From: Sorex araneus
Taxonomy: Eukaryota > Chordata > Mammalia > Eulipotyphla > Soricidae
Length of the DNA: 64,000 nucleotides
Reading direction: 5' to 3'
NCBI RefSeq assembly: GCF_027595985.1
Contig: NC_073313.1
Coordinates: 219,172,066-219,236,065 of the forward strand
The notes below the pieces were generated by a model, which was not told the DNA's origin, searched no databases, and saw only the letters and a program-made list of their open reading frames with translations. Both the position numbers and the translations under genes were made by a program. Below, piece by piece: positions 1-64,000 of the stretch; the first letter of the stretch is position 1; each line of letters starts with the position of its first letter.

Positions 1-118
1 TGTGATATGGGTATAACTCAAATGTCCAACAATAGATGAATGGATAAAGGAGTTGTTGCATGTACACACAAAGGGTTACTATGCAGCTTTATGAAAAGAT
101 AAAATTTATCAGTTTACT
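1..118 (+). mobile_element. L1 fragment, distal ORF2 region
   Basis: The sequence carries the motif 'caatagatgaatggataaa' followed by 'actatgcagcttta'. This pair is typical of the end of L1 ORF2 (NxHxxMNGxxxxGxxTxxNTMQL-like region in mammalian L1). The copy is cut by the window edge, is diverged, and has no open frame. Confidence 0.6.
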
Positions 119-265
119 ACAACTTGAATGGAATTGTAAAGCAAAGGGAGAACAAATACAAAATAATTTTATTTACCTCAGGTACATATAGAGACAAAAC
201 CAGGGGATAGACAGTATGAACAGTGACAGCTCTGTCTTAGGTTAGAAGAATCACTGGAATGATAT

Positions 266-1409
266 TGTGTAAACACACAAAAAGGGAAAGGACCAGCGGG
301 GCTGTATTTCTCCTGCTGCCCGAGTTCAGTAGTCTCACGCCGCTTCCCCACCCTGGGGGAGGTTGATGGCGATGATGAGGCAGGCGAAGGAAGGAAGAAG
401 GCCAAATGGTTGCTCGATCAGTTTATTTTGTTCTCTCTCTCTGCTTCTCTCCCGGTTCTAGATCTCTCTCTCTGGATCTTCCTCTATCCCCTCTGTCTTC
501 TTCTTCCATCTCTCTGTCTCTTCTATCTCCCCTCAGTGCCCCACAGTCTCAGTTTATATAGCAAATTACATAAGGTGGTGACACAAAGGTGGGTTGAACA
601 TTAACAAATCAACAAATAAGGGTAAAACCATTTCTGGAGGAGATTAACAAAATCTCATCTAAGGAAATCTCATCTAAGGAGATTTGCTCAAGGGAAGGGG
701 TCCAAACAAGGGTGTGTCAGGGTGTGAGATAGTAATCTACTTAAATAGTTATAGTAAATCTACTTCTAATATTTCTAGCAATATCATTCTGTATGAGCAC
801 AGTAAGAAATACAAAGTTTGCTTCTTCCTGAGGACATCTCACTATATATTCCAGACCACAGTCCTCAGGCCAGGTTAATCTTCCTAACCCAACAGGGTCC
901 TAGTCTCGTCGTTACCTTTGGATCATGACAGCATTGTCAACTTGTAGTTGAGTATTGTGGCGCTTTGGCCTGGACCATTTCAATGCCAGGGTAACTCACA
1001 GCTTGCCCTGAGTCCATTCCGTCCCTCGTCAGGACCCTGCTTTTGGGGTGCTAGGAATTAAGGGCAACTGAGTTGAGAAAGCAGATGCCCAGGAGTAAAT
1101 ATTATTGGAGTCAATCAACTCCCAAGTTACAAGCATAATATTAACTGTCTTCCTGTGACCATACAGAAAGGACATTGCTTTAAGGTAAACTATGCAAAAG
1201 AACACTAACTTACAGTACAAGTTCAGAGTCCTTAGAAGGATCTGATCTTAGAAGATAACAGAATCTGATTAGGGAAAAGGTGATTAACTGGTTGGAAGGA
1301 GGGTGCAGAGAAGAGTTTACAGATAACCAAAGGAATGAAGTGTCTCCAGAGCACTTTAACCTAAACCTCTTGTGGCAAGGGAGGAAGGACAAACCAATGT
1401 TATCCTACA
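266..1409 (-). mobile_element. Solo LTR of an endogenous retrovirus-like element
   Basis: Read on the minus strand, the block starts TGTAGG and ends TACACA (TG...CA termini). It is flanked by the same 5-bp sequence GATAT at 261-265 and 1410-1414. Inside, on the minus strand, there is a TATATAA box near 553-560 and, about 130 bp downstream, an AATAAA signal at 422-427; the segment between them (R-like) is CT-rich on the plus strand. This order of long U3, TATA, R, polyA signal and U5 is standard LTR architecture. No internal gag/pol/env sequence is next to it, so it is a solo LTR. A 5-bp TSD is usual for ERV-L/MaLR type elements, but I do not recognise the family. Confidence 0.7.
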
Positions 1410-1418
1410 GATATTACA

Positions 1419-1556
1419 ACAGGAAAAGCGTTCACCTTACATGCAGCTGACCAGGATTCAATCCCTGACATTCTATATGCTCCCCCGAACACAACCAGTA
1501 ATAATTCCTTAGTGTAAAGTCAGGAGTATAAGCACTGCCAGGTGTAACCTGATAAT
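1419..1556 (+). mobile_element. Old SOR-type SINE
   Basis: Recognisable pieces of the short SINE are present in order: 'gcgttcaccttacatgcagctgacc', a degraded box B ('ggattcaatccc'), 'cccccgaacacaaccagtaataattcc' and 'aagtcaggagtataagc'. The head is lost and substitutions are many, so this is an ancient copy lying just beyond the LTR. Confidence 0.55.
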
Positions 1557-1559
1557 GAC

Positions 1560-2095
1560 CATCACCCCCCCTTCCCGGAAATAAAGTCATAATAACAAGC
1601 AGGGGGTTAGGATCAGAAGGAATAAAGAGCAGAGCTGGAAGTTACTTAAAGATGATGGTGGAGGGTATTGGGAACTTCCATGATGGTCAGGGGCTGTAAG
1701 TGTAAATAGTAATAATGAATAAAGTAAGACAAGTAGTGGCAAAAATACATTGGTTTGCAATCTCAACACTAATGTGTCATGTCTTGATTAAGTTAGCAAT
1801 ATTTAGGATATAAAATTATGCCTGTAATGATTTTTATCTTAAAGCTATTTTTTGAGGATAATTTCTCAATCCCCTCACAAAAAAAACACCAGAAAAAAAG
1901 TTCTAAGCAATTAATTAATCACTGACACAGCATACACAGACAATATTTGAACAGAATGGTATAAAACTAAAACCAAAGATTCTGAAGTCTGCCAAAGTTA
2001 GTGTGAACACCACCTCTACGTTCTCTGCTCTGGTTGTAAGATATAAACAGTCCCCTAATACTTCTTTCACTGAGTGAGTGTCAAAAGATCGACAA
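1560..2095. other. Unassigned AT-rich sequence
   Basis: No gene or clear repeat. A phrase near 1650-1700 ('ggagggtattgggaac') faintly recalls the L1-type 3' tail seen elsewhere in the window, too weakly to call. Confidence 0.4.
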
Positions 2096-2100
2096 GTATA

Positions 2101-2258
2101 GGGACTGGAGGAATAGCACAGTGGGTAGGGTGTTTGTTGGGTTTGATTCCCAGCATCCCATATGGTTCCCTGAGCACCACCAGGAGTAATTGCTGAGTGC
2201 ATAAGCCAGGAGTAAGCCCTGTGCATCGCCAGATGTGACCCAAAATGAAAAAAAATCA
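2101..2258 (+). mobile_element. SOR-type SINE, short form
   Basis: Head 'gggactggaggaatagcacagtggg', box B 'ggtttgattcc', body 'catcccatatggttccctgagcaccaccaggagtaa' and tail 'gtgacccaaaatgaaaaaaaa'. A short internal deletion removes bases between the leader and box B ('tttgttggg'). Confidence 0.88.
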
Positions 2259-2346
2259 ACTAGTATAGCCTTCTTAAAAAAATGAATTTTAAACATTGCA
2301 AAGAAGAAAAATAGAAGGCATCAGTCTAAGTGTCTGGAAGAGAAAG

Positions 2347-2522
2347 AAAAAAAATAGTCTTTGGGCCACACCATACTGTAAGCTTAAGGCTTACTCTTGC
2401 TTCTGTGCTCATGAATCATTCCTGGCAGGTCATGTGGAAGCAGCTGCAGTGCTGGGGTTCAAACCCAGGTTGGCAGAGTGCAAGGCAACCTTAGCCACTG
2501 TAGTGTCTCTCCCACCCATCTG
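2347..2522 (-). mobile_element. Diverged SOR-type SINE, short form
   Basis: Reads in reverse as A-tail, 'tttgggccacacc', a degraded box B complement 'ggttcaaaccc', then the head complement 'tagtgtctctcccaccc'. Much more diverged than the neighbouring copy at 2101. Confidence 0.6.
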
Positions 2523-3037
2523 GGAAAATATTAAGTGAGCAATGTTTTTTTTTTTTTAATAAAGGATGTTGTAGTAGATCTGACTAGCTTCATGTTCTTC
2601 AGAGTCTTTGACATTTAATGGGTAGAGAGGGTTCAGTTGGATCACATCCTGTCCATTTGAGTAGTTCTGATGCACTTCTGTCTTTTTATTTAATTTTCTC
2701 TCAAACCTGTCTAGTAGGACAAAGGGTGGGAAGAAAGAAAGCAGAGGAGATGTGGAGGTGGGGAGAAAAAAATAAAACATACCACTTTTAGCCACAGATA
2801 CATGCAATACATGCAAATATGCAAATGTGTGAGTACCTGGATATTAAAGGGAAGAGAAGAAAAGTGAAAGGGCAAGAAGCTCTTAAATCAGCTCAAAGTT
2901 CTCTTAAATCAGGGAACAAAGCACAAAGATATATGGAAAAGAGAAAGTCAGATGTAGGGTCCCAGTTTATATGTATATAATGGGGATTGTAATCAGTACT
3001 GTTTGCAATTACTAAGATTTCTACTAATACCTATCAA

Positions 3038-3432
3038 AACCCACAACCTGCCCCAGGTGCCGTGTAATCCTATCAATGGCCAAGATCCAGAGACTATAAA
3101 ACAAAGCTCCCGGAAGCGCACAGCCACATTTGCAGCCCCTCGACCTCTTATTGTCTAGTTCTCCCTCTCGGAGAACCCGGAAAGCTACAGAGTATCCTGC
3201 CCATTCAGCAGAGCCTGGCAAGCTCCCAGTGGCATATTCCATATGCCAAAAATAGTAACAATGATGGGTCTCATTCCCCTGACCCTGAAAGAGTCCCCAA
3301 TGTGGCACCTTTGGGAAGGACGAGTAAATAGAGGTTTTAGCCTTACAAAAATCTCAGGGCTAGGGCGAATGGAGACATTACTGAGACCACTCGAGCAGAT
3401 TGATGATCAACAGGATGACAGTGATGCAGTGA
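3038..3432 (+). mobile_element. Non-autonomous RTE-derived element, TSD-bounded (395 bp)
   Basis: Bounded by a 15-bp identical target-site duplication 'actaatacctatcaa' (3023-3037 and 3434-3448), so both ends are defined. In order it holds: 'ccgtgtaatcctatcaatgg'; a TATAAAA stretch at about 3095 ('agagactataaaacaaagctcc'-like); the 'gagaacccggaaagctac...gcctggcaagctccc' body shared with long SINEs; a segment 'gggtctcattcccctgaccctgaaa'; and the tail encoding ...RPLEQIDDQQDDSDAV in frame, which is the C-terminal end of the RTE at 36316-37915. Unlike the long SINEs it has no tRNA-type head. It matches the longer copy at 43499-44492 on the other strand along its whole length. Confidence 0.82.
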
Positions 3433-3470
3433 TACTAATACCTATCAACATTCTAAAATACTAATAATAG

Positions 3471-3643
3471 TTTTTTGCTTTTTGGATCATACCCAGTCAT
3501 GCTCAGGGGTTACTCCTAAATCTGCACTCTCAGAAATTACTCCAGGTGGTGCTGAGGAAGGCCGTATGGGATGCAGAGGATCGAACCTGGGTCGGTCAAG
3601 TGTAAGGCAAATGCCCTACCCACTGTACTATCGCTTCGACCCA
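3471..3643 (-). mobile_element. SOR-type SINE, short form
   Basis: Reverse-oriented copy starting with the tail complement 'ttttttgctttttggatcatacccag' and ending at the head complement 'tactatcgcttcgaccca'. Box B complement 'ggatcgaacctggg' is well kept. It lies about 20 bp downstream of the RTE-derived element's right TSD. Confidence 0.87.
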
Positions 3644-3644
3644 T

Positions 3645-4085
3645 AAAATAATTATTATTACAAGTGTAAAGCAAATATTAAAAGAACTGTATATGCTAGT
3701 AGAGCTCAAGCAGAAATATAGGCTCAAAATATGTAACAAATTTTAAATTAAATCACCATACACAACTCATTGAATATGACAAAATCAGAATAGTAAATGG
3801 TTTTGAGAACTTTCTTTAGAAATTCTATTGTATTCTCTTATCTCATTTTGCAAAGATCTGAAAAAGTTATCAAATTGAAATATATAAGTAAACATGCCTT
3901 TGTGAAATTCAATAAAATACTTTCAAGAGGGGAAATATTATACTATGTACATAATATAACTTAAAGCTAGAATTGTAATATTAACTTCTTAGCTTTTAAT
4001 TTTGGAAAGAAAAAAGAGAATGTGTACTTTGTTGGAGAAAAATTCTTAATAGTTATATCTTAATTGGTTAAAAAAAATTATGGTA
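3645..4085. other. AT-rich unique-looking sequence
   Basis: No open frame or repeat recognised. Confidence 0.4.
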
Positions 4086-4087
4086 CC

Positions 4088-4238
4088 AGAGAAAACGTAT
4101 AATGAATAGGGTATTTATTTTTCACACAGCTGACTCTGGTTCAATCCCTGGAACCACATATGGTCCCTTGAGCCATGCTAGGGGTGATCCCTGACTAAAC
4201 CTTGAGCACAGCCAGTTATGAGCCTCCGACTGCTAAAA
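4088..4238 (+). mobile_element. Old SOR-type SINE, head missing
   Basis: Retains 'cagctgactctggttcaatccctgg', 'catatggtcccttgagccatgctaggggtgatccctga' and 'cttgagcacagccagttatgagcc', followed by an A-rich tail. The first part is replaced by unrelated AT-rich sequence. Confidence 0.55.
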
Positions 4239-4239
4239 A

Positions 4240-6352
4240 ATACACACATATATATGTGAAAAAATAAAACTAGGGCATATTTAAAAAAACAAACACACAT
4301 AGCATCTAGTAATTATATAAAAATTTAGATTCATTTTATTATAAAATTTTATGAGTCATATTTTCTTGTTTATAACTTCATGAAAGGCAACATTTATTAT
4401 ATTTACTTGAAAAAGAATGATACTTTTGTTACTCTTCTTGGTAATCTTTAATCAATAGAAAATGGCCATGATATAACAAAATAGAAAAATCAATATATAG
4501 ATAAATTTATCAATGTGTGTGTTTCAAACTTAAGTCAAAATCTTAAGGTCAACTAAAGCAAAAAGGAAAAAAAAGAAAATAATTATAGAAGTAGTAATAT
4601 GATACTGCCATCTCATGGCTAAATATTCATAAAATAAGAAGTTGGTTTTATAAATTCAATTGTCCAAACCTCTAGATAGATCAGAAAATTTTCTAATTTT
4701 ACTATATTTAGAGTAAACTTGAGGCATTTTTTAATGCCAAAATCTAAATGTTTGTTTTTATTACTACAGCCTATTCTTACCAGACATTGAATTTTAAGTT
4801 GGTAGATCGTTGTGTATACATATACTGAAAAAATTGTTAAGCCAGTTTTTGTGGTTATCATGGTTTTAAGTGAGACATTTAATGCTTTTGACATTGATAT
4901 TCTCTTTTAAGAAATGTATCTTTTCTCATTGATTAAAACACTTTTTCTTTGTCTTTGATTTTAAGAAATTTTATTATGATGAACATTGCTGTGAATTTTT
5001 CTGAGGATTTTAATTATCTAGACTATTTCTTGAATGTCTGAAATTATGGAATTTCCCAGATGAGAAAATTTTAGTAATTAAAGCTAAAAGTACATTTTTT
5101 GATACTATCTCCTCTTTTCAGTTAGAAATCTGATAAGTTTGATGAAAAATAATCCTCAAGTTTCATTGAGATATTACACATAATATTAACACATTTTTTC
5201 GTTGCACAAACTATGTATTCTCTTTATTATTTTTCATTTATTAATTAATTTCATAAATTCTATGCTCTACTTGATTCTTGAGTCTACCCACTGAATTTTT
5301 GTTTCAATTGCTGTATTTTATTTTTATCCTCATTTATTTTTAATTTTTCTTATCATCTTAGTAGTTTATATACTTTAAATTACATTTAATTAATACATTT
5401 AGTTAAATAAAGGAAACACATGATTGTTAGAGCATTTTTATGATACTATGAAATAATTGTAAGATAATTTCAATATTTGATTTGTATTATCTATTATGTT
5501 TATCATTATTCTCATATTTTCCAATTTTTGTGCAAATGATTTTTAATTATACACTAAGCACTTGTTATATCATATTGGTTTGTCTTAAAACAACAACAAT
5601 AAAACTGGACTTCTTCCAGGTAAATTGCAGATCAAGAGTCTAGAAGATGTGTAATTGAAACTTTCACTTAGTTCTCTCTACTCCAATTCATCCAAAACAG
5701 AGCACAGCTTCAAATGACTCACTGTAAAAAGATATAAACTTATCTCCCCATTAGTCTAGCTAACACATTCCTTGTAAAAGGAGAGGCTGGCTGAATTCAG
5801 AGTCATGCAATGAAAGTACTTATGAGGATATTCAAAGGTTACACTTATACAATACAGTAAACACAACAATGACAAAACCAAAGGAAACTTCCTGCACAGG
5901 CATAACTGGTTACTTGTATATAAATATCATCAAAGCAAGCAAATATTCTCTTCACTGTTAAAATAAGATGTCAGATGCTGTTGATCTTTCCATTAGTTAT
6001 TAACTATTCTAAAATTAGTCTATCTTTGCATTTGCATTTGTCTCTTTGTTTTGTTTGTGGATTGATACCCTAATATTAATATAAAATTTCAATAAACAGA
6101 AGTTCAAGAGTCATCTGATTATCAGGGATTATTATCTACTGGGTCACAATATAGCAAAAAAGAATGCAATTATGCATAATATTGATCAAAGAGGACAAAT
6201 GTAGAACAGCAAGATACTTTGTTTTAAAATTGCCATCAGTCAATTATAGTACATTAATCTAAAAGCAGATGGTATTTCAGTCAGGGTTAGTTTTTCAACA
6301 AGTATTAGTATGCAAGGATTTTTATAATATAGAGTAGTAGCATGAAATAAAC
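4240..6352. other. AT-rich sequence without a recognised feature
   Basis: About 2.1 kb, very AT-rich, with a tiny TA run near 4245-4258. The short frames present (such as about 91 codons at 4619-4894, minus) have low-complexity AT-driven composition and no domain I recognise. Confidence 0.45.
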
Positions 6353-6364
6353 CCAGTGTAGTAT

Positions 6365-6735
6365 CACTGTATCACTGTATCACTGTCATCCTGTATCCCT
6401 GTGATAGCGTAGCCCAGTGGTATCTGTTTGCTCCAGGAACATGAAGAGCACATAACTTAATTAATTAAAATAAAGATTTGGGTGGAGGAGGCCCAGTCCC
6501 AGTCCGAGCAGGCTTGGAGATCTCAGCCATGGGTCCCCCATACCTGGGTTCCTCTGTCGGTTCCTTTATGGGTGAGGCTTATTCAAGCATGTGGAGAGTG
6601 GCCTTGAGCATAAATGTGGCTGGGTTCTGGAGGTTTTCGGCTGCCAGGGCACTACTTGGGGCTGGAGGGGAAACTCAACCTGTCCCGCTCTGAGAGAGGC
6701 CATGTGAAGACAGCCTGACACGGGGGCAGAAGATT
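6365..6735 (-). mobile_element. Non-autonomous RTE-derived element, TSD-bounded (371 bp)
   Basis: Flanked by a 12-bp identical duplication 'ccagtgtagtat' (6353-6364 and 6736-6747). On the minus strand the 5' part (6480-6672) is a GC-richer module that also occurs at 44023-44212 ('gtggagagtggccttgagca' is identical in both). The 3' part (6365-6466) matches the 3' end of the RTE at 36393-36468 ('tagccca-tggt-tctg', 'gaagagc') and ends in repeated 'acagtgat'. Compared with 43499-44492 the middle is missing. The short frame at 6478-6693 on the plus strand is only a shadow of this element. Confidence 0.82.
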
Positions 6736-6749
6736 CCAGTGTAGTATAT

Positions 6750-7365
6750 GTATTTAAATTGTGTTCTCACATATGAAACACCTTAAATATTTAAATAAAA
6801 TTAACCTGAACCTAATGATACAGAATTATATTTGTAACCTCTTGTCTATCCTTAGCACCATAGTCCCTGGAGAGAAGAAATAGATAAATTTTTATTGGAT
6901 ATTTTTAGCCAGATGGCAATTAAATAGTCAGATTTTTGGATGAGTGCTAAAACATCTGTTGTCAGTATTGCTCCGCTTAAAAGAATTCAGTTTGTTGCTA
7001 GAGAGAGAGAAGTTATCCTTCTATGAAATGTCTTCCATAGTTGAGATTTATGCTACTACATCTTCTAAGGATTAAGTAGAATCAGTATTACCCATATTAA
7101 AATGCACATATGCATTTACAAATTTTTACATTATGCCAGATGGTCATTGATTACATTTCTGTGCAAAATGGCAATAACTCTTTATGTTGTCTCCAATGTA
7201 AATGCTAATATAGAACATGTTATATCAGCCACTGCAGATTAATAGTTAAAATAGTACAGAAAAAGCTAAAAACCAGTTATGCTAATATTACCATTTAACA
7301 ATTATTTTCAACAAAATTAATATTTACATATTTAAATAAACAATTAAAAAGAACTATTGACAAAA
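6750..7365. other. AT-rich unassigned sequence
   Basis: Nothing recognised. Confidence 0.4.
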
Positions 7366-7367
7366 TA

Positions 7368-7530
7368 CTGTTGTGGATGGAGAGGTAACACAGCAAGTGG
7401 GGTGCCTGCATTACACACTGAGGACTCAGGTTTTACCCTCCACATCCCTCCTCCTAATCCCACTAGGATTAGTTCTTGAGTGAAAGAGTAACTTTTGAGC
7501 ATAGCCAGGAGTGGACAAAAATGAAATGTC
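7368..7530 (+). mobile_element. Diverged SOR-type SINE
   Basis: The pattern 'ggatggagaggtaacacagcaagtggggtgcctgca', then 'ccactaggattagttcttgagtgaaagag' and 'gagcatagccaggagt', keeps the module order of the short SINE but with many changes and a lost box B. Confidence 0.5.
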
Positions 7531-7737
7531 ATCTTTATATGCAAATATTTATTTCCAACATTCTGTTGACATGGGCACAACAAAGAAGACAATTCATGAA
7601 ACTACTGGAATATTTCTGTGTCCACTGAGATAGACCCTTCCACTTCTCTCTATACCATGGAAATATCCTGACCTCAAAAGGAAGAAGAATATATTATGTA
7701 AAAAGAAAAGAAAATCAATGTAGGAATCTTTAATTTT

Positions 7738-8730
7738 TTTTTGATTTGTGTGCTTTATTTTTTTTTCTTTAATTTATTTTATTGAATCACCAAGTGGAAA
7801 GTTACAAAGTTCTCAGGCTTATATCTCAGTTATACAATGCTCAAACACCCATCCCTTCACCAGTGCCCATATTCCACCACCAATAAAAACAAAAACAAAA
7901 CAAAAACAAAACAGTATACATCCCACCCCTCACCCCCCAGCCCCCGTCCCCGTGCGTGAGTGATAATTTCACTTCCTTTTCCCTTTACCTTGATTACATT
8001 CCAGATTTCAACACACAAGTCACTATTGTTGTTAGAGTTTCAAAACAGACTCACTATTTTTGTTGGAATTTATCCCCCAAGAATACAGCTCTATTGACAA
8101 GGAAATATTTGATAATAAGTTTTCCACTGATGAGAATGAAGAGATAAAATGTCCGCGGCTGCGCGGCTTACAATTTCTGTATTATGGTAATTAAGTCCGC
8201 GGAGATTTAAGTTGGAAAATGAATTAATTTCCCTTCCTGGAACAGCATGTAGCAAAAGCTTAGTTCACAGTCTCCATATATGGGTGCAAGCACTTGCTGG
8301 AACCCCAAATCCTAAAGCTGTCTCTGGTTCCCGCTCGTTCCACATCCACCGGCTGTGCAGAGGCATGGGCACCCGTGCCGAAACTCGGCCGGAGCCGAGC
8401 ACCGGCCCCGGCTGGGACTGCCCCGGTATCCCGCGGCTATTTCAAGTTCAAAGCACATTTTTTTTTTCCGCGCCAAAAGTTCATACCTTCTCAAAGGACC
8501 CACAAAATGTCGGACACCACGCCTTCTCCCGGAGGGGAGAGAGACCAAGAAGGAAGGTTATTTCCTTCGTTAGCCAGCGTGGGGCAAAAGCTTAGTTCAC
8601 AGTCTCCATACATGGGTGCAAGCACTTGCTGGAACCCCAAATCATAAAGCTGTCTCTGGTTCCCACTCGTTCCACATCCACCGGCTGTGCAGAGGCATGG
8701 CCACCCGGGCCGAAACTCGGCCGGAGCCCA
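7738..8730 (-). mobile_element. Retroposon with CpG-rich tandem 5' region and L1-type 3' tail (about 1 kb)
   Basis: On the minus strand it begins in the CpG-rich part (about 8730), runs through two 332-bp-period monomers, then an AT-rich middle, a G-rich tract (complement of 7920-7950) and the phrase 'gggcactggtgaagggatgg'. It ends with 'gattcaataaaata' and an A-rich tail at 7740-7790. The end is the same kind as the L1-type 3' tail copies elsewhere in the window. An imperfect duplication flanks it: 'ggaatctttaattt' at 7723-7736 and 'gggatctttaaattt' at 8731-8745. It has no RT coding sequence, so it looks like an internally deleted L1 (5' UTR joined to 3' UTR) or an independent non-autonomous element. 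Short frames here (for example 8212-8595 plus) are probably shadows created by the GC-rich composition. Confidence 0.65.
8252..8728. repeat. Direct repeat: 145-bp monomer segment repeated at 332-bp period
   Basis: 8252-8396 and 8584-8728 align without gaps and differ at only a handful of positions, starting 'gcaaaagcttagttcacag' and ending 'cggccggagcc'. The intervening 187 bp includes a CpG-rich stretch. Tandem promoter monomers of this kind are known for the 5' UTRs of some mammalian L1 families such as mouse; that comparison is inference here. Confidence 0.85.
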
Positions 8731-8769
8731 GGGATCTTTAAATTTGAGGATGAAACAGTCAGCTCTTTG

Positions 8770-10370
8770 TGTTTTCTCTTTGCCTCTGCCCTAATAAAAC
8801 AAAAATAGAAGACAACATCATAAAACATTTCTTGCTCTCAATAGAGGATGCTATCTCTAAACCTAATATGGCATAGGCTGATTTCAAATCAAACCAAAAA
8901 TCCATGAATCACAAACACAAAAAAAATTGAGGGGGCTGCAAGCTGGACAAGACCAAATACAGAGTACAATGAGGAGGAAAATAAAAGAAAAATAAAATAT
9001 AAAATTCCTAATCATAAAATAATGGCACTAGGAAGAGGGGAAAAAGATTTGACAAATTTTGAAAAACTACAGTCTACATAAGCTATAAATTTCATGTATC
9101 AGATTATTTAAAAAGAACAGGATTGTAATGAAAGCAGAACTTTGAGTGAGTCATCATCAAAGAACATATGCAATTGTCTAATAAATATATAAAAGATTCA
9201 GTGCCCGGGAGTTAATTCTCCCCGTAATCAGAAACGCAAACAGTAAAATAAGCACACACCACAATTATTGATTCCATGACTTTGAAAGTAATTTTATTAT
9301 AATGAGCTACAAAACTCAATAATAAACTGTTTCACATACATAATTTGTTTTAGCTCTATAAAGTACTACTTAAAGCTATGTTAGCTGTCATTAAAATAAA
9401 TTCATTTGAATTTTAAATGTATATTTCTATAAAATTTTCAAGGTATGTTTCTTCAAGAGAAAACAATAAATTATTTTTGTCTTTGCTAGATGAATTCTGA
9501 TAAAATTGACTTGAGATGAAAAACCACAATCTTATTTTGGGCTCAACACCTTGTAGAAATAGACTCTAGCATCATAGGTATTTTCTTTCCATAAAGAAAT
9601 TGTAACTGAATAGCTATAGCTTCCAATTAGTAACATAAATTCAATAATAGAAAATTGATATCATAGATGAATTGTTCTGAACTGAAAGTACCAATTGCTT
9701 AAAAGCTTTCACTGAATACTTTTGAAGAATGGCATATATAATTAAATTTCAGTGTCAGGAAAAGAAACCTTTTAAATGCTTTTATTATTGTGATAACTAT
9801 ACATTTTCAAAAGGAATACAGTATCAAACTTTGTAGTAACATTTCTAATTTTTTTCTCACTCCTAGCAGCATTGTCAAATTATAGTTAATAATCCATTTG
9901 AATCCTTCAAATTATAGAGGGAATGCTGTAAGTTAATGTACTTCATTACCTTTTTAAACATTTCTTAAGTAGTATTTCTAAGTTTTCAAAAGAAAAAAAT
10001 GTGTTTCAGTTACTTCAAAAGAAACTTTATATTCAACTTTACCAGATATAGAGGATAATTTTTTAAAAATAGACTTGATGTGAAGACCAAGCACTATATA
10101 TATATAATTCAATTTAATTCAGGCAAAGTTTATTTAAGAAAAAATGAGAATGTTACATTTTGGGGACACAAAATATGATGTGAAATAGTGTCAAATTTTC
10201 CCTCTCTTCTATTATCCACTTCATTGGACAATACATTTTTTTAATAAGATAACATTTTTCTAATCTCATGGTTATTCCTATTACATGAGAAGACCTCTCT
10301 GCACTTTCTAACCTCTTTGCAACTTCATAGAATTGTGCTTTAATAGTGATCAATTCATAGTTACAGGAGG
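8770..10370. other. AT-rich sequence without a recognised feature
   Basis: About 1.6 kb. No coding signal; one short local GC patch near 9200-9230 ('gcccgggagttaattctcc'). Confidence 0.4.
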
Positions 10371-10386
10371 AAAAGAATTCATGATC

Positions 10387-10565
10387 TTGGGGCTGGAATT
10401 ATAGCACAGAGGGTAGGGCGTTTGCCTTGCACACGGCCAACCCAGCTTTGATTCCCAGCATCACGTATGGTCCCCTGAGGACCGCCAGGTGTAATTAGTG
10501 AGTGCAGAGCTAGGAGTCACCCCTGTGCATCGCCGAGTGTGACCCAAAATGAAAAAAAAGGAAAG
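10387..10565 (+). mobile_element. Well-preserved SOR-type SINE, short form
   Basis: Best plus-strand reference copy. It is flanked by a perfect 15-bp TSD 'aaagaattcatgatc' (10372-10386, 10566-10580). Structure: leader and box A region 'tagcacagagggtagggcg'; box B-like 'gctttgattcc' (one change from GGTTCGATTCC); body 'catcacgtatggtcccctgag' and 'gtgcagagctaggagtcacccctgtgcatcgcc'; tail 'gtgacccaaaatgaaaaaaaa'. The tRNA-like Pol III boxes, A-rich end and long TSD indicate L1-driven retroposition. Confidence 0.95.
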
Positions 10566-10696
10566 AAAGAATTCATGATCCTTAATTGAAAGCTTTCTAG
10601 CCATGTAGGCTTTGCACTGGTAGAGGCACAAGACAGAAAATAAGATTGCTGAAGGTAGACCATGAACCTGAACTCCCTATAAAACTGTCAAAGTCA

Positions 10697-10917
10697 GCAG
10701 GGTAGGGTGATGAGGGTTTGGATGGGGGTGGGGGAAGGGATACTGGGAACATTGGGGCAGGAGAATGGGCACTGGTGGAGGGCCGTAAACGATCACTGTA
10801 TGACTGAAATGTAAACATGAAAGTAAGTTCATAAGTTTGTAACTGTACCTCATGATGATTCACTAATAAAAAAATTTAAAAATAAGTTAATGAATAAATT
10901 AAAATAAATAAATAAAT
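10697..10917 (+). mobile_element. 5'-truncated L1-type 3' tail with TSD
   Basis: Flanked by 'aaaactgtcaaagtca' (10681-10696) and 'aaaaccgttaaagtca' (10918-10933), a 16-bp duplication with two differences. The insert starts in a G-rich tract, has 'gggatactgggaacattgg', 'gggcactggtggagggc', 'gtatgactgaaa' and 'gattcactaataaaaaa', and ends A-rich. The G-rich tract followed by a polyA signal is the usual form of an L1 3' UTR. The 88-codon minus-strand frame here is a shadow. Confidence 0.77.
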
Positions 10918-11169
10918 AAAACCGTTAAAGTCACTATACTAACAGAGGTGGAGTGATAGCCTGAAAAATATAGATTTCTCAGTTCAACTAGAACATGTTC
11001 TGGGCATATACAAGTTATTGATTTAATCTAATAAGTAATCAATATATTTTGAAATACTAATATGTCCCATGAACGAAAATACATTGTGGAAATATATTTC
11101 GATTTTCAACTCAGACTACTGCACACAAGTAAGTTTTCACTGAGAAAAATTTCAAAGAAAAAACTCTAG

Positions 11170-11290
11170 TTGTTAGAGAGAGAGGAGCGGGTAAGATGAC
11201 TACTAAGGTGCAATTTCTAGAACTCTATGACACCTCAGGTGCTGCCAGAAGTGATATTTGAACCACTGGGTGTGGCACCAAAATAAAAAT
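11170..11290 (+). mobile_element. Possible very old SINE remnant
   Basis: 'gaggagcgggtaagatgac' and later 'caggtgctgccagaagtga...gggtgtggcacc' follow the order of the short SINE, but with low similarity. Confidence 0.3.
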
Positions 11291-11390
11291 TTTCAAATAC
11301 ATATGTGATAATAAGACCATAGCACAATTTCAAAAAATTTCAAAATTTTCAAATACATATGTGATAGCAAGACCTAAGCACAATTACATT
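11286..11390. repeat. 56-bp tandem duplication
   Basis: The unit starting 'aaaattttcaaatacatatg' occurs at 11286 and again at 11342; the second unit is partial and diverges after about 45 bp. Local duplication at the tail of the preceding SINE remnant. Confidence 0.8.
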
Positions 11391-11424
11391 CCCAAGTGTT
11401 ATCCTAGTAGAAATTCAGAGTTTA

Positions 11425-11560
11425 CTTTGGGTTCTGTGTGTAGGGATCACTCCTGGAAATGCTCTACCATGAATGGTACCAGGAACAGTCCAGGGATTTG
11501 AAAAGGATCAGCCACATGCAAGACACACAAGCCTTAACTCTCTGTCTCTCTGTTCTTCTA
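11425..11560 (-). mobile_element. Diverged SOR-type SINE
   Basis: Reverse-oriented remnant with 'gggatcactcctgga', 'ccagggatttgaaaaggatcagccacatgcaagacacac' and the head complement region 'ctctgtctctctgttc'. Confidence 0.45.
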
Positions 11561-11583
11561 ATATCTACATCTATCATATCATT

Positions 11584-11628
11584 TCATATCTATATGTATA
11601 TCTATATCTATGTCTATATATGTATGCT
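11584..11628. repeat. TATATC-type simple repeat
   Basis: Imperfect runs of 'tatatctatatc' and 'tatatgtatg'. Confidence 0.75.
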
Positions 11629-12035
11629 GTACAATGTAAACTTAACAATTTAGAGAGCATAAAATTAATATTTATAGACTCATACTGGTCTGGTGACACA
11701 TCCAATGCTATTAGGGTTGGTGCTTAATGATTGGTCTTAGTGATGCTCAGTGAACAATAGAAAGCTGGGGATTAGCTATAAATGTAAATCATATGTACTA
11801 TGTTACAGGCCCAATAGAATCAATATTTTAAGTGAAAAGCATAAAATAAAGTTTTAAAAATATACAAAGGAGAGAGAGAGCTACACAAAGACAGATTAAG
11901 AGACAAGTTACAATACTTACACATACAGATGCACAAAAGTCTGAGCAGATGTCTAATAGTACTACCTAATTTTTTTTAAATAAAAATACTTTTTTAGGAA
12001 GAAAAATTTTAAGGAATGACTAGAAAAGTTTGTAA

Positions 12036-12219
12036 GCCTTTTTTTTTTTTTTTTTGCTTTTTGAGTCACACCTGGTGATGCACAGGGGTTATTCCTGGCT
12101 CTGCACTCAGGAATCAGCCCTGGCAGTGCTCAGGGGACCATATGGGATGCTGGGAATTGAACCCAGGTGGGCTGCCTGCAAGGCAAACGCCCTACCCACT
12201 GTGCTATTGCTCCAGTCCC
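12036..12219 (-). mobile_element. SOR-type SINE, short form, with TSD
   Basis: A long T run (about 18) and 'gctttttgagtcacacctgg' open the reverse copy; box B complement 'gggaattgaaccc'; ends 'tgctattgctccagtccc'. The flanks 'aagtttgtaagcctt' (about 12027-12041) and 'aaggttgtaagtctt' (12220-12234) form a TSD with two differences. Confidence 0.93.
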
Positions 12220-12247
12220 AAGGTTGTAAGTCTTTACAAATAAGTGT

Positions 12248-12291
12248 GCTTTACAAGTAAGTTTTACTTGTAAAGCAAGGCTTTACAAGTA
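12248..12291. other. 12-bp perfect palindrome with 5-nt loop plus a third arm copy
   Basis: 'gctttacaagta' (12248-12259), loop 'agttt', then its complement 'tacttgtaaagc' (12265-12276), followed by another direct copy of the first arm at 12280-12291. It begins 14 bp after the TSD of the preceding SINE. Confidence 0.85.
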
Positions 12292-12495
12292 TGCATAGGG
12301 TTTTACTAGTAGGACAGATGTTAGAAAACTTTATGCAAATTATTACAAAACTTAAGAAAATGTAGAGGGAATGAAGAACCACATAAACTGAGTGTTGAAA
12401 TGAGATAAAGTGATATGCATGATACCTTTTTAGTAACAGCAATTCAAACCAAAGAGCTGGAAAGAGAGTCAGAGAGTAAAAAATGTATCAGCCAT

Positions 12496-12655
12496 GGAGC
12501 AGGTTGTGGGATCATACAGGAGGAAAATTGGGGACATTGGTGACAGAATTTGTGCAGTGGTGAAGAGACTGGTGTTGGAACATTGCGTGACTGAAGCTCA
12601 ATCATGAATCACTTTGTAAATATATATCTCACGTGATTCAATAAAATAAAATAAA
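12496..12655 (+). mobile_element. Diverged L1-type 3' tail
   Basis: 'ggggacattggtgacag', 'cagtggtgaagagactgg', 'ggaacattgcgtgactgaagctcaatcatgaa' and 'gattcaataaaataaaataaa' match the order of the retroposon tails at 39716 and 7738. Confidence 0.55.
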
Positions 12656-12877
12656 TTTTAAAAACCAGTGACTAGAGAAAATTTTAGTTTATTGAGTATT
12701 ACTATGAAAATAATGAAAAATAAAAATTGTAAAACAAAGAATGAAAATATTGGGCAATAGTAACAGCTTTAATGAACTGATGATAATTATCAAAGAGTTT
12801 ATATCAAGTTTTGGCTCTGTTCAGGAGGAGGGTACACTCATTACCTATATTTAATAATTAATATAAGTATAATGAGA

Positions 12878-13127
12878 GGACTGGAGCGATAGCACAGTGG
12901 GTAGGGCATTTGCCTTGTACGTGGCCGACCTAGGTTCGATTCTTCTGTCCCTCTTGGAGAGCCCAGCAAACTACCAAGAGTATCTGCCTGCACAAGAGAG
13001 CCTGGCAAGCTACCTGTGGCATATTCGATATGCCAAAATCAGTAACAACAAATCACACGATGGAGATGTTACTGGTTCCCACACTAGCAAATCGATGAAC
13101 AATGAGACAACAGTGCTACAGTGCTAC
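12878..13127 (+). mobile_element. Long SOR-type SINE with RTE-derived tail
   Basis: tRNA-type head 'ggactggagcgatagcaca' with a perfect box B 'ggttcgattc', then the long-form body 'gagagcccagcaaactacc', 'gcctggcaagctacctgtggcatattc' and the tail 'gatggagatgttactgg...cgatgaacaatgagacaacagtgctacagtg'. TSD 'ataatgaga' at 12869-12877 and 13128-13136. This form ends in RTE C-terminal codons instead of an A tail. Confidence 0.92.
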
Positions 13128-13140
13128 ATAATGAGAAAAA

Positions 13141-13305
13141 AAATTTTTTGGTCACACCCAGAGATGCTCAGTGGCTGATCCTGGCTCTGTAGTCAGGAAT
13201 TTCTCCTTGAAGTGATCAGGGGACCATATAGGATGTCAGTGACCAAACCTGGTTCAGCTGGGTCCAAGGTAAATACCCCAACTGCTGTACTATCGCTCCA
13301 GCCCC
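13141..13305 (-). mobile_element. SOR-type SINE, short form, next to a long SINE
   Basis: Reverse copy 'tttttggtcacacccagagatgctcag' to 'tactatcgctccagcccc'. TSD 'tgagaaaa' at 13133-13140 and 13307-13314. It landed in the downstream TSD of the long SINE at 12878. Confidence 0.87.
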
Positions 13306-14710
13306 TAGTGAGAAAATTGTAAGTGGTAGTTCTACACGAAGAAAAACAAAATTTAATTTCAGAGCAGTAGAGTGGGTATCATGTAGCAGATAGAAAACTA
13401 AGAATGAGAATTATGGAAGCAAAAAAACATTCTTGAACATTTGTGATAGCAAAAATTTAGTGTGACATTTCTCAAATTCCCCCCCACAACAGATTCAGGA
13501 GGTCATAGTCTATTTATTTATTTATTTATTTAGAAGAAATGTTTAGTCTACTTAAAGCATAAGAAACATTCAGCATCAACAGCCTCATTAAAACCCATTG
13601 GCAAGTCAATTTGTATATTCAGTCAACTACAAAATACAAAGGGAATAACTTATACATTGCTATTAGAGCAACACCACTATTTGGGAGCCATCAACTGTTT
13701 ACTAAAAATAGCACATGGTCTTTTGAATGAGAGAACCCAGAAATCACCAATAAAAGAAATGACACTATGGCTTTGTGGTAGTCTTGCAAGCTAATCTGAG
13801 AACAGTCAGTGAAATGTCAAGAAACTGTTTTGAACTCTATGTTTTATGTGATAAACAAACAAACAACAAAAGCACAGTTAGCACAAAAGATCTCCAAGAC
13901 ATTTAAACAGTTTTAAAGAACAGTTATAAGTGCTCTCGGTGGACATTTTTATCTTTAAGAGCTATAAAACACACACAATAAAGTGAGATAAACCTAAGTA
14001 AAATTATGAGAAACAACCTTCTGCTAGCTTTTATTTATTCTTTTGAGGAAGAAAAAAATGCATACAATTTTATGTTCTATTTAATTGAAATATCTTACTT
14101 TCCTTATGTTTTGTCTTGTGTTTAATAGACTAATTATTCTTTCACATTTATAAAAAATTTCTTTTACTAAAAATACTATAATATAATACCTGCAAAAGAA
14201 CACATCCTTTGCTTTAATTCCTTGATGATTTATTTAGGAAAATTGTCAGGTTTTCTAAGCTTAAAAATGTAACAAAAATTACCACGTTCAGTAATTATTT
14301 CCTGTCAGATTTTATATTCAGGATATTCTGTCAAATTTAACTGGCTTTTAAGTGAAACTTAGTTTCTAAAACAGAAGCTAAAACAGTCTCTATTTTAGTT
14401 ATAGAATGTCAGCAGGTGACAGTAATAAAAGAAAAATTTAAAGAAAAATAAAACCTTTCTTACCTCTCTCTTCGTAGGAACCACAATGATTACATGTCAC
14501 AATAAAAATTGATGTTCTGTGATGCACTAGTGATATTTACTGCAATGTGACTATGACTGTATTCAAATGAAACTAGTGGGACAAATGAATACCCAATTTC
14601 TTTTTCTTTCTCCAGGGATCTGCAAGCATAAGAATCTTAACTACACACAAATAATAGTGAAGAAGAAACTGATATGTTATTGGTCATTAAGTTCTCTATT
14701 TTATTTTATT
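13306..14710. other. AT-rich sequence without a recognised feature
   Basis: Holds a (TTTA)5-6 run at 13511-13533 and otherwise nothing recognised; no open frame longer than about 60 codons looks coding. Confidence 0.45.
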
Positions 14711-14715
14711 TTACA

Positions 14716-14785
14716 GTGCTGGGGATTGAACCTGGCACCTTACACATGATGATGAGAAGCCCCCTAGGCATATCCCAATCATGAA
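14716..14785 (-). mobile_element. SINE scrap
   Basis: 'cagtgctggggattgaacctggc' is a box B complement context typical of tRNA SINEs; what follows is degraded. Confidence 0.35.
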
Positions 14786-14789
14786 TTTT

Positions 14790-15455
14790 TTAAAAAATTC
14801 ATGAGAATAAGAAAAACAATCCTTTAGAAATAAACAGAAAAAAAAAGTGATATCTGTGAAGGTACTTTGCATTTCCATTAAACATCAGAGAAAAACCTTG
14901 GTCATTAAGGGAAATAAAGGAGTGCCTTTTATTTGGAATAATAATCTAGACAAATTTTATGTAGCTTTACTGTCCTAAGTATGAAAAGCAATAAAGGACC
15001 TTTTTTCTTTCATTGCATATATTTTTAAAACCAAAAGATTTACCTTTGTTCTTCTAGAGTCTTTGACATTCTTCCACAATTTACTGTTGCTAACGGTTAC
15101 TTTTAGTGAATAAAATTATGTTATATGTAAATGATGCAATACTGAATTTTCCCCATTATTTCAAAGTGCAATTAAAAAAAGGTAAAGATTTTTTTGTTCT
15201 CCTCTTTTGATGCTATGTTGTTGCTGTGCCCCATTCTTTTCATTTTTAGTCACATTTATATGTTCATGAAGCAATAATGAAAGTAAATAGTGGTTGCTTT
15301 TCCCAACTATTCTGTGTATTCTTTGCACTAGCCAAGCTACTTAAAATTAAAAAGTAAAAGCTACCCATGGCTAGCTTACAGAAATAGGAAAACAAAGTTT
15401 AATAAATGGAAGGAATTAATTTAATTAGTCTATTTTATCCAAATCTCAAATTAGT
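14790..15455. other. AT-rich unassigned sequence
   Basis: Nothing recognised. Confidence 0.4.
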
Positions 15456-15464
15456 GTTGTTGTT

Positions 15465-15615
15465 ATTGATGGTGGTGGTAGCACACCCAACAATATTCAG
15501 AGCTCTGTGCTCAGTGATCACTCCTAGCATTAGTTAGAGGGCTGAACTCTGGGCCAGGATTCAAACCCGGGTCAGTAATGTGGAAGGCTAGACACCCACT
15601 ATACTATCTATCCAG
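15465..15615 (-). mobile_element. Old SOR-type SINE
   Basis: 'agcacacccaacaatattcag', 'tcactcctagcat', 'ggattcaaacccgggtcag' and 'ccactatactatctatccag' keep the reverse-copy order; tail lost. Confidence 0.6.
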
Positions 15616-15898
15616 TATTTTATCACAAATTTCTTACTTTTTTTAGGACAGAAAACTATTTGTTAGTGATCTGGTTATGACTTATTTATTTTGCAAATGT
15701 ACAAAATAAAAATCTTAGTGAGATTTTGTATTTATATAGTTCCAATAAAATTTATAGTGGCCCAAATTTTAGAGATTTTCTCCTAGGAAACTGAATGACA
15801 TAACTGTCCCACCCAACTATTTTATTAAAATTGTAATTACACAACATAAGATTTTTTAAGATGTAAACTTAAATATAATTGTTTTATATATTATCTTA

Positions 15899-16147
15899 GC
15901 ACTGTACCACTGTCGTCCCGTTGTTCATCGATTTGCTCAAGTGGGCATCAGTAGCGTCTCCATTGTGAGACTTGTTGTTACTGTTTTTGGCATATCAAAT
16001 ATGCCACGGGTAGCTTGCCAGGCTCTGCCGTGCAGGCGGGATACTCTCGGTAGCTTGTCGGGCTCTCTGAGAGGGACGGAGGAATCAAACCTGGGTTGTC
16101 TGTGTGTATGGCAAACTCCCTAACCACTGTGTTATCACTCCAGTCCG
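15899..16147 (-). mobile_element. Long SOR-type SINE with RTE-derived tail
   Basis: Complete copy. TSD 'tatattatctta' (15887-15898) and 'tatatcatctta' (16148-16159), one difference. The plus strand opens with the tail complement 'gcactgtaccactgtcgtcc'. On the minus strand the tail reads Q-W-R-R-Y-stop-C-P-L-E-Q-I-D-E-Q-R-D-D, the RTE C-terminus with one stop. It ends at the head complement 'gttatcactccagtcc'. Confidence 0.95.
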
Positions 16148-16164
16148 TATATCATCTTATTCTT

Positions 16165-17290
16165 TATTATTCAATCAAATTTATGCATATATTTTACTTG
16201 CTGAGTAATTAGTGAATATATAAAATTGTGCATCATGTTTATCCTAGTCTTGTTCTAAAAATGTTTTGTAGTATCGTGCAATTGTTATTTTAATAATTCT
16301 TAATTGTTCATTTGTTCTGAAACCCTATTTTATATGTTTTATTTATTAATTTTATGACTTTCAGTATACATACTTATCACCTCTGTAGGTACAAAAATAG
16401 TCTCATTTATATTGATAATAAATGGTAGTTACATGAGTATGAACAAGGTGACTATTTAATCCCTCTTTACATGTCTGTACATATGCCATGCTTATGTACA
16501 GACATTAATATTCATTTTCTCAGAAATTCTTCTGCCAAATATTAAAAAATGTGTTTCATGCACTTGCTATATTGAGGAAGTAAAATAAAAAGAAAAGGAA
16601 GATAAGCATTCATTACACAAACTTTTATTCTAGTAAGAGAACAGAGTATACAAGCCACTGAATATAGTACAAGAAGAATATCAAGTAATAATTGTACTGA
16701 TGGAAGTTTTTGAGGAATTCCATTAAATTGTCTATTTCTTCACCATAAATAAAAAAGGGTGACAGATTGTGTGACATGAACCAGAGTATCAGAGCAGAAA
16801 AGACCATGTTCAGGATTTGTTACAATATTGCTGTTTAGTTTGTAGGAGATAAAAATTTGTAAAGTGTGTTAATGAAAAGAAAAAGACAACACTCATTTAT
16901 CTTGTTTCTTTTATGGAAAAAATATTACAGTATATGTATACAGTTTATGAAACTATTAATGGAGTTTAAGCTAATTTTGTCAGTAAGGTAGAGTACAAAA
17001 GTGGGTAAAGTCCGTTCGATAAAGCTTTGACTCCAAAGTTTTATAGAGGAAAAATTGGGAAATAGTAACTAGACATTTAAAAAAATACCATAGAGGGTAG
17101 AATAATAATCCACATATAATTACTATCTATTCCAGGAAAAAAGACTCCTCAAATTAAGTAATAGGTCACCTTACAAATTCTTGAACTTCATAACTTGTCC
17201 TAGAATGGCTTTAGGTATGATGTAACTCATGATATTTCATGATCTGACAGTATATTATAGCACAACTGAATTTACATAATAAACTAGGTA
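16165..17290. other. AT-rich sequence without a recognised feature
   Basis: Frames such as 16625-16807 (minus, 60 codons) are short and show no recognisable domain. Confidence 0.4.
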
Positions 17291-17296
17291 CCTAAT

Positions 17297-17477
17297 GATG
17301 GTTTCTCAACTGGGGGCTTTACAGTCCTGTGAACTCCAAGATATTCCAAGGGAGGAAATCATGAAAAATAGGGGGTCAGAGCAATAGACTAGAGGGCCAA
17401 CCAGTAGTAGGGGAGTCTACAGGAAGGAAACAGGGTCAGCAGTGGGCCAAATTCAAAAAAATGTTTGAGAAATACTG
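17297..17477. mobile_element. Candidate hAT-like non-autonomous DNA element
   Basis: The left end 'tggtttctcaac' and the right end 'tttgagaaatactg' form imperfect terminal inverted repeats. The inner phrase 'ccaagatattccaagg' recurs loosely at 32200-32225, and 'ggaaggaaacagggtcag' recurs at 22694-22720. The TIR form (CAGTGnTTCTCAAC-like) is that of many mammalian hAT MITEs; the subfamily is not recognised. Confidence 0.42.
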
Positions 17478-17496
17478 TTTATAAATTAGACCATAT

Positions 17497-17655
17497 AGGA
17501 GCCGAGCAGATAATATAACAGGTAGGGTTACCTTGCACATATCTGACCAGAATTAGATTCCCAGGATCACAGATGGTCCAGCAACTACTGCCAGGAGTAA
17601 TTCCTGAGTGAACAGCCAGGAGTAATCCCTGACTGTGACCCCAAAACCAAATTAA
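17497..17655 (+). mobile_element. SOR-type SINE, short form
   Basis: 'ggtagggttaccttgcacatatctgaccagaattagattcccaggatcacagatggtcc', 'ctgccaggagtaattcctgagtg' and 'gtgaccccaaaacc' plus an A-rich tail. Confidence 0.75.
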
Positions 17656-17689
17656 TAAATAAAATGAAAATAAATGAGATGATAGATAT

Positions 17690-18095
17690 ATGGTCAAAGA
17701 TATGTTACAGAATATAAGGCATATAGCTGACCCCAGTTGATTCCCAAAATAGCACTGCACTGTTGCACTGTCATTCCACTGTTTATCAAATTGCTCTAGT
17801 GGGCACCAGTAACGTCTCCATTGTGAGACTTGCTTTTACTGCTTTTGGCATATCGAATATGCCACAGGTAGCTTGCCAGGCTCTGCCTTGGGGGTGGCAT
17901 ACTCTAGGTAGTTTTCTGGGCTCTCCGAGAGGGATGGAGGAATTGAACCTGGGTCTGTTGCATGCAAGGCAAACACCCTACCTGCTGTGCTCCAGTGCGA
18001 GTCCCAAAATACAGAAAATAATCCCTTGAGCTCAACCAGGGTCATCCTAGGCACAGAACCAGGAGTAGTCACTGAGCACTGCTCCCAAGCAAATA
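17690..18095 (+). mobile_element. Old SOR-type SINE split by a younger long SINE
   Basis: The left half (17690-17751) has 'aaggcatatagctgaccccagttgattcccaaaat'. The right half (18002-18095) resumes with 'cccaaaatacag...cccttgagctcaaccagggtcatcctaggcacagaaccaggagtagtcactgag'. The two halves join at the 10-bp TSD of the insert. Confidence 0.6.
17752..18001 (-). mobile_element. Long SOR-type SINE nested in an older SINE
   Basis: Perfect 10-bp TSD 'tcccaaaata' at 17742-17751 and 18002-18011. Contains the RTE-tail complement 'ttgcactgtcattccactg', body 'gccacaggtagcttgccaggctctgcc', box B complement 'gaattgaacctggg' and a rearranged head end 'gtgctccagtgcgag'. Confidence 0.92.
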
Positions 18096-18099
18096 AGAA

Positions 18100-19480
18100 G
18101 AATTAGTGCATCCTGCAGTTCTCTGCCCCAGTCTACCAGTCTACATAGAGTACTGGAAGAGTACTGGTATTTCTTTCTAGTGTCCCATGGCCAGAAGACA
18201 TTTTGAACATTGGCTGTACTCGTTTGTTCATGAGGTAAATCTTGTCATTGGTTGCAGACAGTAAGTAAGATGGAACAAGTTCTCTCTTTTATGTCAGAAC
18301 AAAAGGAAAACCCTAACCAAGGCTTTCTGTTACAGCCAGAATTGGGGCTGAGTAGAGTTATTTGAGAGAAACTTTATCACCAGGATAGAGGGAGAGATAA
18401 TTGTCAAATAGCAAACTAAAAAATGTTCCGTAGTGTTCACTGCAGGGATTTACAGTGTCTTAATCAAGTGTATTGCAGTTTCAATCTCATAAAAATCGGT
18501 GACATATATGACCTGTGGCAATTGTGCCACTGAACCAATTTAAACAAAATAAATGACCTTTCAGTACTTTTATAAACCTTTATTAAGAAATTAAAGCATT
18601 TCCTTTAATTTGATACAAAAGGATAATGATAAAATGTCTAATAACCCAAAGAAGTCCTTGTATATCGTAAGATTTTCCATCATTTAGTAGATTAACTTGT
18701 CATAAATATTGCAGGAGGTCATGGGGTCCACAAAACATCCATAATAAAACTTATTGTTTTATTTCACAATTTTGCTTTCCTAGTACTGCATTTTTTGGGG
18801 GCAGGAACGGGGGCAAGAGATGTTGAAAAATAATTTAAACTTTATCCATTAGGTCAAATGGTCAAAAGTGTTGTTTTCCTTTTTCTGAGTTGCAGACAGT
18901 ACATCTTGCATTTATATATGTTTTAAAATGAATCCGTCCTGCAATACATTTTGCCATGAACTAAGAGTAAATCAAGTGCAGTTAGGAACAGCAGGTTTAG
19001 TGGCACTAAACCTGTAGCCTTAAGAAAATATTTTCAAAGATAGCAATTACTAATCACTTTCAAAATTGCCCCGTTATAAAAATGCCCAAATTAAATTTAT
19101 TGCTAAGCTTTTAAAAATAAAAGTGGAATGGGAAGAACAGATCTTTTAAATGATATAGGAAAATAGTTTGTGTTTCTTAGATTCTAAAACAGAAATAACA
19201 GGAGAAACTTCAAACATCTGGTTTTTAGTTTTTATCTTATCTAAAATTTGTGAAAGATAAATAATAATTAGGCAAGACATGCATTAACATAAAAATATTT
19301 CTAGTGATACTAATTAATAAACTTTGCTCCAGATATTAAAAGAAAATAGAAATATAATAAATAGGATTCTGCTTCATTTGTTTGTGATAATACATCCATA
19401 GATGAATAGAAAAATTGATTTGAAATTTTCATGCTAAGCTTTCATTTTTGTAAATTTACGTTCTGTTTTTTGAACCATAC
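18100..19480. other. AT-rich sequence without a recognised feature
   Basis: Nothing recognised beyond a short inverted motif 'taaacctg'/'caggttta' near 18990-19015. Confidence 0.4.
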
Positions 19481-19484
19481 ATTC

Positions 19485-19612
19485 TGTGTTGTTGAAGGCT
19501 TACTAATAGCTACGTGTGCAAGGATAAGCTGGCAGTTCTCAGGGAATTGAACCCAGGTTAGTCACTTGCAAGGGATGTTTCTTTATCCACTTCACTATCT
19601 CTCAGGTTCAAG
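19485..19612 (-). mobile_element. Old SOR-type SINE
   Basis: 'cagttctcagggaattgaacccaggttagtcacttgcaagg' and 'ccacttcactatctctcagg' mark the box B and head end of a reverse copy; the tail half is degraded. Confidence 0.5.
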
Positions 19613-19614
19613 TA

Positions 19615-20084
19615 TATGCTAAATTTTATATTCATATCTTCTCTGAATCAAGTGCCTACAATGTTCAGAAGTATATCACAGAGAATTTTAGCTATAATAC
19701 AGTAACAGCAGGAAGGATGATTGTTATAATTGGACAGATGGTGAAACTAACGTACAGAAATATTTAATATACCATGAAGCTGCTGAGTGATTGAGTAAGG
19801 CTTAAACTGTCTATATTTTTCCCATAGTCCATGTTTTCTTTCCTATGTGTTCACCATGACTCTACTCTTTAATAAAAATAGCACTAAAAAAATGTCAGTT
19901 GCTATCAGATGCAACAGCAATCTCTATAACTGTTCTTGGATTGAGGCACTTTGAAGTAAACAATAAAACAATAAAACCGTCTAGCATTTGGGGAAATTAT
20001 ATAAGCAAGATGTTTTTACTAAAAAATCCTCTAAGTTACAAGAATTGGTCTTTTGTTATACAAACATTTACTCCTTATAGATAA
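19615..20084. other. AT-rich unassigned sequence
   Basis: Nothing recognised. Confidence 0.4.
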
Positions 20085-20690
20085 CAAAGGTATATAAAGT
20101 GTTCATCACTCATTATTAGAGAAATTCACATCAAAACAATAGTGAGTTATCATTCCATGTTAGTGAGAATAGCTGTAATCTAAAAGGCAAGATACTGCAA
20201 GTGTTGGAAAGGAATGTGAGAAGGGAAAATTTATGGCTACTGGTGGGAATGTAAACTGGTCAACCAACATGAAAAGCTATATAGAGAGTTCTCAAAAAAT
20301 TAAAACTGGGGCTGGAAGGACAATACATATCTGGCAGGGTGCTTGCCTGGCATGTAGTCAAGCCGAATTTGATCTCCAGCACCCCATATGGTCACCTGAG
20401 CATTGCCAGTAGTGATACCTGAACACAGAGACAGGAGTAAAACCTGAACACCCTTAGGTGCAGCCAAAAACAACAAAAATTTAAAACAGGCATGCCATAT
20501 GCTCTAATTATTCCACTTTTGTGTCTTTCTTCCAAATATTTTAAAAACATGAATTTCAAGCAATATATGAACTCTCTTTTTGCATTATTTACAATATCCA
20601 ACATATTTCCATATGCATATGTTCCCAGTAACAGATGCAGAGATAAATAAAATATGGCATTTATACACAATGAAACATTACTTAGCTAGA
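20085..20690 (+). mobile_element. L1 fragment, C-terminal ORF2 region, interrupted by a SINE
   Basis: The order 'agagaaattcacatcaaaacaatagtgag', 'aagtgttggaaaggaatgtgag', 'actggtgggaatgtaaactgg' and 'ctcaaaaaattaaaac', then after the SINE 'ttattccactttt', 'gcattatttacaatatcc' and 'aatatggcatttatacacaatg', matches the well-known end of mammalian L1 ORF2. Frame is broken throughout. Confidence 0.75.
20310..20478 (+). mobile_element. SOR-type SINE inserted in L1
   Basis: 'ggggctggaaggacaatac...tggcagggtgcttgcctggcatgtagtc', 'tttgatctccagcaccccatatggtcacctgagcattgccagtagtgatacctga', tail 'gcagccaaaaacaac'. 'aaaatttaaaac' after it resembles 'aaaaattaaaac' before it, a likely TSD. Confidence 0.8.
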
Positions 20691-20699
20691 CAAAAGATA

Positions 20700-21034
20700 A
20701 AATATGTTGTGAGATAGCTCACAAGACTAGTGTACATGCTTTATATACAGGGGCAAGGATTTGATCCCCACAACTACATGGTCCCCTGAGCATGCCCGGA
20801 GTCAACTCAGCACCAACCTAGAGTAGTCCATGAGTATAAGTGCTTTTTTTGTGGGGGGGGGGTTGTTACACCCGGCTATGCACAGAGGTCACTCCTGGCT
20901 CTGCACTTAGGAATTACCCCTGGCGCTGCTCAGGGGACCATATGGAGTGTTGGGAATCGAACCCGGGTCGGCTGCATGCAAGATAAATGCCCTACTCGCT
21001 GTGCTATCACTCCAGCCCCCCCATGAGTATAAGT
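20700..21034 (+). mobile_element. Old SOR-type SINE carrying a nested SINE
   Basis: 'gtgagatagctcacaagac', 'gatttgatccccacaactacatggtcccctgagcatgcccggagtcaactcagcacc' and 'gagtagtccatgagtataagt' form a diverged plus copy. Its end is duplicated after the nested SINE. Confidence 0.6.
20843..21021 (-). mobile_element. Young SOR-type SINE nested in an older SINE
   Basis: Near-consensus reverse copy with 'gaatcgaacccgggtcggctgcatgcaag' and 'gctatcactccagcccc'. TSD 'catgagtataagt' just before the T/G-rich end (about 20829-20841) and again just after the head (about 21022-21034). The A-tail complement is interrupted by a run of ten G, unusual for this family. Confidence 0.95.
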
Positions 21035-21035
21035 G

Positions 21036-21930
21036 AATCTAGTCCAAAAGCACTACAACAGAAACAAAAAAAAAGATGAATCCCTTGATTGGCAGCAATA
21101 TTCATGATTCTAAAGGGTATTGCGCTTACTGAAGCAAAGACCAAATTTTGACATGCAGAGAGAAAAAAAACAGATGCACTAAATAAATAAAAATGAAATT
21201 TGGGACTTTTAGACCCCGTAATGTTCACCAGATGGTAAGAGGGAAAGAAAGTGGACAAAAGAGATTAAATGTATGGTAAAGAGTAGAACTGAACACTTTT
21301 TAGCGGTAAACTTAATTTAGTATACATAAAGTAAAATTTCAATGATGTATATTTATAATTGATGCAATGTTATAACGTTAGGTTCAATAAAAAAATAAAA
21401 AGATATATTTTAAAAAGAGTCATGCACACTACAGTTATGGATAAAATATTTGTTGAAAAAAGTATATTTACGTGCATTAAATTATTTTTCAAAAATATTT
21501 ATTATAAGAAAAACTATAACACTTCTGCATCTCATAGATCCTGTACCAAATTATCAAGTTTAACCTTAGCCATAATAAGACATACCAATTGCATGCACCA
21601 TCCCCCAAAATGATATGAACTCTGAGAAGGGTACAACCTTACATCTTTAATTTCTTGCTCAAAATTAACATCCTCAATTGATTCATGGAAAATAGGAGCA
21701 GCGTTTTATAAACAAATGGAACAGACTTTAAGGTGTATCACAGATCAGAGATGAAGGTTTAACAATATCTAACTATAGTAGGAAACACTGAATGAGAAAA
21801 GAAAAGAAAAGAAGAAAAAAAATAGTTGGAAAGCTTGTGAATTTTAAGCAAAGTCAGGAGATTGAACTAATAGTGTTTTTATCAATGTTAGTTTTTTGCT
21901 GTAATTAATTATACTACTTATTCATGATGT
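21036..21930. other. AT-rich sequence without a recognised feature
   Basis: Nothing recognised. Short purine runs near 21796-21823 precede the large purine array. Confidence 0.4.
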
Positions 21931-21931
21931 C

Positions 21932-21987
21932 AATACTGGGTGAATCTTGGAGAAATTCCAATATTGGGTGAATCTTGGAGAAATTCC
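21932..21987. repeat. 28-bp tandem duplication
   Basis: 'aatactgggtgaatcttgg...' at 21932-21959 is repeated at 21960-21987 with one change (c/t). It lies directly beside the purine array. Confidence 0.92.
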
Positions 21988-22405
<418 letters not shown>

Positions 22406-22589
22406 TTATACAAATGAAAAATAATGAAGTAGTGAAGGGTCCGTTTTCTGGATACAATAAAAAAAGAATGAGTTAAGAACACAATACATTTTCTCACTAG
22501 ACTGTCATTTATTCCAATGTGTAATTCATAGAGGTATTTTTCTGTTATCAAAATGTATGACCTCTTGGTCAGCATTTATTATATGGGAC

Positions 22590-22758
22590 CCTAATGTCTC
22601 CCCCAACCAACTTGGATCCCCATAATATATCAAGGGGCCATGGTTGAAAAATTGTGTAAGTAGAGGCCTTGGTAAATACAGTAGTCCAGCAGACATGGGG
22701 ACCACAGGAAGGAAACAAGGTCAGAAGGGGACCACAGAAACAAGGTTGAAAAACACTA
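22590..22758. mobile_element. Candidate hAT-like MITE, second copy
   Basis: Contains 'ggaaggaaacaaggtcagaagg', shared with 17431-17450, and ends 'ggttgaaaaacacta', the same TIR-like end. The left end is degraded. Confidence 0.37.
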
Positions 22759-22764
22759 GACTAG

Positions 22765-25300
22765 AAGATTATGCAAGAAACAGTTATCCCAATTTCAATA
22801 GAATTAATCTAGACCATTGATAGCTAAAGTGATTCTGATAATATGTCTCCTGTGATATTAGATTCCTAATTATATTTTATCATCATGCAAAAAAACAGAG
22901 TAAAATGTATTTTCTTCTATAATTGCATAGAGCTTCATGAATTTGAATATATACAGAGAAAAAAGCACTAACATAAAATGAACACCCTTGGTTTTATGGC
23001 AGATGAGCAGTAACCAGTAAATAATAATTGTGATCTTTTTTCATTATATATAGTATTGCAATATGACAGTCAGTAAAGTTCATGATAAAAAATAATAAAC
23101 CAAGAACACGAAAAATCAAGTGAAAAATAGGCTACCCTATGATGTTCAGATTCCACCCCTCCCCAAAAAATATGTTTAGGATAGGTCTTCCCAAGATATA
23201 CCATTTTAGTATGTAGATTGTTTCTAACAAAGGGCACAGAACACATTTGCCAATTTCTTCATTATCCAGAACATTTAATATTGCTGGTTATTACTCATAA
23301 TTAGAATTCTCATTAAAAATACTCTTTCTATTGAAGAAACCTATTTTGTGGCAGGCAGATATTTAATTACAGGAAATTGGGTTCTTGTTATAGGATTCAA
23401 CTTTTGATTGTCATGTTAGTTCCCTTTTCTCTCTACTTGAGATCCCTCACAGCCATTATATATATATATGTAGATATATATGCATATACATATATACACA
23501 TACATATTTATGTGTATATATATACACACGTTTATAGCCTAACTCAATATAGATAGTACTTTTGTTTGTTCGATTTGTTTTGTTTACCTTAGACTCTTCA
23601 TTTTTATGTAGATAACAAATATATAGATATATGCAATTAAATTCATTTAGAAACTAGCGGAGTAAGGAAAATCTCTCCTCATCCATTATATCCATGAATT
23701 CAGTTATTCTATTTATTCACCAAGTTCAGTAATTAATAACCTGGCCAATATAAATAACGAGGACCAAAACTAAATAAAACTAATCTGATTACATAAGCCA
23801 TGAGTTTCTGTTTTATTTTATGGAAATCACAATAGAAAATATAATCCAAAAAAATGTCAACAATATAGTAGGCTTTATTTTACCCCTACTCCATCTCATT
23901 TTTGGATTTGAAGAAATGGACTTCAGGCTGTTGAAAGTCAATGGAAATTTAAGACAAGATGACACGCAAAGAAAAGTTAGATTTTTATAAAAGAACAGAA
24001 ATAAAACATTTTTGCATATATATTCAACTGTGTTTTTATTTTCAAAAATAATTGTATACCTATCAAACAGATATAAGGAAAAAAGCGCCTAATTTTACAT
24101 AGCTGTTTATTGTAGACTTTAACTTTGTTACAAAACCTTTCAAATCTCAAATAGAGTGAAACAAATAAAGCATGGGTGCTGGATTCATTAGCATTTAATG
24201 AATAACAAATTAGTTTGCCAGGGCTAGTAATCTGAATTATTCTTTCTCCTGAATTTTTCATTTATGTTATCTTCTTTCATGCAAATTAAGGAACTACACA
24301 AACACAATTAGATGTGGCAGCTATCTCTGTAGCAAGTTCTTGGAAATGGACTTCACAAATGAATTACAGATGTATTTCTTCTGAAACCAACAATAATCAA
24401 ACTCTATAGTTAAAGCAAATCTTGAATTTCTTTTCATCATCAAATATAGTATAGAGCATAAGGTATAAAAGTCAATGATTTTAAGAAAATGAATCAAAGT
24501 GTTTTCTTTCATTTTATTTTTTCTCATGAATAATTGATTTCATGAAGTCTTGGTGGAAAGGCAAACTACAGAATAAAATCTTTCTGCTCAATACAAGGAT
24601 GCAGAATTCCTAGAATTCGCTAGTCTAAGCACAGACAGCAAACAAACACACCCACACCATTCCAATTTGCCACTTGATTTAGTCATATGTCCTAGCAACC
24701 AAAGTTGAAGCATTTAAACAAAAAAAATGATTTTAGTTCTTCAGACAAAAATATAAAAGTAAAGACTTATGGCATAACTAGCTTTAGGTGAAACTATAGA
24801 GAATGTAAACAGCTCTATTATTATTTTCCCTCTGTTAAAATGTCATAAGCCTTAAATTTACCTTTTATGAACATGAGGTCGTTAGCATATGTTAAATAAT
24901 TTCATTTTTCATTAGCTGTGAAATGAAATGGATAACATTTTAATTCAAGTAAGCTAAATAAGAAGTAACAATTTTCAAATCCAGTATACAATGAAGATAT
25001 TGCTTTAAAAACATGTGATTATTTCCAAAAGAATAGCTCTTGGATCAGATACAATGTATGTTTTAAACAGGATTTTCCACAATTTCCTGAATATGGTACT
25101 TTAGAGAATGAAAGTAACCAGACAGGTCCAATTCTTAAATTAGGTCAATTGGAACAAGGTCAGACTCCTTGTTCTACTTTCTGTCTCCTCAGTCAAGCAC
25201 ATTATGCCTATAACAGCCAACATTCAGACCTTCACTGCAGCAACCAGTAATTTTATTTATTTTAAGGCAACGTGATTTACAAAGTTATTCATATTTCGGT
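22765..25300. other. AT-rich sequence without a recognised feature
   Basis: About 2.5 kb. A TA/TATG/CATA simple repeat lies at 23456-23530. No coding signal or recognisable interspersed repeat. Confidence 0.45.
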
Positions 25301-25325
25301 TTCAGGCATGAAAGTTTCCAATACC

Positions 25326-25521
25326 GAGGCTGGAGCGATAATACAGCGGATAGGGTGCTTGCCTTGTGCGCGGCCGACCTGGGTTAAATTCCCAGCATCC
25401 CATATGGTGCCCTGAGCATATTCCTGAGTAATTCATGAGTAATTCCTGAGTGCAGAGCCAGGAGTGACCCCTGTGCATCTCCAGGTGTGACCCCAAAAGC
25501 AAAAACAAAACAAAACAAAAC
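25326..25521 (+). mobile_element. SOR-type SINE, first of a head-to-tail pair
   Basis: 'gaggctggagcgataatacagcggatagggtgcttgcc' to 'gtgaccccaaaagcaaaaacaaaac'. A small internal duplication ('attcctgagtaattcatgagtaattcctgag') is specific to this copy. Flanked by 'aaagtttccaatacc' (25311-25325) and 'aaatgtttccaatacc' (25522-25537). Confidence 0.93.
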
Positions 25522-25537
25522 AAATGTTTCCAATACC

Positions 25538-25722
25538 GGGGCTGGAGCAATAGTACAGCAGGTAGGGCGTTTGCCTTGCATGCGGCTGAACCGGGTTCAA
25601 TTCCCAGCATCCCATATGGTCCCCTGAGTACGACCCGAAGTAATTCCTGAATGTAAAGCCAGGAGTAACCCCTGTGCATAGCTGGGTGTGACCCAAAAAG
25701 CAAAAGCCAAAAAAAAAAACCC
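25538..25722 (+). mobile_element. SOR-type SINE, second of a head-to-tail pair
   Basis: 'ggggctggagcaatagtacagcaggtagggcg', box B 'ggttcaattcc', tail 'gtgacccaaaaagcaaaagcc' plus A run. Flanked by 'aaatgtttccaatacc' and a third copy of the target 'aaatgtttccatat' (25723-25736). Confidence 0.95.
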
Positions 25723-25739
25723 AAATGTTTCCATATTTT

Positions 25740-27363
25740 TTAAGTTTGTTTGTTGTAGTTTGGATCTCCTGCTTTGAGTTTTGGTTGCTCTGTGGTTCTC
25801 TGTGGATCTATATATCTATGTGATGTATAGATAAATCGCATATCTACCAGGCGATGAGTTCAAGGACCCTGCCCCTTTCCTGTTACCTTTCATCAGCCTC
25901 TTATTCCTCCCTCTACTGCCTTCTGTTCCCTATCCTTCTCAGTTATATAATATAGGGGCTAGGTTAATCTTAGGTATTCCATCCCTTGCTATTTTGCATT
26001 CTCTGGTACTGTTATTCTATAACCACAGATAAGTGACATCATCCAGTCTTAGTCTTTCTCCTTCTGACTTTCTTCTTCACTTAACAAGTAAATTCTACTC
26101 AAGTTGCTGTAAATTGAATTATTCTATAATTCCTGAATATGATATTTTATATATTTATGAGTATATAACTGGTTTATATCTAAATGTTTATTTACATGTA
26201 AATATATGAATGTAGATATTTCATCCATCTGTCTTCTTCAGAAAAGTTTCTGCTCATTTCTTCTCCCCATTATTAATAGGGGTTTTTGTTGTTGTTGATG
26301 AGCTTTGTGAGTAATTTATACCTCTTGGATTTTAGATATCATCTGATATGTTGAGTAAAAATATTTTCTCACACTCAACCTTTTAGTTTTAGACTGTGCT
26401 TCTTTCTTTTGTCATGAAGAAGCTTTTTAATTTGATGTAATCCCTTTTGTTTATTTTTATTTACAGTGTTTTTCCAACAGAATCATATTATTGAAAACAA
26501 CTTTGAGGTCCAAATAGTGACACATTCTTTCTATATTTTTCTAAATGTACTTTATGGACTTTTGACTAATCACAACATCCATGATGCATTAAACTGATTT
26601 TTGCTCAAGGTGTGAGATATGAATGCAACTTCATAATTTTCATGTGATAATTCAGTGTTCCTTATAGCTTTTATGATAAGATTATCTTCACTCCACTTAA
26701 TGTATCCAGCTTCCTTGTCAAAAATTAATTGACCAAAGATCTGGGGCTTTGTCTCTGTATATTCAATTGTAATCCACTGCTCATAGTATCTATCCTTATT
26801 TAAGTACATACTGTCTTGATTACTACAGACATAGTTTCAAGTTAAGTAATGAGATACCTATCAATATCTTCTTTGTCAGTATGACCTAAGCTATTTGGAG
26901 TATTTTATTATTCCATACTAATTTTGTTATTGACATTCCCAGTTCTTGAAGAATGTAATCTGAATTTGAATGGATGGTCCTGGAATTTTGCCTATATAGT
27001 ATTTAGGTGGATGTTCTGTGACAATATTTTCAATCTGTAAAAATAGAATAATTTCCATGTTTTTTTCTTCTTTATTTCTTGCTTTTTGGGTCACACCCAG
27101 TGGTGCTCAGTGGTTACTCCTGGCTCTGCACTCGGGAATTACGCCTGGAGGTGCTTGGGGACCATATGGGATGCCGGGGATTGAACCCAGTTTGGCTGTG
27201 TGCAAGGCAAATGCACTACCCTCTGTCCTATTGCTCCAGCTCCAGTTTCCATTTTCTAAAGGCATCTTCTACTTATTTCTTAAGTGAATTACGATTTTCA
27301 AGGTATAGATCAAGTGCATCTTGTGTTGATTCTTAGGTACTTGATGTTTTTGAACATTATTTT
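25740..27363 (-). mobile_element. Old L1, 3' region and 3' UTR, interrupted by SINEs
   Basis: Plus-strand phrases are complements of older mammalian L1 3' sequence: 'gttgttgatgagctttgtgag', 'tgaagaagctttttaatttgatgtaatccc', 'ccttgtcaaaaattaattgacc', 'tgtcttgattactacag', and after the SINE at 27080 'gaattacgattttcaaggtatagatc...ttcttaggtacttgatgttttt'. All frames are broken. The left boundary is uncertain because 25740-26200 is only loosely L1-like. Confidence 0.6.
27080..27241 (-). mobile_element. SOR-type SINE in old L1
   Basis: 'gctttttgggtcacacccagtggtgctcagtgg' to 'cctattgctccagctcc'; box B complement 'ggattgaaccc'. 'tttccat' occurs on both sides as a possible TSD. Confidence 0.92.
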
Positions 27364-27365
27364 AT

Positions 27366-27528
27366 TTTTGATTTTTAGGCACACTCAGCAATGTTCAAGA
27401 GTTATACCTGGCTTTGTACTCAGAAATCACTTCGGGTGTTGCTTGGGGGAACAATATAAAATACTGGGTATCAAACCTGGGTCAGCAACATGTAAGGAAA
27501 ATACCTAATGTGCTACATCCCACTGCCC
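27366..27528 (-). mobile_element. Diverged SOR-type SINE
   Basis: 'ggcacactcagcaatgttcaagagttatacctggc', 'gggtatcaaacctgggtcagcaacatgtaagg' and 'gtgctacatcccactgccc'. Confidence 0.65.
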
Positions 27529-27529
27529 A

Positions 27530-27958
27530 AAGTTCCCTATTTGTTTTGCCAGCCAGAAGTCTCACATTGTATGTGTGTTTATTCATTTAAGGAACTCACG
27601 TTTTTTGGTAATCAAATAAGTTTTAATTATGCTAGGTACATAATATCTAGATAGCTATTGTATAACATGATGCCTAGTTTACTATACTGTTCACTTAAAT
27701 TGTTAAGAAGGTATGTCTCATACTAAATGTTCGCTTTTTAGAAAAAAAATGAAGCACCAGCTCTATACCTACTCTTTTACTTCAGAAGGCATAATATTTC
27801 TTATGAGGAGATGCAAGACAGCAGGTAAAAGAATATACAACAAAAGAGCTCTGGTCCTTGGTGACAAAGTTGAACTACCAAAATTATCCAGAAGATAATC
27901 TAGGTCAGGAATAAATAGTAAATGCCTATACTTTAGTCTACTATTAGTATATTTGTTA
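27530..27958. other. AT-rich unassigned sequence
   Basis: Nothing recognised. Confidence 0.35.
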
Positions 27959-27960
27959 TA

Positions 27961-28099
27961 GTTTTTTTTTAAATTGAATCACATTGAGATAATCATACAA
28001 TATTCCAGCACCTGCCCATTCACCAGTATACATTTTTCACCACCCCAGTTTCCCTGCTACCATGCTGACTCTCAGCCTTTCACTATGGCAGGGACCATT

Positions 28100-28146
<47 letters not shown>

Positions 28147-28160
28147 CCCCCACACCTGAG
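27961..28160 (-). mobile_element. Diverged L1-type 3' tail with (CT)n
   Basis: 'ttgaatcacattgagataatcatac', 'gcccattcaccagtatacat' and 'ccaccccagtttccc' follow the reverse order of the tail family; a (CT)20 run at 28101-28142 replaces the G-rich tract complement. Confidence 0.55.
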
Positions 28161-28164
28161 CTCA

Positions 28165-29640
28165 TCTTTAATTTAAATAGTTTTAAATAGTGTTACAACT
28201 ATATTATCCTAAAACAAATTTTCTTCATAACAGAAACTTTGAATACATCTTTTGAGTTTTGTATGCGGATATAGTCTCTCAAAGAAAATAATGAAAAACA
28301 GAGGTCCAACTGTAAGTTTATAGAAGTCATCAATGTAGAGCAGAAAACAATAATAGAATGGAATCTTATACATACTGAGAATAAATATCCAACATGATAG
28401 ATTTCATATCATTTTCATATCATCTTCCCCACTAGAGAAAAAAATGCAGGAAATAAATATGAGTAAACAGTGTCAAATACCAGGAAAACAAAAAACAAGC
28501 TAGAAAATAGGGCTCTGCCACTGGCAATTTAGCTATGATTGCTGACTTCAGCAGAACAGTCTCAATATTGTGCATCATGCTGGCCACCTCTTACACAAAA
28601 ATTCAACCTGAAGTTATTTTCATTTCTAGAAGTTTTTTCTCAAAATGTGGGGTTAAAAAAAGTTAAAAAAAACTTGAACAAATATTTTAACATGAAATAT
28701 CTTAATATCCCACTTATCTGAAATGAAAGAAGTTATTGGATTCTGTTATATAATTACAATTTTTATGCTTTCAGAATTAATTAAAAAATTACCTATACTG
28801 AGTACGTGAGAAAAATGTAATGAAAGTTCTAATCATAATTGCACATGAAATTTGTGGGTTAATTATATATTAAGTTAGTTAGAAATATTCGCAATGGAAA
28901 CATGGAATTCTTGTTCATTATCATACCTGGTTATTTTTAAGCACAATTCTGGTTTATGATGTGTTAACCTCAGAGGTTTTAAGAAACCAAATTTAGGCAT
29001 TTGAGGGTTAGGGTGAGAAAGTACTTCCAGAGAAGCAACTACTAGTCTTCCGTACTGTTGGTGGCTATCCTGGTTCTTCTATGGAGGTTTTCCTTCTAAT
29101 GGATTCTAAAACCATAGACATTATATCCTGATCTCCTGCATCAGAACTAGAGAAAAAATTGGTTTCCTTGAGCAAATCCTCCATAATTGATCTAAATGCT
29201 TATATAACCAGCTGAATGAACCAAGAGTAAAATATGACTCAAATAGGATTGAGCAGGAATTACAAAATTGCAGATACCACAAATTCTTGCAATTGCTATT
29301 GCAATTGCTACAAAGCCTGAACTTTTTAATGATTCAATTTAACTTTTATTATAGCATCTAACCTGACTGAATTCATGGATAGAATATTTTATAAGTAGAT
29401 TTTTATAACTGGTTAACCTTATCTTTAATATTAGTCATTTCAAAAGATAAAAGTGCATGCCAACTGATACATTAAATATCATCTACATATACTATTCTCT
29501 AAAATGATATAAGGCGATATGATGGTATTTAAGAGGTAAATATGTCAGAAAAATAGAATCTGCATGGTAAAAGTGGTGTTCTGAGAAGGAGAGGAATTTT
29601 CAGACATTATCTTCTCTGCCATGTGAAAATACTAAATAAA
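28165..29640. other. AT-rich sequence without a recognised feature
   Basis: About 1.5 kb with no recognised element or coding signal. Confidence 0.4.
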
Positions 29641-29654
29641 ATCAGGGATCATCT

Positions 29655-30712
29655 TGAACAGAAGTGGAGCATCCTTGTCTCGTCCCTGATCTTAGAGGGA
29701 AGGTTCTTAGTTTTTCCCCATTGAGGATGATGCTCGGCATAGGCTTGTAGTAGATGGCTTTGACTATTTTGAGGAAAGTCCCTTCTGTACCCATTTTAGT
29801 GAGAGTTTTCATCATAAATGGGTGCTGGATCTTGTCAAATGATTTCTCTGCATCAATCGATATGATCACATGGTTCTTTTCTTTTGTTGATATGATGGAT
29901 TATGTTGATTGATTTCTGAATGTCAAAACATCCTTGCATTCCCAGGATGAATTCCACTTGGTTGTGGTGTGTGATCTTTTTGATGAGTTATTGAATTCTA
30001 TTTGCTAATATTTTGTTGAGAATCGTTGCATCCATGTTCATCAGGGATATTGGCCTGCAGTTTTCTTTTTTTGTGGTGTCTTTGCTTTCGGTATTAGGGA
30101 GATATGACCCTCATAGAGGGTTTCTTGGGAGGGTTTCTGTTTCTTCAATTTCCTGGAAAAGCTTGAAAAGAACTGGCAATAGGTCCTCTTATATGTTTGG
30201 AAGAATTTGCTAGTGAATCCATCTGGACTCGGGCTTTTGTTTTTGTGAAGACTTTTGATTACAGTTTCAATTTCCTTCATATTAATAGGATGATTCAGGT
30301 ATTCCAGGTCTTCTTGATTCAACCTTGAGAGATTATAGGAATCCAGGAATTTATCCATTTCTTCTAGGTATCTCGTTTCATGGCATGCAGATTTTCAAAA
30401 TAGTCTCTGATAATCTTTTGAATTTCTTTGGTTTCTGTTCTGATATTCCTTCCCCTTCTCATTTCTGATTCGGTTTATTAGGGTTCTTTCTCTCTCTTTC
30501 TTTGTGAGTCTTGCTAGTGGTTTATCAATCTTGTTTATTTTCTCAAAGAACCAGCTCTTGGTTCATTTATCTTTCAGATTGTCTTTTGGGTTTCCATTCT
30601 GTTGATTTCTGCTCTAAGTTTTATTATCTCTTTCCTTCTGCCTGGTTTGGGCTCCTTTTTTTTGGTCCTTTTATAAAATATTGAGCTGTGAAGTCAAGTT
30701 ATTTATGTGGGT
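29655..30712 (-). mobile_element. L1 ORF2 reverse transcriptase segment, inverted half of an L1 insertion
   Basis: On the minus strand this holds ORF2 from the linker after the endonuclease ('SRLNQEDLEYLNHPINMKEI', then 'KNKSPSPDGFTSKFFQ') to the core RT ('[18 protein letters not shown]', i.e. RT motif A IDAxKxFD, and 'LRSGTRQGC', motif B). It is broken by frameshifts and stops. Its last L1 bases ('ccacttctgttcaa') abut, in L1 order, the first bases of the plus-strand segment that starts at 30713, with only a small deletion around motif B. The two halves therefore come from one L1 RNA. Confidence 0.9.
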
Positions 30713-32019
30713 TCAATATAGTACTGGACGTACTTGCAATAGTGGTTAGGCAAGAAAAAGCTATTAAGGACATTCAGGTAGGAAAAGAAGAAATCAAGCT
30801 CTCACTATTTGCACATGATATGATGCTATACTTATAGAAACCTAAAACCTCTACCAAGAAAATCCTAAAAACAATAGATTTGTATAAAGTTGAAGGCTAT
30901 AAAATCAATACCCAAAAGTCCATGGCTTTCCTATGTGCAAAAACCGAGAGAGAAGAAAGTGACATGAAAAAAAAACAATCCCCTTCACAACCGTGCCTCA
31001 GAAAATATCAAGTACTTCTGAATCAGCTTAACTAAGGAGGTAAAGGACTTGTCCAAAGAAAACCACAAAATGCTACTTCAAGAAATAAAAGAGGACACGA
31101 GGAAATGGAAAGATATCCCCTGCTCATGGATTGGGAGAATTAACATTGTCAAAATGGCAATACTCCCCAAAGCACTGTACAAATTCAATGTGATCCTTAT
31201 AAGGATACCCATGACATTCTTCAAAGAAATGGAGCAAACACTCCTGAAATTCATATGGAACAATAAGCCCCCATAAATACCTAAAGCAATTCTTGGGGAA
31301 AAATTATGGGAGGAATCACCCTCCCCGAACTCAATCTCTAGTACAAAACGATAATAATTAAAACAGCATTTTAAAACAGCAACTTAAATCAGCAATTAAA
31401 ATAATTGAAACAAAGGCATAGTTGCAGACCAATGGAACAGGGTTGAATATCCTGACACACACCCTCAAATATATGATCATCTAATCTTTGATAAGGGAGC
31501 AAGAAATGTGAAGTGGAGCAAGAAAAAGACTCTTCAAACAAATGATACTGGCAAAACTGAACAGCTACGTGCAAAAAAAAAAAAAAAAAAGGCTCAGATC
31601 TCTACCTAACACCATGTAGAAAAGTCAGGTCAAAGTGGATTATAGATCTCAACATCAGACCAGAATCCATAAGGTACATGGAAGACAAGGTTGGCAAAAC
31701 TCCCCATGACATTGAAGCTAAAGGTATTTTCAAAGATGATACGCCACTGGCCAAGCAAGTGAAAACAGAAATAAACAAATGGGACTATCTTAAACTAACA
31801 AGCTTCTGCACCTCAAAAGAAACAGTGACCAAAATACAAAGACAGTCTACAGAGTGGGAAAGTATATTCCCTTAATACCCATCTGATAAGTGGTTGATAT
31901 CAAGGATATACAAGACACTGATTGAACTCTAGAAGAAGAAAACATCCAACCCCATCAGAAAATGGGGGTAGAAATTTACTCAAAGAAGAAATCCGAATGG
32001 CTAAAAGACACATAAAATT
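30713..32019 (+). mobile_element. L1 ORF2, distal half, collinear half of the same insertion
   Basis: Starts 'ttcaatatagtactgg', then '[11 protein letters not shown]' (the RT catalytic FADD box with the first D changed to H), '[20 protein letters not shown]', '[11 protein letters not shown]' and further ORF2 to 'RMAKRHIK'. Several stops, plus an 18-A run at 31572-31590. It stops inside ORF2 at an A-rich site with no 3' UTR. Flanks 'agggatcatct' (29644-29654) and 'agtgatcatct' (32020-32030) look like an 11-bp TSD with one difference around the whole 29655-32019 unit. Confidence 0.9.
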
Positions 32020-32132
32020 AGTGATCATCTAGTAATAAGGAAGAAAGTTTTCACCAATAATCCAGCCATCCCAGTAATCTGAAGTCTGATCTATGACTTT
32101 GTTTCCAAATGGCAAAAACAAGTGTTGTTGAA

Positions 32133-32330
32133 ACATGGATTTCTCAACTGAAGTGTCATATTATGACACCTCTGCAAGGGGACATGTCTCTCCTCTTGTA
32201 GACACCCAAGGGTATTCCAAAGAGCCCACTGCTAAAGATTTGGGGGCAACTGGCACAAAAGGGAGGGCATAGATGGCATTAAAAAGTCAGAAATGAGTTG
32301 CATTATTGACAAAGGCTGAAAATCTCTACT
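32133..32330. mobile_element. Candidate hAT-like MITE, third copy
   Basis: 'ggatttctcaactg' on the left and 'aggctgaaaatctctac' on the right resemble the TIR ends at 17297-17477; 'caagggtattccaaag' is shared loosely with that copy. Confidence 0.32.
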
Positions 32331-32339
32331 TCAAATTAG

Positions 32340-33975
32340 CCAGACTGTGGTACTCTCTCATGGTGCATTTTATCATGGGGAAAACAAGCACTAATTTTCA
32401 GTTTACTTTGTTTGTTCTTGTACTTGACCGGTTGCTTACCAAATACCCTTTAATTTAAAAGACAAATTCAGCCTAGGTATCTCTTTCTCAGGTCTCTGAT
32501 CTTTGTTTTTGACTTTATAGGATAAAATTATTATTGGGAAGAAGTGAATTCTAACAAAAGCATCTACCTGGTTAAAGAAAGTTTTAAATATGGAAATGCT
32601 GAGATAATCTCTGTCTTATTTACAATCCCAGCCTTTTGTTGAAGATACTCTAGTAGATAGGTGACTATTTACAATGACCTCAGGCTAGCCAGAGGCATAG
32701 TTTTAACATATCTTATGAATGCCAAATTCTTATCTCAAGGATTGCATTTGCTCAAGACTAGAATACACCTTACTTGATATCCTAAAATGTAAATGCAATC
32801 TTTGGTCAGCCAGAACATTAGAAATTTCTAGGAGTTATCAAAATACAAGGTTTTTCTCTTTGTCTTTGTAACTAATGTCAAATGTATGTATTCTGCTTAG
32901 CAAAATTAAAAGTATGAGGTCTGTATTTAAATGGAGCACAAGCTGCAAAATATAGTGCTATTTTCTTGAAACTTTAAAAAAGATTGAAGTTCTTCCTTTT
33001 TATTCAAATAAAGAAATGATTAAATATAAGTGTCTTATTACTGTCCTTTTTGAAAATCAGCTGACCACAAAGAAACACTTTTAATTCTTTGATCCTGCTA
33101 CCCACATACTTAATGCTACACATCTAGTTCCTTCAAATCTCGCCTAGCTTTCTCTCTATTAAAGGAAAAAAATCTCTTCACTCTAAGATAATTACATATT
33201 CTGTAGTCACAGCACTCATTACAACATTTTTAAATAAAATCTTTCCTTATAGTGCAGTTTCTTTTAAAAAAATATGTTGTGTTAAACCAGTTTGCATCTT
33301 GAATTGATTTGGGATAAAGTTAAAAGAACCAGTTTTGAGGATATAAAAGATGGTTGTGTTGAGGACAGCTTTCATTTGCTATCTTGAAATCTTTAATTAA
33401 AAGTGATGAGAAATTTCAGCATGTAAACTAGCTTTTTAATGTTGACAAAAAGAAACTAAATAATTCATTTTAACTATTATTGAGTATCTTCAATGAGACA
33501 GAAAATGTATGCTTCCAAATGCTTTATCACTTTCATGTTTCCTATTACAAAAGCTTCACTCACTTTCTAAAAGGGAAAAAAACCGGACTCAGATACAGGA
33601 ATGGTTCTGTTTGACCAAGATCACACAATTAGCAACAATATGGGTAGTTGCCATTTCAATGCAGGACTCATGATGCCAAACCAAACCAATTACTGTTTAT
33701 TTGCAACAGCTGCAGCACAAAATGTGCACAGCATTATTCACAGAAGAAATTAAAGCTTCTCTTTGTAATACTGAAAGTTAAACATTTTTGAAGTGGGTAG
33801 TTAGGTAGAAGTCCCTGTACAATGGATTTCAAAAAAACATGAAAATCAAGATGTGTTATGCAAAGGAGCTCTTGTATTAAGGGACCCAACTCTAGACTGG
33901 GGGACTCCAGTTCAAACCCAAATCCTTTCAAAAGAGGATTTAGCTGGAATATAACCACTATTTAAACTAAAGAAA
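32340..33975. other. AT-rich sequence without a recognised feature
   Basis: About 1.6 kb. Nothing recognised; the 74-codon minus frame at 33734-33958 has no domain I can name. Confidence 0.4.
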
Positions 33976-33979
33976 GACA

Positions 33980-34065
33980 ACCAGATGACCAGTACTCCAG
34001 TGGTCTACCCTAGTTTGATCCTAAGCACCACATGTGGTTCCTCAAGCACTTCTGCAAGTTTTCAG
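33980..34065 (+). mobile_element. SINE remnant, 5' half
   Basis: 'gaccagtactccagtggtctaccctagtttgatcctaagcaccacatgtggttcctcaagc' resembles the leader, box B and first body part of the short SINE. Confidence 0.45.
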
Positions 34066-34075
34066 GAAAAAAAAC

Positions 34076-34147
34076 TATATATATGTATTTATATATATTC
34101 AGATCAGATCATACATACACACACATATATATGTATGTATATATATA

Positions 34148-34182
<35 letters not shown>
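34076..34182. repeat. TA-rich microsatellite
   Basis: 'tatatatg' and 'acacacatatata' runs ending in a pure TA block up to the SINE at 34183. Confidence 0.93.
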
Positions 34183-34347
34183 TGCTTTTTGGGTCACACC
34201 CAGCAATGCTCAGGGGTTACTCCTGGCTCTGCACTCAGGAATTACTCCTGGCGGTGCTCAGGAGACCATATGGGATGCTGGGAATCGAACCCGGGTCTGC
34301 CTCGTGCAAGGCAAATGCCCTACCCACTTTGCTATTGCTCCAACCCC
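34183..34347 (-). mobile_element. Near-consensus SOR-type SINE inside a TA microsatellite
   Basis: 'gctttttgggtcacacccagcaatgctcaggggttactcctggctctgcactcaggaattactcctggcgg' to 'gctattgctccaacccc' with a perfect box B complement 'gggaatcgaaccc'. TA repeat continues on both sides, so the insertion split the array. Confidence 0.96.
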
Positions 34348-34348
34348 A

Positions 34349-34434
34349 TATATACATATATTTAACATAGAAAATATAAATCTATATTATGTGTATCTAT
34401 GTGTATATATATATGTATATATATATATACATAT

Positions 34435-34495
<61 letters not shown>
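34349..34495. repeat. TA-rich and (GT)n microsatellite
   Basis: TA/TATG runs, then an uninterrupted (GT) run of about 28 units at 34437-34493. The plus-strand frame over it (to 192 codons) is an artefact. Confidence 0.96.
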
Positions 34496-34534
34496 ATCCA
34501 GTACCTCCTTGGAAATCTACCTTCTTTAAGCAAA

Positions 34535-34740
34535 TATACAGATAGCTCAAAAGACTGCAATTCATTCCTGGCATGCTTGAGTTTTATGTCCAAAAACTAC
34601 ATGATCCCCTAAACACTGGAAGGGAGGTCGAGGGGCCTAAAGCCCCATGCAGTCTGACAGCACTGCATCATAGAGTCCAAACATCAAATTACCAGGATTT
34701 ATTCCGGACTGGTGATACTTGGGTACTATGTCTCTCCCAA
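34535..34740 (+). mobile_element. Possible old SINE remnant
   Basis: 'cagatagctcaaaagactgcaattcattcctggcatgc' and 'aaactacatgatcccctaaacactgg' echo the SINE order. Weak. Confidence 0.27.
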
Positions 34741-34759
34741 TAAATGATCCATGAGTCTC

Positions 34760-35322
34760 TTTTTGAGAAGAAATTCATTCAGAATGAAAGATTTTTTCAG
34801 GTTTGAAAAATAAGAGAATACTTTGAATTACACAAATGTAATAGAATAGCCAAGAGTTAAAAAGCTAAAAACAGAATTTGGACAGATTTCTAAAGAGATT
34901 AAAAATAGTCATTTTAGTGATACCATTGTTAGCAAAAAGATATAAATATTCACATGTAAATTTCAGGGACTCAGTATTACTATTTAACAATGTTAAACAT
35001 ATTTTTATAAAATTTTAGGTGTGTTACATAAATATTTGTAATTAAGTTCAATTTCTTTCAAAATAAGTATATGGATATTTGTGTACACATACATGTACAC
35101 ATATATACACACATACACACATACAAAACATATTATACACCAGGTCATAGACTTAACTCTCTATACATCCATGAAATTTTTATCTTTACCCTGCCAGTGA
35201 CTAGCTACTGGTAAAATAATACAATGAATATTGGCATATAATCCTGGAAAAACATGGAGTTTTGTAATAATGAATATTTCATAATAATAAATTTGATAAC
35301 AACCTCTTGTAAGTTGAGGATA
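34760..35322. other. AT-rich unassigned sequence
   Basis: Contains a short ACAC/ATAC simple repeat at 35084-35127; nothing else recognised. Confidence 0.4.
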
Positions 35323-35337
35323 TTAAAATTTACTTTT

Positions 35338-35503
35338 TTTTTTTTTTTTTTGCTTTTTGGGTCACACAAGGGATCACTCCTGGCTGTGCACTCAGGAATT
35401 ATCCCTGGCGGTGCTCAGGGGACCATATGGGATGCTAGGAATAGATCCTGGGTCGGCCACGTGCAAGCAAACATCTTACCCGTTGTGCTATCACTCCAGC
35501 CCC
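35338..35503 (-). mobile_element. SOR-type SINE, short form, with TSD
   Basis: T run, 'gctttttgggtcacac', an internal deletion ('cacacaagggatcactcc'), then 'ggtgctcaggggaccatatggg' and 'gctatcactccagcccc'. TSD 'taaaatttactttt' (35324-35337) and 'taaaattaactttt' (35504-35517). Confidence 0.95.
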
Positions 35504-35519
35504 TAAAATTAACTTTTTA

Positions 35520-36312
35520 TTCTTACTACAATGACCCTTTTTATCTGACACCTAGACAATTATTCTTCAAAAATGGAAAACTAAGTTCTTACATGGGAAA
35601 ATTGCTTCTAAATTCAGGATATAATTTATTGTGAATATATTTATCATATACTCTAATATAAATTTGATTTAAGTTTATAGATCATAATACTATTAAGAGA
35701 AAGAAAGTAAGTACATGTTTTAAAAGTCAACACATCCTGTTACATACTCGATTTACTCTACTGTTCTGTAGCAGTTCCATAGCATACACTTGACTCCTAG
35801 AGGGATGATACTTGGTGTGAACTCAGTGTGTTGTCTGAAAAGTCACAGACAATTTAACATTTTCAAAATACATTGCTTCTACTGTTACTATAAAAATGTA
35901 AATTAAATTTCCCACAGGGATTTATAAGTGCTAGATTATGACATATAAAAATACATTTTATAAAAGATAGACTACAGTAATAACAATTAAATTTCAACTT
36001 GATTACAACAGATGTAGTAAAGATACTAAAAAATTTAAATTAGTCTGAGATTCATAATAATGATCTATAGCAATATATGAAACATTTTCAGATAACATCT
36101 GTAAATAAAGAATAAACCCTTAGTGGCTGAAATATTGTAGCTTATTTTTGTCAATATCATTCCAAACACTAAACTTCACTCAGTGTTCGTTTGAGTTTAT
36201 AGCTGGGAAAAGAAATGGAAAAATTGGTAAACATACATTTTTAATTTTGGAAGAAACTACTTAAACATTAGCATGATTTAAAAAATTTTTGAAACAGTAT
36301 GAGCTTATTCAA
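35520..36312. other. AT-rich unassigned sequence
   Basis: Nothing recognised. Confidence 0.4.
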
Positions 36313-36315
36313 TAC

Positions 36316-37915
36316 CATCACTTGTATCACTTGTATCACTTATCTGGTTGTTCATCAAGTTGCTCAAGCGGGCATCTGTAACGTCACCATTCATCCCTGT
36401 CGCATGCTAATGTAGCCCAATGGTGTCTGCTCCTTCCTGAATACGAAGAGCCTCAACATTTAATTCAAAGTTTTGACAAAGAAGTCTGATCATCTTGTAG
36501 GTGGGAGGCCAGGCATTCTTTTGACATCCCGTGGAATTCAGTTGGCAACAACTCTAGTCCAGTGGTCATCTCTAAATCTCATTACGTGTCTGGCCATCTG
36601 ATTTTTGATGCCATGGCAAATGAGACAGCATCCCTAATTCTTGATTGTTGACGGAGGTCGGAACTCCAGATTTCTTCTTTCACTTGAGTGAAACATGATA
36701 TTCCAATTCCAATTATAGCTCTTTCAATTCCTCTTTGGGATACCTGAATAGTGTTCTCGTCCTGTTTTTGTAGGGCCCAGGTCTCTGAGGCATATATTTG
36801 TACAGGAAGAATGGTGGAGTCGAAAAGATGTGCCTGGAGCCAGAGGTTCTTCATCCTCTTAACCACTTCTTTGACACTCTTGAAGGCATCCCATGCTGCT
36901 TTCTTCTCCTTGTGCAGTTCAGGTGCCAGGTCGTTTATCATGTTGAGTTCTCGACCCAGGTACACATAACTGCTGCATACGGAGATGTTTGTTCTGTTGA
37001 GGACAAATGGAACATTAGGAACTACTCCATTTCTTATGAACATTGTGTTTGTGAGATTCAGTAGCAGTCCAACTTTTCCACACTTGTGGTCGAAGTCTGC
37101 TAGGATTCGTGCCACTTGGCTGATATTTGGTGTTATTAGAGCGATGTCACAGCGAAGCAGAAGTGGTGTTGTTGCCGACTGTCTATCTTTCCATTCCTTC
37201 CCATTCCAGTCATTGCATAATGTTCTCGAAAATGTCACTGAAGAGTTTTGGTGAAATGTTGTCATCCTGCCAAAACCCTCTCTTTACGTCTATGATGGCT
37301 TCTATGTAGAATGATGAGATCCTGGTGGTGAATCCATAATCCAGCTCATGGAGGATCCTGGTGTACTGAGTTTGAATGCGTATTTGGCTAGTGCTTCGAT
37401 GACTGCTTCAGTCTCAACAGAATCAAAGGCCTTCTTTAAGTCGATGAATGTTAGACAGAGCAGCATCTTGAACTCTCATGAAACCTCACTGAGATTTGTC
37501 ACCATGTGGAAATGGTCGATCTTGCTGAATCCTTTTTGGAACCTGGCTTGCTCTCACGGTTGTCCTTTGTCTAGTGTTCTGCCAATCCTATTCAGGATGA
37601 CTCAAGTGAATAACTTATAGACGACAGACAACAGGCAGCTTGTGTGATAGTTGGCAATGTTGTGGATGTCTCCCTTTTTGTACAACAGAACAGTCCTGCT
37701 AATTTTCCATTGGAACAGAATGTTGCATTCAGACAGGTAGCATGTGAAGAGCTAAGCCAGTATATTCACGAGTACTAGTGGCAGATTCTTCAGGTGTTCG
37801 GTTCTGACTTTGTCTGGACTGGGTATGACACGCTTCTTTACTGATGAAATGGTGTGTTGGATTTTGGAAGGGAGGACTTTGGGAACAACATAACCATCCT
37901 GAAGAACTTAATATG
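36316..37915 (-). mobile_element. 5'-truncated RTE-type LINE, nematode RTE-like, decayed
   Basis: Read on the minus strand it encodes, with frame breaks, the RT and C-terminal part of an RTE-clade protein. Order: 'LYKKGDIHNIANYHTSCLLS' (37625-37690), 'FIDLKKAFDSVETEAV' (RT motif A, about 37390-37445), 'ISPKLFSDIFENIM' (after motif B, about 37210-37255), then 'LRCDIALITPNISQVARIL' where the FADD box should be. Next come 'TNISVCSSYVYLGRELNM', 'IYASETWALQKQDEN', 'RQQSRIRDAVSFAMASKIRW' and, after a frameshift, a WAGHVMR-like segment. The end is 'HWATLACDRDEW' and 'RYRCPLEQLDEQPDK' followed by a stop and a short 'gatacaagt' tandem tail at 36316-36340. The APE endonuclease domain is absent. These motifs are, from memory, those of RTE elements common in strongylid nematodes and of the shrew RTE reported as horizontally transferred. 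BovB is a different RTE lineage. Confidence 0.9.
36582..37265 (-). pseudogene. Longest surviving open stretch of the RTE reverse transcriptase ORF
   Basis: 227 codons with no stop, but not a functional gene. Its first 25-30 residues are out of the ancestral frame. The catalytic [FY]ADD box at about 37133-37165 is reduced to R-C-D by a 6-bp loss, and the frame runs into a stop after '...KIRWPDT'. The later C-terminal part (to 36345) continues in another frame. It is the decayed remnant of the RTE protein, which would have nicked DNA and reverse-transcribed its own RNA. Confidence 0.85.
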
Positions 37916-37929
37916 TGGCAGGTGGTAGT

Positions 37930-38400
37930 TAGAAATATAGAATATTAATATTAATATGATAATATTAATATAAATTAATACAAATAATATTAAATATTAT
38001 TAAATATTTATATTTAATATTATAATAATAATTTAAATAATATTATTATAAACATTTTATATTATTAAAATGATATTAAATAATATTATTTAATATTATG
38101 ATTATTGTGGACATTATTATTATTTAATATTTATAATATTTATATAATTAATATGTTATATAATTATATAGTATAATTATATTATTATAATTTATAATAA
38201 TTTCAATTATTAAATATTTATTATCATTATTAATGATTTATTATTAATAATTATTGATGTTAAATATATTAAATATATAATATATTGTATATTTAATATA
38301 ATATAATGATTATTAAATAATATTATAATTAATATTTATATTAATATTTTAATATTATTAAATATAAATATTTAATATTTGTATTAAATAATAATAAATC
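37930..38400. repeat. AT-only low-complexity tract
   Basis: About 470 bp of interlaced 'aatatt', 'ttaaata' and 'taataa' words with almost no G or C. It directly follows the truncated 5' end of the RTE copy. Confidence 0.95.
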
Positions 38401-38404
38401 AGTT

Positions 38405-39712
38405 CATAAGTACTATATGCTGGTTATTCTTTAAATCCTATAACTAAAATACTTGACTCAAATATTATTTTTTAAAGTAATGTAGGAATGGGTATGGTAT
38501 CAATAATGGACTTTATGTGCAATTAGTAAAGAGTACAATTTCCAGATTTAAACTATTACAGATATAATAATGCAATATTTTATTACAGGTAGAGTAATTA
38601 CTTATATGAATTTTGTTACCTATTTTTTCAATAAAGAATAAAACAAAAAAACGAAAGAAAACCCACACCTATAAACAACACCTCACTCCTTCTTCCCAAC
38701 TTGTAATATTGAATGAGGGTATCAAATATATTGGAGAATCCCATAGCTGAAGATAAAAAAGCAAAAAAATATCTGTTCGTTGATTTGTTGTAGAGAATAT
38801 ACCTCATCATAAAACTGAGACAGTCTATGGGCAATGGATTAAGCTGAGGAACTCAACTAAGAATTTTTTAATTTGCTAAAATTAAGAATTAACATGTCTT
38901 CACATTTCCCCCTTAGTAAAAAATAAGTTTCTGTTAGAAACCAAGACTTCTATTCTGTAAGAATATAAAATTATATTCTAAATATAATTTAGAATAAAAA
39001 ATAGAAAAATATTTACAGGATGCTGTCTGGGAATAATATGGAGTCTAATCTTATTTCTACCTTTTGCTTGGAAAATCTGAGCATCCTAATAAGAGGGTAA
39101 AAGCCATATACATCAGTCATTGGTTGAGTGAATATAACAAATTCTGAAATCCATGACCCTGTAAACTTCTTCCTGAATTGCCAGCCTAGTGTAGGTCCCA
39201 TTTTGGTACTATTAGATTAACTATGTCCAGGAAATACAATACACAGAAACAACTGTGGACCTTTAGTTGTGACTCATTGTTACACCATCCTCACAATGAA
39301 ATCAAGTATCTTATTGAGGAATGTAGAATGTCTTGATGGTTCATAAAGCCATCTCTAAAGTCCTCAGACAGTGAAGTAAGAAGAGGCATTCTAGGCAGAA
39401 AAGGCAAAACTGTATGTGAAATAGATGCCAGATCCATTAAATAAAACCGTGCAGCCCCCTACAATGTGGGAAGAGATAAAATATAATTCAACTGCAACCA
39501 AATGCTCACTTAGCAATCATTGCCATTTAGGAACCAGAAGAACTGGTTAATAGTTGGAAACTACCACAAGTCTATTGGGGTGGAAGTAGTTAAGATAGAA
39601 GAGTCCAGTTTGACAGCAAAAGTTGGAAATGATCATTCTGGACAAGAACTGAGTGTTGAAAATTGGTAAAGAGATATATACATGATAACCTTTGAGCATC
39701 TGTATTGCAAAC
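38405..39712. other. AT-rich sequence without a recognised feature
   Basis: Nothing recognised; frames of 62-68 codons have no recognisable domain. Confidence 0.4.
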
Positions 39713-39715
39713 CAT

Positions 39716-39956
39716 TAAGGCCTAAAATGAGACAGAACAAAAGAGAGAGAGAGACAGAGAGAGAGAATAGAGTTGACTGCCATATAGGGAGGCTGGGGTA
39801 GGGGTAATTGATGGGGGGGGGGTGTCTGTGGACATTGGTGTTGGGAGATTACACTGGTGGAGGAAAGGATGGTAGGTCGGACATTGTATGACTGAAACCC
39901 AATCATGAACAGCTTTGTAGTGCTCCATCTCACTGTTATTCAATTAAAAAAAAAAA
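39716..39956 (+). mobile_element. L1-type 3' tail retroposon
   Basis: Contains 'gagagagagacagagagagag', a G-rich tract with a ten-G run (39812-39822), 'ggacattggtgttgggaga', 'actggtggagg', 'ggacattgtatgactgaaacccaatcatgaacagctttgtag' and 'tcaattaaaaaaaaaaa'. It is closest in type to the tail of the element at 7738-8730 (both 'attcaa(t)aaa' ends). Confidence 0.67.
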
Positions 39957-40026
39957 GACTTGGTGACATATAAAGAATTCAGTGTCATGCTTCATTGCAG
40001 GGGCACTCTGTATTTAGCTAGCAGCA

Positions 40027-40093
40027 TTGTACTGACCTTGAGGAGAGAGATTTCATATTGTTGTACTGACCTTGAGGAAAGAGATTTCATATT
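40027..40093. repeat. 34-bp tandem duplication
   Basis: 'ttgtactgaccttgaggaga...' at 40027-40059 and again at 40061-40093 with one change. Confidence 0.92.
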
Positions 40094-40900
40094 TCTCCTC
40101 AAGAGCAATTGCTGTGTGTTTAGATGCTCTGAAAATGACTCAAAACTCATATCCTAAAAAAATAAATTAAAAAATAAATCATGCTATTTTCTTAAGATCT
40201 TTTTAATAATTAAAAACATTTTTTATTGGACAATGTTATCAATGTTATGTTAACTCACTCCATAGTCACTTTAATTGAAGATTTTCTTTATTTTGAGCTA
40301 AAATTTGGCTGCCTCAGAGATAAACCAGATATCTTTCTTGGAGATGGAAACATTTAAAGCAAAAAAAAATATCTGGTAAAATTGCATTGTAATTAACATA
40401 AGCCCCATTTCTTTGCCAAATTCTCTTGATAGAAATAACTAGTTAGAAGATTCAACACAGTGTTAGGAATAGTGAAAATAAAACTTCTTGCTTAATGGGA
40501 ACAGTGTAAAAAAAGTCAGTGTGGAAGAGGAAAGGTTAGATAGCTCTTTATCTATACTCATATGAAATACAAGTGCAATATATACATACATATAATATAT
40601 ACACTAAAGCTATATTGAGCATAATAAAGGTATATTGAGCATAATAAAGGTATATTATGCACAGTAAATAAATCATACATCAAGGTCATTCAATAAAGTG
40701 TTAATACTGAAGCACACTAATTGTTATATCAAAATTTTAACTATTCATTTTCTATTTATTTCTTCTTCCACAAAGATAGCAGAAATGTTTTTTGACATTC
40801 AAGGTCTATTTACTATCCCCTATTAGTAGATTTTTAATTTCTGCTAGCATGATGTTGATGTACATGAATGGGTATTTTTCCTAATTATTTTAGATAAACT
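40094..40900. other. AT-rich sequence with a 20-bp tandem triplet
   Basis: At 40606-40665 the unit 'aaaggtatattgagcataat' is present three times, the third diverged. The rest is unassigned. Confidence 0.55.
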
Positions 40901-40904
40901 GTTC

Positions 40905-41072
40905 CCAACAGTGCTGAGATACGGGACAGAAGCCCTCCCAGCAATGTTACAACCTGCTATGAGGAGAGCAATCCCTCTCAGTGCTCAGGAGCCACTAGGT
41001 ATCAGTGATCCAACCCAGGCCTTCACACATGTCAGGCAAGCTTTCTATTACTTTTAAATATATTCCTAACCC
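40905..41072 (-). mobile_element. Old SOR-type SINE
   Basis: 'tctcagtgctcaggagccactaggtatcagtgatccaacccaggccttcacacatgtcaggcaagc' retains the reverse order of body and box B. Confidence 0.5.
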
Positions 41073-41074
41073 TT

Positions 41075-41758
41075 GAGCTAATTTCAAGAAAATAGCTCAT
41101 TAATTTGAGAAAATAAAGGGCATATTTTAGTATTTATAATTAATATTTTACAATTAAATTCATTTTAATTATCCAATAAAGGGAACTGTTCTTCAGAAAA
41201 AGTATCTTACTGCATTATTATCAACAACTGAAAATTATAATTTATATGTTATTTTAGTCCTTTATTTTGGTTTATTTTCTCTTAGAAATAACAAGATTAT
41301 TATTCACATATATGCATTTTATTTGAAGTTATAAAACTCAGATATGCATTTGGAATATTTATGTGACTCTGTTTTCTATCTGGGCTATTAAAATTTACTC
41401 TGAACTTAGCAAGTGTTTCTAACCCGCTTTTTATGGTATGATGCTTTAAAACTTTAGTAAATTAGATATGAAAGTGGTAAAAATTGGGAACCTGGGTTTG
41501 GGGAAAAAAGGAGCTAGAGCAAAGGGTGTTTTTAAATTAAAACTAAATATTTTAAATTAAAAGAAACATTTAGAATGAGATGTTAAAATGAATAGGAACC
41601 AGCAATACTGCAATATTTGAATAGAGAAGCAAAATGGTATTATTTCTAGGAAAATACTGTACTAAGTTATTACCAGTCTTCTGCAATGCATAAATACACA
41701 AATTGAATATGCAAACCTCAACAAGATGCAAAGTGAGATATAAACTTGCTATAATAGT
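41075..41758. other. AT-rich unassigned sequence
   Basis: Nothing recognised. Confidence 0.4.
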
Positions 41759-41761
41759 TTG

Positions 41762-41996
41762 TAGCACTGTAGCACTGTCATCCCGCTGTTCATCGATTTG
41801 CTCGAGAGGGCACCAGTAGCGGCTCCACTGTGGGACTTGTTACTGTTTTTGGAGTATCAAATATGCCACAGGTAGCTTGCCAGGCTCTGCCGTGCAGGCG
41901 GGATAATCTTGGTAGCTTTCTGGGTTCTCTGAGAGGGGTGGGGGAATCAAACCCGAGTCAGCCATATGCAAGGCAAATGCCCTACCCACTGTGCTA
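41762..41996 (-). mobile_element. Long SOR-type SINE with RTE-derived tail
   Basis: Tail complement 'gtagcactgtagcactgtcatcccgctg', body 'gccacaggtagcttgccaggctctgccgtgcaggcggga', box B complement 'ggaatcaaacccg', ending 'ccactgtgctatgaa' so the last head bases are missing. No clear TSD found. Confidence 0.9.
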
Positions 41997-41999
41997 TGA

Positions 42000-43128
42000 A
42001 ACTCTAAAAAGAGGTAATGCTTATTCTGTCAAATAATTAATATTGTCATTGCAGAAACAAATCATATGATATCATGAATTTGCTACCTATGATATGCATC
42101 TGGTTTCTATATGCATCCTACTATAAGAATCTGGTCCCATAGTTTTGCTACCTTTATGCATCATTAAAGACTAGTTCTCAAATCCCAATTTTTAAATTGA
42201 CAGCTGTGCACTCTACATCATGAACTAAGCATCTATTATACATATCAAACTTACTGTATTCTGAAGCTCTTACTACCATGTTTACCACAAAGACTCAATG
42301 AAAAAAATTTTTCATATGGTCTGGCAAGAAGTTTTGATACCATCCTTGACTCTGACTTTTCTTATACTCTATGTCAAATCCACTGGCTTAACCATACATA
42401 ACTTCAGCCAAAGTCTTATCTTGTCTGCTCACCTTCATACCTTTCATTGTCTAGCCCACCTGTTTCATTTAAATGCAAAATAGTACCCTCACATTCTGCC
42501 CTGTGCAATGTTTTCCTCTACTGCACTCAGTTCATTTTAAAAAGAAAATAATTTTAAACATGCCAATTCCATTTTTATTTTATTTAAATTCAAACATAAA
42601 ATACATTTCAAGAAATCACCCTGTTTAGTTCTGTGCCACATTACACCTTATATTCTATCTTCCATTCATATTGCCTCTTAGTATGCCAGATATGCTATAA
42701 CAAGTGAATTTTAGTTGTTTAGAGGAAACTTTAGCTGTCTCATCTATCTACAACACAATAGCTCAGTTACCTATATAAAAGTACCACTTTTTGTCCAAGT
42801 TGTTTCTCAGCTCCCACATTAATAATCAATTTTACATTTGCTGCAATATTTAATGTTTTATTTGGCAACATGTTACTTCACATAGTTCCAAGCCTTATTC
42901 TCTGTTCTATTATTTTCTTCCACAAAACTTATCTTATTTAAGAAAACTACATTGTTGTTACTTTCATTGCTTGTAATCTGCCTCTCATTAAATTGTAAAC
43001 TAGCATGGCAAGAATTTTGTGTGATTTGATAACTACATTTGATTCCAGGTGACTAAATTTGAATATTTGTATCTGTAACTAAATTTGTATGTTTGTATTT
43101 TGGTACAAAGGTATTTATAGTGTGCATA
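42000..43128. other. AT-rich sequence without a recognised feature
   Basis: Nothing recognised. Confidence 0.4.
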
Positions 43129-43130
43129 AA

Positions 43131-43303
43131 GTTTTTTTAATTTAATTTTTATTTATTTTTATTTTTTTATTAGTGAATCACTATGAGATACAGTTACAGA
43201 TTTACATATTTTCGTGCTTGTGTTTCAGTCATACAATGCTTGGGTATCCATCCCTCCACCAGTGCCCATTCTCCACTACCGATGATCCCAATATCCCTCC
43301 CAA
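43131..43303 (-). mobile_element. L1-type 3' tail, short truncated copy
   Basis: Starts at the A-tail complement (T-rich), then 'ttagtgaatcactatgagatacagttacag', 'tttcgtgcttgtgtttcagtcatacaatgc' and 'ccctccaccagtgcccattctcc', ending near 'aatatccctccc'. Nearly the same as 62690-62830. Confidence 0.75.
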
Positions 43304-43498
43304 GATAGAAATTGTTTTTTAAAAGTTAGAAAATAGTTTATAATGAAGAAATTCACATTTAGGTAATGAAGATGAACTCTGTATAGCAACATCTCAATTG
43401 GTATCCGTAATAAAAATTATTATGATACCTTGACTTTTCTCCATTATAGTTTATTGAATTAATTTTTTTTAAAAAAAATAGATAAATTACTATTACAT

Positions 43499-44492
43499 TT
43501 ATCACTGTATCACTGTCATCCCCTTGTTTGTCGATTTACTCGAGCAAGCACCAGTAATGTCTCAATTACACTCAGCCTGAGATTTTAGCAGCCTCTCCTT
43601 GCTCGTCTTTCCCAACTATTGGAGGCTTTTTCAGGATCAGGGGAATGAGACCTATCGTTATTGTTTTTGGCATATAGAATTTGCCACGGGTAGCTTGCCA
43701 GGCTCTGCTGTGTGGGCGGGATACTCTTGGTAGCTTGCCGGGCTCGCCAAGAGGTATGTATATATCTGTTATTATATTTGGGATATGAATACTCCACGGG
43801 GAGCTTGCTAGACTCTCCCATGCGGGCAATAGACTCTCGGTAGCTTCTCAGGTTCTCCATGAGGGAGAACTAGGCTACTAGATGTCTCGTGGCCGAATTG
43901 TGGCCGCTCACTTCCAGGAGCCTGGTTTTATAGTCTCTGGATGTTGGCTATTGATGGGATTACACGGCATAGGGGGGCAGTTTCTGGGTATGACTGCCAA
44001 GCTACTGGAAAATGGGGGGTCTGGGTGGAAGAGGCCCAGTCCCAATCCGAGCAGTCTTGAAGATTTTGTTCCCTGGTCTCACACACCTGGTTCCTCTGCC
44101 AGTTCCTTCATGCATGAGGCTCATCCGAACGTGTGGAGAGTGGCCTTGAGCATGGCTGTGACTGGGTTCTGGAGGTCTTCAACTGTTGAGGCTCTGCTCA
44201 GGGTGGAGGGGCTGGGGGTTGGCGGCCGTTCACTGAGTCAAGATGCTGTGGAATCTGATGCCTCTTCATCAGATTACCCAGAGGACCATAAGTACTGCTT
44301 CCCGCAGACAGTTTGAAAATAAGGTTCCTGAGAAACAGAAGCTGTTTCAGTAGGATAATGGAATTCCAGTGCATCTAAAGGGTGCGGTGTCTGATGCCCT
44401 CCTGTATAGAGCCACTACGATTCTTACAGTTGGTAGAACAGCATATGCCATACATCAGCTGTTATGGCTTCGTTTCCCAGGAAGCAGGATTG
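43499..44492 (-). mobile_element. Longest non-autonomous RTE-derived element, TSD-bounded (994 bp)
   Basis: Perfect 10-bp TSD 'actattacat' (43489-43498 and 44493-44502). Order on the minus strand: a 5' module (44492 down to about 44213) not seen elsewhere in the window; the module shared with 6480-6672 (44212-44023); 'ccgtgtaatcccatcaatag' and 'agagactataaaaccagg' shared with 3038-3120; two rounds of the 'gagaacctgagaagctacc...gcaagct' body; the 'gtctcattcccctgatcctgaaaa' segment; and the RTE C-terminal tail with repeated 'acagtgat'. It carries no RT codons apart from that tail. The 144-codon plus-strand frame at 43882 is a shadow. Confidence 0.8.
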
Positions 44493-44504
44493 ACTATTAC
44501 ATGT

Positions 44505-45240
44505 ATACAAGATTTAATTTTACCACATTAATTTACAATATTCGCAAAACTCAGAAAACAATTATTTTTCCCAGTTTATACTAAGAAATGACAAAATCTG
44601 AGTCATCATTTTTATTTTTAACTGTAAAACTATTAAACATTGAAAAGTATGTATTTACATTCCTGCTTGCTTTAAATAACTAATAATGTGTTCTGCAACC
44701 CCAAAACAACCTTTATTTTTTGAGATTTTTCGCAGACACAAATATTTAATACCTGTTTCTTGCTTGTTTTTCTCTGCCTTTTTTTTTGTCTCAGTAAACT
44801 AAAAACAATCCTGGACTTTTCTTACTGTTGATAAGAAAAAAAATGCAGACCTAAATCACACAGAGAAGATGACATTGCAGTCCTGTGTCACATCTTGATT
44901 TATATATGCTAGAATCCCAGAAAAATTATATTATTCTGTATATAAAGGGTTCTTTCCAGTACTGAGGGATATGCCTCACTGAACTCAAAAGACTTCCAAG
45001 AATTCCGACTCTTAATCATCTCATCAAGATGCAATAATAGAGTAGAAATTATCTATAAATAATGAGTTTGATTTTTATGAATAAGGAATAAATATAAGAA
45101 AAATTTAGTAAAGACCCCTCAGTTATTTGTATTTTAGTAAAGATCTCTCATTTATTTATTACTATATAATTATATCATTTTTATATTATTATTTACATAT
45201 GTTACTATATAAATAATATTATTTATATTCTTGAAGACAT
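44505..45240. other. AT-rich unassigned sequence
   Basis: Nothing recognised. Confidence 0.4.
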
Positions 45241-45244
45241 AGTT

Positions 45245-45905
45245 TACAATGGTATTATTGTTCATGTCTTTATTGTAGAAAATTACCAGATTGTTCTTCA
45301 CCCATACCAAAGTGCCCCAAATCCTTATGTGCTCTCTATCCCTATCCTAATTTCCAACTCTTTGCTCCACCTCCCTCTCTTGCCAACCTTCGTTCTCAGT
45401 GTTCAAGATTTGTTTTTATTGGCCATTCTTCCTTCCTTCCTTCCTTCCTTCCTTCCTTCCTTCCTTCCTTCCTTCCTTCCTTCCTTCCTTCCTTCCTTCC
45501 TTCCTTCCTTCCTTCCTTCCTTCCTTCCTTCCTTCCTTCCTTCCTTCCTCCCTTCCTTTCTTATATTCATATGAATGAGGTAATCTGACATTTGGCCTTT
45601 TTCTTAGTTATCTTTCTCATGTAAGATGATACTTTCTAGAACCATCCAAGTTAATTAAATCATTTTTGAGAGCTGAATAGTATTCTCTTGCATCTGTATA
45701 CTACAATTCCTTTAGCCACTAATGTGTCATTGGGCATGTTGCTTTACATCATGGCAATCATGCTACAAAAGAGATTGGTGTGCATCTTTTTTAATCAATG
45801 CTTTTATATCTTCAGAAAAAAATGTCAAGGGGAAGAATTGTTAAGTAATTCTCTCAAAATTCTTGAAAAAATTATTTTAATGGAGATATTCCTAACTTGG
45901 ATTAA
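45245..45905 (-). mobile_element. Diverged old L1 3' region split by a CTTC array
   Basis: 'agatgatactttctagaaccatccaagtt', 'gagagctgaatagtattctcttgcatctgtatacta', 'gggcatgttgctttacatcatggcaatcatgct' and 'gtgtgcatcttttttaatcaatgctttt' are complements of the familiar L1 end region. Left part less certain. Confidence 0.5.
45427..45560. repeat. (CTTC)n microsatellite, about 33 units
   Basis: Almost perfect tetranucleotide run over 130 bp, broken only near the right end ('ctcccttcc'). The P-S-F-L and K-E-G-R frames are artefacts. Confidence 0.98.
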
Positions 45906-46031
45906 ATAGGACAGAGAAGATATGAAATAGAAAGAAACTATAAGACGATAAAAATTCTACTGACTGTAAGCATGTTAATAAAACAACTCAGCTTCAAATA
46001 TGCAATAGCCTTTTTGCAAAAAATAAAATGG

Positions 46032-46205
46032 AGGACTGGAGTGATAGCACAGCAGGTAGGGCGTTTGCCTTGCATGTGGCTGACTCAGGTTCGATTCCCA
46101 GCCTCCCATATGGTCCCCCGAGAACCGCCAAGAGTAATTTCTGAGTGCAAAGTTGGGAGAAACCCCTGTGTATCACTGAGTGTGACCCAAAAAGCAAAAA
46201 ATAAA
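46032..46205 (+). mobile_element. SOR-type SINE, short form
   Basis: 'aggactggagtgatagcacagcaggtagggcgtttgcc', perfect box B 'ggttcgattcc', 'gtgacccaaaaagcaaaaa' tail. 'taaaatgg' before and 'ttaaatgg' after are a possible TSD. Confidence 0.95.
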
Positions 46206-46214
46206 TTAATCAAT

Positions 46215-46940
46215 TAAATTAAATGGGTCAAAAATAGGAACTATTCTTCTAGATATTTCAATTTCAAAGTATTTTTCTTACAGTTAGCTTAGCCATGTTT
46301 GAAACTGCAATTATTTTCAATTTAAAAAACCAAATTTTTCTTTAATTCTTAACAATTATTTATCATTATTATTTAAAATGGACTGTTTTTCATTAATTCT
46401 GAAATGTGTATACATACGCATATTTACAAAAAATAAATACTTATTATTAAGTACAATAAATTTTGAATATTTATAGCCATTATGTATGTATACAGTTTTT
46501 ATTTCTCTATTATTTATAAATAACACATATCTAACACAATTTAGGATTTAGAAAATTGACATTTGTTTTTGACTATTTAGTGTATTATTGATAAGCAATT
46601 TGATACAATTTCCAATGTTGATTACATAAGCTCTTTTTAACTGTGTCATTTTGCCAGGAACCAAAGGTCCTATATTTAACTTAATAGATTAATTTAAGCA
46701 GTGTGTCTTCTCATTCAAAATTAAAATTCCTAATTAGTTCTTGGCTACTTCAAATTATAATTACCAAGATTTTTCCCTCTAGGGTTAGAATGTTTTGACT
46801 GGTTGAAATTTAAAAAAATATATATATGCGCAGGTGAATTTGACCTTGTACTTTTGTCTGATCTGTTTAAAGTCTGTTTTTCGCTGCAGCTTGAGATTAC
46901 TTTAGATCTTTTGATGTCTATTTTTTCATTTTTAGTTTGT
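46215..46940. other. AT-rich unassigned sequence
   Basis: Nothing recognised. Confidence 0.4.
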
Positions 46941-46944
46941 TTGT

Positions 46945-47115
46945 TTATTTATTTATGGTTTGTGGGCTGTACCTGGCGGTGCCCAGGGTTTACTCCTGGA
47001 TCTGTACTCAGAGATCACAAGTAGGAAGTTCTAGGACCATATGGGGTGCCAGGAATTGAGTCCCGGGGGCTGCGTGAAAGACAAACACCCTACATGCTGT
47101 ACTATTGTCCATCTG
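46945..47115 (-). mobile_element. Diverged SOR-type SINE
   Basis: 'gtttgtgggctgtacctggcggtgccc', 'ggaccatatggggtgccaggaattgagtcccgg' and 'gctgtactattgtcc'. Confidence 0.72.
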
Positions 47116-47119
47116 TCTC

Positions 47120-49170
47120 TTGTTGGTTCAAAAGATCACCTCAATACCCCATTTTTTATTAACATACTTTCTTTGTTTTGATTGTAAGTGGTTGCAAACT
47201 ATTGGCAAGGGTTGAATTCAACCCCAGTTCAGGCTAGATATTATTTGCTATATATGGAAAGTTTTAAAAATTATGTTTGAATGTTTAACAAAATGCATCC
47301 CATTAACACTTCTTAATATAATTTTCATTACCTATCTTGCCCATAAGCACAACAGAAATTGCACTATATGGATTGGATAGAAAATCCTACTATGTCAGTT
47401 TAAGATATACAAATGAGAGGGAATAAACTTTCCAAGCATTTTCACGATAGCCTCATTTTTAATAAAAATAAGGTTGCATTTGAACTGAGGGGACAAAACC
47501 TACATCCTTCTTTAGATTACATATTTAGACTATAGTGCTATGGACAAACCCCATTCCACCAGTCTATGTCTTGTAGCCACTAAAGATTTAGATAATTCTA
47601 ACATTATTTGGAAAGCCTTAGTGTATGTAATTTGTTGTATTTAACAAAATCCCTAGATTATTCTTTGGCACTATAGAGTTAATGTCACAATGAATCAGAG
47701 TCTATCCCAAATAGTTTATCTCACTCTGACTTTAAATGAAATAGGGTTAATTCCATTTGATTCACCAATAATTATTTTAAGTTAGTCCAAGATTTTAGAG
47801 TCTCTACTAAGTGAATAGAGGCAAAATAACATTTTTCATTCAAGCAAATATTTACCAAATTCTTTTAATAAGTTTATTTTGCTACATACATTTTAATAGT
47901 ACAAATAACTCATTTTAGGAAGTATTTTCTAGAAACTTGATATTGAAATAAAATGTATTTCTATAATCAAAGGTCTATCTTTGTACTATATCATTTCCGC
48001 TAAGAAAAGATAAATTGGTTTAATTATTTTTTCTTTCTCTTAGGATTTAAGTAACCAAAGACGTAATTATCTAGGATATAAGCTTAATTAGCAATTACTA
48101 AAATAATAATCAATTAAAATTTATAATGTGGATTTTGAAGTTGAGGTTTTATGGCATGTAAACTGAAAATAACCACCAAATGCTTTCTGCATACAAATAA
48201 CTGAATATTATATATTTCCTGTCTTCTATCATAGAATAGTTAAAATAAAAATTTGAAGCTGAAAATTCACTCTTTTATCCTCCCTGGTGTTAAAGCAGAA
48301 AATGAATATTGAACATTGAATTCTTTTGGAGTATGGGAGTTTATCTTCTGAGGGAATTTGAATTTCTTCATAAATGTTCTGAGCACATCTGGCATATAGG
48401 ATAAGTAAAATGATAAGTCATTAGACAAACGACAAGAAGTCATAATGGAGCATGTGCCCGTGCATGAATTTGGGGACAGCACCCTAGGGGAGTGTAAAGC
48501 ATGTTTTGCTTCCTACTTTAATTTGTCCTACATTATTTGTTAAGCAAACAAGAGTATTGGAAGTGTGCTTGTCTGATTGTGCCAAGCTGCAATCATGCAC
48601 TTCACCCATTCTTTTCAGTCCACCACTTTCAGAAAGTTGTGATACAGAAGAGCTGGCTGCAATGCTAAGGTAGATCTGGCATAATCAGAAAGGGTTATGA
48701 ACTACAAAAATGTCAATTCCAGATGCTGAGCTGAAAGAATATATAGGTATGGGGAAAATGTAATTGAAAGTAATAAAAAAAATTAACAAGACAAACATTA
48801 AACCGTACTCTTAGATATCTAGGTAAGTAACTGTGCTCTTAAATACATAACAGGTAGTTTTTACAAATATTAATGTAAATATAATGATAGAAACATGAGT
48901 GTGATAGGAGATAAACTTGTAGACCAGAAATAAAAATCCTGTCATCTATAAGGGAAAATTATTTGTCATATAACATCTTAAATTTGTAACAGGATAGAAT
49001 TATAACCTGAGCCTCATGACCCTTGGTTTAATCACTCTTTCCACTGAAGCAAGCTACCTACCTCTTATTATATCCTATTTATTACCAGTATCAATCACAT
49101 TATGACACTTTCAACATTTTAACTATTTTCTTAAAATCTTTGCATACTAAGTTCAAAGTATCTATATATT
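47120..49170. other. AT-rich sequence without a recognised feature
   Basis: About 2 kb, the longest stretch without any recognised repeat in the right half. A 71-codon minus frame at 48267-48482 has mixed composition but no domain I can name. A candidate unique or conserved non-coding stretch. Confidence 0.4.
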
Positions 49171-49182
49171 GTTAATATAGTA

Positions 49183-49436
49183 GCACTGGCTGTAGCCCTG
49201 TCGCCCTGTTGTTCATCAATTTGCTCCAGTGGTCACCAGTAATGTGTCCATTGTGAGACTTGTTGTTACTGTTTTTGGCATATTGAATATGCTTCAGATA
49301 GCTTGCAAGGCTCTGCTGTGCGGGCGGGATACTCTTGATAGCTTGCCGGGCTCTCTCAGAGGGACAGAGGAACAGAACCCGGGTTGGCTGCGTGCAAGGT
49401 AAATGCCCCACCCCACTGTGCTATTGATCCATCCTA
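49183..49436 (-). mobile_element. Long SOR-type SINE with RTE-derived tail
   Basis: TSD 'ttaatatagta' (49172-49182) and 'ttagtatagta' (49437-49447). Tail complement 'gccctgtcgccctgttgttcatcaatttgctccag', body, box B complement 'ggaacagaaccc', head end 'gctattgatccatcc'. Confidence 0.95.
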
Positions 49437-49578
49437 TTAGTATAGTAAAAAAAAAATTATAATTTTCATTAAATTTCTCACTTTATTAAATAATGCATGA
49501 TAGCAAATTTAAGTTCTTTAAGATAAATAATAATATATATTGTTTCCTTTCTTTCAAAATTATTTCTTCTATTATTTA

Positions 49579-49763
49579 CTTAATTAATTAATTAAATTTT
49601 TTTCTCTATGGGTCACACCCAGTGATGCACAGGGGTTACTCCTGGCTCTGCACTAGGAATTACTCCATGTACTCAGGGGACCATATGGCATGCTGGGAAT
49701 TGAACCCGAGTTGGCCGCGTGCAAGGCAAATGCCCTACCTGCTGTGCTATGGCTCCAGCCTCT
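49579..49763 (-). mobile_element. SOR-type SINE, short form, with TSD
   Basis: TSD 'cttctattattta' (49566-49578) and 'cctctattattta' (49764-49776). The insert opens with an AATT-rich run in place of a pure T run, then 'tatgggtcacacccagtgatgcacagggg' to 'gctatggctccagcc'. Confidence 0.95.
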
Positions 49764-49779
49764 CCTCTATTATTTAAAT

Positions 49780-50720
49780 CCAACGATATCTGTCTTATTT
49801 TTTCCAATTTATTTCACCTTTTAGGAAAAATACCATTCAGCACACTCCTAAAATCTAACTTTTTAAAGAAAACAGAAAATGTAACGCTCAATTGCATCCA
49901 AGGCTACTACTGTAGCCTCTCAGAGTTTTTTTTTGCTTCCCCCAATGCAGAAGGCAGTGTCACCACTTGGGGAAGACTTTCATTATGAGAAAATTAAAGC
50001 ATATATGGTACATAACAACTGTCATGTCCTCCCAAATGGAATAATCTAACATCAAGTAAGTAATCTAATTATTAAGATATTTTACATTTGCATCCTCTTT
50101 CTTGACATTACTACCTGGAAGAAAACCTCATAACCAGAAAATCCTGGTGTCTATTTCCAAGTTTCACCTGGGATCTGGCATTAGATTAATTTGTTTGATT
50201 TTCTTATTCTTCATTTTTATCAATATAGATCAAATAATTCTGAAAGACAATTGCTCTCCTGAGCATACCGAATATTTTCCTTACCTTATGACTCTGACAT
50301 TCTTTATCTCTTCAACTGTAGAATCAAATAAAATTGTTAATTTAATGTATTTGTGACATTTCTTTGTCCAATAGTAGTATGACTTTAAAGTTTAGTATGA
50401 CTTTAAGGTAGTATGACTTTAAAATTTCCCTTTGTATAAATCATGAATTTATGATTTCTACAAAAGGAGAATTTGTGTTTATATATTTAAATATATAATG
50501 TATAGTTTAATTTGGTTTGTGTATAACAATTTTTTCATGTTTCAATTATTTTTGTTTAGTAATTAATTTTCTGATCAATTAAAAATATATAGCAAAATGA
50601 AGAGAAGGTATAAAACTTCCAATCTCCTGCTTCCCATAAAGAGTTACCTAAGCCTTCTCATTTCTACTCACTCATTCCAGTTCTTTCTAGTATTAAAGAT
50701 ATTTTTTTATTATCATATAA
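49780..50720. other. AT-rich sequence with a small tandem motif
   Basis: 'tagtatgactttaa' occurs three times at 50375, 50393 and 50409. Otherwise nothing recognised. Confidence 0.5.
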
Positions 50721-50735
50721 ATGCAAATAAAAATT

Positions 50736-50980
50736 ACTGTCACTGTCATCCTGTTGCTCATCGATTTACTCGAGCGGGCATGAGTAATGTCTCCATTGTG
50801 AGAGTTGTTGTTACTAGTTTTGGCATATCGAATACACCAGGACTAGCTTGCCAGGCTCTGCTGTACCGACTAGATACTCTCGGTAGTTTGCCGAGCTCTC
50901 TGAGAGGGGCGGAGGAATCAAATCCAGGTCAGCTGTGTGCAAGGCAAGCGCCCTACCCACTGTACTATCGCTCCAGCCCA
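50736..50980 (-). mobile_element. Long SOR-type SINE with RTE-derived tail
   Basis: TSD 'caaataaaaat' (50724-50734 and 50981-50991). Opens 'actgtcactgtcatcctgttgctcatcgatttactcgagc', body 'ccaggactagcttgccaggctctgctg', head end 'tactatcgctccagccca'. Confidence 0.95.
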
Positions 50981-50994
50981 CAAATAAAAATAGA

Positions 50995-51580
50995 GTTTAG
51001 ACTGATATTTTAACACTTTGTTTTTTAGTCTTTATTTCATAGTTTTCACTTTTTTAAACTATTTTAATAAAGATAAGAAACTTTCCATTGAAAAATAGCT
51101 TATTTTGCCATCCTTCATAATCGGCAATTGCATATACCATTATTCACATTTCCTCTTCACGTATTTTTAGAGGACATCATTATTCATGAATTTGTTCACT
51201 TTTCCTTCCTTTATCTTTAGTATACATTTTGTCCAGAGTTCCTTTCTTTCTCTGTTTTATCTTTCATGATCTCTTCTATTGATGTTATATAAGCAAGAAA
51301 TGCAGAAATTCTCTTTCCCCCTACTTCTTCTTTCTTCTTCTCCTCCTTCTCAATAGCATTCTCCTCCTTCTTCTCAATAGTAATGAAGATCAATAATATA
51401 GTATCAATAACAGTAAATAAGCATCAATAACAAAAATGCTATGTATGAACATACCACTAATATAGATAAACATCCCAGTAGAAAGTAAAAGCAGACTTTG
51501 AACAATTCACAATGAAAATATGCAAATAGTAATAGCATATACAAAAACACAACATCAGAGAAATAAAATTGAAATACCAC
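50995..51580. other. AT-rich sequence with a CT-rich patch
   Basis: At 51323-51380 a pyrimidine-rich stretch contains the repeat 'ctcctccttcttctcaatag' twice. Otherwise unassigned. Confidence 0.45.
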
Positions 51581-51584
51581 TCTG

Positions 51585-51690
51585 ATGTGCTTGTTCCTGG
51601 ACGTGTGCTCAGGGATCATTCCTTACAGGGTTGGGGGATCATATGTCTTTCCAGAATTAAACTCCCCGTGGCCACCTTAGCATATGTTAT
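51585..51690 (-). mobile_element. SINE scrap
   Basis: 'gtgtgctcagggatcattccttacagggttgggggatcatatg' resembles the reverse SINE body. Confidence 0.37.
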
Positions 51691-51694
51691 ACTA

Positions 51695-52075
51695 CTTTTC
51701 CCAACCGAGATACTAATTTCTAATTCAGTAAATGTGAACAAGCTATTATCTCTAAGAATACACAAAAGATATCATTTTCTAGTAAGATAGATAATTCAAA
51801 GAGCTTATTCTAGTAATTTCATACTTTTATAAATTTTTATTAAATCACAAGCTTGAAGCACAGCCGAAACAATTGAAGCCTGGAATCTGTTCCTTTCTCG
51901 CACTGGTCATTTCTTCTCAAAATTGTATACATTACATATATTTTGGGGAAATGTATGAGGCTATTATCAAAAGTCATAAAATCTATTGTAAGAAATATTT
52001 TTCAAGACATGATTTTTTTATATAAAGATATTTGCATAATTCTACAAAAATAGTTGTTTCAATGATTCCCAGACT
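51695..52075. other. AT-rich unassigned sequence
   Basis: Nothing recognised. Confidence 0.35.
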
Positions 52076-52077
52076 AT

Positions 52078-52440
52078 CATTTTTTTTATTAGTGAATCAC
52101 CGTGAGGTACTACTACAGACTTACAAACTTTCGTGCTTGTGCTTCAGTGATACAATGATCGAGTACCCATTCCTCCACCAGTGCCCATTTGACACCACCA
52201 TGGTCCCGGTGTCCCTCCCACCACCCCCACCCCATCCCCCCAACCCCACCCTGCCTCTGTGTCAGGGCATTCCCTTTTGCTCTCGCTATCTCCTTTTGGG
52301 TGTTGTGGTTTGCAGTAGAGGTATTAAGTGGTCATCATGTGCGGTCTACAGTCTACTTTCAGCCCACCTCTCCCATCCCGAGGAGGCCCTCCTAGCACCC
52401 TTTACTTGGTGGTCCCTTCTCTATCTGAGCTGCCTTCTTA
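52078..52440 (-). mobile_element. L1-type 3' tail, longer copy
   Basis: T-rich start, 'gtgaatcaccgtgaggtac', 'tttcgtgcttgtgcttcagtgatac', C-rich complement of the G tract (52205-52250), 'ctgcctctgtgtcagggcattcccttttgctctc', 'gttgtggtttgcagtagaggtattaagtggtcatcatgtgcgg' and 'gggaggccctcc'-like end. It matches 53890-54240 on the other strand along its whole length. Confidence 0.78.
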
Positions 52441-52679
52441 AATAAAGCAAATTTAAAACCTGCATTTCTAAAACTTAGACCCTCAGAAACAAAAAATACC
52501 AAATTTGAAATGAAGCCCACATACACATGGTGGAATGTTTAATTCTTAAAGGGTAAGGTTTCTCTGAACTTTACTCTTTCTCTCATTTAAATAAAACATT
52601 CACTTGGGTGAAGGGGAAGAGCATAACTGTTTGTGTTCAAGGAATACCTCTGCCTCAGTGTCAGCTTTACTCCGAATTT

Positions 52680-52770
52680 AGTATCCTATGGACCTTGTGG
52701 TACTGGGTATCAAACTGGGTCTTCAGCATTCAGCCATTTCCCTAGTCCTTTTGGATATCTCCCAGTCCCT
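52680..52770 (-). mobile_element. SINE scrap
   Basis: 'ggtactgggtatcaaactgggtcttcagcattcag' and 'tcccagtccc' suggest the box B and head of an old reverse copy. Confidence 0.3.
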
Positions 52771-52774
52771 CAGT

Positions 52775-53445
52775 TATTCTTTTATATCTGGTTGTTCCAC
52801 CAAGAAACAATATTTTAAACAGTTAAAATATGTTCTAAAACGTTTTATATGTGTTTTGAAAACTTTTAAAATTTTGAAATATATTTTCTAGTCCAGTTCA
52901 TATTGAAAACATTAACACTAATTTCTTGAGTCAGCAATTGAAAATGGTATCACTGTTATTTTGGGGGTAATGTTATTTAACTTATAAATAGTAGCTCTAG
53001 GGCTGTTTAGATCTTTAATAAGGCCAACCAAGAAAGAGAAATTGATCTAAAGAATTTTAGAAACTACAAAATGAAACAATTTGGCTGGGAGGAACATGCC
53101 TATTACATTTACAGAATGTATAAACTTCAATATTTGTACGTGAAAGCATTATAATCCAGTTTTTTCCCAAAATGATTAATATCACCCATCTCCAGATGGT
53201 ACAGAAAGGTAGCATTAGCCTCAAATATAATTGGAGGTACTTTTTAAAGGCAACATAGATTTCCAAGGTGCAGGCACTGAGTATATCATTTTTGTGACAA
53301 GAAGGCAATTGGCCAAATAGCTAGGAATCCTTTGGTCTAACCTCCTAATTTCTGAAAGATTCCAAACTGTATCACAAACAAAACTCCAGAGTTTGCTGTA
53401 TGTAGAAACTATATCCGAAAAAATGATTTAAAATGTTTCATTAGA
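52775..53445. other. AT-rich unassigned sequence
   Basis: Nothing recognised. Confidence 0.35.
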
Positions 53446-53449
53446 GACT

Positions 53450-53612
53450 AGAAACATAGTGCAGGCTTAAGGCTGTGACTTGTGTGTGCATGTGATTCCA
53501 GCTTGATCCATGGCATGAGCATCTCATATGGTTATGAAGGGCCACTTGGAGTGAACACTGAGCAGAGAGCTGGGAATAGCCCCTGTGAATCATCAGATGT
53601 GACCCAATACCC
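53450..53612 (+). mobile_element. Diverged SOR-type SINE
   Basis: 'catagtgcaggcttaagg', 'agcatctcatatggttatgaagg', 'gagcagagagctgggaatagcccctgtgaatcatcagatgtgaccc'. Confidence 0.62.
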
Positions 53613-53650
53613 CCCTCCCAGTATTGAGATAAATAAACAATTATATGACA

Positions 53651-53783
53651 AACATATACATAGCAGGAATACATAGCAGGAATGACTGGTATAGCAAACA
53701 TATACATAGCAAGAATACATAGCAGGAATGACTGGTATAGTAAATATATACATAGCAAGAATACATAGCAGGAATGACTGGTA
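53651..53783. repeat. 46-bp minisatellite, about 2.9 units
   Basis: Unit starting 'aacatatacatagca' at 53651, 53697 and 53743, each holding the inner doublet 'acatagca(g/a)gaat' and 'gaatgactggtat'. The few differences between units suggest recent expansion. Confidence 0.93.
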
Positions 53784-53889
53784 TCAAAAAAGGTAGGATT
53801 CAGAGGGAAATATAAACTACATTCACACCCAAGAGTAGTAGAGATTAGAACAGGAGGTCTGCCCCACAGCTTGGAAACTGGCCTCACAT

Positions 53890-54240
53890 CCTGGGGGAAA
53901 AGACAGCAGAAACAGATAAGGGAACACTTAGTAGAGAATGTTGGGAGGACTCACTTGGGTTGAAACCCGCATACCAAAAGTGAACTATAGACCGAACATG
54001 ATGGCCACTCAATACCTCTATTGCAAACTACAACATCCAACAGGAGAGAGAATAAAAGGCAATGCCCTGCCACAGAGGCAGGGTGGGGTGGTAGGGGTTG
54101 GGTGGTGGTAGTGGGAGGGATAATGGGAACATTGGTGGAGGAGAATGGGCACTGGTGGAGGGATGTAAACCAAATACAAACATGAAAGTTCATAAATTTG
54201 TAACTGTACCCCACAGTGATTTACTAATAAAAATTATTTT
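53890..54240 (+). mobile_element. L1-type 3' tail, best plus-strand copy
   Basis: Reference copy of the family: 'agagaatgttgggaggactcac', 'gaacatgatggccactcaatacctctattgcaaac', 'gccctgccacagaggcagg', a G/T-rich tract (54085-54120), 'gggataatgggaacattggtgg', 'gggcactggtggaggg' and 'gatttactaataaaaa'. G-rich tract, polyA signal and A end are the L1 3' UTR plan; linking it to the ORF2 copies here is inference, since no copy in the window joins ORF2 to this tail in order. Confidence 0.75.
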
Positions 54241-54345
54241 AAAAAGTACATTCAATGGAAGGGAATGATTGAGGACATTTTTTTACAGAATATCTACTAA
54301 GATAGTTTATATTTTAATTTTTTAAATTATAATGCAAACACTATA

Positions 54346-54555
54346 GGACTATAAAACAAAGCTCCAGGAAGAGAGTGATACAGAATGTCGCATGGCGAAG
54401 CCTGGCAAGCTACCCGTGGCATATTTGAGATGCCAAAAACAGTACCAATAATGGGCCTCATTTCCCTTACTCTGAACAATACAGAGATGAATGGAGACAT
54501 TACTGGTGCTCACCTGAGCAAAATCGATGAACAACGGGACAACAGTAATACAGTG
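54346..54555 (+). mobile_element. Non-autonomous RTE-derived element, TSD-bounded (210 bp)
   Basis: TSD 'aatgcaaacactata' (54331-54345) and 'aatgaaaacactata' (54556-54570), one difference. It starts at 'ggactataaaacaaagctcc', i.e. at the TATAAAA site of the 3038 copy, skips most of the body, then has 'gcctggcaagctacccgtggcatatt', 'gggcctcatttcccttactctgaa' and the RTE tail 'cgatgaacaacgggacaacagtaatacagtg'. Confidence 0.83.
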
Positions 54556-54759
54556 AATGAAAACACTATATCAAACAAAAAATATGGAATGTATAGTTTT
54601 AGTACCAACAGGCTTCAAAAGAATTTTTTTAACCATTAAATGTATTTAGTAAGTAGGGCAGTGTCATCAAATAAGAGTTTTTCCAAGTATTCTTTAATAT
54701 ATCTCTCTGTATAAGAACTTTGTATTTAATAACTTTTTTCCATTTTTAAAATTTATATT

Positions 54760-55050
54760 TTATATTTTTGAGGCACCATGAGAAGCAGAGTTACAAAGCT
54801 TATCATGGTCTGTTTTCAGTCAGTTATCCCTCCACTAGTGTACATTTTCCACCACCAATGTTCCCAGGTTCTCTCCCACCACCCTCCCCACAGCCTGAGA
54901 TGGCAGGCACTCTCCTTCCTCTCAGTTCTGTCTCTGTCTCTCCAAATTAGGGCATTGTGGTTTGCAATGCAGGTAGTGAAAGGTTATCTTTTTTGTTCCA
55001 TTACCTGCTTTCAGCATACTAAGATCTCTTTTAATAGGATCCTCATTATT
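54760..55050 (-). mobile_element. Diverged L1-type 3' tail
   Basis: 'gaggcaccatgagaagcagagttac', 'ccctccactagtgtacattttccaccaccaatg', 'gagatggcaggcactctccttcctctc' and 'gcattgtggtttgcaatgcaggtagtg' keep the family order. Confidence 0.62.
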
Positions 55051-55059
55051 TCTGAAACC

Positions 55060-56480
55060 ATACCAAAGAAGAAATTGTTCTCATGCTGTCCACTAAGTAG
55101 CTGAAAAGTTAACTAAACAAATAATAAAAGTTTCATAACTGTTAAGCTGTTTCCTGAAATAACCCTGCAATGTCAATGTAAACACTCATCTGGCAGAGAA
55201 AGATAAGGCTGTATTTTTAATTGGTACCAGTTCTGAGCACTTACGTTGGAACAGTTATACTATCAACTACATGAAGAGGTGCCAATTTTCTCTTAATTCG
55301 GTACTAGAAAGATAATAAAGACATTTATTACCACAGTCACTATATAAGCGTGTGTTTATTCTTTAAAATAATTGAAAAGAACAATCACATTTTATGATAA
55401 TTTCATTTATTATAACACGTGTATTTATTGAAACATTAGTTAATCTCAGCTCAATGCCACTTTGATTTTAATGAGCACAGTAGACTCAGGGTTACATGCT
55501 TGGATAGCATAAAGATCTTTATTCTCTAAAACTATTTGACTGTGTGGAAAATTAACAGAAAATGAGCTAAAACCTTAAGTCTCCCAGTAATCTAGTCTTG
55601 TTATTTTGGAAGGTAATTTAATTTTAATGCATTCTTACTTCTAAAAGCGTTCATCTAAATCCTATCTTCTTAAATTGTGTGAGTGAGTCAGGATCAGTTC
55701 CCATCCTGGATGTGTGGGTCATAAAAATGGGATTCAAGGAAAGGTTTCTGAATGTGCAATGACCAAAAATTTATTTATAAGTCCCAGTTGTGTGCCTAGG
55801 AGTCGCTCATTGTGTAGTGTCAGAGACTGAACCAGAGTCACACTTAGCAGCTGTATTCAAGGCCATGTGATGAATCTGTGGTGTCTTGGCAATACTTCTC
55901 TTGGGGCACTTTTCATAGAAAAAAAAGGATCTGATTTAAATGATGCCCTATAATATTTCAAATGCTTTCACTTTTCATAATCTTTTATTGAATTATAAAT
56001 ACTAATAATTCAGTATCTTGTGTGATCTTAAATCTTTTCTTAAACTCAAAATACACACATCAGGCATAATTAAAATAGATTTGAATGAAACGATATATTT
56101 GAAAGAAATTTTATAAAGTTTCACGTTAACTCTGAAGCACACTTTTATTCTATTGCTTTCTCTTTTGTTTCATCTCAAATATACTGCTTTTAGATCAGTG
56201 AGTTAATTTTATTAGATACTAACAATTGCTGATCCTCCACTTAGGCATGTGTATTATAATGTAGATTAATATGCCCTGTACTTTATTTAATTACAGATAT
56301 TGTTAAGTTTCATAAGCATCAATGTAGGAAGGCTGAAAAACCATAATTAAAATATTTTGTTATAGTTAAATTATGCAGCAAAATTTTCATTATAGGCTTT
56401 AATATATTTATATATGCATATATATTCATTAAATTTATGAGATAAAAGAGAAATTACAATCCATCATGCATTCTTTTTCT
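55060..56480. other. AT-rich sequence with one possible SINE scrap
   Basis: 55790-55890 ('gtgcctaggagtcgctcattgtg', 'gagactgaaccagagtc') may be a very old reverse SINE. The rest is unassigned. Confidence 0.4.
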
Positions 56481-56484
56481 TTCT

Positions 56485-56632
56485 TTTTTTGCTATGGGGG
56501 TCACACCCAGCAGTGCTCAGGGCCTACTCCTGATTGTGTGCTCAGGAGTCCTGTAACAGCTTCAGAGAGCGAACCACGTTGGCAGCAAAGAACCTATGTG
56601 CAAATGCCTTCTCCATATTATCTCTCCCACAT
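56485..56632 (-). mobile_element. Diverged SOR-type SINE
   Basis: 'tttttttgctatgggggtcacacccagcagtgctcagggcc' is clear; the box B half ('gagagcgaaccacgttggcagc') is diverged. Confidence 0.7.
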
Positions 56633-56639
56633 TCATCGG

Positions 56640-57178
56640 ACACTTTTTACTATCCCCTAGGTCATACTCTTAACACTTTACAGGGAAAAACAATAACTTA
56701 ATAATTTAACAGCAAATACAACATTTTTAATATGGGATGCTAAGAAAAACCTATTAGAAGGATTATAACTTAAGGGTCAATGAAAGACATAAAGGCAAAA
56801 AAAAATCTTAGAGATAGCCTAAAATAAATATTGACAATGTCCATTTTAGTAGCAACTTGGGGAGGTTATTCATCCACTCATTTACAGAAGGGATATATTT
56901 TTGAATACTACTGAAACTTTTCTACTAAGTGATAATTATTGGGAACAACTCTAGTTATTGAAGACTACAGTTTTTCATCTATTTTATGATGAGATAAACA
57001 AAACTGACAAGTACAACTCGACTCAGAATCCCAAGTTTGGTATTATTTTAAAGAGAAGGTAAGCACCCACCAAGATTCAAGTATACAAGATTTCCACTAA
57101 GTGAAATAAGTAATTGTCAACCAATAAATAAATAAATAAATAAAAACACTAATCTTATTATGAAAACTAACTGATCAG
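56640..57178. other. AT-rich unassigned sequence
   Basis: A short (AAAT)n run at 57123-57143; nothing else. Confidence 0.4.
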
Positions 57179-57192
57179 GACTTTCTATTGTC

Positions 57193-57436
57193 ACTGCCAC
57201 TGTCATCCCGTTGCTCATCGATTTGTTTGAGCAGGCACCAGTAATGTCTCTCATTGTGAGACTTATTGTTACTGTTTTTGGCATATCGAATACACCACGG
57301 GTAGCTTGCCAGGCTCTGCCACACAGGCGCAATACTCTCGGTAGCTTGCTGGGCTCTCCGAGAGGGGCAACAGAATCAAACACGGATCGGCTGCGTGAAA
57401 GGCGAAAGTCCTACCCCTGTGCTATCACTCCATCCC
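57193..57436 (-). mobile_element. Long SOR-type SINE with RTE-derived tail, complete
   Basis: Perfect 12-bp TSD 'ctttctattgtc' (57181-57192, 57437-57448). Tail complement 'actgccactgtcatcccgttgctcatcgatttg', body 'ccacgggtagcttgccaggctctgcc', 'gctctccgagaggggc', box B complement 'gaatcaaacac', head end 'gctatcactccatcccc'. Confidence 0.96.
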
Positions 57437-57764
57437 CTTTCTATTGTCTATTTCAGTATTTGGAGTCTACATAACCATTCAAACCTTTGACAAGCTATTA
57501 GAATATATGGGACCCTACTTATTGTTATGCTCACATCTAAGGTTATTCCAGTGAATATATGTATAAAGGTATCATAAGGGAAAAAAACACACACAGAGAC
57601 TGGAGAAATTATACCCAGGCTTCAGATATATCTCTCCTAAAGAAAACCACTGCATGCTCCTTTCTCATGCAGTTATTTCCAATGCACTTATTCCATGCAG
57701 AAAAATGGAATAAGTTATATGCAACATTTTTTTCTAGGTTCCCATTAGAGAGAATCAGTTTAAT

Positions 57765-58130
57765 TATATTCAGTTTTCTAGGGCTTCCATAACAAGGTTT
57801 CCAGACATCTGATTTAAAAATCAGAAATGTCTGTGCTTACAATCTTGTGGGTTAAAAATCCAAGTACAAGGTGTTGCCAGAGATGGTTTATTTGACAGCT
57901 TCTTTTCTTGGTTCATAGAAGACCACAGGGATATTTTTCACATGATTTTTCCATTGTGCCTGTCCTTCCTCATCATGTCTTCTTATATGTATGTCAGTCA
58001 TATCAAATTAAGACCCAGCCTCATAAGCTCACTTTAATTTACTTATCTCTAAATAAGGTCACATTTTGAGTCAGTAGGGTTATGACTAATGGGCATTTTC
58101 AGTGCACACAAATCAGAACATAATTGAGCC
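57765..58130. mobile_element. Ancient mammalian interspersed repeat, family unsure
   Basis: 'tctagggcttccataacaagg', 'gtgggttaaaaatccaagtacaaggtgttgcc', 'catatcaaattaagacccagcctcat', 'aataaggtcacatttt' match in order a widespread old eutherian repeat ('ctagggctgccataacaaag...caaataaggtcacatt'). I cannot name the class with confidence. Confidence 0.5.
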
Positions 58131-58134
58131 AAAG

Positions 58135-59495
58135 GCTTTTATGGGCGCTGATCATGTAAGCATCTGCTCTCTAAATTAAAATCCCAGACCCCCAGACAGA
58201 GCACATGTGTTCAGTATAGACCACATATTATTTTACTAGTATTTAGACACATTGATCTAGTATGTGAGTTCATAAAGAGTTCAGCTACCAAATTCCCAGA
58301 CACCAGCAAGCAGAGAATTTTATAAACCCACTTTACTGAAATATAATCAATCTCAGGCCTACTATAGTTACTCTTTTGTGGAGTCAGGCTGATTAGTTCA
58401 ATACTATTTTAAATTTTAAAATACACTTTAGACCATCTATCTATAGATATATATACACATATATGTGTATATATATCAGAATAACTATGATTAATAAATT
58501 TGTTTTAATTTTTCTAAGGCTACAAAAGTTATGATATTTCATAGTTTCCTCCATAATAAAGAACTTGGACACTATTTTTCTTTTTATTCATTCTCTCAGC
58601 TTGTATAGCTTTACAAATTACAAAATTATGCATTGATTTTATCATGCAAATTTTTTTTGTTCCTCAGTGGGCCCTTGTATCTTGCATATAAAATTAGCAT
58701 ACAAAACTCCAGATGTATTATGAAGTTACAGCTATTTAACAACTTTGAGAAGGTAGTTTTAGATATTCTGATGTTCTATGTCTAGGACTTAGGCTGGCTT
58801 CTTGCTGTTTCCCATGTATGTACCTTTGGTCCATTCTGGTATCTGCTGATTCTGTTTATTGGTATCATCAGTGGCCTCCCACCAACTTGGAATTCTGGAT
58901 CCACCGCTGTTACTCTGGAATCTGTCTCTGCGGCACAGAGCCTGCCTCTTAAAGCTTTTGAATGTTTGTCCTATTGGCTTTTTCTTTGTTTTTAGGCCTC
59001 TGTGGCTTTCCTGTTATCAGTCCAAGTCAAAGACAGACTACCCACCACTGTTACAGTGAACATAGTGTCAAAGCTGCCTGATCTTTGCTCCCCTTTTAAC
59101 TGTTATATTCCCTTCGTTTAGTATTTCTATTATTTATCTTAATGGCTCTCCCTCGTGTTGGTACAATTTAAAATAACCAATTGTCTTTACCGAACTACCT
59201 ATTGCCCTTCCCCTTACTCTAGCATAAAGCTACCACAGTAACTTTGAAAATACAAAATCAAAATTGAAGTAGGTGAAACAAAAATGCAAAAAAGAAATCT
59301 CTATACTTTCTGGAATGAACCAACAAATTCCTTAACCAATAAAGAAACCAATAGTTTCTTTAGCTATTGATATCACAATATGAGAGTTGTCCTGAGTAGA
59401 AAGAAGATACTAACACCAATCTCTACCTTTTGGATCAAATGTCCTTTTATAGGAGAAAAAAACAAACAATGTAACTACTATGAAGAAAACATTGC
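58135..59495. other. AT-rich sequence without a recognised feature
   Basis: A TA/ACAT simple run at 58440-58478; otherwise nothing recognised. Confidence 0.4.
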
Positions 59496-59499
59496 AACA

Positions 59500-59756
59500 T
59501 TGATTTGAAAAATCAAAAAATTCAACATGCCCTTTAATCCAGCAACCTCTATGAAAGAAAGGATGCTGACAGAAGTATTATAAGATTTATAGAAATAAGA
59601 GTGTTCTTAAAAAAATAGAAAAAATCTTAAAGTTATAGATGAGTTAAATAGGTTATTTTAATTAAGTAATTACATATCTTATGGATGAATTGTTTGAAAC
59701 TAAATTCCAATGTATTCATGTACCTTTAAGATATATTCCACAGCACAAAACATAAT
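59500..59756 (+). mobile_element. Possible old L1 3' fragment
   Basis: 'ccctttaatccagcaacc', 'agagtgttcttaaaaaaatag', 'gatgagttaaataggttatttt' resemble the older L1 end region in order. Weak. Confidence 0.35.
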
Positions 59757-59925
59757 GTGGGGTCTGGAGAAATAGTACAGAGGATAGAGCCTTGCACTTG
59801 GCCTGTCCAGGTTTGATCCTTCACATCCCAAATGGTCCTTAAGTATCACCGGGAATAATTCCTGAGTGCAAAGCCAGGAGCAGCCACTAAGTGTTGTCAA
59901 GTGTGGCCTCCCAAAGAAATAACAC
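59757..59925 (+). mobile_element. SOR-type SINE, short form
   Basis: 'tggggtctggagaaatagtacagaggatagag', box B 'ggtttgatcc', 'attcctgagtgcaaagccaggag', tail replaced by 'gtgtggcctcccaaag'. Confidence 0.88.
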
Positions 59926-60219
59926 GTGGAATTTCGAATTCTAAACATTTGTAGACTATGTTTACCTGAACATAGTGACACAGTCTATTTTCTGCTGCTC
60001 TTATGTTGAGATCTCTAAATATTAAATCTTACTAATCTGACCTTAGTGTTATCTTAAATTCCAAATGTATTTATTCCTATCATCGTCCTTCTTAAAGCTC
60101 ATCCTTCTATTAGTTGATGTAATGATTTTTATGCCTCTCAGAGCTACTTCAGGCAGAATGTTGTATTTTTTTAGTAGTAATGTATATGAGTAAAAATGAA
60201 CACAATAGAAAGCAAAATA

Positions 60220-60440
60220 AATCTCTTTTACTCCCAGTTACATATCTCAGGGGGAGGTGAGGGGGAAATTGTCGTAAGGTTGGAAGGAAATGCACATCTC
60301 AGACAGAGATGCAGGAAAATGTAGTCCTTTCCCTCTGCCACTTAGTTTATATACAGATTTTCCGAAAATCCCCCAAGAAAATTGGACCAGTGGGGTGAGC
60401 TTGGAACTGTTAACTGTCTACGTCTTAATATGGCTTTTGT
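60220..60440 (-). mobile_element. LTR-like fragment
   Basis: Shares about 150 bp with 61640-61790 ('gcaggaaaatgt', 'cctctgccacttagttta', 'cttaatatgg'). On the minus strand it has TATATAA at about 60348 and, downstream, AGTAAA at about 60230, an LTR-like order. No TSD found. Confidence 0.37.
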
Positions 60441-60577
60441 TTTATAGGTAGAGCTTCTTTGCCCAGTGGTCCAACTGTATTATCAATGGTTTTCTGGGCT
60501 GGATTCTTCAGATAGTTTTGTTTCTCAAGGACCTTTAGGACTTTGGACTGATTTAAGTTGAAGGCAGTGTTTTTGCC

Positions 60578-60815
60578 TAATGATACAGAAGGTAGGGCAT
60601 TTTCCTTGCACGCGGCTGACCCTGGGTTTGATTCCTCCATTCCTCTCGGAGAGCCCAGCAAGTTACCGAGAGTATCCTGCCCACACAGCAGAGCCTGGCA
60701 AGCTACCCGTGGCGTATTTCATATGCCAAAAACAGTAACAAGTTTCACAATGGAGACGTTACTGGTGCCCGCTCAAGCAAATCGATAAACAATGGAACTA
60801 CAGTGCTACAGTGCA
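60578..60815 (+). mobile_element. Long SOR-type SINE with RTE-derived tail, head truncated
   Basis: Starts within the head ('gatacagaaggtagggcattttccttgcacgcggctgacc'), box B 'ggtttgattcc', body 'ctctcggagagcccagcaag' and 'gcctggcaagctacccgtggcg', then tail codons Q-W-R-R-Y-W-C-P-L-K-Q-I-D-K-Q. Ends with 'tacagtgctacagtgcagtg'. Confidence 0.92.
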
Positions 60816-60829
60816 GTGCTATATAACCA

Positions 60830-61548
60830 GAATCCTTAATATTTATGCTTACAACAAAGGAATTTAAAGTTATACTCCTCACTATTAGCCTACCACAATG
60901 AATGGTACATAGTTATCTGATGTTATGTAACTGACTCAAAATTCAACAGCTGAAACAACAAACATTGGCTTCTTGCAATTTCTGGGCACAGCTTAGATGT
61001 GTGCATCTGGCTCGAGATCTTTCACAAGGATGCAATTAAGCTGTTGATCAGTGTTTGTATTTAAAAGCAAATAGCAGCCACTTGACTATTAGGGCAAAAG
61101 TACTCATTTTGCTAGATATTTAACAAATACTTTCCAAATACTTTTTTCCCCTACCCAAAGTATCAAATATGTGCATTAGTAACAGGAATTGAAACTTTGC
61201 AGGCAACATAGTCCAGAAATAAAAATGAAAATAAGTAAAAATAGAAAAATCAGAATGTCAAGTTCTCTAATTTTTCTGTGACTTTAAGCGGAAAGTCATG
61301 ATATGATGGTGAGCAATACACTGAGCTACAACACAGCTGGCCTCTACTTATACTAATCATGTCCTTAATAATGCTACTTAATCAAAGTAATGCTGAAAAT
61401 AAAGTTATTATTGGTTGAGCATCTCTATGGGCTCTGCTTTCCAAGTGCTCATTACTTTAATTAAACAATCTATGAGACAAAGGTCATTATCTTTAAAGAT
61501 TATCATTATGCAGATTTAGCAATGAAAGTCAGGAGTCAAAATAAATGG
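60830..61548. other. AT-rich unassigned sequence
   Basis: Nothing recognised. Confidence 0.4.
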
Positions 61549-61555
61549 GATTTTG

Positions 61556-61885
61556 AGGCTGGAGGGTTAGTCCAGAGCGTAGGGCATTTGCCTTGCACAT
61601 GGCTGGCTTGGATTTAATTCCTGGCATCCTACAGTCTCAGGTGGAGAAGCAGGAAAATGTGGTCCTTTACCTCTGCCACTTAGTTTATTTACAGTTTTTC
61701 AAAAATTCCCCAGATTATTGCTAGGATATTTTCCAATCGTGTGATCTTGGAGTTGTTAGTGGTCTTCTACTTATCTTCTTAATATGGCCCACCAGGCCCA
61801 CTAGGAGTGATCCCCGAGCAGAGCAAGGCATCCTGAGCACCATGAAGCCTGGCCCACAAATCAAAAATAAATACATAAAAATATA
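61556..61885 (+). mobile_element. SOR-type SINE interrupted by an LTR-like segment
   Basis: 5' half 'gaggctggagggttagtccagagcgtagggcatttgcc...gatttaattcctggcatcc' (61556-61630); 3' half 'ccactaggagtgatccccgagcagagcaaggc' to 'cacaaatcaaaaataa' (about 61785-61885). The interrupting 155 bp is related to 60290-60435. Confidence 0.7.
61635..61790 (-). mobile_element. LTR-like fragment inside a SINE
   Basis: 'gcaggaaaatgtggtcctttacctctgccacttagtttatttacag' to 'cttcttaatatgg' aligns with 60310-60432. No target duplication is visible at its edges. Confidence 0.4.
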
Positions 61886-61894
61886 GGATTTTAG

Positions 61895-62600
61895 CTTTAT
61901 ATCTATACCACTCAGAATGCAATATGTATTATGAAAATCTCTTAATATCAAAGAGTTTTTAACAGTGATGTCTTTGTATGACAGGCTACTTAAATATTAT
62001 GTACACTGGTCAAAGCTAAAAATAGATAGAATTGAACATTACCTTTATTTTATATTTGATTATGATGTGTTTGTCAATCACTAGGTAGAGAATGAGAGGG
62101 CATAAGAATAAATTTCAATCCAGTGTTAATGTACTTCATTGCTTTATGCGTAGTTAGAATCTATTAGCAAATCAAGAATTTGCATACAGTATTGTCTCTT
62201 AGTCATCATTAAGACACTTAATATTTATTTTTACTACTGTTTTACATTTTTATGAATCACTGCAAGTATAATGCAAAATCTAAAAGAATGGAAATTTGGC
62301 AAAGAAATACATTTGGTATTATTAACAGATATTTTACAATCTTTACTAGATTTTCTTTCCTGTATTTGTGAACAGATTACTTGTGTGTATGTAAATGTGT
62401 GTGTTTGTGTGTGTGATTTACCAATACCCAAAGAATAATCAAGAAATTATCAACAGCTCAGGTACTTAGTCCTAGTACTGCTGACCAAGGGTACATCAAC
62501 GTAACACATCAAAGATTGGCAGAAACTTACTGATTACATAAAATCCACAAAGATGCATCAAAAAAGGGAGATAAGAGACAACAAATTCATAACCTATCAG
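61895..62600. other. AT-rich unassigned sequence
   Basis: A short (GT)n at 62394-62416; nothing else recognised. Confidence 0.4.
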
Positions 62601-62605
62601 AGGAC

Positions 62606-63045
62606 TGGAGAGATAGCCCAAGGAGCTGAAATAACAGCTAAGCATACAAGAGACCAGTTCCTTTATTATTATTTTTTTAATTATTTTTTATTTGTTAGTG
62701 AATCACTGTGAAGGTACAATTACAGATTTACATATCTTCGTGCTTGTGTTTCAGTCATACAATGCTCAAGTATCCATCCCTCCACCAGTGCCCATTCTCC
62801 ACCACCGATGATCTCAGTATCCCTCCTCCTCCAACCCATCCTTTCACATCCCCTTCCCCAAATAGGTTGTTGGGGGCATGTCCTGAAATTCATATAGAAC
62901 AACAAACACCCACAAAGAGACCAGTTTTGATTCCTGGCACCACGTACTCTCATGAGCATCCCCAAGTAATGAGTCAGAATATCTTCTCAGGATTGCTGGA
63001 TGTGTCTCTCAAACCAACCAAGTAAACAAAACAAAATACCAGAAA
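62606..63045 (+). mobile_element. Old SOR-type SINE carrying a nested L1 insertion
   Basis: Left half 'aggactggagagatagcccaaggagctgaaataacagctaagcatac' (62602-62659). Right half from 62915: 'gagaccagttttgattcctggcaccacgtactctcatgagcatccccaag', then 'ctcaggattgctggatgtg' and an A-rich tail. Confidence 0.62.
62660..62914 (-). mobile_element. Twin-primed L1-type insertion with 12-bp TSD
   Basis: Flanked by 'aagagaccagtt' at 62648-62659 and 62915-62926. 62660-62855 is the L1-type 3' tail in minus orientation (T-rich start, 'tttcgtgcttgtgtttcagtcatacaatgc', 'accagtgcccattctcc'). The last part, about 62880-62914, is in the opposite orientation and matches the ORF2 stretch at 31243-31277 ('cctgaaattcatat(a/g)gaacaa'). 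A collinear 3' end plus an inverted upstream segment is the signature of twin priming. It also ties this tail family to L1 ORF2. Confidence 0.8.
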
Positions 63046-63269
63046 CAACAACAACAAAATAGACAAAATACACAAAACAACTATTTTCAAGTTTTTTGGC
63101 ATCAGGCAATGCAAGGCTAAAATGTGTCTGAGAAAAAAAAAAAGAATGAGACATGCTAGTGTCCCCTGAGTTTCCAGACTGAAGAAGAGTGGAACAGAAA
63201 AATAAAATTTATCATAAATTAATCATAAATTTATCATAAATTAAAATCTACATAAAATCCATCTGATTC

Positions 63270-63445
63270 TGGGACTAGAGACATAGTACAGCAGGTAGGG
63301 CACATTTCTTTCATGGAACCAACCCCGGTTTGATCTCCTGCAACCCATGTGCTTCCTTGAGCCCTGTGAGAAGTGATTCCTAAGTGCAGAGTCAGAAGCA
63401 ATCTCTGAGGATCTCTAGGTGTGACCCAAAATAGAAACCAAAGTA
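63270..63445 (+). mobile_element. SOR-type SINE, first of a dimer
   Basis: 'tgggactagagacatagtacagcaggtagggcac', box B 'ggtttgatctcc', 'gtgagaagtgattcctaagtgcagagtcag', tail 'gtgacccaaaatagaaacc'. Confidence 0.86.
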
Positions 63446-63459
63446 ATAATAATAGTAAG

Positions 63460-63650
63460 GAGGTTGGAGCTATAGTATAGCGGCTAGGGCATTTGCCTTG
63501 CACACAGCCAACCTAGGTTCGATGGTTCAACTCCCAGCATCCCATATGGTCCCCCGAGCACTGCCAGGAGTAATTTCTGAGTGCGAATCCGAGTAACTCC
63601 TGTACATCGCTGGCTGTGACCCAAAAAGCAATAATAATAATAATAATAAA
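63460..63650 (+). mobile_element. SOR-type SINE, second of a dimer
   Basis: 'gaggttggagctatagtatagcggctagggcatttgcc', box B 'ggttcgatgg' followed by a duplicated 'ttcaactcc', 'catcccatatggtcccccgagcactgccaggagtaatttctgagtgc', tail 'gtgacccaaaaagcaataataataataa'. The target 'tccatctgattc' lies at 63258-63269, before the first SINE, and at 63652-63663, after this one. Confidence 0.95.
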
Positions 63651-63663
63651 GTCCATCTGATTC

Positions 63664-64000
63664 CCTGAGTTCAAAACATAGATCCTTGAAACTAAAAGAA
63701 CAATATGGCTAGAGTCTGTAGTTTTTCCTACCGAAAACTAAGGAGATAAGGTTTTAACAGAACTAAATTTTTCAGGTTGTTCAGAAAGCCATCGTAAGCA
63801 TTCCCTGTGCATTTAGTTAGTATGTTGAAGGAACTACTAGGTACCTCAGAAGAAAAATAAAATCACTCAAAATAATTTTAGGCAGAGAAAGGCACTTACA
63901 ATACATTGTAAATATAGTGCTTCAATCCACCAGACTGAAAAATATTCGTATGGAGTATTAACATGATATTGCTTTAGTATTTAGTAATAATTAATGCCAG
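63664..64000. other. AT-rich unassigned sequence
   Basis: Nothing recognised up to the window edge. Confidence 0.4.

What the first reader, a model, noticed from the sequence alone, without database searches (positions are those of the whole stretch)
36316..36400. Long SINE tails are the C-terminal codons of the RTE
The RTE copy ends D-E-W-stop-R-Y-R-C-P-L-E-Q-L-D-E-Q-P-D-K-stop. The tail of every long SINE here, in the same frame, reads (E/Q)-W-R-R-Y-W-C-P-L-E-Q-I-D-E-Q-R-D-D-S, for example at 60740-60800 (plus) and 15905-15975 (minus). A shared 3' end is how SINEs are recognised by a partner LINE, so the RTE is the likely mobiliser of the long SINE form. In this case the shared tail is coding sequence, and not a 3' UTR.
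Basis: partly seen in the sequence, partly recalled or inferred. Interest (0 to 1): 0.88.

Follow-up and report, generated by a model that had tools for sequence, protein, structure and literature searches.

The report
Shrew SINE built from RTE codons
A common short jumping element in this shrew-like genome carries, at its end, the last protein-coding letters of a longer jumping element of nematode type, and those letters may form the RNA handle by which the longer element copies both.

Summary
The decayed RTE at 36316-37925 (minus) ends W*RYRCPLEQLDEQPDK*. Its last ~60 bases recur at the 3' end of all 8 long SINEs here and of 3 tRNA-less derivatives. In a consensus of 30 RTE 3' ends, and in three long ORFs, the stop codon lies in the first tail repeat, so the shared part is coding.

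The RTE's best named protein relatives are strongylid nematodes, whose proteins end alike. It is very probably RTE1_Sar, reported as horizontally transferred (PMC6542046).

New here: the shared codons probably encode an RNA stem. In 69 of 70 related proteins two codons, two residues apart, have complementary middle bases, of three pair types: E/D with I/L/V/F, G with P, V with H. No other variable residue pair tested pairs fully.

Most likely the RTE protein recognises this hairpin and so mobilises the SINE. Sharing and derivation are shown; recognition is inferred. Tail repeats differ (ACAAGTG-type in RTE, ACAGTG-type in SINE).

The parts
36316..37925 (-). 5'-truncated, decayed RTE LINE copy (RT and C-terminal part)
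   Evidence: blastn to the long RTE copy L039, 81% over 1621 aligned bases; RVT_1 hit E 7.5e-9
36333..36391 (-). 3' end of the RTE: last codons, stop, start of the tandem repeat; the part shared with the SINEs
   Evidence: 51 of 59 aligned bases identical to the SINE-type tail, reads W*RYRCPLEQLDEQPDK*Y
12878..13126 (+). long SINE; RTE 5' piece from 12944, RTE tail from about 13059
   Evidence: (TSD ATAATGAGA)
15897..16146 (-). long SINE; RTE 5' piece from 16080, RTE tail from 15964
   Evidence: (TSD TAAGATGATATA/TAAGATAATATA)
17757..18004 (-). long SINE; RTE 5' piece from 17938, RTE tail from 17822
41762..41997 (-). long SINE, start of the head missing; RTE 5' piece from 41942, RTE tail from about 41829
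49181..49434 (-). long SINE; RTE 5' piece from 49368, RTE tail from 49252
50736..50979 (-). long SINE; RTE 5' piece from 50913, RTE tail from 50797
   Evidence: (TSD ATTTTTATTTG)
57192..57435 (-). long SINE; RTE 5' piece from 57371, RTE tail from 57255
   Evidence: (TSD GACAATAGAAAG)
60585..60814 (+). long SINE, start of the head missing; RTE 5' piece from 60636, RTE tail from 60749
3060..3434 (+). tRNA-less derivative: RTE-type 5' region joined to the RTE tail (tail 3368-3425); its 5' end was not determined
   Evidence: related copies elsewhere in the genome
43499..43950 (-). tRNA-less derivative with a doubled 5' unit (tail 43507-43567); 5' end approximate
54320..54556 (+). tRNA-less derivative with a shorter middle (tail 54490-54551); 5' end approximate

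Best explanation
The long SINE is a non-autonomous partner of an RTE LINE that is very probably RTE1_Sar. First, an RTE lost its interior and left its 5' ORF region joined to its last codons; this gave the tRNA-less family. The long SINE has the same two RTE pieces, with a smaller middle, behind the tRNA-derived head of the resident SOR SINE, which would supply a Pol III promoter. Its 3' end keeps the last 18 or so codons of the RTE and a tail repeat. In the RNA these codons fold into a hairpin (CCCG...CGGG enclosing UCGA-5 nt loop-UCGA). The RTE protein recognises it and starts target-primed reverse transcription on the adjoining repeats. Shown: shared sequence, coding status, composition of the SINE, target-site duplications in half the copies, and complementary middle codon bases across related proteins. 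Inferred: the hairpin as the recognised element, mobilisation in trans, the order of steps, and Pol III transcription.
For: Tail in 8 of 8 long SINEs and in 3 tRNA-less derivatives in the window. SINE consensus of 18 copies: 60/66 to the SOR head, 103/111 to the RTE 5' consensus of 11 copies, 62/68 to the RTE 3' consensus; scores 91 and 47 against maxima of 15.5 and 13 in 500 shuffles each. Stop codon inside the first tail repeat in the RTE consensus and at the end of the long ORFs of L039, L041 and L042. RTE 5' region contiguous with the RTE body in L046. Nematode proteins of the same family end in similar residues. Complementary second codon bases in 69 of 70 proteins, three Watson-Crick types; the only such pair among those tested. 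Sliding the stem partners by 1-3 columns lowers paired cells from 100% to 20-55% on a 5-row alignment. Clear TSDs of 9-13 bp in 9 of 18 SINEs.
Against: The tail repeat units differ. Single-sequence folding energies are unremarkable: z from -1.2 to +1.0, and the lowest-energy fold of the inferred Ancylostoma tail does not contain the inner stem. In the whole SINE consensus the outer stem has probability near 0 and the inner stem about 0.4-0.5. On the 5-row nucleotide alignment the covariation counts do not beat the shuffles (110 of 500 reach them). The protein sequences are related, so the pairing rests on two double changes; one unconnected residue pair reaches 83% pairing by relatedness alone. 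The V/H case is one protein, P0144, from an unnamed source. The TSD search had no chance control.
Confidence: 0.8

Rival explanations
1. The SINE and the tRNA-less family are mobilised by a different RTE subfamily, not sampled here, that has the ACAGTG-type tail repeat. It would still be a close relative of this RTE.
For: 17 of 18 long SINEs have ACAGTG after the shared codons and the 10 aligned tRNA-less copies have the same or a near variant, while 0 of 42 RTE ends do. The SINE keeps CCAAAAACAG; RTE copies L047 and L046 have CCAAAAA(C/T)AG, but all 11 RTE 5' ends L049-L059 have CCAACAACAG.
Against: No such RTE was found in the material held, which is a biased sample. Published RTE/SINE pairs can differ in tail repeat, e.g. 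(CGA)n against (ACCTTT)n for anole Bov-B and Sauria SINE (PMC13295347, introduction read).
Confidence: 0.25
2. The coupled residue changes in the tail reflect a contact in the protein or shared descent, not an RNA stem. The C-terminus would be conserved for the protein's sake alone.
For: The same stretch is translated and well conserved in nematodes; the sequences are related and only two double changes are seen.
Against: The swaps E/D with I/L/V/F, G with P, and V with H make little sense as a contact, but give A-U, G-C and U-A exactly at the middle codon bases. Residue L+1 is always encoded by GNN (67 of 67), as the stem requires. Inferred Ancylostoma bases allow a 4-bp stem with a 5-nt loop. 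The SINE keeps the sequence with no protein to make.
Confidence: 0.18
3. The SINE moves by L1, and the RTE tail is a relic.
For: The short SOR form with the same head ends in an A-rich tail, as L1-driven SINEs do (L1 dependence recalled).
Against: In the 9 clear cases the long SINE ends in an RTE-like repeat next to the target-site duplication, without poly(A).
Confidence: 0.04
4. The SINE came in ready-made from the nematode together with the RTE.
For: RTE1_Sar is reported as horizontally transferred between nematodes and the shrew (PMC6542046).
Against: The SINE head is that of the resident SOR SINE (60/66, match ending at GATTCC), so the fusion was most simply made in the shrew lineage.
Confidence: 0.03

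Closest known systems
RTE1_Sar (RTE clade LINE of Sorex araneus)
   Same: RTE with EN and RT; strongylid nematodes as best named relatives (Necator, Haemonchus, Ancylostoma, Nippostrongylus); named Sorex fumeus proteins of the same family
   Different: The Repbase sequence could not be compared. In the held main text of PMC6542046 the terms SINE, UTR, tail, tandem and non-autonomous do not occur.
Bov-tA SINE with Bov-B LINE (ruminants)
   Same: tRNA head, RTE-clade tail, LINE reported as horizontally acquired (PMC13295347, introduction)
   Different: Other tRNA and other RTE. Here the tail runs to the stop codon, and a 5' ORF piece of the LINE is also kept. Details of Bov-tA come from a table passage of PMC3747384 and from recall.
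Bov-A2, MAR4, RTESINE1, RTE1-N1_LA (5' end of RTE plus RTE tail)
   Same: Same build as the tRNA-less derivatives here: LINE 5' end joined to LINE 3' end
   Different: Other hosts and LINEs; known here only from Table 1 of PMC3747384 (passage)
Stringent LINE tails (ZfL2-1, ZfL2-2, UnaL2)
   Same: 3' stem-loop in the RNA recognised by the LINE protein; the 3' tail is shared with partner SINEs
   Different: In ZfL2-1 and ZfL2-2 the tail lies in the 3' UTR (PMC4176376, passages); here the proposed stem lies in codons
SOR SINE of shrews
   Same: Same tRNA-derived head
   Different: SOR has its own body and an A-rich tail; name and history recalled

Membership tests
RTE clade LINE | Reverse transcriptase domain (PF00078) | tested here: met
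   Window copy E 7.5e-9 (X typed at stops); L039 ORF E 5.1e-26
RTE clade LINE | AP-like endonuclease (PF03372) | tested here: met
   RTE 5' part of L039, E 3.3e-7 (X typed at a stop); the window copy lacks this part
RTE clade LINE | Very short 3' UTR made of short repeats | tested here: met
   Stop codon inside the first AAGTGATAC unit in the consensus of 30 ends; same tail in 42 ends
RTE1_Sar | Identity to the Repbase entry | not testable with these tools
   Repbase not held
RTE1_Sar | Relatives in strongylid nematodes and in Sorex | tested here: met
   Named hits of 71-74% over 99% of the query region; Sorex fumeus proteins P0126 and P0130
tRNA-derived SINE with an RTE partner | Pol III-type head | tested here: inconclusive
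   Head shared with SOR, 60/66; B-box-like GGTTYGATTCC seen; no tRNA scan run, no expression data
tRNA-derived SINE with an RTE partner | 3' end derived from the LINE | tested here: met
   62/68 identical between consensuses, 8 of 8 long SINEs in the window
tRNA-derived SINE with an RTE partner | Same 3' repeat as the LINE | tested here: not met
   ACAGTG-type against ACAAGTG-type unit; known pairs can differ too
tRNA-derived SINE with an RTE partner | Target-site duplications at both ends | tested here: met
   Clear in 9 of 18; the other 9 unclear or none; no chance control
tRNA-derived SINE with an RTE partner | Copied by the RTE protein in trans | not testable with these tools
   Needs an assay
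RTE 5'-plus-3' derivative (Bov-A2-like) | LINE 5' region joined to LINE 3' end, no tRNA head | tested here: met
   10 copies aligned (one is the window's), joined near TCTCAGGGC before GAATGGAGAC; the part upstream of TCCCTCTCGG did not align to the RTE 5' sequences held

The most novel reading that the evidence does not exclude
In this RTE lineage the RNA element that the enzyme uses to choose its template is written into the last codons of its own gene. Selection on the RNA stem dictates residues at the protein's C-terminus (E/I, G/P and V/H as compensated pairs). A SINE can therefore arise simply by capturing coding sequence, and the shrew's SINE did this with a LINE acquired from a nematode.
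Probability: 0.6. Interest if true: 0.75.

Novelty: new variant of a known kind. Interest (0 to 1): 0.62.

Why it matters
The SINE/LINE pairs I read about are explained by a shared 3' tail, in the tested cases a 3' UTR structure. Here the shared structure would lie in codons, so the question of what an RTE recognises becomes testable through compensated codon pairs and synonymous changes. It also gives a marked case of a resident SINE head adopting the machinery of a LINE reported as horizontally acquired, which sets an upper age for the SINE.

Tried and rejected
Chance similarity was rejected: window scores of 76-98 against at most 29 on six base-shuffled windows, and consensus scores far above 500 shuffles each. 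Single-sequence folding was tried as evidence for the hairpin and gave none (z -1.2 to +1.0). The covariation count on the 5-row nucleotide alignment was also not significant by itself. The claim therefore rests on the protein set. I chose the pair to test after seeing the Ancylostoma case; the V/H case came from the later search. In one search only residue pairs at least two apart and with at least two pair types were ranked; neighbours and invariant pairs were not. One run with three Necator readings gave no solution, most likely because I placed one reading wrongly; the two runs with two readings agreed.

An evenly spread sample of 10-kb stretches for unbiased counts was planned but not given. 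The RTE samples are biased: L009-L038 by similarity to the window copy, L049-L059 by similarity to L039. Genome-wide copy numbers were not obtained. Extrapolating 8 long SINEs per 64 kb to 2.4 Gb gives about 300,000; this is a guess from one window. First-look candidate counts (32,056 for the RTE protein; 11,091 for the tRNA-less family) are not copy numbers. Other LINE families of this genome were not searched as possible partners. In one search RTE ends with fewer than 25 aligned bases upstream or 40 in the shared part were dropped, uncounted.

Papers. PMC6542046: abstract, section 4 part 1 of 2, sections 9 and 11, and passages. PMC3747384: passages and section 7. PMC13295347: passages and introduction. 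PMC1291365, PMC12026660, PMC4176376, PMC3428314: passages only. Malik and Eickbush 1998 and Borodulina and Kramerov 2001: recalled, not seen (the first only as a citation in PMC1291365). That I found no description of this SINE/RTE pair rests only on the listings and the papers above, in an open-licence library; Repbase, Dfam and most subscription journals were not searched.

Full report
Place and genome. The window lies at G000:C12:219172066-219236065 in a 2.4-Gb assembly of 65 contigs. The species is not given. The SOR-type SINEs (recalled as shrew elements) and two named Sorex fumeus proteins of the same RTE (P0126, P0130) point to a Sorex shrew; S. araneus is my inference.

The observation. 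The copy spans 37925-36316, lacks its 5' part and is decayed. The SINE-type tail occurs at 12 places in the window: this RTE, the 8 long SINEs and 3 other elements. Scores are 76-98; six base-shuffled windows reach 24-29. Most copies show the quoted reading with private changes; one (57198-57255) is shifted out of frame.

RTE 3' ends. 30 RTE loci taken by C-terminal protein similarity (one, L009, is the window copy) were aligned. The consensus frame ends ...TGG CGC CCG CTC GAG CAA ATC GAA GAT CAA CGG GAT GAC AAG TGA, and TGA belongs to the first AAGTGATAC repeat. Stop-to-stop ORFs of L039 (768 codons), L041 (590) and L042 (510) run to this point; other copies are broken. In a wider set of 42 RTE 3' ends that met my alignment limits, none has ACAGTG; all have the AAGTGATAC unit or a part or decayed form of it. 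So the 3' UTR is, by consensus, nothing but the repeat, and the shared part is coding. Unusually short, repeat-rich 3' UTRs are described as typical of the RTE clade (PMC1291365, passage), so a coding tail was implied in principle.

What the SINE is made of. The consensus of 18 long SINEs (8 from the window, 10 from held loci) has three parts. Positions 1-66 are the head of the SOR SINE: 60/66 to a consensus of 21 window copies, with the match ending at GATTCC. Positions 65-175 match the RTE 5' region at 103/111. Positions 183-250 match the RTE 3' end at 62/68. The RTE 5' region was first seen in inverted orientation beside RTE bodies in L039 and L044. It is contiguous with the body in natural orientation in L046 and with the start of the endonuclease ORF in 11 further loci (L049-L059), which were found with a query spanning both. 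It reads in the frame that leads into the endonuclease ...KTKMIVCTFNARTL, with one in-frame stop in the majority consensus. In L045 the upstream part reads without a stop up to where that copy leaves the alignment. So most of the RTE-derived part of the SINE is probably coding, from both ends of the ORF. For the 5' part this is less sure, because the start codon is not known.

The tRNA-less family. Three window elements and 9 further copies (L061-L069; L060 is the window copy) join the RTE 5' region to the RTE tail without a tRNA head. The joint is near TCTCAGGGC, then GAATGGAGAC. Their stretch upstream of TCCCTCTCGG did not align to the RTE 5' sequences held, so its origin is open. They share with the SINE the ACAGTG-type tail and CCAAAAA(C/T)AG, the latter also found in RTE copies L046 and L047. 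The 11 RTE 5' ends L049-L059 all have CCAACAACAG. The simplest order is RTE, then tRNA-less derivative, then SOR-head fusion; this order is inferred.

Insertion. Nine of 18 long SINEs have clear 9-13 bp target-site duplications at or within about two bases of the head (or a truncated head) and the tail repeat; the other nine are unclear or show none, and no chance control was run. Divergence of the 18 SINEs from their consensus is 5-11% outside CpG sites.

Nematode origin. A protein search with the RT and C-terminal part gave 859 proteins, best 120 listed. The top two (76%) come from unnamed sources. The first named ones include Necator americanus (73%), Haemonchus contortus (74%), Ancylostoma ceylanicum (71%) and Nippostrongylus brasiliensis (71%); a second group follows at about 48%. 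This agrees with PMC6542046, which reports RTE1_Sar in S. araneus and nine parasitic nematodes and argues for horizontal transfer from nematodes. Nematode proteins end in the same way, e.g. EWRRYWRPLEQIDDQRDDR in N. brasiliensis. Since the published direction is nematode to shrew, the tail was coding before the shrew had it.

An RNA stem in the codons. The shared stretch can pair as CCCG C UCGA-5 nt-UCGA 7 nt CGGG. For Necator, Haemonchus and Ancylostoma the bases were inferred from protein models that read the stretch in different frames, assuming that the copies are nearly alike. All three keep the stems; Ancylostoma has UCGG...CCGA with the same loop length. On proteins alone, 70 of 166 sequences have the motif. 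The middle codon bases of residues L+1 and L+3 are A/T in 59, G/C in 9 (Ancylostoma GxP), T/A in 1 (P0144, VxH), and A with an ambiguous Ser in 1 (P0040). In 30 distinct peptides of the last 18 residues, I ranked all residue pairs two or more apart with at least two pair types. This is the only pair with full pairing (29 of 29 decidable) and with three types; the next reaches 24 of 29 with two types, which shows what relatedness alone can do. L+1 is always encoded by GNN (67 of 67), as the third stem base requires. These are two independent double changes, not ten. Against it: folding energies are ordinary and the best fold of the Ancylostoma tail lacks the inner stem, the 5-row alignment count is not significant, and in the whole SINE consensus the hairpin competes with other pairings. 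In 149-base RTE 3' ends the stem bases pair with probability 0.9 or more, except one pair at 0.58 in the young form.

Mechanism. The best-supported view is that the RTE protein binds this hairpin and starts reverse transcription on the adjoining repeat. The SINE offers the same hairpin and a similar repeat. This follows the stringent type of LINE, where the 3' tail is required (PMC4176376, passages; PMC3747384, section 7). Recognition was not tested here.

Known and new. tRNA SINEs with RTE tails and tRNA-less 5'-plus-3' derivatives are listed kinds: Bov-tA, Bov-A2, MAR4, RTESINE1 and RTE1-N1_LA in Table 1 of PMC3747384 (passage); no shrew pair is in the passage shown. The searches named in Tried and rejected showed no description of this pair. 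New here, as far as those searches go, are the pair itself, the double RTE origin of the SINE, and above all the covarying stem in the final codons.

Noticed in passing
L039 2320-1357 (minus) beside body from 2312; L044 2961-2231 (minus) beside body from 2963: RTE 5' parts lie inverted against RTE bodies, like the twin-priming inversions known from L1 (recalled).
   Followed up: partly
L045 542-583 and 794-835: A stretch of the RTE 5' leader occurs twice, about 250 bases apart, so the leader may be built of tandem units.
   Followed up: no
L017 and L023, RTE 3' coding region: Two RTE copies on different contigs carry a SOR SINE at the same site; either a copied RTE-SOR composite or a shared target.
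   Followed up: no
long SINE consensus 176-191: The joint GTCTCACAATGGAGAC between the two RTE pieces contains a 5-bp inverted repeat.
   Followed up: no
P0122, P0123, P0124, P0115: Nematode protein models in public sets match this RTE but carry other domains (e.g. ANF_receptor PF01094, PF00501), so insertions or misannotation inside genes.
   Followed up: no
window 43499-43950 (minus): This tRNA-less derivative has its 5' unit twice (43866-43767 and 43754-43646).
   Followed up: no
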